NCBI GenBank assembly: GCA_000720805.1
Contig: JODI01000071.1
Coordinates: 1-44,794, forward strand
Length of the DNA stretch: 44,794 nt
Origin: Streptomyces violaceoruber
GTDB lineage: Bacteria > Actinomycetota > Actinomycetes > Streptomycetales > Streptomycetaceae
Reading direction: 5' to 3'
The position numbers were made by a program, and so were the translations under genes. This document shows positions 1 through 44,794 of this stretch, piece by piece (position 1 is the first letter of the stretch; every line of letters begins with the position of its first letter). A model generated the notes under the pieces. That model was not told the origin of the DNA, did not search any database, and worked only from the letters and a program-made list of their open reading frames with translations.

Positions 1-27
1 GCCCGTCCCCTCCCCCCGGGAACCGCC

Positions 28-1422
28 ATGACCGCCCCCAGCACCATCGAGACCACCGAGCCGGAGCCGAACGGCACGCAAACGTCCGGTGCGGCCGCCC
101 CGCGCCGCCGAATCTTCGGTCCGGTCGCCGCCACCGCGCTCGTCATGGGCAACATCATCGGCGGCGGCATCTTCGCGCTGCCCGCGACCGTCGCCCCGTA
201 CGGCGGCGTCAGCCTGCTCGCCTTCGCGGTCCTGTCGGTCGGCGCGGTCCTGCTCGCCCTCCTCTTCGGCAAGCTGGCCCGGCGCAGCCCGGTCACCGGC
301 GGCCTGTACGTGTATCCGCGCGACGCCTTCGGCCCCTTCGCGGGCTTCCTGTCGGCATGGTCGTACTGGACGATGTGCTGGGTCAGCATCGCCGCCCTGG
401 CCGTCGCGGTCGTCGGCTACGTCGACGTCCTGATACCCCTGCACGGCAACCACACCCTCGAAGGTCTGGTCGCGCTTGCCGCGCTGTGGCTGCCGGCCGC
501 CGCGAACTTCGCCGGCACCCGCTGGGTCGGCGCCGTCCAAGTGGTCTCCACGTTCCTGAAGTTCGTGCCCCTGCTGGTGGTCGCGACGGTCGGCCTCTTC
601 TTCGTCGACGCCGACAACTTCGGCCCGTTCAACGCCTCCGGTCAGAGCGTGCCGGGCGCGCTCGCCGCCTCCGCCGCGCTGCTCCTCTACAGCTTCCTCG
701 GCGTCGAGTCGGCCGCCGTCAGCGCGGGCGAGGTCAAAGATCCCGAGCGCAACGTCGGCCGCGCGAGCGTCCTGGGCACCCTGGGCTCCGCGCTCGTCTA
801 CGTCCTCGGCATCGTCGCCGTCTTCGGTCTCGTCCCGCACGACGAGCTGGTCGACTCCGGCGCCCCCTTCGCCGACGCCGTGAACGCCATCACCGGCGGC
901 ACCTGGGGCGGCACCGCCATCGCCCTGGTCGCCGTCGCCTCGATCACCGGCTGCCTCAACGGCTGGATCCTGATGGCCGCGCAGATGCCGTACGCCGCCG
1001 CCCGCGACGGTCTCTTCCCGGCGCGCTTCGCGAAGGTCGGCAAGGGCGGGGTGCCCGGTTTCGGCGTGTGGGCCGTCGCCGTGCTGGGCACGCTGCTCAT
1101 CGCCCTCAACTACACGGCGGGCCCGGACACCACGTTCCGCGTCCTCGTCCTGATCACCACGTTCACGGGCTGCGTGCCGTACCTCCTGTCGGCCGCCGCC
1201 CAGCTGTACTGGCTCGCCAGGGGAACCCGCGAACGGGTCCGCCCGGCCGGCCTGGTCCGCGACCTGATCGTCGCCGCCCTCTCCTTCGCGTTCTCCTTCT
1301 GGCTGATCGCGGGAGCCGGCTACGCGGCCGTCTACCAGGGCGTGCTGTTCCTCTTCGCGGGCATCCCGGTGTACGTGTGGCTGCGTGGACGCCAGGAGAC
1401 GGCTGCGGAGACGTCCGCCTGA
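28..1422 (+). CDS. APC-family amino acid permease
   Basis: This 464-residue integral membrane protein belongs to the amino acid-polyamine-organocation superfamily. About 12 hydrophobic helices follow a polar N-terminal tail of about 30 residues. The first helix carries the family substrate-binding turn, seen as GNIIGGGIFALP near residues 46-57, which resembles the AdiC/PotE basic amino acid and polyamine branch. The likely role is proton-coupled uptake or exchange of an amino acid or polyamine at the cell membrane; the substrate cannot be read from sequence. The ATG at 28 lies only 27 bases from the window edge, so its promoter and any upstream operon partner are not visible. It converges on the beta-helix gene that ends at 1511, 88 bases away. 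Confidence 0.9.
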   Translation: MTAPSTIETTEPEPNGTQTSGAAAPRRRIFGPVAATALVMGNIIGGGIFALPATVAPYGGVSLLAFAVLSVGAVLLALLFGKLARRSPVTGGLYVYPRDAFGPFAGFLSAWSYWTMCWVSIAALAVAVVGYVDVLIPLHGNHTLEGLVALAALWLPAAANFAGTRWVGAVQVVSTFLKFVPLLVVATVGLFFVDADNFGPFNASGQSVPGALAASAALLLYSFLGVESAAVSAGEVKDPERNVGRASVLGTLGSALVYVLGIVAVFGLVPHDELVDSGAPFADAVNAITGGTWGGTAIALVAVASITGCLNGWILMAAQMPYAAARDGLFPARFAKVGKGGVPGFGVWAVAVLGTLLIALNYTAGPDTTFRVLVLITTFTGCVPYLLSAAAQLYWLARGTRERVRPAGLVRDLIVAALSFAFSFWLIAGAGYAAVYQGVLFLFAGIPVYVWLRGRQETAAETSA

Positions 1423-1510
1423 CCCTGGATGCCCTCCACGGCCGGCTCACCGCACTGACGCCGGCCCGCGCGGGCGAGGAGAAGCCGCGCCGAGCGGGCG
1501 TCGGCGTCCG

Positions 1511-3706
1511 CTATCCCTGTGACGCGTGCCGTCCGCCCCGCCGTCGGCCGCCCTTCCTGCGCATCGTCACCGGCAGCACCAGCCCCATGAGCAGCCCCAC
1601 GGAGAGCAGGTACGGCCACCAGCCCAGCCCATCGCTCTCCGCGCTCGCGGTACGCGGCTCTGCGGCCGGACCGGCGCCCCCGGACGCGGCGGACGCTGCG
1701 GACGCCCGGCCACTGGGCGTCGCTCGTGCGGCCACGGCGGTGAGCACCACGTCGTTCCCGTCGCCGCCCTTGTAGCTGATCCGGTAGGCCGTGTCGGCGA
1801 GTTCGACCTTCGTTCCCTCCTCAAGCCCCTGGAACACGCCGGTCGTCCTCGCGCTCCCCGCGTGATCGAGCACCGTGATCTGACGCGGGGGGTCGGCCCC
1901 GGCGGCCGCCAGATCCAGCTCCCCGCCCAGCCGCACCACACCCGTCACCTTCAACGGCCGGTCCCGCAGGACCAGTTCGCCCTGGGACCGCTGCGTGTAG
2001 TCCCCGACGACGCTGATCCCGCCCGCGACGACCCCCTCGTTCGTCACGGCCCCCTTCACCGTGCCCTTGCCGCTCAGCGCGGTCGCCACCCGTAGCCCGG
2101 CCGCCCCGGCGTCCAGCCGCGCACCGGACGAGGTGAGCCGAATCGCCTTGCTGTGCACGAGAGTCGCGCCCTGCCGCAACGCGAGCGTGCCTTTCGTGAC
2201 CGTCGTGGTCCCGGTGTACGTCACCGCGCTGCCCGTCAGTGTCGTGGTCGCCGCCCCCGACTGCGTGAACGCGCCGCTCCCGCTCACCCGCGCCAGAAAG
2301 ACCGGGGTCCGCGCGTTGGCCACGACGAGCCTGCCGTCGTTCACCACCCGCCGCCGCGCGGTGCCCGTCAGCAGCGAACCGTCGCCCTGCGCCGACCCCA
2401 GCCGCAGCACGGCGCCCTTCTCGACGGTGGTCGAGCCGTCGTAGTACTGCCGGGCCGCGAAGGTCACGTCGTTGCCGCGGGTCCCGGCGATCACGATGTC
2501 GCCGGCGCCGGGCGCGGACAGCGTGTCGTGGTACCTGCCGCCGCCGATGGGGGCTCCCAGGGTGACCGGGCCGTCGTAGTCGAAGGTGAGCCTCGAACGG
2601 GAGCGGGCGGCGAGCAGGTTGATGTAGACGGTCTCGGCGGTGCCCGGCATGAAGATCCGGTGGGTGGTGCCGTCGCCCCACTGGACGTCCGCGCCCTTGA
2701 TGTTGGTGCCGCGCTTGTTGACGTTCTTCCGGGCGGGCGTCCAGTTGAGCGCGGGGTCGCTGAGCGAGGGATCGGTGTCGCCGCCCCGGTCCGACCAGCT
2801 GTACTGGCCGGTCAGGATCACCCTGCCGCCCGGCCGGGACTGGACGTTGATGTCACTGCCGTACTCGCGCTGGTAGAAGTCCATGCCCATGGTGACGGTC
2901 CGGCCCAGTGGGGTGTCCACGGTCCAGGTGCCCTGGTTGAGGACCTTGCGCACGTTCGGCAGCGAGGTCGCGTACTCGGGCCGTCCGGCGTTGACCTGCG
3001 TGCCGTTGTCGATCACTCCGGAGAAGGGGTGGGTGCCCGACAGGTCCCAGGTGCCCCAGAGGAACCTGGGCTGGGTGAGCAGTCCGGAGCCGCTGACGGT
3101 GCCGAGGTTGTAGGCGCTCCTCAGGGACAGCCGCAGGGTGCCGTCGACCCGGATGTTGTCCTGGTTGAGCCGGAACGCGGGGGTGTTGTACGGGAAGTGG
3201 CCGATCAGGCCGGTCGTACCGCCGTTGCCGTACTGCAGGGTCGCGCCCCGCTCGACCGTGATCGCGGGCGGGTCCGGGGCGGACGTGGTGACGTACGGGT
3301 GGTTGCCGCCCGGTATCGACACGCGTTGCCGCTGCCGGGACGCCGGCAGCGTGAAGTCGCTGTCCCTGGTCAGCACCAGCGTCCCGCCGCCGCGCACGGT
3401 CAGGGTGCCCTCGCCGCGGAAGGCGCCGTCGTACGTCGTCGTCCCCGACGGCACGGTGACGACCGTGTCGCCGGTGAGCGTCACGTCCCGGTCGGCGAGT
3501 ACGTCGGCGGTGACGTCCCGGGCTCCGGCGGCCGTGGCCGGGGGAGCGGTGAGCATCCAGGCCGCCGCCGCGAGGGCGCCGACGGCCGCTGCTGTCTTGT
3601 GGGTATGGCTGCGCACGGACCGGAGACGGACGGGCCTGCCGACCGATAACAGAAAAACACCGGCCTCTTTCGTCTCGTCCGACCCGTTGACCTCCGCGTA
3701 ACACAC
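1511..3706 (-). CDS. Secreted, membrane-anchored beta-helix protein with autotransporter-type beta-strand repeats
   Basis: The protein has up to 731 residues. An N-terminal hydrophobic signal ends near APPATAAGA. A long Gly/Thr/Val-rich body follows, with repeats of the autotransporter-associated beta-strand type, clearest in TLTGSAVTYTGTTTVTKGTL. The C-terminus has one membrane span (WWPYLLSVGLLMGLVLPVTM) and an Arg/Lys-rich tail, so it should be a cell-surface beta-helix held in the membrane. No LPXTG sorting signal and no outer-membrane barrel are present. The start is uncertain: GTG at 3706 has a weak AAAGG upstream, while GTG at 3616 gives a more typical signal peptide. It shares a short divergent promoter region with the GH43 operon, which suggests a link to polysaccharide binding or breakdown, but no enzyme domain is recognised. 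Confidence 0.75.
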   Translation of the reverse strand: MCYAEVNGSDETKEAGVFLLSVGRPVRLRSVRSHTHKTAAAVGALAAAAWMLTAPPATAAGARDVTADVLADRDVTLTGDTVVTVPSGTTTYDGAFRGEGTLTVRGGGTLVLTRDSDFTLPASRQRQRVSIPGGNHPYVTTSAPDPPAITVERGATLQYGNGGTTGLIGHFPYNTPAFRLNQDNIRVDGTLRLSLRSAYNLGTVSGSGLLTQPRFLWGTWDLSGTHPFSGVIDNGTQVNAGRPEYATSLPNVRKVLNQGTWTVDTPLGRTVTMGMDFYQREYGSDINVQSRPGGRVILTGQYSWSDRGGDTDPSLSDPALNWTPARKNVNKRGTNIKGADVQWGDGTTHRIFMPGTAETVYINLLAARSRSRLTFDYDGPVTLGAPIGGGRYHDTLSAPGAGDIVIAGTRGNDVTFAARQYYDGSTTVEKGAVLRLGSAQGDGSLLTGTARRRVVNDGRLVVANARTPVFLARVSGSGAFTQSGAATTTLTGSAVTYTGTTTVTKGTLALRQGATLVHSKAIRLTSSGARLDAGAAGLRVATALSGKGTVKGAVTNEGVVAGGISVVGDYTQRSQGELVLRDRPLKVTGVVRLGGELDLAAAGADPPRQITVLDHAGSARTTGVFQGLEEGTKVELADTAYRISYKGGDGNDVVLTAVAARATPSGRASAASAASGGAGPAAEPRTASAESDGLGWWPYLLSVGLLMGLVLPVTMRRKGGRRRGGRHASQG

Positions 3707-3720
3707 CCATACCTTTTCGG

Positions 3721-3777
3721 CGTTCGTAAGCGTTCGTAATGACAGATGTCGTTCGGCATCCCGGACGACAGATATCT
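3721..3777. promoter_or_regulatory. Divergent promoter region with phased CGTTCGTAA repeats
   Basis: CGTTCGTAA occurs at 3721-3729 and again at 3731-3739, exactly one helical turn apart, and the related CGTTCGGCA starts at 3750. The inverted repeat GACA-GA-TGTC lies at 3741-3750 and the palindrome AGATATCT at 3770-3777. The stretch lies between the start of the beta-helix gene and the ATG of the first GH43 gene, so one regulator could control both. The regulator is unknown. Confidence 0.5.
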
Positions 3778-3801
3778 CGTCCCCCCGCGAGAGGCAGCCG
3801 T

Positions 3802-4890
3802 ATGAGCCGCGACAACGACCTGCCCGAAGATCCCCATCGCCGACTGCTGCTGAAGGGAGCCCTGGCCGCGGGCGCCCTGGCGGCGGTGCCGCCGGGCATC
3901 GCCCACGCCGCCCCGACCCGGAAGGCAGCTCCCTTGGTGAACCCGCTCGTCCGCAACCGCGCCGACCCGCACATCCACCGGCACACCGACGGCATCTACT
4001 ACTTCACGGCCACCGTCCCCGAGTACGACCGCATCGTCCTGCGCCGCTCCCGCACCCTGAACGGCCTCGCGACCGCCGCCGAGTCCGTCATCTGGACCAA
4101 GCACGCCACGGGTCCGATGGGCGCCCACATCTGGGCGCCGGAGATCCACCGCATCGGCGGCAAGTGGTACATCTACTTCGCCTCCGCGCCCGCCGAGAGC
4201 GTGTGGGACATCCGCATCTGGGTCCTGGAGAACGCGCACCGCGACCCCTTCAAGGGCGCCTGGACCGAGCGCGGCCAGATCAAGACGGCCTGGGAGACCT
4301 TCTCCCTCGACGCCACCACGTTCACCCACCGCGGCACCCGCTACCTCGCCTGGGCCCAGCACGAGCCCGACATGGGCAACAACACCGCCCTGTGGCTGTC
4401 GAAGATGGCGAACCCGTGGACCCTGACGGGCCCTCAAATACGCCTGTCGACACCCGAGTACGACTGGGAGACCATCGGCTACAAGGTCAACGAGGGCCCC
4501 TCGGTCATCGCCCGCAACGGCCGCCTGTTCATGTCGTACTCCGCCAGCGCCACCGACTGGCACTACTGCATGGGCCTGCTGACCGCCGACGCCGACAGCG
4601 ACCTGATGAACCCGGCGAGCTGGGCCAAGTCCCCGACGCCCGTCTTCACCAGCAACGACACCACCAAGCAGTACGGCCCGGGGCACAACTGCTTCACGGT
4701 CGCCGAGGACGGCCGCACCGACGTCCTCGTCTACCACGCCCGCCAGTACAAGGAGATCGTCGGCGACCCGCTGAACGACCCCAACCGCCACACCCGCGTC
4801 CAGAAGCTGGGCTGGAATCGGGACGGCACCCCGGACTTCGGCATCCCCGTGGCGGACACAGCCACAGCAACCGTCAAGGAGAGTGCCTGA
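3802..4890 (+). CDS. GH43 secreted exo-alpha-L-arabinofuranosidase-like protein
   Basis: This 362-residue five-bladed beta-propeller glycoside hydrolase has a twin-arginine-type signal (HRRLLLKGALAAGALAA). Candidate GH43 catalytic residues are all present: the base Asp in RADPH (about residue 55), the pKa-modulating Asp in SLDATTF (about 170) and the acid Glu in NEGPSV (about 231). WAPEIH near residue 111 is also typical. The sequence resembles the GH43_26 exo-alpha-1,5-arabinofuranosidases of streptomycetes, so release of arabinose from arabinan or arabinogalactan side chains is likely; the subfamily is from memory. The ATG at 3802 was chosen because GAGAGG lies just upstream and it gives the proper signal peptide; an in-frame ATG at 3739 would add an unlikely tail. 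It is followed after one base by the galactanase gene, so the two form an operon. Confidence 0.88.
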   Translation: MSRDNDLPEDPHRRLLLKGALAAGALAAVPPGIAHAAPTRKAAPLVNPLVRNRADPHIHRHTDGIYYFTATVPEYDRIVLRRSRTLNGLATAAESVIWTKHATGPMGAHIWAPEIHRIGGKWYIYFASAPAESVWDIRIWVLENAHRDPFKGAWTERGQIKTAWETFSLDATTFTHRGTRYLAWAQHEPDMGNNTALWLSKMANPWTLTGPQIRLSTPEYDWETIGYKVNEGPSVIARNGRLFMSYSASATDWHYCMGLLTADADSDLMNPASWAKSPTPVFTSNDTTKQYGPGHNCFTVAEDGRTDVLVYHARQYKEIVGDPLNDPNRHTRVQKLGWNRDGTPDFGIPVADTATATVKESA

Positions 4891-4891
4891 G

Positions 4892-6301
4892 ATGAGACGT
4901 GCCTACGCTGCTCTGCTCGCCCTCTGCCTCGCGCTGCTCGGCGCTGTGGCCACCGCGGGACCGGCCCAGGCCGCACCCCAGACGATCACCAACGGCACCC
5001 AGTTCACCGACGCGTCGGGCAACCCCGTGCACGCCCACGGCGGCGGAGTCATCAAGGTCGGGACCTACTACTACTGGTTCGGCGAGAACCGCAACGCCGA
5101 CAACACCTTCCGGTACGTGGACGCCTACCGCTCCACCGACCTGAAGAACTGGGAGTTCAGGAACCACGTCCTGACCCAGTCGAGTTCCTCCGAACTGGCC
5201 ACCGCCAACATCGAGCGGCCGAAGGTCATGTACAACGCGGCCACCGGCAAGTTCGTGATGTGGATGCACAAGGAGAACGGCGCCGACTACAGCGAGGCCC
5301 GCGCCGCCGTCGCCGTGTCGAGCACCGTCGACGGCACCTACACCTGGCAGGGCAGCTTCCGCCCGCTCGGCCAGCACATGTCCCGCGACATCACGGTCTT
5401 CGTGGACACCGACGGCACCGGCTACATGGCCTCCGCCGCCCGCGACAACTACGACCTGCAGATCTACAAGCTCACCGCCGACTACACCGGCATCGCGAGC
5501 CTGGTCGCCAACCCCTGGCCCGGCGGCCACCGCGAGGCCCCGGCGCTGTTCAAGCGGGGCAACGTCTACTTCATGCTCACCTCGGCAGCGACCGGCTGGA
5601 ACCCCAACCAGCAGCAGTACGCGACCGCCACCTCCCTCGCGGGTCCCTGGTCGGCGATGACCAACGTCGGCGACTCCACGGCGTACGGCTCCCAGACCGC
5701 GTACGTCCTTCCCGTGCAGGGCAGTTCGGGTACCTCCTACCTGTACCTGGGCGACCGCTGGGGCAACTCCTTCGGCGGGACGGTCAACGACTCGCGGTAC
5801 GTGTGGCTGCCGCTGACCTTCCCGAGCTCCACCTCGATGTCCATGTCCTGGTCGCCGGAGGTCACCGTCGACACGGCCGCCGGCACGATCAGCGGCACGA
5901 GCGCCACGTACAACACGCTGATCGCCCGGCACTCCTCGAAGTGCGCCGACGTGACGAGTCAGTCCCTGTGGCAGGGCGCGCAGATCAAGCAGTACGACTG
6001 CAACGGCGGCGCCAACCAGAAGTACTGGTTCAAGTCGGTGGGCAGCGGCTACTACCAGCTGGCGGTCAGGAACAGCTCCCTGTGCGTGCAGGAGAACGCG
6101 AGCACGGTCACCCAGGAGAACTGCTCCTCCTCCACCGCCCAGCAGTGGTCGCTGACCGCCACCGGCTCCTACGTCAACCTCACGTCCCGCGCGACCGGCA
6201 AGTGCCTGGACGTGAACGGCGCGTCCACCGCCAACGGCGCCGCCGTCATCACATACACCTGCAACGGCGGCACCAACCAGCAGTGGACACGCGGGACATG
6301 A
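4892..6301 (+). CDS. Secreted GH43 exo-beta-1,3-galactanase-like enzyme with C-terminal CBM13
   Basis: This 469-residue enzyme has a Sec signal (MRRAYAALLALCLALLGAVA, cut near AQA). A GH43 propeller spans about residues 35-330 and a ricin-B/CBM13 domain about 345-469, with QxW-type motifs (NQKYW, AQQW, NQQW). The layout matches the GH43_24 exo-beta-1,3-galactanases, including one described from S. avermitilis. The usual N-terminal catalytic Asp is absent (the site reads HAHGGG near residue 47). Candidate Glu residues are at about 108 (IERPKV) and 215 (HREAPAL), with Gln at about 240 (NPNQQQ). It should release galactose or side-chain-bearing galactosides from arabinogalactan backbones. AAGGAG at 4876-4881 sits 10 bases before ATG 4892. 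The upstream gene stops at 4890, so translation is probably coupled. Confidence 0.9.
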   Translation: MRRAYAALLALCLALLGAVATAGPAQAAPQTITNGTQFTDASGNPVHAHGGGVIKVGTYYYWFGENRNADNTFRYVDAYRSTDLKNWEFRNHVLTQSSSSELATANIERPKVMYNAATGKFVMWMHKENGADYSEARAAVAVSSTVDGTYTWQGSFRPLGQHMSRDITVFVDTDGTGYMASAARDNYDLQIYKLTADYTGIASLVANPWPGGHREAPALFKRGNVYFMLTSAATGWNPNQQQYATATSLAGPWSAMTNVGDSTAYGSQTAYVLPVQGSSGTSYLYLGDRWGNSFGGTVNDSRYVWLPLTFPSSTSMSMSWSPEVTVDTAAGTISGTSATYNTLIARHSSKCADVTSQSLWQGAQIKQYDCNGGANQKYWFKSVGSGYYQLAVRNSSLCVQENASTVTQENCSSSTAQQWSLTATGSYVNLTSRATGKCLDVNGASTANGAAVITYTCNGGTNQQWTRGT

Positions 6302-6313
6302 CGTCTGATCAGG

Positions 6314-7993
6314 TCACGCCAGCAGGTCGATCGCGTCGATCGACGTGCCCGCACTGAGATAGGACGTGCTCCCCGAACCGCTCGCCACGTAGATCTTCAG
6401 CGTGTTGTAGGCGCTGGTGTCCGTCAGCCAGGCGGACGCCGGCACGCTGTAGGTGAACGTGTTGTTGTTGCCCCGGTACGAGCCCACGGTCAGTGACCGG
6501 GTGCTCGGCTGGGTGGGCGGTGAGGGGACGGCGGAGGTCCAGGTGTCGTTGATGACGACCTGCGGGCGGCCGTTGGCGTAGGCCGTCGTCACGCCGATGC
6601 GCAGGGTGTGCGCGGCGGCGGCCTGGGCGGCCGTCAGCTTGAAGTAGACGATGATGCCGCTGTTGACGTCCTTCCACAGGTAGCAGGGGAAGGCCGAGGT
6701 CTCGGTGCCGCTGCCGATGACGACGTTGCCGGTCCAGGACGCGGCCCGGACGTCGGACGGATGGGCGTACGTCATCAGGTCGGCGTTCTTGAAACCGCTG
6801 GGCGTGCCGTTCCAGTCGTTGATGCGCCAGATCGCGCTCGCGTTGCCCGGGTCGTTCGAGGAGGGGATCGCGATGGAGTTGAGGGTGGTCGTCCCGCCCG
6901 CGCTGACGCTCACCGAGCCGGTGTAGACGGCGAGTTCACCCTTGAAGACGGTCAGTGTGTACGTCCCCGGAAGGACACCGCCGATGGAGAAGTAACCGTC
7001 CGAGGACCGGGCCGAACCCCAGTACTGGGCGGCGGAGTTGGCGAGCCCGACCGTGTAGGGGTAGGCCGTGTTCCGCCCGGTGATGCCGACGCCGGCGACC
7101 TTGCCCCGGCCGCCCGAGGCGACGTACCCGGAGATGCCGAGCGAGTCCGCCCACGAGGTGGTGAGGGTGCCCGGGTACAGCGAGGAGGAGGGGGCGCCGC
7201 CGTCCGTGAAGGCGATGACGTAGGGGCCCTGGAGACCGAAGCGCTGGGCCTCCGTCTGGTTCTCGCCGTAGTACAGGATCTCGTAGAGGCCGCCGCCGTC
7301 CGCGCTCTGGTGGCGCAGGAGGGAGCGGTAGAAGGGGCCGCCGGAGGCCTTCTCGTGGTTGGAGCGCACGATGTACAGGCCGACGCCGCCGGTGGTCCAG
7401 CCGACGTAGTTGTAGTCGATGACCCGGGCCTTCGCGTAGTGCTTCGACCGGGTCTGGCCGTCGGACTTCGCGAAGACGTCCGAGGCCTCGATGGTGGTGG
7501 GCGCGTAGGTGTAGGAGTCGGGCTCGTCGTTGAGGAACTTGCCCGCGTTGACGCGCAGGATGTAGCGGGTCGCCGAGACCGAGTCGTCGGCCTTGTTGGT
7601 CCACAGGTAGACGTTGTTCTCGCCGCTGCGGGCCGCGTAGTAGTGCTTCAGCGTGCCGTACGCGACCGAGATCAGGATCGTCGTGCCGGACTGCTTGATG
7701 CTCACGGTGGAGGTGCCGAGGCCGGACTCGATGTGCGAGTTCTTGCCGCCGTAACCCTGGTACTCCGTGCCGCGGTAGACCAGCGAGGTCAGGTCGCCGT
7801 TGGTCTTGCTGACCTTGAAGACGAGGTTGGCGCCGGTGTCGACGACGTAGTTCGAGCCGTCGTCGCGGTAACCGAAGGCCGCCGCGGACGCGGTCTGGGC
7901 GAGCGGCCCGGCGAGCGCGGCCGTGCCTGCGGCGGCCGCGGTGCCGAGGACGAAGGTGCGGCGACGGACCGGTCTGTTCACGGATCCGGACAT
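6314..7993 (-). CDS. Secreted PL4 rhamnogalacturonan lyase
   Basis: This 559-residue exported enzyme cleaves rhamnogalacturonan I by beta-elimination. A Tat-like signal (RRRTFVLGTAAAAGTAAL) leads into a catalytic N-terminal region. The expected family residues appear as the Lys in TRSKHYAKARVID and the His in SNHEKASGGPF. A fibronectin-type domain follows (GVLPGTYTLTVFKGELAVYTG), then a C-terminal CBM-like beta-sandwich beginning near ASAIWRINDWNGTPSGF. This three-domain order and the length fit family PL4. ATG 7993 is preceded by GAAGGAGG at good spacing; the open frame runs on upstream to 9235 without a plausible start. It ends 12 bases from the convergent galactanase gene and is divergent from the CE12 esterase, its functional partner on acetylated pectin. 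Confidence 0.9.
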   Translation of the reverse strand: MSGSVNRPVRRRTFVLGTAAAAGTAALAGPLAQTASAAAFGYRDDGSNYVVDTGANLVFKVSKTNGDLTSLVYRGTEYQGYGGKNSHIESGLGTSTVSIKQSGTTILISVAYGTLKHYYAARSGENNVYLWTNKADDSVSATRYILRVNAGKFLNDEPDSYTYAPTTIEASDVFAKSDGQTRSKHYAKARVIDYNYVGWTTGGVGLYIVRSNHEKASGGPFYRSLLRHQSADGGGLYEILYYGENQTEAQRFGLQGPYVIAFTDGGAPSSSLYPGTLTTSWADSLGISGYVASGGRGKVAGVGITGRNTAYPYTVGLANSAAQYWGSARSSDGYFSIGGVLPGTYTLTVFKGELAVYTGSVSVSAGGTTTLNSIAIPSSNDPGNASAIWRINDWNGTPSGFKNADLMTYAHPSDVRAASWTGNVVIGSGTETSAFPCYLWKDVNSGIIVYFKLTAAQAAAAHTLRIGVTTAYANGRPQVVINDTWTSAVPSPPTQPSTRSLTVGSYRGNNNTFTYSVPASAWLTDTSAYNTLKIYVASGSGSTSYLSAGTSIDAIDLLA

Positions 7994-8056
7994 GTGGGGG
8001 TGCCTCCTTCGGGAGGTGTGGGGGTGCGGTGACTGGCAGGGTGACAGTTGAATCGA

Positions 8057-8130
8057 TTTCGCGAAAGGGCTTTCGCTCGCTGGAGGTTGGCAATCTTGTG
8101 AAATTGGCGTGAGGTCTAGAAAGCGCTTGC
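8057..8130. promoter_or_regulatory. Candidate operators between the lyase and acetylesterase genes
   Basis: Three inverted repeats lie in this 201-base divergent region. TTTCGCGAAA is a perfect palindrome at 8057-8066. GAAAG-GG-CTTTC is at 8063-8074. GAAAGCGCTTGC at 8119-8130 contains the perfect palindrome AAGCGCTT. The last resembles operators of LacI-family sugar regulators. No LacI-type gene is present in the window, so the cognate regulator would be elsewhere. Confidence 0.5.
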
Positions 8131-8194
8131 CAGGAGCGGTACGGTCCAGCGGCCAGGTCCTGTCGTCCCGTCGCGGAACTGCCGGAGGAGCCGT

Positions 8195-9238
8195 ATGAGA
8201 CGTTTCAACCTCACCGTGCTGGCGGCGCTGACATTGAGCGCCGGCGCGATCGCCGTACCGGCCCATGCACACGCCGGTCAGCGCCCCCTGGGCATCGAGA
8301 ACTGCACCGCCACCGCCTGCCACTTCGACGTCCCGCCCGGCACCTACGACGTGCGGGTCCTCCTCGGCGGCGAGACCGGGTCGAGCACCAGCGTCAGCGG
8401 GGAGACCCGGCGCGCGCTGCTTCCCGAGACATCGGTTCCGGCGGGGGAGCGGGCCGCCCGCAGCTTCACCGTGAACGTCCGCACCCCGGAGGGCGAGCCG
8501 ACCGGCGCCGAGGGCACCCCCGGCCTGGACCTCGCGCTCGGCGGCTCGGCACCCGCTCTGGCCGGCATCCGCGTGACCCCCGCCAGGCACGCCCGCCAGA
8601 TCTTCCTCGTCGGCGACTCCACGGTCTGCGACCAGCCCGCCGACCCCTACACCGGCTGGGGCCAGCAGCTGCCGCAGTACCTGAGCCAGGGTCTGTCCGT
8701 CGCCAACTACGCGGATTCCGGCGAGAGTACGGTGACGTATCTGGGGAACCCCCAACTGTGGGCCACGGTTCAGCCGCAGATCCACCGTGGTGACCTGGTC
8801 CTGATCCAACTCGCCCACAACGACAAGACAACCGACGAGGTGACCTATCGGGCGAACCTGGAGACGTTGGTGGCGGGCGTACGGGACAGGGGCGGCAGCC
8901 CCGTCCTGGTCACCCCGATCGTGCGCCGCTGGTTCAACACCGACGGCACGCTGAACAACGGCACCGCACTCCTGGTCAACGGCCTCGGCGTGAACCATCC
9001 CGAGGTGATCCGCTCGGTCGCCGCCGCCGAGGACGTCCCGCTGATCGACCTGACGGCGAAGACGAAGGCGGTCGTGGAGTCGCTGGGCGTCGAGGGCTCC
9101 AAGGCGCTGTATCTGTACAACGAGAAACGGGACAACACCCACACGTCCGTGCACGGGGCCACCGTCTACGCGAGCCTGGTCCGCGACGAACTCCTCGCCC
9201 AGCACCTGGTGCCGAAGGGCCTGGTGCGGGCGCACTGA
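8195..9238 (+). CDS. Secreted CE12 rhamnogalacturonan acetylesterase (SGNH hydrolase)
   Basis: This 347-residue exported esterase has a signal peptide ending near VPAHAHA, an N-terminal beta-rich region of about 100 residues, and an SGNH hydrolase domain. The active-site blocks are visible: the nucleophile Ser in FLVGDSTVCDQ with TGWGQ following, the oxyanion Asn in QLAHND, and the Asp-His pair in DNTHTSVHGA. This set and the GDST variant match CE12 rhamnogalacturonan acetylesterases, which remove acetyl groups from rhamnogalacturonan I and open it to lyases such as the divergent PL4 enzyme. GGAGGAG lies just before the ATG. The gene is followed by a strong hairpin terminator. Confidence 0.88.
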   Translation: MRRFNLTVLAALTLSAGAIAVPAHAHAGQRPLGIENCTATACHFDVPPGTYDVRVLLGGETGSSTSVSGETRRALLPETSVPAGERAARSFTVNVRTPEGEPTGAEGTPGLDLALGGSAPALAGIRVTPARHARQIFLVGDSTVCDQPADPYTGWGQQLPQYLSQGLSVANYADSGESTVTYLGNPQLWATVQPQIHRGDLVLIQLAHNDKTTDEVTYRANLETLVAGVRDRGGSPVLVTPIVRRWFNTDGTLNNGTALLVNGLGVNHPEVIRSVAAAEDVPLIDLTAKTKAVVESLGVEGSKALYLYNEKRDNTHTSVHGATVYASLVRDELLAQHLVPKGLVRAH

Positions 9239-9241
9239 ACG

Positions 9242-9277
9242 CCTGGGGCGCCCCGACCGGAACCGGGGCGCCCCAGG
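9242..9277. terminator. Strong hairpin terminator after the acetylesterase gene
   Basis: CCTGGGGCGCCCCG at 9242-9255 pairs with CGGGGCGCCCCAGG at 9264-9277, a perfect 14-bp stem with an 8-base loop, four bases past the stop codon. No T tract follows, as is common in streptomycetes. It could also serve the convergent VOC gene. Confidence 0.8.
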
Positions 9278-9369
9278 TTCGCCGTCGGCGAGTCGAAGAG
9301 CCGGAGGGCCCGGGGGCCGGAGATCTGCCGGTTCGGGAGGCCGGGGTGGGCCTGGATCAATGGCCTGGA

Positions 9370-9744
9370 TCAGTCCCTGACCAGGCAGAAAGGGTGTCCG
9401 TCCGGATCGGTGAGGACCCGTGCCCTGGCGGCGTCATGGGGCTGGTGATCCGGCTTTCCCGCACCCAGGTCCAGCAGCCGCGCCTCGGCCTCGTCCAGAT
9501 CCTCGTCGATCTTGAAGCAGATGTGAAGCTGCTGGGGAACGGTCTGGTCGGGCCAGCTCGGAGCCCGGTAGCCGTCGACCTGTTGGAAGCCCAGGAGGAG
9601 TCCGTTCTCACCGTTGAGACCGGCGAACTCGGCGTCCGACTTCGGGTGGAGTTCGAGGCCGGTGGCCTGCTGGTAGAAGGCCGCCAGAGCCAGTGGGTCC
9701 GGGCAGTCGAGGGTGATCGCGGACAACTTCATCTGCGCGGGCAT
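9370..9744 (-). CDS. VOC (glyoxalase/bleomycin-resistance fold) protein
   Basis: This 124-residue protein is a single vicinal-oxygen-chelate domain. The N-terminal MKLSAITLDCPDPLALAAFY and the C-terminal VLTDPDGHPFCLVRD are typical of the small Streptomyces VOC proteins often annotated as glyoxalase-like. The substrate and metal dependence are unknown. ATG 9744 is preceded by GAGGTG at short spacing; an internal ATG at 9732 is less well supported. It lies 48 bases downstream of the TetR gene on the same strand, so the two are probably co-transcribed, and the VOC protein may be part of the TetR-controlled stress response. Confidence 0.85.
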   Translation of the reverse strand: MPAQMKLSAITLDCPDPLALAAFYQQATGLELHPKSDAEFAGLNGENGLLLGFQQVDGYRAPSWPDQTVPQQLHICFKIDEDLDEAEARLLDLGAGKPDHQPHDAARARVLTDPDGHPFCLVRD

Positions 9745-9792
9745 GGCACCTCGGGAAGGTCGGGGACGGACGTCGTCGTACAGGTGAGCAGG

Positions 9793-10380
9793 TCAGGCGT
9801 CGCTCGTGGTCTCCTCGCGGGGCCAGTGTTCGAGCAGTACGTGCAGTGCGTCGATCGCCTTGTCCCACGAGACCTGTACGGCTCTGGGTGCGCCGAACGC
9901 GCCGCTCGACTCCAGGGCGCAGTAGCCGTGGAAGGTGCTGCGCAACAGGCGTACGGCATCGGTGAGATCGGGTTCCTCCAGGCCGTACGCGCGGAGCATT
10001 CCGTAGGTGATCTCGGCGGTGCGGCGCATGGCCGGGGAGTCGGTCATCAGGTCCTGGTCGATACGGATCTGGGTGGCGGCGTAGCGACCGGGGTGCTGGA
10101 GTGCGTACTCCCGGTAGGCGCCGGCGAACGCGGCCAGCGCGTCCTTGCCGGCCCGGCCGGCGACCACCGCGGCGATCCGGTCGATCAGCTCGCCGCCCGC
10201 GTGCAGTGCGAGGCGGGTACGCAGGTCCTGGAGATTCCTCACATGCGAGTACAGGCTCGCGTCCTTCACGCCGAAATGACGGGCCAGCGCGGACAGGGTG
10301 ACGTTCTCGAACCCCACCTCGTCGGCGAGTTCGGCGGCGGCCGCGACGAGACGGTCGGCGGTGATGCCTGCGCGGGCCAT
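9793..10380 (-). CDS. TetR-family transcriptional regulator
   Basis: This 195-residue one-component repressor starts with a TetR helix-turn-helix (TLSALARHFGVKDASLYSHV, about residues 28-47), followed by an all-helical ligand-binding domain of the type that follows TetR/WHG regulators. The ATG at 10380 was chosen because it places the HTH at the usual distance and has GGAGG four bases upstream; the open frame upstream to 10584 is noncoding extension. It probably controls itself and the downstream VOC gene. The ligand is unknown. Confidence 0.88.
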   Translation of the reverse strand: MARAGITADRLVAAAAELADEVGFENVTLSALARHFGVKDASLYSHVRNLQDLRTRLALHAGGELIDRIAAVVAGRAGKDALAAFAGAYREYALQHPGRYAATQIRIDQDLMTDSPAMRRTAEITYGMLRAYGLEEPDLTDAVRLLRSTFHGYCALESSGAFGAPRAVQVSWDKAIDALHVLLEHWPREETTSDA

Positions 10381-10606
10381 GGGTCCTCCGGACGGAAACC
10401 TAGGGGGTACAGGCTGGATGCTAGTCTTTGGCGCTCGTCTCTGTGTCTCTCGGAAAGAGCTGGTCATGACGCTCGGCATGGTTCTCGGCGACACCTCCTC
10501 TCGCGCTTCGACGCGGGAGCGGTAGCCCTTCCTGCCCTGACCCTCCTCCCGCTCCTCGTCGAAGTGCTCTTCGTGCCCCCGCACGTTCGATCACGAGGAG
10601 TACGTC

Positions 10607-11728
10607 GTGTCCACGATCCGCTGGACCGAGAACAACAGCCCCCGTTCCGCCCGTTGGCACTCCGAGAGCGCCGCACTGCCGCCCAGCCGGCTCGTTGTCG
10701 CGGACGACGGGATCAAGGCCGACACCGCCCATGGGCTTGCCTGTGAAGGCACCGCCCTGCTGTGGCGGGGCGACTTCCACAACGCCCGCCAGCTGTTGCG
10801 GGCGATGGGCCGCCGCATCGACCGGAAACCTCCTCGTCGAGGTGACGGCCCGGCAGAGTCCTTCCATGTGTACCGCCGGGCCCGCGGACACCGTGCCCGC
10901 GTGCTGGGCGGACTCCTCGTCCTGCTCGACGGGGACCACTCCCTCGACCTGCGCAGAGCTCCCGACGTACGCCGCGCCTGCGCCGAGGCGTACGGCCCGC
11001 CGACCGGGCCGACGGTGATCTCCCTGACGGAGCTGCTGGGAGTGATCGGAGCGCACGAGTGGCGGACGAAGGGCGTGGAGGTACCGGCCCTCGGTGCTCG
11101 AGTCCATCCGCACTACGGTGTGTTCTCCCCGGTCAGGGGCGAGTATGTCGACCTGGTCGCGCGAGCTACGCTGCCCGTGTCGGTCGGCCGCCGTACCGCG
11201 TTCGACGTCGGGACGGGGACCGGAGTCCTCGCCGCCGTCCTGGCCCGCCGGGGGTTCGCTCATGTCGTGGCCACCGACATCAGCCCCCGCGCCCTGGCTT
11301 GCGCGCGGGACAACGCCCGTCGGCTGCACCTCACCGGACGCATCGAGGTCCTGGGCCCCGCCCTCTTCCCCGAGGGGCGCGCGGACCTCGTCGTCTGCAA
11401 CCCGCCCTGGGTTCCGGCACGGCCCAACTCGGCGCTGGAACACGGTGTGTACGACTTCGGTGGCGCCATGCTCCGGAGTTTCCTCGACGGCCTGGCCGCC
11501 CGCCTCGCACCCGGTGGTGAAGGGTGGCTCATCCTCTCGGACCTGGCCGAGCGCCTCGGACTCCGTACGCGCCGCGAGCTGTTGGCCGCCATCGAGGCGG
11601 CGGGCCTGCGTGCGGTGGACAGGGTGGACACCAGGCCCCGCCATCCGCGAGCGAGGGACACCGGGGATCCTCTCCATGCCGCCCGTGCCGGGGAGATCAC
11701 GTCGCTGTGGCGCCTGGTGGCCCGGTGA
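10607..11728 (+). CDS. SAM-dependent methyltransferase of the NPPW (PrmC/RsmC-like) type
   Basis: This 373-residue protein has a poorly conserved N-terminal half and a class I methyltransferase core from about residue 170. The SAM-binding glycine loop is DVGTGTGVLAAVLARRG, followed by the acidic ATDISPRAL. The catalytic motif VVCNPPWVPARP is the signature of enzymes that methylate a planar nitrogen in glutamine side chains or in RNA or DNA bases. The target is unknown: it is too divergent from PrmC to claim release-factor methylation. GTG at 10607 follows ACGAGGAG. The gene stands alone between a TetR gene and a convergent phosphodiesterase gene. Confidence 0.82.
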   Translation: MSTIRWTENNSPRSARWHSESAALPPSRLVVADDGIKADTAHGLACEGTALLWRGDFHNARQLLRAMGRRIDRKPPRRGDGPAESFHVYRRARGHRARVLGGLLVLLDGDHSLDLRRAPDVRRACAEAYGPPTGPTVISLTELLGVIGAHEWRTKGVEVPALGARVHPHYGVFSPVRGEYVDLVARATLPVSVGRRTAFDVGTGTGVLAAVLARRGFAHVVATDISPRALACARDNARRLHLTGRIEVLGPALFPEGRADLVVCNPPWVPARPNSALEHGVYDFGGAMLRSFLDGLAARLAPGGEGWLILSDLAERLGLRTRRELLAAIEAAGLRAVDRVDTRPRHPRARDTGDPLHAARAGEITSLWRLVAR

Positions 11729-11752
11729 GCCGCCGTCACCGGGCTGCCGCAC

Positions 11753-11784
11753 ACGGCCCAGACGCACGTGGTCGTCTGGGCCGT
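11753..11784. terminator. Bidirectional hairpin terminator
   Basis: ACGGCCCAGACG at 11753-11764 pairs perfectly with CGTCTGGGCCGT at 11773-11784, with an 8-base loop. It lies in the 75-base gap between two convergent genes and can end transcription from both sides. Confidence 0.8.
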
Positions 11785-11803
11785 CTCCGCCGGCGGGACC
11801 AGG

Positions 11804-13126
11804 TCAGCTGATCGGCGCGTACAGCACGCCGAGCTTGTCCAGTTCGTCGCCCGAGCGGCCCGTGAAGCCGGTGATCTGCCAGCCCGAGGGCGCTGTGAAC
11901 GTCTTCGTGGCCGTGGTCGGTGTACCGGAGGACAGCGTGCGGCCCTGGTCCGTGGTGAAGGACGCCGAGAAGAGCCGGGTGCGGCCGTCCTTCTGGCCCT
12001 GGGTCAGCTTCACGGAGGTGAGGTGCTCGCCGGAGGCGAGGGTGAGGGAGGTGGCGGTGCCGCCCGCACCGCCGTGGGACAGGGTCGTGCCGCCGTCGAG
12101 CGTGAGGGTGAGCGCGTCGAGGCGGGCGCTGCCGCGCAGGGTCAGCGTGCGGGGCGACGGGGACGCGGGCAGGTCGTCCGCGTCGTTGAACGCCGTGCCG
12201 TGCGGGCCCCCGAAGAAGTCGCTCGACTTCAGGGAGGAGTTGAGGGTGTAGGAGAAGCCGACGGTGTGCGGGAAGTGGTCCGACAGGTTGCCGCCGGCGG
12301 AGTCCAGGAAGGACGCCCACTCGTTGTGGTACCGGGTGGCGTTCAGGCTCAGCAGCTTGTTGCCTCGGTAGAGGACCTTGTCCACCACCTCGCAGTCGTC
12401 GGTGGGCGCCGTCGTCGGGCACAGCAGCGCGTCCGCGCCCTGCGTCGGCCGGACGCCACCCTTCACCAGCTTCACCCACGCGTCGGTCAGACCGTTCTCG
12501 TCGGCCAGGGTGCGGATGTTGTCGCCGGAGCGGGTGTAGCGCGTGTTGGTGTCACCCATCACGATCACCGCGTTGCCGGCGGAGTTCGCCTGGATGAAGT
12601 CCGACAACTGCTCGATGTTGGCCCGGCGGGCGGCCAGCGCGTCGGCGGTGTCGTCGGCGTTGGTGTGCACGTTGTAGAGGTCCACGAAGACGCCCTCGGC
12701 CAGCCGCACCCGGGCGAGCGAGAACCCCTTCGGGGTGAGGCAGTTGGTGCCGGTGCAGTCGTTCCACTTCACCCGCTCGAAGTCGTCGAAGGCGTGGTCC
12801 GAGAGGGTGTTGATGCCGTCCCCGAAGGGCACACCACCGCTGGTCGCGGTGCGGTACGGGTGGTTGTCGCCCGCGTACAGCGCCGCGTGGTAGTTGAAGT
12901 CCTCCTGGACGTTGACGATGTCGTAGGCCGCCAGACGCGGGGAGATCAGCGGGGTGTTCGTCTCCGGGTGGCCCGAGCTCAGGCCCTCCGGCAAACCGGC
13001 GACGTTGTACGTCAGGACGTTGAAGGAGCCGGTGGTGGCGGCCGCCGCGGGGGTCGCGCCGGCGGTGACCGTCAGGCCGGTGAGGGTCAGGGCGGCCGCC
13101 GCGAGGGTACCGAGGAGTCTTCTCAT
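11804..13126 (-). CDS. Secreted sphingomyelinase-like phosphodiesterase (EEP fold) with jacalin-like C-terminal domain
   Basis: This 440-residue exported protein has a Sec signal ending near TPAAAA, then an endonuclease/exonuclease/phosphatase domain (about residues 33-300). The catalytic pattern is complete: Asn in LTYNVAGLP, Glu in NVQEDFNYH, the NVH block in LYNVHTNADD, MGDTNTRY, and the terminal SDHFP. This set is shared by bacterial sphingomyelinases and secreted DNases; the overall sequence looks more like the phospholipase C group. A beta-rich tail (FFGGPHGTAFNDADD to SGWQITGFTGRSGDELDKLG) looks like a jacalin-type lectin domain, which would bring it to glycans. ATG 13126 has a GA-rich region upstream. 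It ends at a shared bidirectional terminator. Confidence 0.85.
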   Translation of the reverse strand: MRRLLGTLAAAALTLTGLTVTAGATPAAAATTGSFNVLTYNVAGLPEGLSSGHPETNTPLISPRLAAYDIVNVQEDFNYHAALYAGDNHPYRTATSGGVPFGDGINTLSDHAFDDFERVKWNDCTGTNCLTPKGFSLARVRLAEGVFVDLYNVHTNADDTADALAARRANIEQLSDFIQANSAGNAVIVMGDTNTRYTRSGDNIRTLADENGLTDAWVKLVKGGVRPTQGADALLCPTTAPTDDCEVVDKVLYRGNKLLSLNATRYHNEWASFLDSAGGNLSDHFPHTVGFSYTLNSSLKSSDFFGGPHGTAFNDADDLPASPSPRTLTLRGSARLDALTLTLDGGTTLSHGGAGGTATSLTLASGEHLTSVKLTQGQKDGRTRLFSASFTTDQGRTLSSGTPTTATKTFTAPSGWQITGFTGRSGDELDKLGVLYAPIS

Positions 13127-13167
13127 GGTGGGGGGTCTCCACTGAGGGACGGGGAAGATGAACGCTG

Positions 13168-13299
13168 CTCAGGTTCCGCGTCAATCAGTGTGACCGGCAA
13201 GGGCAGTTGGGGAAACAGTGAGGGACGAGGTGATCCGCCGCGCACGGGTCGGCCGCCGCTCACCCGCCGGCCGTACGGCGTTCAGGTTCCGCGTCGATC
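13168..13299. repeat. Imperfect 19-bp direct repeat upstream of the phosphodiesterase gene
   Basis: CTCAGGTTCCGCGTCAATC at 13168-13186 and TTCAGGTTCCGCGTCGATC at 13281-13299 match at 17 of 19 positions, 113 bases apart. They lie 42 and 155 bases upstream of the start codon, so they could be paired regulator sites. They do not show the 11-bp tandem spacing of a PHO box. Confidence 0.5.
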
Positions 13300-13438
13300 C
13301 TCCACGGACGGCGCGGCGGTGCCGCGACGAGACGTGGCCGCTCCTGCGCACCGCCCTGGAGCGGCTCACGTCCCCTGCCTTCGCCGAACACGCGCCCGGT
13401 GGCGCGGGATCACGTACGCCCGCGGTGGCAGGAGACGA

Positions 13439-13479
13439 CGTTCCGCCCCGCCCGGTGCGACACCGGGCGGGGCGGAACG
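13439..13479. terminator. Very strong hairpin terminator of the M4 protease gene
   Basis: A perfect 19-bp inverted repeat runs from 13439-13457 to 13461-13479 with only a CGA loop, beginning about 35 bases past the protease stop codon. It is among the strongest stems in the window. Confidence 0.85.
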
Positions 13480-13513
13480 GGAGGAACCGTGGCCGAAGAG
13501 CCGGGGAACCGAC

Positions 13514-15880
13514 TCAGAACGTCAGCTTCCAGCTGTCGATGGTGCCGACGTCGGCCGCGTACACGTCCTGGACGCGGAGCTTCCACGTGCCATCGGCCGG
13601 TTCGGCGGACGCGTCCACGGTGTACGTGGTGTGGACGTCGTTGCCCGAGTCGCCGCTGAGGTTCTTCAGCCGGTACGCCGTGCCGTCGGGCGCGACCAGG
13701 TCGATCACCAGGTCACCGCGGTAGGTGTGGAGGATGTCCACGGTGACCTCCAGGTCGCTCGGCGCGTTGCCGGTGCGGCCGGTCACGATGAGCGGGGACT
13801 CCACCGGATCGCCCGCGTCCGGGATGTCGACGTCGCCGGGGTTGACGAAGAAGTCGCCGCCGGACGGGACGACGGTCCAGGGGAACGTCGTGGACCTCTT
13901 GTCCGTCTGGCCCTCGACGCCGACCGTGACCGTGGGCGTGAAGTCGCCCGCCGCGGTCGGGGTGCCGGAGACGACCCCGGTGGCGGCGTCGACGGACAGC
14001 CCGTCGGGCAGCCCGGTGGCCGAGTAGGTCAGGGCTCCGGCCCGGCTGGTGGTGGCGGAGATCCGCAGCGAGGCCGGCTGGCCGACGGCGGCCTCCTGGT
14101 CGCGCGGGACCGTCAACGCGATGTGGTCAACGAACCGGGGCCCCACGTTCACGGCCGCCCAGGCGTTGCCCACGGCCTCGTACGCCTCGCTGGACCGGCC
14201 GAACAGGTCGGCGGCGGCCTGGAGGGTCGCCTGGCGGGCGTCCGCGTAGTTCGTGCTGGACGTCATGTACGTGGTCAGTGCCCGGTACCAGACGTTGGTG
14301 GCGTTGTGCAGTCCGATGCCGGCGGTGGGGAGACCGTCGTAGGTCGGGCTGTCGTAGGCGACGCCGTTGACGGTCCGGCTGCCGCTGCCCTCGGAGAGCA
14401 GGTAGAAGAAGTGGTTCGCCACGCCGGAGGAGAAGTGCACGTCGAGCGAGGCGGTCTCGGGCGACCACCAGTCCTGGGAGGTGCCGATGACGCTGGCGTC
14501 CTTCGACGGCTCGTCCATGTAACGCAACGGCGTACCGTCGCCGTTGATGTCGATCAGCTCGCCGACCTCGTAGTCGGGAGTGTCGCTGGGGTTGTTCGCG
14601 AAGAACTCCACGGCGGCGGCCATGATGTCGCTGGTCGCCTCGTTGAGCCCGCCGGACTCGCCGCCGTAGATGAGGCCCGCGGTGCTCTCGGTGACGCCGT
14701 GGGACATCTCGTGGGCGGCGACGTCGAGGGCGGTCAGCGGGTTCGTGTTGCCCGCTCCGTCACCGTAGGTCATGCAGAAGCAGCCTTGGTAGCCCCACAT
14801 GGCGTTGCTGTAGTTGTTGCCGAAGTGGACGCGGGAGTAGGCCTGGCGGCCGTCGTTGGCTATGCCGTTGCGGCCGAACCGGTCGTGGTAGAAGTTCCAG
14901 GTCGCCTGGGCCCCGTACGCGGCGTCCACGGCCGCGGTCTGGGGGTCGCCGACCGTTCCGTCGCCCCACGTGTCGTCGGCGTCGGTCAGGAGCGTGCCGG
15001 TGCCGGCCGTGGCCCGCTTCAGGTCGTAGGTCTTGTGGTTGCGCTGCGCGTCGTACAGCTCGAAACCGTCCGTGCCGCGGGTGCTGGCGATGTCGACCTT
15101 GCCGCTGAACTGCCCGTGCCCGGTGCCGGTCTGGACGCCCTGGAACTCGCGCAGTGTCTTGCCGCTCTTCGCGTCGGTGACGACGTGCAGCTCGCTGGGC
15201 GTGCCGTCCTTCTGGACACCGGTGACGACGGATTCCCAGGCGAGCGTCGGTGTTCCGTCGGCGGCCCAGACGACGAGCCGCGGCGCGGCGTCGGACTCGG
15301 CCTTGCGGGTGCCCTCGGCGCCGGCGGCCCGCAGGGCGGACTTCCTGGCCGTCGACGGCGGCACGGCGGCCTTGGTGGTGGGCACGGTGACCGGGGCGTC
15401 GGTCGCCTTGGTCACGGTCCGGCTGCCGCCACGCTGATGGGTGATCAGGTCGCCGCCCAGGACCGGGAGTCCGGCGAAGGTGCGGTCGTAGCGGGTGTGC
15501 ACGGTGCCGTCGGCGTCCTTGACGACGTCCTTCGGCACCAGCTCCTCCTTGGCGCCCAGGTTCAGGGCGTCGGCGGTGGAATCACCGGTGTTCTCCGCGG
15601 ACTTCAGCAGTGCGGCGCGCTGGGCCGGAGACAGTGTGACGGGTGTCGCGCCCGGCCTCGGCTTGGCGGCGATCTTCGCGGGGCTCGCCGAGCCGGGATC
15701 CCCGGGGGCCGGCTGGGCGTTCGCGCCCGAGGCGGGGAGTCCCGCGACGAACAGGGCGGCGGTGACGACCAGTACCCCCGCCGCTGCGCGACGGCGCCCG
15801 AAGCGGCGTACTGAGGTGGGGGAAGAGGTGGGTATGGAGGGGGAGTTGGGGCTTATGCGAGGACGTCTGTCGCTCGTCAC
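13514..15880 (-). CDS. Secreted M4-family metallopeptidase (thermolysin-like) with C-terminal P domain
   Basis: This 788-residue zinc protease precursor has an N-terminal signal (RRFGRRRAAAGVLVVTAALF region) and a propeptide of about 200 residues (FTP/PepSY type). The M4 catalytic domain has the zinc site HEMSHGVTE (about residues 388-396) and the third ligand Glu in GGLNEATSDIM. An Ig-like putative-Ig domain follows (ATGLPDGLSVDAATGVVSGT). The C-terminal P/Homo B domain (DLEVTVDILHTYRGDLVIDL to GTIDSWKLTF) is common in streptomycete exoproteases. It digests extracellular protein after self-processing. GTG 15880 is preceded by AAAGGAG. The gene is monocistronic and divergent from an MFS gene. 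Confidence 0.93.
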   Translation of the reverse strand: MTSDRRPRISPNSPSIPTSSPTSVRRFGRRRAAAGVLVVTAALFVAGLPASGANAQPAPGDPGSASPAKIAAKPRPGATPVTLSPAQRAALLKSAENTGDSTADALNLGAKEELVPKDVVKDADGTVHTRYDRTFAGLPVLGGDLITHQRGGSRTVTKATDAPVTVPTTKAAVPPSTARKSALRAAGAEGTRKAESDAAPRLVVWAADGTPTLAWESVVTGVQKDGTPSELHVVTDAKSGKTLREFQGVQTGTGHGQFSGKVDIASTRGTDGFELYDAQRNHKTYDLKRATAGTGTLLTDADDTWGDGTVGDPQTAAVDAAYGAQATWNFYHDRFGRNGIANDGRQAYSRVHFGNNYSNAMWGYQGCFCMTYGDGAGNTNPLTALDVAAHEMSHGVTESTAGLIYGGESGGLNEATSDIMAAAVEFFANNPSDTPDYEVGELIDINGDGTPLRYMDEPSKDASVIGTSQDWWSPETASLDVHFSSGVANHFFYLLSEGSGSRTVNGVAYDSPTYDGLPTAGIGLHNATNVWYRALTTYMTSSTNYADARQATLQAAADLFGRSSEAYEAVGNAWAAVNVGPRFVDHIALTVPRDQEAAVGQPASLRISATTSRAGALTYSATGLPDGLSVDAATGVVSGTPTAAGDFTPTVTVGVEGQTDKRSTTFPWTVVPSGGDFFVNPGDVDIPDAGDPVESPLIVTGRTGNAPSDLEVTVDILHTYRGDLVIDLVAPDGTAYRLKNLSGDSGNDVHTTYTVDASAEPADGTWKLRVQDVYAADVGTIDSWKLTF

Positions 15881-15936
15881 TCAGGCTCCTTTGGCCGCGT
15901 TGTGGGGTTCCTGTGAAAGATGGCCGTGTGGTGTGA

Positions 15937-15967
15937 CGATGCTGGCATCGAAACGTATGACATGTCA
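15937..15967. promoter_or_regulatory. Inverted repeats in the protease/MFS divergent promoter region
   Basis: CGATGC-TG-GCATCG at 15937-15950 and the perfect palindrome TGACATGTCA at 15958-15967 lie 57-87 bases upstream of the M4 protease start, in the 297-base gap to the MFS gene. They are placed like regulator sites; the factor is unknown. No gene is seen in this gap. Confidence 0.4.
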
Positions 15968-16177
15968 GCAGTGGATCAGACCATTGTCCGGAAACCGGGT
16001 CTTGCGCTCCGCGATCCGCGCACACACCAGGGTGATCACGTGCGCCTTTACACGGCTGGAACAAACGAGGCACACCGGCAACTTCGGCCACTCGGCCCGT
16101 ACGGGGAAATTCGTTTCAGGGTCGCCCGCGGGGTCTCGTAGGGTTGCCCGGTTCGTGATCGGGACCGGGGGAGGGGC

Positions 16178-17467
16178 ATGGCACACGAGGCGCGGAACGC
16201 GGAGGAACCCGGAAGACCCACATCCGCCGACCCCCGTACCGACCCTCCCGGCGGTCGGCGATCACTCTGGCGGCAACGGGACTTCGGTGTGTTCTGGGCC
16301 GCGCAGACCCTCTCCGTCCTCGGTGACTCCTTCGCCCTGATCGCCCTGCCCCTGCTGGTCCTCCAGGCCACCGGCTCCCTGGCCCGGATGGGTCTGCTCA
16401 CGGCGGTCGGCGGGGCGGCCTCCGTACTGGCGGCCGTGTTCGCCGGGGCGCTGGTGGACCGGGTCGACCGCCGCCGGCTGTTGATCACCTGCGACCTGGC
16501 GCGCATGGCGCTGTACGGCGTGATCCCGCTGGTGTGGCTGTTCGGACCGCAGGTCTGGCTGCTGTACGTGGTCCTGCCGCTGTGCGAGGCCATCGGCATG
16601 CTGTTCGCCGTCGGCTACGTCACCGTCGTCCGCAGCCTGGTCGGCACCGCCCAACTCACCGAGGCCAACGGACGGTTGAACGCCACCGCCGCCGCGGCCG
16701 GGGTGCTCGGGCCGCTGTGCGCGGGCATCGTGGCCGCCTGGACCGGCCCGGCGGCCGCGGTGGGCGTCGACGCGGCCAGCTTCGGCGTGTCGGCGGCCTG
16801 CATGCTCTGCGTACGGTTCGCCGCGCGCTCCGAGGACGACGACGCCACCACGGCGAAGCGGGCGAACCTGTGGCAGGACCTGCGCGCCGGGATCACCTTC
16901 CTCCACGGCCACCCCGTGCTGCGCTCACTGACCGCCCTGCTGTTCGTCTTCAGCTTCCTCACCCTCGGCCTCAACGACCTGGTCATCTACCACCTCAAGC
17001 ACGACCTCGGCCACGACGACGGCACGGTCGGCACCGTGATGGCCGTCAGTGCGCTCGGCACGATCACCGGCGCCCTGCTGGTGGCCCGTTTCCGTCGCCG
17101 CCTCGGCTTCGGCCCGACGTGGACCGGCGCGGTCGCGGTGAGCGGACTCGCCTTCGCCGGTCTCGGCGGGGCCGAGGAGGTACCCGTCGTCGCCGCCCTC
17201 AGCGCCGCCTTCCTCGCCTGCGTCGCCATCGCGGGCACCTGCTCCATGTCCCTGCGCCAGGAAGTGACCCCGGAACCGCTCCTCGGCCGGGTCACCTCCG
17301 CCTTCTGGACCCTCCAGTACGCCGCGGCCCCCCTCGGCGCGGGCGTCCTGACCTGGGCAGCGGAACACCAGGGCACGGCCCCGGTGGGTCTGGTCGCGGG
17401 CGCCTGCTGCGTCCTGATCGCGGCGGCCGCGTTGTTCACGCCGATACGGCGGTCAGGCGCGCGTTGA
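16178..17467 (+). CDS. MFS transporter (EntS/MFS_3-like exporter)
   Basis: This 429-residue, 12-helix major facilitator protein has a polar N-terminal tail. Family marks are QRDFGVFWAAQTLSVLGDSF at the start of helix 1 and the loop 2-3 motif GALVDRVDRRRLL. This arrangement is typical of the MFS_3 group, which includes the enterobactin exporter EntS and macrolide exporters, so efflux of a small molecule is the likely role. The substrate is unknown. ATG 16178 has GGGGGAGGGG just upstream. It is monocistronic and converges on the ABC-2 operon. Confidence 0.88.
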   Translation: MAHEARNAEEPGRPTSADPRTDPPGGRRSLWRQRDFGVFWAAQTLSVLGDSFALIALPLLVLQATGSLARMGLLTAVGGAASVLAAVFAGALVDRVDRRRLLITCDLARMALYGVIPLVWLFGPQVWLLYVVLPLCEAIGMLFAVGYVTVVRSLVGTAQLTEANGRLNATAAAAGVLGPLCAGIVAAWTGPAAAVGVDAASFGVSAACMLCVRFAARSEDDDATTAKRANLWQDLRAGITFLHGHPVLRSLTALLFVFSFLTLGLNDLVIYHLKHDLGHDDGTVGTVMAVSALGTITGALLVARFRRRLGFGPTWTGAVAVSGLAFAGLGGAEEVPVVAALSAAFLACVAIAGTCSMSLRQEVTPEPLLGRVTSAFWTLQYAAAPLGAGVLTWAAEHQGTAPVGLVAGACCVLIAAAALFTPIRRSGAR

Positions 17468-17547
17468 CCGTCGTACCGGACCCGGGTCATGCCCCCACCG
17501 GTCAGGGCAGCGGCTCCCGGCCCCCGCCACGTCCCGGATCGTGGGCG

Positions 17548-18354
17548 TCACGCGTTCACCCCGGCATAGTGCGCGAGGCTCCGCCGCCACAGCAGCCGGG
17601 ACGCCAGGTACACCAGCACACCCAGCAGCGGGGATGCCGCCGCCAGCCAGTACGGGACGCCCGTGTCGTGGCCGTGGCCGGTGAGGACGGCGGCGGGGAA
17701 GTAGGCGACGAAGGCGAGCGGGAGGGCGTAGGTGAGGAAGCCGCCGACCGCCTTCGGCAGCACGTTGAGCGGGTAACTGCCGAACGTGCCGAGGAGTTCC
17801 TCCAGCCAGCGGGCCCAGTATTCGGCGGCCGGGAAGCGCAGGGAGGCACTGGCCAGCGCCGTGAAGAGGGCCGCCTCCAGGAGCATGCCGCCGATGATCG
17901 CGGCGATCAGGTAGGAGATCCGGACCGCCGTCCAGTCGAGGTGGCTGCGGCTGAGCGCGCCCGCCATCAGGCCCGCCGCGACCGTCAGGTCGCCGATCGC
18001 GTTGGTGGGGAAGTAGGCGAGCTGGACCTGGCGGTGCACCGGCATGGGGCGGGTCAGGTAGACGTCGATCCGCCCCTCCTGGATGTCCCGGCCGATGCCG
18101 AACATGCGCCCCAGGAACAGCACCATCAGTCCGTGCGCGAGCATCCGGGTCGCCGGGATGAGGAGCACCTCGGAGCTGTCCCAGCCGCCCATCCCGGTGA
18201 ACCGGGTCAGCAGGACGGTCGCGAACACGATCACCGACACCTGCCAGATCGCGCCGATCGCGACCATCAGCAGGAACTCGGAGCGGTACTCCAGCTGGGC
18301 ACGGAAGTTGAGACGCGTGACGCGCCACACGATCCGGACGGCATGCATAGGCAT
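17548..18354 (-). CDS. ABC-2 type transporter permease, second subunit
   Basis: This 268-residue membrane protein with about six helices is the last gene of a three-gene ABC exporter operon. It begins in the cytoplasm (RIVWRVTRLNFRAQLEYRSE) and carries the loop DIQEGRIDVYLTRPMPVHRQ, characteristic of the COG3694 group of paired ABC-2 permeases. The start is ATG 18354, whose first base is the last base of the upstream stop codon (TGATG), a sign of translational coupling. The open frame continues upstream through the preceding gene in another reading and is not coding. The substrate is unknown. Confidence 0.88.
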   Translation of the reverse strand: MPMHAVRIVWRVTRLNFRAQLEYRSEFLLMVAIGAIWQVSVIVFATVLLTRFTGMGGWDSSEVLLIPATRMLAHGLMVLFLGRMFGIGRDIQEGRIDVYLTRPMPVHRQVQLAYFPTNAIGDLTVAAGLMAGALSRSHLDWTAVRISYLIAAIIGGMLLEAALFTALASASLRFPAAEYWARWLEELLGTFGSYPLNVLPKAVGGFLTYALPLAFVAYFPAAVLTGHGHDTGVPYWLAAASPLLGVLVYLASRLLWRRSLAHYAGVNA

Positions 18355-19157
18355 CAGCCTCCCTGGGATATGACACGGCGGGCGGCGCGGTGCCAGAGGA
18401 ACCGGGTGAGCAGAGCGAGGATCACGACCCAGGAGGCCTGGATCGCCAGCTGGCCGGCCGCGTCCGACAGCGGGATGCGGCCGATGTAGAGGGACAGCGG
18501 CACGCTCAGCGTCGCCTGGAAGGGCATGAACGCGCTCAGGGTCACGAACCAGTCGGGGAAGAACCACAGCGGCGCGTAGACCCCCGACAGCAGGTTCTGC
18601 GCGAAGACCAGGATCATCACCGCCGCGTTGTTGCGCAGCGCCCAGAAGCACCACTGGTCGGTGACGAGCGTGATGTAGTAGAGGACCCACTGACCGAGCA
18701 GCAGGCTCAGCGCGAACACTCCCGCCACCGCCGCCGACCTGGGCGGCTCGATAACGCCGGCGGCGAGAGCGACCGCGTATCCGCCCACCGCCCACGCGAA
18801 CCCGTACAGCTGCTCCCCGAGGGCCCGGAGGGCGTAGTAGCGCTGGGGCGGCAGCGGGCGCAGGTACCAGTAGACGATCGTGCCGTAGTGCATGTGCTGG
18901 ATGACGGAGTCCCGGCCCGCGTACTGGTCCAACTCCCTGAGGCGGGAGGCGAGTACGGCCAGGACGGCGTACGTGACCGCCTGGTCGCGGGTGAGTCCGG
19001 CGGTGGTGCCGGTGTGCGCGTACAGGCCCGTCCACAGGGACGCCACCAGCACCACCTGCACGGTCAGCCGGAGCAGGACCGCGGTCATCCGGGGCGGGGT
19101 GTGCAGTTCGCCGAGCGGGGTGACGCGGGCGGCCCGCCAGGCGTGGAGCACGGCCAT
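18354..19157 (-). CDS. ABC-2 type transporter permease, first subunit
   Basis: This 267-residue membrane protein with about six helices is the first permease of the exporter operon. DSVIQHMHYGTIVYWYLRPL and PPQRYYALRALGEQLYGF correspond to the cytoplasmic coupling region of the COG4587 family. It would form a heterodimer with the next gene product and work with the ATPase at 19157-20152. Its ATG overlaps the stop of the ATPase gene by one base (TGATG), and its own stop overlaps the next start in the same way, so subunit amounts are probably matched by coupled translation. Confidence 0.88.
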   Translation of the reverse strand: MAVLHAWRAARVTPLGELHTPPRMTAVLLRLTVQVVLVASLWTGLYAHTGTTAGLTRDQAVTYAVLAVLASRLRELDQYAGRDSVIQHMHYGTIVYWYLRPLPPQRYYALRALGEQLYGFAWAVGGYAVALAAGVIEPPRSAAVAGVFALSLLLGQWVLYYITLVTDQWCFWALRNNAAVMILVFAQNLLSGVYAPLWFFPDWFVTLSAFMPFQATLSVPLSLYIGRIPLSDAAGQLAIQASWVVILALLTRFLWHRAARRVISQGG

Positions 19158-20152
19158 CAGGCCGCCCCCGCCTGCACGTAGGCGGCCCGCATCACGTCCT
19201 CGAGGTCGGCCTCGTCGATGGCGATGCCCGTCACCTCGTACCGCTCGATGACCGCCTTCAGCGCCTGGTGGACGGTGGGGGCGTCCGGTCCGTCGGGGCC
19301 GAACACGACCTGCGGCCCGTCCTGCCGCAGCACCGCGATGCCCGGCGGCGGTACGACGTCGGTGTGGGCGTCGGCGAGGGTCGCCCGCACCTGCCAGGTC
19401 GAGCCGAACTTGCGGCGGATCTCGTCGAGGCTGCCGTCCAGGACCAGCCGGCCGTGGTTGATCAGCACGACCCGTTCGGCCAGCCGCTCCACCTCGGTCA
19501 TGTCGTGCGTGGTGAGCAGGACCGTACGGCCGCGCTGCTCGACCTGGTGCCTCAGGAACTCCCGCACCTGCTCCTTCACGACCACGTCCATGCCGATGGT
19601 CGGCTCGTCGAGGAAGACCACCGGAGGGTCGTGCAGCAGGGCCGCCGCGAGGTCGCAGCGCACGCGCTGGCCCAGGGAGAGGTGGCGGACCCGGGTGTCC
19701 CAGAAGGAGGAGAGGTCGAGGATGTCGTCGAACTCCTCGAGGCGGGCGGCGTGTTCGGCCTTCGGCACCTCGTAGATGTCCCTGAGGATCGAGAACGACT
19801 CACGCACCGGCAGGTCCCACCACAGCTGGGTGCGCTGCCCGAACACCGCGCCGATGTTGCGGGCGTTGCGCTCCCGCTCCAGGTACGGCACCACACCCGC
19901 GACCCGCGCCTCGCCGGACGTGGGCGTGAGGATGCCGGTGAGCATCTTGATGGTGGTGGACTTGCCCGCGCCGTTCGGGCCGAGCAGGGCGAGGAGTTCG
20001 CCGGGGGAGACGTCGAAGGTGATGTCGGAGACGGCGTGTTTGGCCACCCGTTCCGGGTTGACCAGGGAGCGGAGCGTGCCCGTGAATCCGGGGCGGCGGA
20101 CGGTGGTGTGGAATGTCCGGGACAGGCCGCGGACCTCGATGCTGGCATTCAA
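19157..20152 (-). CDS. ABC transporter ATP-binding protein (COG4586-like)
   Basis: This 331-residue ATPase energises the two downstream ABC-2 permeases. It has the Walker A GPNGAGKSTTIKML, the signature LSLGQRVRCDLA, Walker B VVFLDEPTIGMD and the switch His in LLTTHDMTE, plus a C-terminal extension of about 90 residues with a DLEDVMRAAY end typical of exporters. The start appears to be TTG at 20152, with GGGAG about 10 bases upstream; no better in-frame start exists nearby. Family members with this three-gene layout are common in actinobacteria, but the exported compound is not known. Confidence 0.92.
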   Translation of the reverse strand: MNASIEVRGLSRTFHTTVRRPGFTGTLRSLVNPERVAKHAVSDITFDVSPGELLALLGPNGAGKSTTIKMLTGILTPTSGEARVAGVVPYLERERNARNIGAVFGQRTQLWWDLPVRESFSILRDIYEVPKAEHAARLEEFDDILDLSSFWDTRVRHLSLGQRVRCDLAAALLHDPPVVFLDEPTIGMDVVVKEQVREFLRHQVEQRGRTVLLTTHDMTEVERLAERVVLINHGRLVLDGSLDEIRRKFGSTWQVRATLADAHTDVVPPPGIAVLRQDGPQVVFGPDGPDAPTVHQALKAVIERYEVTGIAIDEADLEDVMRAAYVQAGAA

Positions 20153-20243
20153 TGGACATCACTCCCGTTGTCGTACACGCGCTGCGGCCGGTCGGCGGGA
20201 GTGCCGACCGGCCGCGGACACCTCACGACGGTTGCAGAATGTC

Positions 20244-23174
<2,931 letters not shown>

Positions 23175-24041
23175 TCAGCCCTTGATGCCCGTCTGCGCGA
23201 TCCCCTGCACCAGCCAGCGCTGGAGGAAGAGGAACACGAACACCAGGGGCAGGATGGAAATGGCCGTGGCCATGAAAATCAGATGGAAGTTGACGGTCTG
23301 GTTGGTCATGAAGGAGGACAGCGCCACCTGCACGGTCCACGAGCTCGGGTCCTGGCCGATGACCAAAGGCCACAGGAAGGCGTTCCAGCCGCTGATGAAG
23401 GTGATCGTGGCGATCGCCGCGAAGAAGTTCAGCGAGTTGGGTACGACGATCCGCCAGTACGCGCCCCAGTAACCGAGCCCGTCCACGCGTGCCGCCTCCT
23501 CCAGCTCCTTCGGGAACCCCAAGAAGTACTGCCGGAACAGGAAGCAGGTGAAACCACTGAACAGGCCCGGAATGATCAGACCCCGGTACGTGTCCACCCA
23601 GCCGAGCGACGAAACCAGCACGAAGCTCGGCACGAAGGTCACGGCCGTCGGCACCATCAGGGTGGCCAGGACCGCGTAGAAGACCTTGTTGGCGTGCTTG
23701 TACGGGATGCGGGCCAGGCCGTAACCGGCGAGGGAGCACACCAGGAGGGTGCCCACGGTCATCAGGACGGCGACGAGCGTCGAGTTCCACAGGGAACGGC
23801 CGAACTGGACCGTCTGGTCGTCGAACAGCTCCGAGACGTTGCTCCACTGGAAGGAGGGGAGGATCTTCCAGTTCTCGCCCGTGATCTCCGGGTCCGTGGA
23901 CAGGGAGTTGCGGACGATCAGGTAGAAGGGCAGCAGGAAGAGCAGGGCGGCGACGCTGACGGCGACATACAGTCCCGCGTTGCCGAGGACGCCGCCGCGC
24001 TTGACGCGCTCCTTGCCCACCTGGGGTGTGGTGGTGGTCAC
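23175..24041 (-). CDS. Carbohydrate ABC transporter permease (MalG type)
   Basis: This 288-residue inner permease of a CUT1 sugar importer has six helices. The EAA loop that docks the ATPase is visible as ELEEAARVDGLGYWGAYWRI, and the C-terminus ends QGIAQTGIKG as in many MalG-type proteins. It starts at GTG 24041, overlapping the preceding stop by four bases (GTGA), with GGGGGAGGAG upstream. No ATPase gene is in the operon, as is normal in Streptomyces, where one shared MsiK-like ATPase serves several sugar importers. Confidence 0.92.
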   Translation of the reverse strand: MTTTTPQVGKERVKRGGVLGNAGLYVAVSVAALLFLLPFYLIVRNSLSTDPEITGENWKILPSFQWSNVSELFDDQTVQFGRSLWNSTLVAVLMTVGTLLVCSLAGYGLARIPYKHANKVFYAVLATLMVPTAVTFVPSFVLVSSLGWVDTYRGLIIPGLFSGFTCFLFRQYFLGFPKELEEAARVDGLGYWGAYWRIVVPNSLNFFAAIATITFISGWNAFLWPLVIGQDPSSWTVQVALSSFMTNQTVNFHLIFMATAISILPLVFVFLFLQRWLVQGIAQTGIKG

Positions 24042-25006
24042 TTGGACTCCTCCCCCCTTCCGAAGCCCATGATCTTGCCCTGGGCCAGGGTGACCAGGCA
24101 GATCAGCAACGACAGGATGACCGCGCCCGCGCTGCCGGCGCCGTAGTCCTGGCTCGTTCCCAGGGCCGTCTTGTACAGCTCCATGAGCGGAGTCTGGGCC
24201 CAGGTCGCCTTGGTCCCGATGATGTTGTAGAACTCGTCGAACGCCTGGTACGCGGCGACGAGCAGCAGCAGGACCACCGCGGTCGAGGTGGCTCGCAGCT
24301 GGGGCAGCGTGATGTGCCGGAAGGTCTGCCAGCCCGGCTTGGCGCCGTCGATGGCGGCGGCCTCGTACAGCTCGCCCGGGATGTTCTGCAGCGCCGCCAG
24401 GAACAGGATCATGTAGAAGCCGGCCTGCAGCCACAGCCGCAGGGACACGATGACCACCCAGTACCAGGGCGGACTGGGATCGGCGAGGTAGGCGATGTTG
24501 TCGACGCCGAACCAGCCGAAGACGGTGTTCGCCAGGCCGAAGCGGACCCCGCTGAAGATGGACATCTTCCAGATCAGCGAGGCGGCGACGTAGGAGACGG
24601 CGGTCGGCAGGAAGAACACCGAGCGGAAGAACGCCCGCATGAACCGCAGCCGGTTCACCAGCAGCGCCAGCCCCAAGGACAGCGCCCAGGTGGTGGGCAC
24701 GATGAACGCGGCGAACGCGGTGAACGTCAGCAGCGAGTCGGGGAAGTTGCTGTTGGTCAGGATCTGCTTGTAGTTGTCGAAGCCGATGAACTTGCTCGGC
24801 GTGACGGTGTAGCGCGCGTCGAAGAAGCTGAGCCAGATGCTCCATCCGATGGGGATGAAGACGAAGATCACCAGGCCGATGAGGAACGGCCCGGTGAAGA
24901 GCCAGAAGTTGAGGGTGGCGTTGCCCCGCAGGCCCCGCCGCGGCCGGGCCTTGGAGGCCTTGACCGGGGCGGGCTGGGCGACACCGCGCGTCGTGGTGGC
25001 AGACAT
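24038..25006 (-). CDS. Carbohydrate ABC transporter permease (MalF type)
   Basis: This 322-residue permease has six helices after a basic cytoplasmic tail. It opens with LNFWLFTGPFLIGLVIFVFI and carries the EAA motif ELYEAAAIDGAKPGWQTFRH. It pairs with the downstream MalG-type protein to form the membrane channel. ATG 25006 was chosen because it gives a normal tail 23 bases after the binding-protein stop; its ribosome site is weak. The frame stays open upstream to 25516 inside the binding-protein gene, which is not coding. Confidence 0.92.
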   Translation of the reverse strand: MSATTTRGVAQPAPVKASKARPRRGLRGNATLNFWLFTGPFLIGLVIFVFIPIGWSIWLSFFDARYTVTPSKFIGFDNYKQILTNSNFPDSLLTFTAFAAFIVPTTWALSLGLALLVNRLRFMRAFFRSVFFLPTAVSYVAASLIWKMSIFSGVRFGLANTVFGWFGVDNIAYLADPSPPWYWVVIVSLRLWLQAGFYMILFLAALQNIPGELYEAAAIDGAKPGWQTFRHITLPQLRATSTAVVLLLLVAAYQAFDEFYNIIGTKATWAQTPLMELYKTALGTSQDYGAGSAGAVILSLLICLVTLAQGKIMGFGRGEESK

Positions 25007-25029
25007 GATGTCGTGGTCCGTCCGCCGGC

Positions 25030-26292
25030 CTATCCGAACAGCTTCTTCAGCTCGACGTTGACCTTCTTGTCGCAGGTGTCGAGCGCGGCCTCCGGGTTTC
25101 CGTTCTTGCGGACGGAGGACGCGATCACGTCGGCGAACGCGGTCTGCATCGTCTGGTCGTAGGCGATGTTGTCGAAGTGGCCGAAGTCGGTGAAGAGCTT
25201 GACGGCCTCGGCGGGCAGGCCCGACTTGAGCTTGGTGGCCTCGTTGGCTATCGACGTGCGCGGCGGGATGTGGAAGCCGTAGGACAGCGCCCAGTCCTCC
25301 TGGTACTTCTTCTGGTCGATCCACAGCCACTTGACGTATTCCTTGGCCGCGTCGACGTTCTTGCCCTTGGCGTTGACGAACATCGACCAGCCGCCGTTGT
25401 AGACCGACTGCTTGCCCGCGGACCCGATCTTCGGGAACGGGAAGATGCCCAGGTCGTCGCCGAGCGCCTTCTGCATGACCGGCATGGACCACATGCCGCC
25501 CCACTGGATGGCACACAGGCCCTGGTCGAGCGAGGACGGGTCCCAGAAGTCGGTCGGGGCGTCGAGGAGTACGTTGCCGCTGGTGAACAGCTGCCGGAGC
25601 TGCTTGAGGCCCTGGACGACCCCGTCCGTGTGGTACGCGATCTGGTTCTTCTCGTCGAGGGTGTTGGCACCGGCCGAGAAGATGATGGCGTTCTGGATCG
25701 CCGTGAAGTCGTTGCCGAGGAAGACGCCCTTGACCTTGCCGGTGGTGAGCTTGGCGGCGGCCTCGAGCAGTTCGTCGAGCGTGGTGGGGACGTCGACCTT
25801 GGCCTTCTCCAGCATCGACTTGCGGTAGTAGAAGAACTGCGGGTCGTCGATCATCCGGACGCCGTAGATCTTCCCGTCGACCGTGTGCGACTTGATGTCG
25901 GCCGGGTTGAAGTCGTCCTTGACCGGGTCGATGATGTCGCTGAGGTCGGCCACCTGGCCGCTCTTGACCATCTGCAGCTGCGGGTGGAACTCGAAGAGGT
26001 CGGGTGCCTGCTTGGTGAGCAGGGACGAGAACAGCTTGGCCTCGAAGTTGTTGCCGGTGATCCAGTTGGTGGTCACGTTGGCCTTGGAGTACGCCTTCGC
26101 GTACCGCTTGATGGCCTGTTCCGTTCCCGCCTCGCCGTACGCGTGGAAGTACTGGACCAGGCCGGAGCCCGAACCACCGCTGCTCCGTCCGGTATTGCTG
26201 CCGCAGGCTGCCAGCCCGCCCGCGGCGGTCAGGCCCAGGGCGGCCCGCAGAACGTTCCGGCGGTCCCAGTTGCTGCTGCTCAATGCCGACAT
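25030..26292 (-). CDS. Sugar ABC transporter substrate-binding lipoprotein
   Basis: This 420-residue solute-binding protein is anchored outside the membrane. Its signal combines a twin Arg (DRRNVLRAALG) with a lipobox LAAC at Cys30. The mature part has the cluster B family fold, with LTKQAPDLFEF, the WDPSSLDQGLCAIQWGGMWS ligand loop, and FVNAKGKNVDAAKEYVKWLW near the hinge. It delivers the sugar to the two permeases. The presence of a GH2 enzyme in the operon suggests galactosides. It is the first gene of the operon; ATG 26292 follows AAGGACG, and a candidate ROK site lies about 100 bases upstream. Confidence 0.93.
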   Translation of the reverse strand: MSALSSSNWDRRNVLRAALGLTAAGGLAACGSNTGRSSGGSGSGLVQYFHAYGEAGTEQAIKRYAKAYSKANVTTNWITGNNFEAKLFSSLLTKQAPDLFEFHPQLQMVKSGQVADLSDIIDPVKDDFNPADIKSHTVDGKIYGVRMIDDPQFFYYRKSMLEKAKVDVPTTLDELLEAAAKLTTGKVKGVFLGNDFTAIQNAIIFSAGANTLDEKNQIAYHTDGVVQGLKQLRQLFTSGNVLLDAPTDFWDPSSLDQGLCAIQWGGMWSMPVMQKALGDDLGIFPFPKIGSAGKQSVYNGGWSMFVNAKGKNVDAAKEYVKWLWIDQKKYQEDWALSYGFHIPPRTSIANEATKLKSGLPAEAVKLFTDFGHFDNIAYDQTMQTAFADVIASSVRKNGNPEAALDTCDKKVNVELKKLFG

Positions 26293-26379
26293 GTGACGTC
26301 CTTGTCTCGAGTTCGGCTGCGGCTCAAGTCGCTCAGCACGAGATGGCTGAAAAGAGTGGTGCGGAGCCGGACGTTAACC

Positions 26380-26408
26380 TTCGGCTAAGGCTTCGGCAAG
26401 GGGTTGGA
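26380..26408. promoter_or_regulatory. Candidate ROK operator before the sugar uptake operon
   Basis: TTCGGCAAGGGGTTGGA at 26392-26408 matches TTCGACAAGGGGTTAGG at 28382-28398 in front of the ROK gene at 14 of 17 positions, including nine identical bases in a row. A weaker copy, TTCGGCTAAGGCTT, starts 12 bases earlier at 26380. The site lies 88-116 bases upstream of the binding-protein start and has the same orientation to its gene as the ROK copy. Confidence 0.55.
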
Positions 26409-26610
26409 CGAAGTCTGCTCGAAGCGTTGTGCGGCGTTCGGGGTGTCGGACGTGATCGCCTGGCGCGGGGCGGGGGATCACCCGGACGGCCCGGATACGG
26501 CTCTTGGTCCCTGGAGATCGGGCACGTGATCGCCGTGGCCCGGCGGCGTGCGCGTCCCGGCGAGGGCGCGTCGCCGGAGGGCGCGGTGATACGCGCGTCG
26601 CGGGAGCCGT

Positions 26611-26840
26611 CGCTGGGGCGACGGTGGCGCGTGTCTGGTGATGGGCTGGCTGCTGGGGCGGCGATGGCGCGTGTCTGGTGATGGGGCTGGCCGCTGGGGC
26701 GGCCGTGGCCATGCCTGGTGATGGGGCTGGCCGCTGGGGCGACGGTGGCACATGTCTGGTGCCGGGGCGCGCTGCCGGGACGACCGTGGCCATGCCTGGT
26801 GACGAGGCGCTCCGCCGGGGCGACGGTGGACCATGACCAC
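26611..26840. repeat. Degenerate 40-bp tandem repeat, about six copies
   Basis: The block CGCTGGGGCGACGGTGGC...TGTCTGGTGATGG recurs with steps of 40, 41, 40, 41 and 40 bases (anchors at 26613, 26653, 26694, 26734, 26775 and 26815). Copies differ by several substitutions. The period is not a multiple of three, which argues against coding. Its origin and role are unknown. Confidence 0.75.
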
Positions 26841-26925
26841 TCACCACGACGAGGGCGCTCGCCGGGGTCATGGCCGCGCACGCGCGGCGGAGACGGCGTG
26901 TCGACGGGGCCGCGGCGCGCCGTAG

Positions 26926-27052
26926 GCGTCACGCGGACGGGGCGTCGCCGGCCGGCATGGAGGAGCCCGCGTCACGCGGACGGAGTGTCGCGGGCGGCAC
27001 GATGGCGCCCGCGTCACGCGAACGGGGCGTCGCCGGGCGGCGCAGAGGCGCC
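26926..27052. repeat. 42-43-bp tandem repeat, three copies
   Basis: GCGTCACGCGGACGGGGCGT and its downstream partner sequence recur at 26926, 26969 and 27011. The third copy ends just before the stop codon of the ROK gene. Its consensus differs from the 40-bp array beside it, so two separate repeat families lie back to back. Confidence 0.7.
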
Positions 27053-27056
27053 GGTG

Positions 27057-28301
27057 TCAGGTGGACGGGGCGATACGGCCCTTCGCGCGGACCGTGCGCC
27101 TGGGGCTGCGCTGGCCCACCGTCTGGAGGGCGCCCTCGAGTGCGAAGGTCGCGGCGCCCAGGCACACCGGGTCGGTGGGGATGGGGGAGAGGACGATCTC
27201 GGTGGCGGCCAGCGGCCGGGGCAGGGCGTGCCGGGCGACGGCCTCGCGCACCTCGGCCACCAAGGGCTCGCCGAGCGTGGCCGCGACCCAGCTACTGAGG
27301 ACGACCACCTCGGGATTGAAGAGGTTGATCAGGTCGGCGATACCGGCGCCGAGGTAGCGGGCGGTGTCGCGGACCACCTTCACGGCCACCGGATCACGGG
27401 CCGCGACCCCGCGGGCCAGTGCGTCGATGGTGGCCGTCTGGTCCTCCGGGTGCAGCAGCGTGCTGCCGGGGCTGAGCTCCCGCAGGTTCAGCATGATGCC
27501 GGGCGCGCCGACGTACGTCTCCACGCAGCCGTGGTTGCCGCAGTGGCACAGCCGCCCGTCCAGGACGAGCGTGGTGTGACCCCATTCGCCGGCGCTGTTG
27601 CTCACGCCCCGGTGCAGCCCGCCGCCCAGGACCAGTCCGGCGCCCACACCGGTCCCGAGGTTGACCACCACGGCGTTCCCGCGCCCGCGCGCGGCTCCGA
27701 ACCACAGCTCGGCCACCGCGCTGGCGCGCAGCGGGTTGTCCAGATACAGGGGGTAGGCGATGTGCTCGGTGAGCAGGTCCAGCAGGGGCACGTTGTGCCA
27801 GTCCCAGTTGGGCGCGTACTCCGAGATGCCGGTGGCCCGGTCCACCTGCCCCGGCACGCTCACGCCGACGCCGAGAACCCGGGCGCCCTCGATCCCGGCC
27901 TGCGCGACCACCGAGCCGACGGCAGCCGCGACATGGGCGACCACCTGCTCGGGGAGGCTCTCGCCGGGGCGCACGTCCTCGTCGGCGCGGGCCAGCACGT
28001 TCAGCGCGAGGTCGAACAGCTCGACATGGACGTACGTCTCGGCGATGTCGACGCCGATCAGGGCGCCGCCCGAGCCGTTGACGGCGACCAGGCCGCGGGG
28101 GCGGCCGCCGGCCGAGTCCTCGAACCCGACCTCCGTGATCATCCGGAGGTCGAGCAGTTCGCCGACGAGCGTGGCGACCGTGGCGAGACTCAGCCCGGTG
28201 GCCGCCGCCAGTTCCTGCCGGGAGGTGGGCGACGCGGCGATGATCTGGCGGAGCACCTCGTAGCGGTTCGCCGTGCGGATGTCACGTGAGGTGCGCTTCA
28301 C
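27057..28301 (-). CDS. ROK-family transcriptional repressor
   Basis: This 414-residue regulator has an N-terminal winged helix (TSRQELAAATGLSLATVATL, about residues 26-45) joined to a ROK sugar-kinase-like domain. The phosphate-binding loop LGTGVGAGLVLGG and the zinc site GEWGH...CHCGNHGCVE are intact. Such repressors release DNA when they bind a sugar or sugar phosphate. It lies next to the sugar ABC and beta-galactosidase operon and shares an upstream motif with it, so it probably represses that operon and itself. The start is GTG 28301; the ribosome site is weak. It is downstream of aldO on the same strand, after 114 bases. Confidence 0.9.
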   Translation of the reverse strand: MKRTSRDIRTANRYEVLRQIIAASPTSRQELAAATGLSLATVATLVGELLDLRMITEVGFEDSAGGRPRGLVAVNGSGGALIGVDIAETYVHVELFDLALNVLARADEDVRPGESLPEQVVAHVAAAVGSVVAQAGIEGARVLGVGVSVPGQVDRATGISEYAPNWDWHNVPLLDLLTEHIAYPLYLDNPLRASAVAELWFGAARGRGNAVVVNLGTGVGAGLVLGGGLHRGVSNSAGEWGHTTLVLDGRLCHCGNHGCVETYVGAPGIMLNLRELSPGSTLLHPEDQTATIDALARGVAARDPVAVKVVRDTARYLGAGIADLINLFNPEVVVLSSWVAATLGEPLVAEVREAVARHALPRPLAATEIVLSPIPTDPVCLGAATFALEGALQTVGQRSPRRTVRAKGRIAPST

Positions 28302-28381
28302 CGGGTCTGCCCCATCCCTTCAGCTCATGCCGGGACGACATCGGCACCGGCGCGGCGCCAGGCTATGGGCACTTCACGACT

Positions 28382-28415
28382 TTCGACAAGGGGTTAGGAA
28401 AGGGGCTTTATAAAG
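28382..28415. promoter_or_regulatory. Candidate ROK autoregulatory site
   Basis: TTCGACAAGGGGTTAGG at 28382-28398 is the partner of the motif before the sugar operon. AAGGGG is repeated 12 bases apart (28388 and 28400). The perfect palindrome CTTTATAAAG follows at 28406-28415, directly beside the aldO stop codon. The cluster lies 81-114 bases upstream of the ROK start and is very AT-rich for this genome. Confidence 0.55.
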
Positions 28416-31413
<2,998 letters not shown>

Positions 31414-31480
31414 CGTGAGGTTCCCCCCAACTTCTTTGCCACTGTGGCGAGTTGACCTCACTTGTGACTGCAGGAGACCC

Positions 31481-32959
31481 ATGCCCGACCTGCCGACTCC
31501 CCAGGACGCCGCCGAGGCAGCGCTGCTCTCCGAGTGCTGGGACGCCGTGCTCTCCTACGCCGACCTGTGCACGTCCGGCTCCACCACGGCCACCCAGCTG
31601 GCCACGGAGGCATTCTCCCTCGGCATGCGCGAAGCCCGCGAGGCGGAGTCCGCCACCGCCCGCGGCGCCGGCCGCCGCCCGGCCCGCCTGCCCAGGATCC
31701 CCCTGCTGCTGACCGCCGTACGCAACACGGCGGCGGCCTGGGAGGCCCAGGGCGACGGCCACAAGCTCGACCCCGAACTGCGGCTGTGGCTCAACTCCGA
31801 CAAGGCCGCCCGCTATACCGGCCCCCCGCTCAGCCGCCCGCTCGCGCTGCGCGGTCTGCGTGACCTGCAGGAACCGGACGCGGCCCTGCTCTGGCTCGCG
31901 GAGGTGGAGGCGCTGCCGCTGTCCGTCGTGGCCCGCCGGCTCGGTCTCGATCCGGCCGTCGTCGGGGACGAACTCGCCCAGGTGCGGAACCTGTTCCGGG
32001 ACCGCTGTCACCGCGCCCACCTCGACACACCGATGGACGCGCAGTGCCGCAGCTACGCCCGGCTGCTCGACGCGGTCACCCGCTCACCCGCCGCCGACAC
32101 CCCGAAGGACCTCTCCCGGCACCTCGCCCGGTGCGTGGGGTGCGCGGAGGCCGCCGCCTGTCTGCGGCTGCACGGCGGCGGACTGCCCGGGGCGCTGGCC
32201 GGCGGGGTGATCGGCTGGGGCGGCCTCGCCTACCTGGAGCGCCGCCGCCGGGCCGCCGAGGTGCGCCTGGGTGCCGGGCGCCCCGGCCCGGCCGACAGCG
32301 ACACACCCCCGAACCCCGGCGCCCACAAGGCACGCGCCGTGCGCAACGGCCTCCTCGTCGCGGCCGTCCTGGTGTCCCTGCTGGCGCTGGCCGTGTCGAT
32401 GATGCCGGGCGGCACCGACAACGGCGCCGCGCCGCCCGGTGACGCCGACCGTCAGCCGGTGGCCGGTCCCGGCGTCTCCCTCCCGTCGTCCACCATCGCC
32501 CGCTCCACCAGCTCCCCGAAGCCGTCCGACACCGCCCCGACGGCCAAGTCCGAGGCGCCGGAAGGCAGGAATCCCCGCACCACACCCCAGGGCACGGCCT
32601 CCTCCACCGCCCCGGGCGGCGGCTCCGAGGAGAAGGAGTCGCCGGCCCCGACCTGCCGCGTCACGTACGACCTGGTCAACCAGTGGCCCGACGGCTTCCA
32701 GGCCACCGTCACCGTCACCACCGAACAGGCCCTCGACTCCTGGCGGGTCGCCTGGTCCTTCCGCGACGGCCAGCGCGTCGGCCAGATGTGGGACGCCGGC
32801 TTCGTCCAGGACGGCTCCCAGGTCACCGCCACCGCCGCCGACTACAACAGGAAGGTCCCCGCGGACGGCTCCCTCGACTTCGGCTTCCTCGCGTCCTGGC
32901 AGGGCAAGAACTCCCCGGCGTACGACTTCAGGCTGAACGGGCAGAGCTGCGCGAAGTGA
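31481..32959 (+). CDS. Membrane-spanning ECF sigma factor-like / ZAS zinc motif / CBM2 fusion protein
   Basis: This 492-residue protein joins signalling and polysaccharide binding. Residues 1-180 are helical and sigma-like, ending in a region 4-type HTH (LPLSVVARRLGLDPAVVGDE, about 145-165). HLARCVGC (about 213-220) fits the H-x3-C-x2-C motif of ZAS anti-sigma domains. A span follows (NGLLVAAVLVSLLALAVSMM, about 288-307), then a Pro/Ser/Thr linker. A CBM2 domain (about 392-491) carries the paired cysteines and Trp residues of the fold (WPDGFQATVTV, WRVAWSF, SWQGKNS). Cytoplasm would hold the N-terminus and the CBM2 would face out. ATG 31481 follows AGGAGA. Fused ECF proteins of this general type are known in actinobacteria, but no role is established for this one. 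Confidence 0.82.
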   Translation: MPDLPTPQDAAEAALLSECWDAVLSYADLCTSGSTTATQLATEAFSLGMREAREAESATARGAGRRPARLPRIPLLLTAVRNTAAAWEAQGDGHKLDPELRLWLNSDKAARYTGPPLSRPLALRGLRDLQEPDAALLWLAEVEALPLSVVARRLGLDPAVVGDELAQVRNLFRDRCHRAHLDTPMDAQCRSYARLLDAVTRSPAADTPKDLSRHLARCVGCAEAAACLRLHGGGLPGALAGGVIGWGGLAYLERRRRAAEVRLGAGRPGPADSDTPPNPGAHKARAVRNGLLVAAVLVSLLALAVSMMPGGTDNGAAPPGDADRQPVAGPGVSLPSSTIARSTSSPKPSDTAPTAKSEAPEGRNPRTTPQGTASSTAPGGGSEEKESPAPTCRVTYDLVNQWPDGFQATVTVTTEQALDSWRVAWSFRDGQRVGQMWDAGFVQDGSQVTATAADYNRKVPADGSLDFGFLASWQGKNSPAYDFRLNGQSCAK

Positions 32960-33010
32960 GTCGTGGTGACCCGGCAGGCCGCCACGCCCGGGCCGTGAAG
33001 CCGTGAACGG

Positions 33011-33044
33011 AACGCCCGCCGGGAAGACCGAACCGGCGGGCGTT
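33011..33044. terminator. Bidirectional hairpin terminator
   Basis: AACGCCCGCCGG at 33011-33022 pairs with CCGGCGGGCGTT at 33033-33044 with a 10-base loop. It lies between the convergent CBM2-fusion and ChW-type genes. Confidence 0.8.
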
Positions 33045-33073
33045 GTGTCGGCGAGGTTCGACCGGACCTCGTG

Positions 33074-33129
33074 GGGCTTTCACCGGGCTTCGCAGGGCTC
33101 CACCAGGCCTCGCCGGGCTTCACCGGGCC
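33074..33129. repeat. Short 20-21-bp tandem repeat
   Basis: Units beginning GGGCTTTCACCGGGCTTCGC, GGGCTCCACCAGGCCTCGCC and GGGCTTCACCGGGCC start at 33074, 33095 and 33115. The array sits between the terminator hairpin and the stop codon of the ChW-type gene. Confidence 0.6.
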
Positions 33130-33132
33130 GTG

Positions 33133-34401
33133 TCACACGGTGAACCTGACGGCTTCGAGCCAGCGGTCCTTGTCCAGGCTGCCGCCGAATATGTACTTGC
33201 CGGGGGTGTCGCACCCCATGCCCAGCCATCCTCCGTCGCGAACCCACGCGTTCTGGCAGACGACGCCGTCGTTCACGGCGATGGCGAAGCCCGACATGTT
33301 CGGCGCGTCCTTCCGGGCGCTTCCGATGGAGAGGTCGACGCCGTCGACCGCACCCGTCCACGCGGTCGTCCAGCCGGCTTCCTGGATGAACTCGTTGGCG
33401 GACGTGCCCTTCGTGCCCGACACGGCGACATTGAGGGCCTTGATGGGCCGGTTCTGTCCCTCCGTGCCCGCCGTGGCGCCGTCGCACACCGGAGCCTGCC
33501 AGCCGATGCCCGTCACATAGGCCCGGTAGCAGATGTGCCGGCCCGGGCTCGCCGCGGCCAGCCGCTGGACGGCGAGCGCCGCGGTGTTCGGCGTGGGCTT
33601 GGGCGCCTGCTGCTTCGTCTGCCCGGTGCCGCTGGGGGACTTCTTCTGTGGCGGAGCCGGTGGCGGCACGGGAACCGAACTCGGCCGCTCGGGAACCGAA
33701 CTCGGCTTCTTCGCCTTGGGCTTCGCCTTGGCGGAGGGCTTCGCGCTCGTCGACGGCGGTGTGGGTCTGGCCGGGACGTAGTCGCCGCGCGGCGCGTCCG
33801 CGGACGCGCCGCCCAGGACGGTGTCGGACTCCGCGGACACCGACACGGTGTCCTTCTCCCGCTCGGAGTCGTTCGTGGCCCAGATCAGCAGCGGCACCGC
33901 GAGGAGAACCACGCCCGCGATGCCCGCTGCGGCGAGCAGCGGCTTCTTCGGGTTCCCGGAGGACAGTTCGCCCTTCCCGCGCGCTGTTCCGCCGACTAAG
34001 GGCACGCCCGCCACGGCCGCTGCCCGGGCGACCGGGGCTGCCACGGCGCCGGCCGACGCCGCCTGGGGCCGCGCGCTCGCGGACTCGGCTTCCGGCTGCG
34101 ACGACCGCTGCCGCGAAGCCGCCGCACCTGCCTCCTTCTCCTCTTCGGTCGAACCACCGGTGGTGCCGGACGGCGCGGACGCGGCTCCACCCGCCGAGGT
34201 GTCCGGTCGCGGCCGTGCCGTCGCCTCGCCCTCACCCCGAGCCGCCTTGGCGGGCTGGGGCGTGGCCGACGTGGACGTCGGGCCGGGGTCCGCTTCCACG
34301 GACCGCGGCCCGACCGCCCCTCGGACGGACGGCTCGCTCGTGGCAGCCGAGGAACTCTGCGACGATCCGTCCGGAGAGGACGGATTCTGTCGACCTGTCA
34401 T
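33133..34401 (-). CDS. Single-pass membrane protein with C-terminal ChW-type (hydrophobic W) domain
   Basis: The first 150 residues of this 422-residue protein are disordered and Ser/Ala/Pro-rich. One membrane span (PLLAAAGIAGVVLLAVPLLIWA) follows, then a Lys/Pro/Ser-rich linker. The last 140 residues form a domain with the GIGWQAP, AGTEGQNRPIKALNVAVSG and AGWTTAW patterns of clostridial hydrophobic-W repeats, which are linked to surface carbohydrate or cell-wall contact. Cysteines in ICYRAY, VCDG, VCQNAW and MGCDTP may form disulphides outside the cell. ATG 34401 was chosen over the adjacent ATG 34404 because AGGAG is better spaced. It converges on the CBM2-fusion gene, with a similar inside-span-linker-binding layout. 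No enzyme activity is evident. Confidence 0.78.
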   Translation of the reverse strand: MTGRQNPSSPDGSSQSSSAATSEPSVRGAVGPRSVEADPGPTSTSATPQPAKAARGEGEATARPRPDTSAGGAASAPSGTTGGSTEEEKEAGAAASRQRSSQPEAESASARPQAASAGAVAAPVARAAAVAGVPLVGGTARGKGELSSGNPKKPLLAAAGIAGVVLLAVPLLIWATNDSEREKDTVSVSAESDTVLGGASADAPRGDYVPARPTPPSTSAKPSAKAKPKAKKPSSVPERPSSVPVPPPAPPQKKSPSGTGQTKQQAPKPTPNTAALAVQRLAAASPGRHICYRAYVTGIGWQAPVCDGATAGTEGQNRPIKALNVAVSGTKGTSANEFIQEAGWTTAWTGAVDGVDLSIGSARKDAPNMSGFAIAVNDGVVCQNAWVRDGGWLGMGCDTPGKYIFGGSLDKDRWLEAVRFTV

Positions 34402-34510
34402 CATTCTCCTTTTGCTTTTCTACGACCCTGTCCACGATCCGACTCAAGTCGTGGAAGTCGGACCGTATCGACCGACGAGGCACGGCCGCCATCGGCGGTG
34501 CGACGAGGGG

Positions 34511-35122
34511 TCAGCTGAGGAGGATGTGCCGCAGTGTCCGGGTGAGCTGTTCGGTGAGCTGGTCGGGCGTCATCGAGGCAAGGGGTTCGGTCCGGGTGAC
34601 GTACCGGATGAACGCCACCCCGATCATCTGCGCCCCCACGAGCGCCACGCGCGTCTCCAGGTCGCCGTCGGGCGCGGCGGACGCACCGGGTGACAGGACG
34701 GACCGGTAGACGGCGGAGCTGTGCTCCTGCATCGCGACCAGGAGATGAGCGGCGGCGCAGTCGTCGGATGCCGCGCTGCGCAGCAGGGTGATGAGGTGGT
34801 CGCTGCCGGCGTCGGTCTCCAGCCGCCGTACGAAGGCGTGGGCGATTCGGTCGGGCAGCGTCTCCGGGGCACCGGCCGGGACGCGTTCCAGGTCGCGATT
34901 GCCCGGCACGGCGGCGAGGAACAGCCTTTCCTTGGACGAGAAGTGACGTGTGATCAGACCATGGGTGACGCCGGCCCGGCGTGCGATTTCGCGGAGGGTC
35001 GTACAGGCGTATCCGCGCTCGGCGAAGGCGTGGCGGGCCGCCTCGATGATGGCTGCCCGGTGTCCCTCGGGATCCCGCCGGCGCCTGCGCGGCTGCTCAC
35101 CGGTCGGCTCTGTGCGGCTCAC
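34511..35122 (-). CDS. TetR-family transcriptional regulator
   Basis: This 203-residue repressor has a basic N-terminal tail (PRRRRRDPEGH) and a clear TetR helix-turn-helix (TLREIARRAGVTHGLITRHF, about residues 41-60), followed by a helical ligand domain. GTG 35122 is preceded by AAAGAGG. A near-perfect TetR-type operator lies 66 bases upstream (35188-35209), so it is very likely autoregulated. The usual divergent target, such as an exporter or oxidoreductase gene, is missing: the next rightward gene is a NUDIX hydrolase 300 bases beyond the operator. Confidence 0.88.
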   Translation of the reverse strand: MSRTEPTGEQPRRRRRDPEGHRAAIIEAARHAFAERGYACTTLREIARRAGVTHGLITRHFSSKERLFLAAVPGNRDLERVPAGAPETLPDRIAHAFVRRLETDAGSDHLITLLRSAASDDCAAAHLLVAMQEHSSAVYRSVLSPGASAAPDGDLETRVALVGAQMIGVAFIRYVTRTEPLASMTPDQLTEQLTRTLRHILLS

Positions 35123-35500
35123 GACACCTCTTTCGTCAGGTGATCACGCCACGGCGGTGCAAAGCATCACCCGGCGCCGTCGCCAGGTTAGTATCCAATT
35201 GGATATTAACTTGGGGGATGGGAGCCCGTAGGTGCTGGGTGCTTTCCAAGGCCGCACCGGCCGACCCGGCGCCGATGATGCGGACACCGCCGCACCTGAA
35301 CGGCGCGGGGCGGCGGGACCGAGCCACAGTCCATAGGCAGGCTGGTTGTCACCGACGGTGTTGTGGGCGGTTGAGCCTGAGCGCGACAGGTCGACAACTG
35401 TGGTCATCCGTGTCCGGCCTCCCAGTTCTGGTTCTCCTGGGTCGGCCCCCGCGGGCTCAGAGAAGCGTCAACGTCAGTGGGCTCTGCCAGGGTGTGCGTC
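35123..35500. other. Gene-free interval with the TetR operator
   Basis: This stretch of 378 bases holds the operator of the TetR gene near its left end. Rightward from the operator I find only short open frames on both strands, none with a clear ribosome site or recognisable family. It may contain worn remains of a former TetR target gene, but no part can be named. Confidence 0.5.
35188..35209. promoter_or_regulatory. TetR-type palindromic operator
   Basis: TATCCAATTGGATA at 35192-35205 is a perfect 14-bp palindrome. It extends to a 22-bp TTA/TAA-flanked repeat (35188-35209) with one mismatched pair. The length, AT-rich core and position 66 bases upstream of the TetR start are typical of an autoregulated TetR repressor. 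Confidence 0.8.
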
Positions 35501-36004
35501 GTGGATGAACTGGTGGAGCGTGTCGACGATCAAGATCGTGTGCTGGGGATGGTGGTCAGCCGCCGGCAGGCCATCCAGGAGGGTTGGCTGCACCGAGTCG
35601 CCGTGACGGTGTGTCGTAATGAGCGTGGACGGATCCTCGTCCACCGACGGTCGGAGCAGGTATCGCGCTTCCCCGGGCTCTATGAGGTCGAGGTCGGTGG
35701 CGCCGCAAATGTCGGCGAGTCCTATGAACAGGCCGCCGCGAGGGAGCTGGCCGAAGAGCTGGGCATTCGTGCGCTGCCGCGCCTGCTGTTCACGTTCATC
35801 AACCGCAGCGGCTTGAGCCCTCACTGGCTCGGCGTGCACGAAGCCGTGGTGCCGGACGCCGTGGTCCCCGATCCCGATGAGGTCGCCTGGCACGACTGGC
35901 TGACCGAGCCGGAGCTGCGGTCGGCCCTGCTGGAGTGGCGCTTCACCCCCGACAGCCGCGAAGCCTTCAGTCGGTATTTGTCGTTCCGGACCGCGCGGTC
36001 CTGA
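35501..36004 (+). CDS. NUDIX hydrolase
   Basis: This 167-residue hydrolase has an intact Nudix box (GGAANVGESYEQAAARELAE then ELGI, about residues 63-86), which binds magnesium and cleaves nucleoside-diphosphate-linked substrates. The opening VDELVERVDDQDRVLGMV and SRRQAIQEGWLHRVAVTVC resemble the isopentenyl-diphosphate-isomerase-like subgroup often called YfcD-type. The substrate is unknown. GTG 35501 was chosen because it begins at the conserved family start; its ribosome site is weak (AGGGTG). An in-frame start at 35477 would add eight unsupported residues. It converges on a broken TniQ-like gene. Confidence 0.83.
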   Translation: MDELVERVDDQDRVLGMVVSRRQAIQEGWLHRVAVTVCRNERGRILVHRRSEQVSRFPGLYEVEVGGAANVGESYEQAAARELAEELGIRALPRLLFTFINRSGLSPHWLGVHEAVVPDAVVPDPDEVAWHDWLTEPELRSALLEWRFTPDSREAFSRYLSFRTARS

Positions 36005-36025
36005 CCTTGCCCATCACGCTCAGGC

Positions 36026-37470
36026 TCAGCGTCTGTCGATCTCCTTGGCCAGGTGCTCGGCGTGGTCTTCGAGCAGCAGCTTGAGGGCGCCGTAGTAGGG
36101 CTGGTGGTCGGCTTTGCGGAGCCAGTGGATGACGTTGTGCCGCTCCCGCGTCCAGACACCGTGTAGCACTGGATCGGGTGCGATGTGCGGTGGGCAGGGG
36201 GCGAAGTCGGGCTCGCCTTCGGTGGCGCGGGTCCAGATGTAGGAGCTGACGGCCAGGCGTCTGCGGTCGTCGCTGATGGGTTTTCGATGGCTTGTGAGGA
36301 CCGGGAGTTCAGCGAGGATGTGCTGCCAGTTCTCGGGTTCCAGGGTCCAAGTGGCGAGGGCTTCGCGTCGGTGCTGGTAATCGATGACAGGGCCGGCGAG
36401 GAGTTCGGCGGTGATGGCGTGAGGGCCTGCTCGAAGTCGCGCGCCGTGCCGCGAGTGCGGAGATGGCGGTTCAGCAGCTGTGTGTAGCCGTTCCTCTTGC
36501 CCTGGGGGTTGATCCCGAGGAACTGGGCGGCTTCGTCGAGACTGCCGCCGCGTGCACGCCGGACGAGGAAGGCCGCGGCGCTGCGTCGGCGCATCTTGGG
36601 CGCGATGGCCGAGAGGAAGTTGAGGTGATGTTCGGCGAGCGCTTGGGGCAGGAACGCGGGGATGTGTTCGGGTCGCAGGCCGACGCCGGTGGAGGGGAGG
36701 CGGAGTCCGCCTTTGCCGGTGCGTCGGAAGGTGGGAACGACCGTGTCGGCGGCGAGCTGGAAGCGTTCGGAGCATGCGCTGCGGTGCCTCTTGAAGTTCT
36801 TGTCCCAGATCAGGTGCCGTGTGGGCGGAATCCCGCTGCCGGTCCGGTTCTCCTCGGGCGCGAGCGCGGAGAGCGCCTCGCGCAGGTCGCCGGCGGCCAG
36901 GATGCGATCGGTGACCTGAAGGAGGCCGGCGCAGGCGAACGCGTCGACGGGTGCCCCAGTGGAGCGGTAGGGACGGGAGTCGGTTCCTTCGTGGACGGCG
37001 AGATGCCGGCCGACGGCTGCGGCGAGTTGGCGGGTGGTGCCGACCGCCTGGACGCGCGGCCAGCAGATCATGACCAGTCCCGCGAGCAGGATGAGCTCGG
37101 TGAAGTACTGCTGGGCCGGCCGTTTCGGCCCGCCCGGCCGGAGTAGTCGAAGGATCTTGTGCTGGAGCGCGAGCAGGGCGGGGCCGGGCCGGTGATGGTG
37201 CAGTGGGTCGTGCGCAAGCGGTGCCCCGCAGGGGGCACCGGGCCGGCTGGTCGGGATGTCCTGATCCGTGGAAGACCGGCAGTGGGAAGGGTGGACTCCG
37301 GAGGCGGCAGGAGGGCGAAACAACTGGGCTCTGCTGCTGAAGTTGACCGGTTTGTGGCGGTGGGGGCAGAGGTGGAGGTACTGGTGGAGTCCTGGGACGC
37401 GGCGGACGGTAGGGCGCTGGTCCTGGTCCCGGAGGAAGGCCGACTCGTGGCGGCGAATGGGGTCTGGCAT
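36026..37470 (-). pseudogene. Frameshifted TniQ-like transposition protein
   Basis: Two reading frames must be joined to rebuild one protein. From about 37470 to 36424 one frame gives CGAPLAHD, ALLALQHKILRLLRPGGPKR, QYFTELILLAGLVMICWPRV and LPSTGVGLRPEHIPAFLPQA. A shift near 36421-36423 (one base lost after FEQAL) moves to a second frame giving AITAELLAGPVIDYQHRREA, TWTLEPENWQHILAELP and SSYIWTRATEGEP, ending at 36026. The DYxxRR plus RW/NW pattern and the zinc-ribbon-like CPHRH...CGAPL region recall TniQ proteins of Tn7- and Tn552-like transposons in actinobacteria. The N-terminus also looks worn. No TniA or TniB partner is in the window, so this is probably a dead remnant. Homology is by eye only. 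Confidence 0.6.
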
Positions 37471-37603
37471 GCGGCGAGCGGTACGCGATCCCACGGTGAT
37501 CGGCTGTGCCGGGGCTGAGAAGGCATCGGAGGATCGAAAAGGGAGAGGGCCCGGCGCGATGCCGCACTGCCGGGCTCCGATGGGCCAAGCTCCGCGCGCC
37601 TGT

Positions 37604-39094
37604 TCACCCGTGAGGACTGTGCTGCGCCGTCGGCTCATGTCCTGGGGTAGGACCGGTGGGTGCGGAGCTCCGCTGTTGTCGCGGACGCATGAAGGCGGTG
37701 GCGGCAGCCGTGGCGAGGATCAGCACGGCCGCGACGCAAAAGGCGTTCCGGGCGCCGGCCAGCGCGGCGCTCTCCTGCGCGAGAGCGCCGGGCCTGGTGG
37801 CGGTGTGAAAGAAGACGCTGCCGAGCAGAGCGACACCGACAGTGCTTCCGAGTTGCTGGACGGCGTTGAGCAGGCCGGCTGCTGACCCGGTCTCGTGCGG
37901 GCGGACGTGGCGTAGGGCAGTGGTGAAGAACGGCACGGCGTACAGGCCCTGGCCGAGTCCGGCCACCACCAGTGCCGGGAGCAGCGGCCAGGGGTAGGAG
38001 TCGGGCCGACCGGTGCCATACACCACGGCTGCAGCCGCGGTGCCGATGAGCAGGGCCAGCAGGCCGGCCATCATGACGCGGGCCCCATATCTAGGTACGA
38101 GCCAGGTGCCGGCGACCCAGGACGACAGTGCCATAGCGACCGACCATGGCAGCAGGGTGAAGCCCGCCGTCAGCACGTCGCTGTGCAGGCCGACTTGCAG
38201 CTGCACCACGATCACCAGCATGAGTCCGTTGAGCGCGGCGAAGAAGAGTACGGACGCGATCAGGGCGGCGGGGAAGCCGCGCTCGCGGAACAGGCTCGGC
38301 TCGACCAGCGGGCTGCGGCCGTATCGCCCGCGCCGGCGCTGGTGGAGAGCGAAGCCGGCCAGCAGTGCGCCGCCGACGGTCAAAAGCGCCCAGCACCAAC
38401 CGGGCCACCCCACCGCGCCGCCCTGAATCAGGGGGTAGATGACCAGACCTGTGCCGAGCACCGCCAGCGCCGTACCGGTGAGGTCCAGACGCGGCCGCCT
38501 GCCGGCGCGGTCCTCCCGCAGCAGGCGGCTGGCCAGCAGGACCACAGCGCCGAGGGGGACGTTGACGAGGAACACTGCGCGCCACGTGGAGCCGAAGAGA
38601 TCGGCGTGGGTGAGCACGCCGCCGAGCGCGGGACCGGTGACGGCGGCCAGACCCATGACGGGGCCGATGCAGCCCATGGCACGGGCCAGCTCGCGGCCGT
38701 CGAACAGTGCACGGATCATGCCGATGGTCTGGGGGATGATGAGCGCTGCGGCGGCCCCTTGCACGGCCCGAACCGCGATCAATGCCGTGGTGGACGGGGC
38801 GAGTGCGCATGCCAGCGAGGCGAGGGTGAAGGCAGCCATGCCAGCGCGGAAGATCCGTCGGCGGCCGACGATGTCGCCCAGGCGCCCGCCGGTGATCAGG
38901 AAGACGGCGAAGGGCAGTGTGTAGGCGGCGCTGAACCATTGAATGGCCGCGTCCGAGCCGCCGAGGTCGGCGCGGATCACCGGCGCGGCGACAGTCATGA
39001 TGGTGGCGTCGAGGAGGTTCATCGCTTCGGCAAGCAGGAGCACCGCCAGCGCGGCCCAGCGGTGCGAATGGGGTGTGGTGGAGTCGTATCGCAT
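37604..39094 (-). CDS. MFS drug exporter, DHA2 (EmrB/QacA) type
   Basis: This 496-residue proton-driven exporter has 14 predicted helices. Typical DHA2 marks are LLDATIMTVAAPVIRADLG in helix 1, the loop ITGGRLGDIVGRRRIFRAG (motif A) and the helix 5 motif C region MGLAAVTGPALGGVLTH. The polar C-terminal tail ends in TGPTPGHEPTAQHSPHG. It should expel a lipophilic drug or natural product. It is divergent from the double-Lrp regulator, 95 bases away, an arrangement that implies control by that regulator. Its 3' end is close to the worn TniQ-like gene. Confidence 0.9.
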   Translation of the reverse strand: MRYDSTTPHSHRWAALAVLLLAEAMNLLDATIMTVAAPVIRADLGGSDAAIQWFSAAYTLPFAVFLITGGRLGDIVGRRRIFRAGMAAFTLASLACALAPSTTALIAVRAVQGAAAALIIPQTIGMIRALFDGRELARAMGCIGPVMGLAAVTGPALGGVLTHADLFGSTWRAVFLVNVPLGAVVLLASRLLREDRAGRRPRLDLTGTALAVLGTGLVIYPLIQGGAVGWPGWCWALLTVGGALLAGFALHQRRRGRYGRSPLVEPSLFRERGFPAALIASVLFFAALNGLMLVIVVQLQVGLHSDVLTAGFTLLPWSVAMALSSWVAGTWLVPRYGARVMMAGLLALLIGTAAAAVVYGTGRPDSYPWPLLPALVVAGLGQGLYAVPFFTTALRHVRPHETGSAAGLLNAVQQLGSTVGVALLGSVFFHTATRPGALAQESAALAGARNAFCVAAVLILATAAATAFMRPRQQRSSAPTGPTPGHEPTAQHSPHG

Positions 39095-39116
39095 GGGTCG
39101 ACGGTGCGCCGAGGCG

Positions 39117-39151
39117 TGATCGCGCTTCCACTCTTGCCGATAAAGCGATCA
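39117..39151. promoter_or_regulatory. Inverted repeat in the exporter/Lrp divergent promoter
   Basis: TGATCGC at 39117-39123 and GCGATCA at 39145-39151 form a perfect 7-bp inverted repeat with a 21-base spacer, which puts the arms nearly three helical turns apart. It lies in the 95-base gap between the exporter and the Lrp-type gene and is a candidate site for that regulator. Confidence 0.5.
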
Positions 39152-39189
39152 GATTTTCCACGTTTCCGTCTTCACTGCATGATTCTCAC

Positions 39190-40212
39190 ATGCTGGACGA
39201 CATTGATCGCGGCCTCATCCACGCCCTGCACATCGACGGCCGGGCGCCGTTCAGCACGATCGCCGAAGTCCTCGGCGTCTCGACGCAGACTGTCTCCCGC
39301 CGCTACCGGCGGCTGTGCGCCGAGGCGTCGCTGCGGGTAGTGGGCCTGGCCGATCCTCACCGGGCCGGGCGCACACAGTGGCTGCTGCGGCTCACCGCCG
39401 GCCCGCGCGCCGCCCAGGGCCTCGCGGCCGCGCTCGCTCGCCGCGCCGACACTTCCTGGGTCATGCTGGCCTCGGGCGGCACCGAGATCGTCGCGATCGT
39501 GCACACGCCTACTGCCGACGGCCAGGCTGGGCACGCGCTGCTGTTGCACGACATCCCGCGCACGGCTGGCATCACCGCCGTCTCCGCACACTGCGTGCTG
39601 CACACTTACCTCGGCGGACCCACCGCCTGGCCCGGACGTGCACAGAGCCTCAGTGCCGAGCAGCGCGGCCGCCTCGTGCCCGTCACCGCGTCGGCTCGTC
39701 CCTCACAGCAGGCCCTCACCCCGGCCGACGGCGTCCTGCTCGCCGCCCTCGAGCGCGACGGCCGTGCCAGCCTCACCGACCTTGCTGCGGCCACCGGCTG
39801 GTCGGCTGCCACCATCGCGCGCCGGCTGGCCGATCTGCGGGCCAGCGGCGCACTCTTCTTCGACGTGGAGCTCGACAACACCCTGCTGGGCGTCACAACA
39901 CAGGCAATGCTGTGGATGGCCGTCGCCCCCGCCCACCTTGACCACGTCGCCCGGATCCTGGCCGGGCACGACGAACTCGCTTACGTGGCCGCCGTCACCG
40001 GCCCCAGCAACCTGGTCGCTGAGGCCCTGTGCCCCGACCCGGCAGCGCTGCACCGCTATCTCATCGAGAAGGTGGGGGCCGTGGAAGCGATCCGCAGCCT
40101 GGAGACCGCCCCCGCCCTGCGCATGGTCAAGGCGGTCGGCCCGCTCCCGTCTACGCCCCGGACCGGCGTACCCCGCCTCGCCAGGACCCGCACCACCCCG
40201 CCGGCCAGGTAG
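39190..40212 (+). CDS. Lrp/AsnC-family regulator with two DNA-binding and two ligand domains
   Basis: This 340-residue regulator is a tandem duplication of the Lrp/AsnC unit. The first half begins LDDIDRGLIHALHIDGRAPF with the HTH STIAEVLGVSTQTVSRRYRR, followed by a RAM-type sensing domain. The second half begins LTPADGVLLAALERDGRASL with a second HTH (TDLAAATGWSAATIARRLAD) and another sensing domain. Standard Lrp proteins have only one unit of about 150 residues. ATG 39190 starts exactly at the family opening; no clear ribosome site precedes it, so it may be leaderless. It probably regulates the divergent DHA2 exporter. Confidence 0.88.
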   Translation: MLDDIDRGLIHALHIDGRAPFSTIAEVLGVSTQTVSRRYRRLCAEASLRVVGLADPHRAGRTQWLLRLTAGPRAAQGLAAALARRADTSWVMLASGGTEIVAIVHTPTADGQAGHALLLHDIPRTAGITAVSAHCVLHTYLGGPTAWPGRAQSLSAEQRGRLVPVTASARPSQQALTPADGVLLAALERDGRASLTDLAAATGWSAATIARRLADLRASGALFFDVELDNTLLGVTTQAMLWMAVAPAHLDHVARILAGHDELAYVAAVTGPSNLVAEALCPDPAALHRYLIEKVGAVEAIRSLETAPALRMVKAVGPLPSTPRTGVPRLARTRTTPPAR

Positions 40213-40282
40213 GTCACGAAGAGTTCAGAACCCGTCTCGAATCCTCTCGTCCAGCGGTGCGTCGAACTGGCATCATCCCAGG

Positions 40283-40864
40283 ATGACTTCGTCGATATCC
40301 GAGTCGTGGACCCGGATAGAGGCTTGGCTCGCCCAGCACACGCCTCGTACGTTTGCTGCTCTTGGCCCCCCGACGGAGCGCTCGGCAATTGCCGTGGCCG
40401 AAGAGGCCATCGGCCAGCCGTTCCCCGAGCCCTTGGTGCAGTCCTTGCTGTGGCACAACGGTATGGGCCACTACGACTTGCTGCCGCCGTTCTGGTCTTT
40501 GCTTGACGTGCAGAGCATCACCAGGGCCTGGCAGACACGCATGAAGATCTACGGAGATGAGCTGGCGGGAGGAGAGGAAGGCGACCCGGACGGGGAGTAC
40601 GGGCCGTGGTGGCATGGGCAGTGGATCCCCTTCGCCTTCAACGGTGCAGGGGATTACCTCATCATCGACCAGCGCCTCTACCGTCGCCGCGGAAGGATCG
40701 GCAACGCCGATCACGAAACAGGATGCTCCTTCTCGCACCACCCCATGTGGGCGTCGCTCCCGGCTCTCCTCGAGGCGACGGCCACGGCTCTGGAGACCGG
40801 CGAGGCGGTGGACGGTTACCTGCCTGTCGCAGTCGACGAGGATGAACTGGACTGGGACTTCTGA
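40283..40864 (+). CDS. SMI1/KNR4 (SUKH) family protein
   Basis: This 193-residue soluble protein opens with ESWTRIEAWLAQHTPRTFAA and carries the SUKH core IGQPFPEPLVQSLLWHNGM, the glycine- and acid-rich GEYGPWWHGQWIPFAFNGAG block, and YLIIDQR. SUKH proteins often act as immunity factors against nuclease or deaminase toxins, but many streptomycete members stand alone. No toxin gene is next to this one, so its partner is unknown. ATG 40283 is the only plausible start; the ribosome site is weak. Confidence 0.8.
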   Translation: MTSSISESWTRIEAWLAQHTPRTFAALGPPTERSAIAVAEEAIGQPFPEPLVQSLLWHNGMGHYDLLPPFWSLLDVQSITRAWQTRMKIYGDELAGGEEGDPDGEYGPWWHGQWIPFAFNGAGDYLIIDQRLYRRRGRIGNADHETGCSFSHHPMWASLPALLEATATALETGEAVDGYLPVAVDEDELDWDF

Positions 40865-41480
40865 TGCTCAGGCCGCGGATCGCCACGGTCCGGCGAGGTC
40901 GCGTAAGCGTCCGCAGCACCGACTGGGAGGTGGGAACACGTCCGACGGTGCCCGTGCACCTTCTTCGGATCCTGGACCTGCCGCCGATGCGATGCCGCGT
41001 GAAGACCGGCGCGACGAGCCGGGAAAGTACGGCTCGGAGTTCAAGGTGATGCGCTTGTCTCCCGCGATTCGAATGCATTGAACGGGACAGCGGGCAAAAG
41101 GGCTTTGAAGCAGTGCAATTGCAGTGACTGAACGCCGTCGGCGGCCCGGACGGCACTCCGCGGTGAACGGAACGCGGAATTGAGGAAACACCCGACGACG
41201 TCACCCCCGACAAGCGCGGGCGGCCGGCTGCCGGCCGGCCGAGCGGGAACAGGCGCTCCGTGGTGGCCGCGCGCCGACGCCGGGCAGCGGCAGCGGTTCC
41301 GGTGCGGCGACCCGGTCCCGGTCGCAGGCGGAACCCGGTGCGGCTCCTCGACCGGCATGGTTCTTGACCGTTCCAGAAAATCGGTGGCGCCCCCAGACGG
41401 GCACCTCTAGGGTGAGATCCGTTCCCACAGCGGCTGTTGGCCGCTGCTGCCGGCCAAGCGAGAAACGGGAGGTGTGACCG
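40865..41480. other. Gene-free interval before the rsgA leader
   Basis: This 616-base stretch shows no convincing gene. A 61-codon frame begins at 40864, overlapping the SUKH stop (TGATG), but it resembles nothing. An AT-richer patch near 41050-41180 contains the perfect palindrome TGCAATTGCA at 41114-41123. The final 100 bases should include the rsgA promoter. Confidence 0.5.
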
Positions 41481-41552
41481 ATGGCTGTCTCTGTGATGGG
41501 CGCTGCCCGCAACCAGAAGTTCATCCACTCCACCTCCGTGGTCTCCGGCTGA
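41481..41552 (+). CDS. Possible 23-residue leader peptide before rsgA
   Basis: A short frame of 23 codons starts at ATG 41481 with a very good ribosome site, GGGAGG at 41467-41472, eight bases upstream. The peptide (MAVSVMGAARN...STSVVSG) has no signal, membrane span or known family. It ends 65 bases before the rsgA start, with a GC-rich hairpin between, an arrangement like translational or transcriptional attenuation. Its expression is not proven by sequence alone. Confidence 0.5.
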   Translation: MAVSVMGAARNQKFIHSTSVVSG

Positions 41553-41585
41553 TCTCTCCTGTCTCCTTCGCGCCTGCGAGTGCGC

Positions 41586-41599
41586 GCGGCCGGGGCCGC
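41586..41599 (+). promoter_or_regulatory. Hairpin just before the rsgA ribosome binding site
   Basis: GCGGC-CGGG-GCCGC at 41586-41599 forms a compact stem directly ahead of the GAAGGG ribosome site (41605-41610) of rsgA. Together with the leader peptide it could tune rsgA translation. Confidence 0.45.
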
Positions 41600-41617
41600 C
41601 CTGTGAAGGGTCACCCC

Positions 41618-42730
41618 TTGAATCTCTCTTCTCTTTCGGCTTCTTCCGCTTCGGCGCACCCTCTGGCCCCCTACGGCTGGGACGAGGGATGGGAAGCGGA
41701 GTTCGCTCCCCATGCCGAGCAGGGCCTCCTGCCCGGCCGTGTCGTCCGTGTCGACCGGGGCCAGTGCGACGTCGTCACCCCGGCCGGCATCGTCCGCGCC
41801 GACACCGAGTTCGTCGTTCCCCGTGACCCGATGAAGGTCGTGTGCACGGGGGACTGGGGCGCCGTCGACCCCGAAGGCGGCGACCCGCGGTACGTACGGA
41901 CGCTGCTGCCGCGCCGTACCGCCTTCGTGCGCTCCACCTCCTCCAAACGGTCCGAGGGACAGATCCTCGCGGCCAACGTCGACCACGCGATCGTCGCCGT
42001 GTCGCTGGCCCTCGACCTCGACCTCGGCCGCGTCGAACGCTTCCTCGCGCTGGCCTGGGAGTCCGGGGCGCAGCCCGTGGTCGTGCTGACCAAGACCGAC
42101 CTGGTGCCGGAGGCGGCGACCCTCGCGCACCTCGTCCAGGACGTGGAGACCACCGCGCCCGGCGTGGCCGTGCTCCCGGTCAGCGCCGTGGGCGGGGACG
42201 GGCTCGACGTCCTCGGCGCCGTCGTCGGCGGTGGCACCTCGGTGCTGCTCGGCCAGTCCGGCGCGGGCAAGTCGACCCTCGCCAACGCCCTGCTCGGCGA
42301 GGAGGTCATGGACGTCCAGGCCACCCGGGACGCGGACGGCAAGGGCCGGCACACGACCACCACCCGCAACCTCCTCGTGATGCCCGGCGGCGGTGTCCTG
42401 ATCGACACGCCGGGGCTGCGGGGAGTGGGGCTGTGGGACGCCGAGAGCGGCGTCGGACAGGTCTTCGCCGAGATCGAGGAGCTGGGCCGGCGGTGCCGGT
42501 TCCACGACTGCGCGCACGAGCGCGAGCCGGGGTGCGCGGTGCTCGCCGCCATCGACTCCGGGGAACTGCCCCACCGGCGACTGGAGAGCTACCGCAAGCT
42601 CATCCGGGAGAACCAGCGGATCGTGGCCAAGAGCGACGCCCGGCTCCGGGCGGAGATCCGCCGGGACTGGAAGCGGAAGGGGGCGGAAGGGAAGGCGGCG
42701 ATGGAGGCGAAGCGCGGGCGCTGGGCGTAG
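41618..42730 (+). CDS. rsgA: Ribosome small-subunit-dependent GTPase RsgA
   Basis: This 370-residue, circularly permuted GTPase assists late maturation of the 30S subunit. An N-terminal OB-like domain (GRVVRVDRGQCDVV) precedes the G domain, where motifs occur in permuted order: G4 VLTKTDLV, then G1 LLGQSGAGKSTLAN, then G3 LIDTPGLRG. The C-terminal zinc domain shows CRFHDCAHEREPGCAV. TTG 41618 was chosen because GAAGGG lies seven bases upstream and it begins close to the family start; an in-frame GTG at 41474 would fuse the leader region. It is followed after 72 bases by an Ada-AlkA gene. Confidence 0.9.
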   Translation: MNLSSLSASSASAHPLAPYGWDEGWEAEFAPHAEQGLLPGRVVRVDRGQCDVVTPAGIVRADTEFVVPRDPMKVVCTGDWGAVDPEGGDPRYVRTLLPRRTAFVRSTSSKRSEGQILAANVDHAIVAVSLALDLDLGRVERFLALAWESGAQPVVVLTKTDLVPEAATLAHLVQDVETTAPGVAVLPVSAVGGDGLDVLGAVVGGGTSVLLGQSGAGKSTLANALLGEEVMDVQATRDADGKGRHTTTTRNLLVMPGGGVLIDTPGLRGVGLWDAESGVGQVFAEIEELGRRCRFHDCAHEREPGCAVLAAIDSGELPHRRLESYRKLIRENQRIVAKSDARLRAEIRRDWKRKGAEGKAAMEAKRGRWA

Positions 42731-42802
42731 GAGCCCGAGCGCAGCTCCACGTCCGATTTCCGCTGGCCCCGCCCGTCCGCACGGCCGACACTTGATGACG
42801 TG

Positions 42803-44206
42803 ATGGAGGAAGACACCAGGTACGAAGCGGTGCGGAGCCGGGACGGGCGGTTCGACGGGGAGTTCTTCTTCGCCGTCGCGACGACCGGGATCTACTGCCG
42901 GCCCAGCTGCCCGGCGGTGACGCCGAAGCGGCACAACGTCCGGTTCTTCGCGACGGCCGCCGCCGCGCAGGGCTCGGGGTTCCGGGCCTGCCGGCGGTGC
43001 CGGCCGGACGCCGTGCCCGGCTCCGCCGACTGGAACGTCCGGGCGGACGTGGTGGGCCGGGCGATGCGCCTGATCGGCGACGGAGTCGTCGACCGGGAGG
43101 GCGTCGCCGGGCTCGCCGCGCGGCTCGGGTACAGCGCGCGTCAGGTGCAGCGGCAGCTCACCGCCGAACTCGGCGCCGGACCGGTCGCCCTCGCCCGGGC
43201 CCAGCGGGCGCACACCGCACGCGTACTGGTGCAGACCACCGACCTGCCGATCACCGAGATCGCGTTCGCGTCGGGGTTCGCCAGCGTGCGGCAGTTCAAC
43301 GACACCATGCGGGAGGTGTACGCCGCCACCCCGAGCGAGCTGCGGGCCGCCGCCCCGCGCGGTGGCCGGGCCGGCCGGCGTACGGCCACGCCGACCGCCG
43401 GGATCCCGCTGCGGCTCGCCCACCGGGGGCCCTACCAGGCCGGAGCCGTGTTCGACCTGCTGGAGGCCGAGGCCGTGGCCGGCGTCGAGGAGGTGAGCGG
43501 GGTGCGCGGGCGACGCACGTACCGCCGTACCCTGCGGCTTCCGCACGGCACCGGCATCGTCGCCGTCGACGAGCGGGCCGGGGTCGCACGGTCCGCGTCC
43601 GGCGCTCATCCGGGCGGCTGGCTGGAGGCCCGGCTGAACCTCACCGACCCGCGCGACCTGACCACCGCCGTCCAACGACTGCGGCGGCTGTTCGACCTCG
43701 ACGCCGATCCGTACGCCGTCGACGAACGGCTCGGCGCCGACGCCCGGCTCGCTCCACTGGTCGCCGCCCGACCGGGCCTGCGATCGCCGGGAGCCGCCGA
43801 TCCGGAGGAGTACGCGGTGCGGGCCCTGGTGGGGCGGGCCGCGGCGGAACGGCTGGTGAGGCGGTACGGCAAGGCGCTGGACGCGCCCTGCGGCAGCCTC
43901 ACCCATCTCTTCCCCGAGCCCGCCGTCCTCGCCGGAGCGGAGCCGGACGGCCCGCTGGGCGCGCTCACCGCCGCCCTCGCCGACGGCGCCGTACGACTGG
44001 ACCCGGGCGCCGACCGGGACGACGCACAGGCTGAACTGCTCGCCGTGCCCGGACTGGATCCCCGTACGATCGCCGCCGTCCGCATCCGCGCACTCGGCGA
44101 CCCCGACGTCGCGCCCCCCGGGCCCGACGTCCCCGACAGCTGGCGCCCCTGGCGCTCCTACGCCCTGCGACACCTGCGCACAGCAGGGGACTTGGAATAC
44201 TCATGA
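42803..44206 (+). CDS. Ada/AlkA fusion: methylated-DNA-responsive regulator and 3-methyladenine glycosylase
   Basis: This 467-residue protein combines three parts. The N-terminal Ada zinc domain (about residues 1-75) has the four cysteines of GIYCRPSCP and ACRRCRPD, including the methyl-acceptor position. An AraC-type HTH pair follows (GLAARLGYSARQVQRQL and ITEIAFASGFASVRQFND). The C-terminal part is an AlkA-like glycosylase with its N-terminal beta domain and helix-hairpin-helix region. The hairpin reads VPGLDPRTIAAV, without the second Gly of the usual motif, and the region before WRPWRSYAL is about 16 residues shorter than in E. coli AlkA, so glycosylase activity is uncertain. The start is ATG 42803 or the adjacent GTG 42800. 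It overlaps ogt by four bases. Confidence 0.88.
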   Translation: MEEDTRYEAVRSRDGRFDGEFFFAVATTGIYCRPSCPAVTPKRHNVRFFATAAAAQGSGFRACRRCRPDAVPGSADWNVRADVVGRAMRLIGDGVVDREGVAGLAARLGYSARQVQRQLTAELGAGPVALARAQRAHTARVLVQTTDLPITEIAFASGFASVRQFNDTMREVYAATPSELRAAAPRGGRAGRRTATPTAGIPLRLAHRGPYQAGAVFDLLEAEAVAGVEEVSGVRGRRTYRRTLRLPHGTGIVAVDERAGVARSASGAHPGGWLEARLNLTDPRDLTTAVQRLRRLFDLDADPYAVDERLGADARLAPLVAARPGLRSPGAADPEEYAVRALVGRAAAERLVRRYGKALDAPCGSLTHLFPEPAVLAGAEPDGPLGALTAALADGAVRLDPGADRDDAQAELLAVPGLDPRTIAAVRIRALGDPDVAPPGPDVPDSWRPWRSYALRHLRTAGDLEYS

Positions 44207-44694
44207 CCGTCACCGAGACCCACTACACCACCCTGGACAGCCCGCTCGGGCCGCTCCTGCTGACCGCCGACCCGACCGGGGCGCTGTCCTCGCTGTCCGT
44301 GCCGGGCCAGCGGAACGGCCGTACCGTACAGGACGGTTGGCGGCACACCCCGGACCTCTTCCGGGCCGCCGAGGAACAGCTCGCCGCCTACTTCGCCGGG
44401 GAACTGAAGGAATTCCGGCTGGAGTTGAGCACCCCCGGCAGTGAGTTCCGCGAGCGGGTCTGGACCGCCCTCGACACCCTGCCCTACGGGGCCACCACGA
44501 CGTACGGCGAGATCGCCGCGCGGATCGGCGCGCCCCGGGCCGCCGTACGGGCCGTCGGCGGGGCCATCGGCGCCAACCCGCTGCTGATCCTGCGCCCCTG
44601 CCACCGGGTGATCGGCTCCGACGGCTCCCTCACGGGATACGCGGGCGGACTGGAGCGCAAGACGACGCTGCTGACCCTTGAAGGCGTGCTCTAG
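44203..44694 (+). CDS. ogt: Methylated-DNA-protein-cysteine methyltransferase
   Basis: This 163-residue suicide repair enzyme removes methyl groups from O6-methylguanine in DNA. The acceptor cysteine lies in the intact active-site motif ILRPCHRVIGSDG, followed by LTGYAGGLERKTTLL; the DNA-binding helix is seen in TTTYGEIAARIGAPRAAVRA. Its ATG overlaps the Ada-AlkA stop (ATGA), so the two are translationally coupled and form an adaptive-response pair. A small N-terminal domain of about 75 residues precedes the catalytic half, as usual. Confidence 0.94.
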   Translation: MTVTETHYTTLDSPLGPLLLTADPTGALSSLSVPGQRNGRTVQDGWRHTPDLFRAAEEQLAAYFAGELKEFRLELSTPGSEFRERVWTALDTLPYGATTTYGEIAARIGAPRAAVRAVGGAIGANPLLILRPCHRVIGSDGSLTGYAGGLERKTTLLTLEGVL

Positions 44695-44794
44695 GTGTTC
44701 TGTCCACGGAGGTTGGTGACAGCGATCACTGACGTGTGATCTTGATATGGGTGAGGGCCTTCTGGCTCGGTGTGGATTGCGACATCTGCACCGG
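44695..44794. other. Window end after ogt
   Basis: The last 100 bases contain the inverted repeat GATCAC-6-GTGATC (44724-44729 and 44736-44741), which could be a weak terminator. A reading frame opens at ATG 44747 and is still open at the edge, but 16 codons are too few to judge. Confidence 0.35.

Follow-up and report, generated by a model that had tools for sequence, protein, structure and literature searches.

The window analysed here is the whole 44,794-nucleotide stretch of Streptomyces violaceoruber contig JODI01000071.1. On its forward strand it carries an open reading frame of 492 amino acids, with an ATG at 31481 and a stop codon ending at 32959, which an earlier note, made from the sequence alone, had read as a one-protein membrane sensor with a sigma/anti-sigma-like part inside and a cellulose-binding domain outside. 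A cell-wall locus with GH43, rhamnogalacturonan lyase (PL4) and GH2 genes lies to the left, at 3.7 to 23 kb, where the note had indeed seen plant cell-wall genes. The features of the gene and of its upstream region are as follows.

31358–31480, forward strand: conserved upstream element (promoter and/or 5′ leader), from column identity in 81 sequences
31372–31399, forward strand: gene-private motif GCTTGTCAGTTGTG-N8-GTGAAA, from a pattern search of genus genomes
31416–31461, forward strand: possible nested hairpin GTGAGGT..ACCTCAC, from the predicted fold of the leader
31470–31476, forward strand: ribosome-binding site GCAGGAG, read directly, with 7/7 columns invariant in 59 sequences
31481–32959, forward strand: whole gene, 492 aa, from the open reading frame, the ribosome-binding site and the ATG aligned in orthologs
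31508–31747, forward strand: sigma2-like helical domain, degenerate (residues 10–89)
31835–32026, forward strand: sigma4-like HTH domain with an acidic recognition helix (residues 119–182), from structural alignment
32036–32173, forward strand: ZAS/zf-HC2-like zinc site C189, H214, C218, C221, with invariant ligands
32180–32263, forward strand: GWG motif and basic juxtamembrane helices (residues 234–261), from dN/dS and predicted helices
32348–32404, forward strand: transmembrane span, about residues 290–308 (Kyte-Doolittle 2.56)
32411–32644, forward strand: Pro/Ser/Thr-rich extracytoplasmic linker, residues 311–388 (dN/dS 1.06, pLDDT 31–45)
32654–32950, forward strand: CBM2 domain, residues 392–490 (PF00553 match)

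We confirmed that the gene is real and that its product consists, in this order, of a sigma2-like domain, a sigma4-like domain, a zinc site, a transmembrane span, a Pro/Ser linker and a CBM2. As orthologs we kept 80 CBM2-type loci out of 152, so that "81 sequences" stands below for these 80 plus the window gene. All are labelled Streptomyces, S. lincolnensis and S. coeruleorubidus among them, bar one "Actinobacteria bacterium". An ATG is found at the aligned start in 80/80 orthologs. A longer reading frame from GTG 31394, which would add an in-frame N-terminal extension, was rejected because the frame upstream of the ATG closes within 30 codons in 67 of the 80 orthologs (median, 10 open codons). 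The only proper Pfam match of the protein is CBM_2, accompanied by a sub-threshold MarR_2 line, and the only NCBIfam match, far below cut-off, is to the CBM end of a model for an exoglucanase.

The zinc motif, the single membrane span, the Pro/Ser linker and the C-terminal CBM2 that the earlier note had described were all recovered. The H-x3-C-x2-C sequence HLARCVGC is exact (H214, C218, C221), and C189, which the note had not mentioned, provides a fourth ligand and completes a zf-HC2-like site. This motif, which serves as the definition of the ZAS, or class I anti-sigma, domain in the accessible part of its source (PMC7406223), is present in 81/81 CBM2-type sequences. The four ligands are invariant both in these 81 sequences and in 44/44 members of the wider family, represented in alignment and tree by 10 of the 81 CBM2-type proteins, 10 ricin-type and 24 ECF52-like ones. 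Pfam zf-HC2 is matched by 24 of these 44 at E ≤ 0.01, by none of the 20 members of the CBM2/ricin-type branch at E ≤ 0.1 and not by the window protein. Besides the strong span at about residues 290–308, there is a weaker hydrophobic stretch at residues 234–252 (Kyte-Doolittle 1.19) that had been passed over, and when the N-terminal part was folded alone helices were predicted at 234–244 and 248–261. These GWG...YL juxtamembrane helices (234–261; 32180–32263) could make a second membrane contact or form a re-entrant piece. Since K/R residues precede the main span, the sequence suggests that the N-terminus lies inside and the C-terminus outside. The linker, about residues 311–388, is disordered in the predicted model, with block pLDDT values of 31–45. 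The CBM2 is complete (PF00553, residues 392–490, 94.2 bits, E 6.7e-27, model positions 1–101 of 101), and it is closest to a C. fimi CBM2 (41% identity). W402, W437 and Y455, which we take to be the ligand-binding aromatic positions of CBM2 domains, align to Trp positions of the C. fimi domain and are invariant (81/81), as are C392 and C490. The predicted ligand is cellulose, chitin or xylan, which are indistinguishable from the sequence.

For the N-terminal part, the outcome depended on the method. The note had described a sigma-like helical region with a region 4-type HTH, to be verified by comparing residues 1–180 with sigma regions 2 and 4. Plain Pfam searches did not bear this out, as the window protein has no match to any Pfam sigma model up to E 1. 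Within the branch, Sigma70_r2 is matched by 0/20 members and Sigma70_r4_2 by 2/20 (best E 0.085), the 24 of the 44 family cores that match Sigma70_r2 include no CBM2- or ricin-type protein, and none of the five loci that the branch has in this genome is among the genome's 60 Sigma70_r2 matches. Profile-profile and fold comparison did bear it out. An hhalign comparison with ECF52-like proteins aligned 232 columns at an E of 4.7e-15, a value that holds for a single comparison, and a fold search of the N-terminal part returned ECF sigma factors as its first 17 PDB rows. The sigma4-like part superposes on region 4 of SigR with 1.5 Å rmsd over 51 columns (Foldseek E 0.69, probability 1.00) and also aligns structurally to the sigma4 domains of SigL, SigW and SigF. 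The N-terminal part had been folded separately because CBM2 matches swamped the search with the whole protein, in which SigG1 appeared at E 5e-3. A phmmer search of PDB sequences with an ECF52-like protein gave no match at E 0.01, and the whole-family profile retrieved lectins and CBMs, with SigF region 4 reaching no better than E 0.5. Sigma ancestry is thus confirmed, by profile-profile and predicted-fold comparison only: the protein shares with ECF sigma factors the sigma2/sigma4 fold and homology, and lacks their Pfam sigma2 and sigma4 matches.

The kinship with ECF52 that had been suggested is upheld by the same hhalign result and by phylogeny. The first ECF52 member to be characterised, according to the available part of a 2018 paper (PMC5826349), was SCO4117 of Streptomyces coelicolor, with the order sigma, zinc finger, transmembrane span, Pro-rich linker and carbohydrate-binding domain. 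The window protein has this architecture, its sigma part being followed by a zinc finger, a span, a Pro-rich extension and a carbohydrate-binding domain, and ECF52 is its nearest known kind. The two share sequence homology and an LW-x2-EVE motif, and Streptomyces ECF52 also has a VIGW after the zinc site; this GW motif, common to the window protein and Streptomyces ECF52, is not a conserved column over the 24 ECF52-like rows. The genome also holds an ECF52-like gene, L017, cut by a contig end, which matches Sigma70_r2 (48.1 bits) and zf-HC2. P0242, a full-length Streptomyces relative of L017, ends in an NPCBM and is recognised by the Pfam models for sigma2 (48.7 bits) and zf-HC2, whereas the window protein ends in a CBM2, has neither match and has lost key sigma residues.

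Four further proteins with the same degenerate sigma-like/ZAS core are encoded in the genome: L004 (C7:150977), L002 (C7:167845), L003 (C45:5331) and L007 (C62:42793). They have a similar juxtamembrane motif and transmembrane span and, at E 0.1, match no Pfam sigma model; in place of the CBM2 they carry a ricin-B-type beta-trefoil lectin at the C-terminus, outside. In a tree of the 44 cores, CBM2-type and ricin-type proteins stand together, apart from the 24 ECF52-like rows (support 100/99), and the branch was again separate, from 22 ECF52-like rows, when the three long rows (L007, L035, L039) were omitted. Both trees are without an outgroup, so that the root is not fixed, and the program warns that long branches meet; the reference rows are called ECF52 for their architecture and for being homologous to the SCO4117-like type, not by the official group HMM. 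The window protein has an ECF52-like architecture and lies outside the ECF52 clade, and as a sigma factor it fails on the defining features tested. Among 101 Streptomyces genomes, 91 match its N-terminal part, with up to eight matches per genome, the weak ones probably being true ECF52, and 36 have a match of at least 55% identity (one partial), assigned to the CBM2-type by identity and not by C-terminus. Outside the genus, 36 genomes of a class-wide sample matched, and the 19 loci inspected were all nearest to ECF52. Where databases name these proteins, they mostly call them cellulose-binding or RICIN domain-containing protein (best 120 of 866 and best 120 of 1665 matches; a further list of relatives covers the best 120 of 3457). 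Relatives of L004 are mostly called RICIN domain-containing protein and some hydrolase, among the best 120 of 1665, which also include P0224, a ricin-type relative named sigma24-family protein by its source. We found no paper describing the CBM2/ricin-type branch in the open-licence literature.

The separation from working sigma factors was also seen at the level of scores and single residues. A sigma2 reference model, built from the 30 best-scoring of the 59 sigma factor matches in the genome, non-ECF ones included, gave with filters off 26.3 to 42.7 bits for 24/24 ECF52-like proteins and −3.3 to 1.4 bits for the 17 of 20 branch members reported; three of the 10 CBM2-type rows went unreported even with these settings. 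By our own alignment, we take the region 2.2 position to correspond to D403 of sigma70 and E43 to E407. Positions 403, 406, 407 and 409 of sigma70 contact the β′ coiled coil, and mutants at three of these sites only weaken core binding, according to the accessible text of PMC8321222. The region 2.2 acidic residue is Asp in 29 of the 30 reference sigma factors (Glu in one) and in 24/24 ECF52-like proteins; Asp occurs here in 0/10 ricin-type and 2/81 CBM2-type sequences, the latter having Gln (64), Glu (9) or Arg (6) instead. The region 2.3 aromatic (His not counted) is present in 30/30 reference sigma factors, 23/24 ECF52-like proteins and 0/20 branch members, and the site is Leu in 73 of the 81 CBM2-type sequences. 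These two features of ECF sigma factors, the acidic core-binding residue of region 2.2 and the aromatic of region 2.3, are thus largely missing. In the recognition helix, Glu164 is invariant (81/81), position 163 is Asp or Glu in 75/81 and the Arg that ECF52 has at 167 is lost (Gln in 71/81). When columns conserved at 80% or more in ECF52 were scored as retained if present in 80% of the branch, 3/9 were kept in regions 2.1–2.2, 3/6 in 2.3–2.4, 4/14 in the N-terminal half of sigma4, 4/16 in the HTH and 6/10 in the ZAS, all four zinc ligands among them. Given the predicted sigma fold, we infer that the sigma-poor state is derived.

We favour, at about an even chance, the reading that the protein is a sigma-derived membrane sensor and no longer a promoter-directing sigma. 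Its main rival is an active, proteolytically released sigma: a working ECF52-type fusion in which CBM2 binding would cause proteolysis or a shape change, free sigma2-sigma4 from its own ZAS and turn target genes on, as has been suggested for SCO4117. ECF52 domain order, complete zinc ligands, a predicted intact sigma fold, E43 in 79/81 sequences and the sigma24-family name of P0224 all speak for a working sigma, but the protein has lost the Asp of region 2.2, the aromatic of region 2.3 and basic residues of the recognition helix, and these losses, together with the absent Pfam sigma match, make it unlikely in our estimation. The same losses weaken the idea, put forward in the note, of a fused sigma switched by polysaccharide, so that the earlier interpretation is as a whole only partly supported. 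Core binding could nevertheless survive, since E43 is kept in 79/81, the Asp site is Glu in 9/81 and the sigma70 mutants described in PMC8321222, as far as its accessible text goes, were only weakened in core binding; the intact fold, the diversity of ECF factors and the name of P0224 are further counterpoints to the sensor reading.

Selection within the CBM2-type proteins falls mainly on the inside. A simple pooled Nei-Gojobori estimate over the 81 sequences gave dN/dS values of 0.31 for the sigma2-like domain, 0.33 for the sigma4-like domain, 0.26 for the ZAS, 0.10 for the GWG motif, 0.59 for residues 258–287, 0.30 for the transmembrane span, 1.06 for the linker and 0.70 for the CBM2. Within the protein, conservation is highest in the juxtamembrane helices (mean pairwise identity 0.95 over residues 233–257) and, among the intracellular stretches, lowest at residues 258–287. 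The intracellular part is under purifying selection, and its being the constrained part speaks against a relic. This bears on the suggestion that the protein is a wall or polysaccharide adhesion anchor, whose CBM2 would tether the cell to cellulose or chitin and whose sigma-like part would be a structural relic. The conserved aromatic strip and Cys pair of the CBM2 and a long linker predicted to be disordered would suit an anchor. A relic should, however, decay faster than the working part, whereas dN/dS is 0.10–0.33 in the cytoplasmic part (0.59 at 258–287) against 0.70 in the CBM2, and the zinc ligands never vary; we therefore hold an anchor to be improbable.

The region immediately upstream of the gene is conserved as well. 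Over 31358–31480, 65 of the 123 columns agree with the window base in 95% or more of the 81 sequences and 87 do so in 80% or more (mean identity 0.80), compared with 2/107 and 8/107 columns (mean identity 0.39) over 31251–31357. The motif GCTTGTCAGTTGTG-N8-GTGAAA occurs once each in 27 of 101 genus genomes, in all 27, by coordinates, 79–104 bp ahead of the window gene's best-matching homolog, and a reversed control pattern gave zero matches in the 101 genomes. Of the 36 genomes that carry a close homolog, the remaining 9 lack the exact motif. The window's own genome holds no second motif site with up to three mismatches and, by BLAST, no second copy of the upstream element. Such a private site would suit a gene that regulates itself or has a regulator of its own, and does not resemble a promoter shared by a regulon, because no second copy within three mismatches exists in the genome. 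For a working sigma, the conserved element could be an autoregulated promoter, but the lack of that second copy counts against a working sigma. The motif also enters a third alternative, a membrane-tethered DNA-binding regulator of one-component, ToxR-like layout that would use the sigma4 HTH only and perhaps regulate its own gene through the private motif. One motif per genome in 27/101, each just before the gene and with no second own-genome site, speaks for such a regulator, and the likeness of the HTH fold to SigR region 4 (1.5 Å over 51 columns) agrees with it; in contrast, the acidic residues of the recognition helix (Glu164 in 81/81, Asp or Glu at 163 in 75/81) and the Gln that replaces the ECF52 Arg at 167 (71/81) make it improbable.

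The leader was aligned for 59 of the 81 upstream regions; the 22 left out include L050, a near-copy, and four loci with a match at odd coordinates. Its predicted fold over 118 nt has a z-score of −3.29, which also covers a second, less conserved hairpin (about 31385–31413), and covariation is weak, with change on both sides in 3 of 19 predicted pairs. For these reasons we did not retain the hairpin as a proven RNA structure. Nor is the leader a known RNA family, the sole Rfam match up to E 1 being mir-341 at 31252–31361 (16.8 bits, gathering threshold 90), a chance match. As a family-wide operator it was likewise rejected, having no second genome copy and no clear copy in the approximately 400 bp upstream of five genes of the sister or ECF52-like kind, the start codons of the sisters being guessed; one match with three mismatches before L003 was taken as chance.

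The ancestry, the layout, the loss of canonical sigma residues, the retention of the zinc ligands and the purifying selection are established, and a mechanism can be proposed for the sigma-derived membrane sensor. A sigma2-sigma4-ZAS module of the ECF52 lineage would have been kept folded and under selection inside a single-pass membrane protein, having most likely lost core RNA polymerase binding and promoter reading. Outside, the CBM2 would bind an insoluble polysaccharide, and the signal could pass from the linker through the single span to the GWG juxtamembrane helices, a route suggested by the extreme conservation of these helices. Inside, the sigma-like/ZAS unit might then engage a partner differently, for example as a sigma mimic or with its ZAS binding another ECF sigma or an anti-sigma, this output step being a guess. 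A broader proposal, that the branch is a Streptomyces family of pseudo-sigma receptors, several per genome and derived from ECF52, whose sigma fold, emptied of polymerase and promoter contacts, serves as the output domain of lectin-type surface sensors (CBM2, ricin-type), each possibly acting by sigma mimicry or by lending its ZAS to other sigma factors, seems to us somewhat less than evenly likely.

By analogy, a single protein would here act as a transmembrane lectin sensor whose inner part is of the sigma/anti-sigma type. For ECF52 itself, the carbohydrate-binding module has been proposed to trigger proteolysis or a shape change, in the parts of the two sources available (PMC5826349, PMC8999054). 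PhyR of Alphaproteobacteria offers a comparison, as analogy only, for a sigma-like domain that binds protein by sigma factor mimicry, in the accessible text of PMC8999054, and PhyR chains make up 4 of the first 50 Foldseek rows. PhyR is a response regulator, whereas the window protein spans the membrane and combines a lectin with a ZAS of its own; at E ≤ 0.1, 0/20 branch members match the PhyR sigma models of Pfam, and a receiver domain is likewise lacking. In the RsgI/SigI system of Clostridium thermocellum, an extracellular carbohydrate-binding module is described as coupled to sigma control across the membrane, and an RsgI-like CBM chain (4b97) is among the structural matches of the window protein. 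RsgI and SigI are separate proteins, anti-sigma and sigma, whereas the window system is a single protein. ECF sigma factors fused to carbohydrate-binding tails are already known; if our reading is true, a sister branch missed by the Pfam sigma models adds a hidden layer to Streptomyces polysaccharide sensing and provides an example of a sigma factor turning into a non-sigma signalling domain.

The surroundings of the gene differ between its two sides. The gene directly upstream, at about 29.9–31.25 kb (29916–31250, forward strand), adjoins 80/80 orthologs with a median identity of 94.5%; it has no Pfam match at E 0.001, and from its Cys motif we read it as radical-SAM-like. Further upstream, an FAD-type oxidase is found near 76/80 orthologs, a ROK regulator near 70/80 and a solute-binding protein near 55/80, these counts being lower bounds as the ortholog flanks end at 8 kb. 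To the right, the ChW, TetR and NUDIX-like genes are found near 0/80 orthologs in flanks of up to 8 kb, some shorter. The ChW gene at 33133–34404 (reverse strand) adjoins the window gene and encodes a protein with a hydrophobic span, seen by eye, a linker rich in Pro and Ser and a ChW repeat at the C-terminus. Its role as a functional partner is not supported, the gene being absent from the fetched flanks of the 80 orthologs. The match to S. cellulosae NRRL B-2687 ends at 32996, just past the gene, and the DNA to the right of about 32996 looks strain-specific in this set, by insertion or rearrangement, or conceivably through an assembly join. Elsewhere in the window, the gene at 11807–13126 (reverse strand) encodes an endonuclease/exonuclease/phosphatase-type domain fused to a jacalin-like lectin domain.
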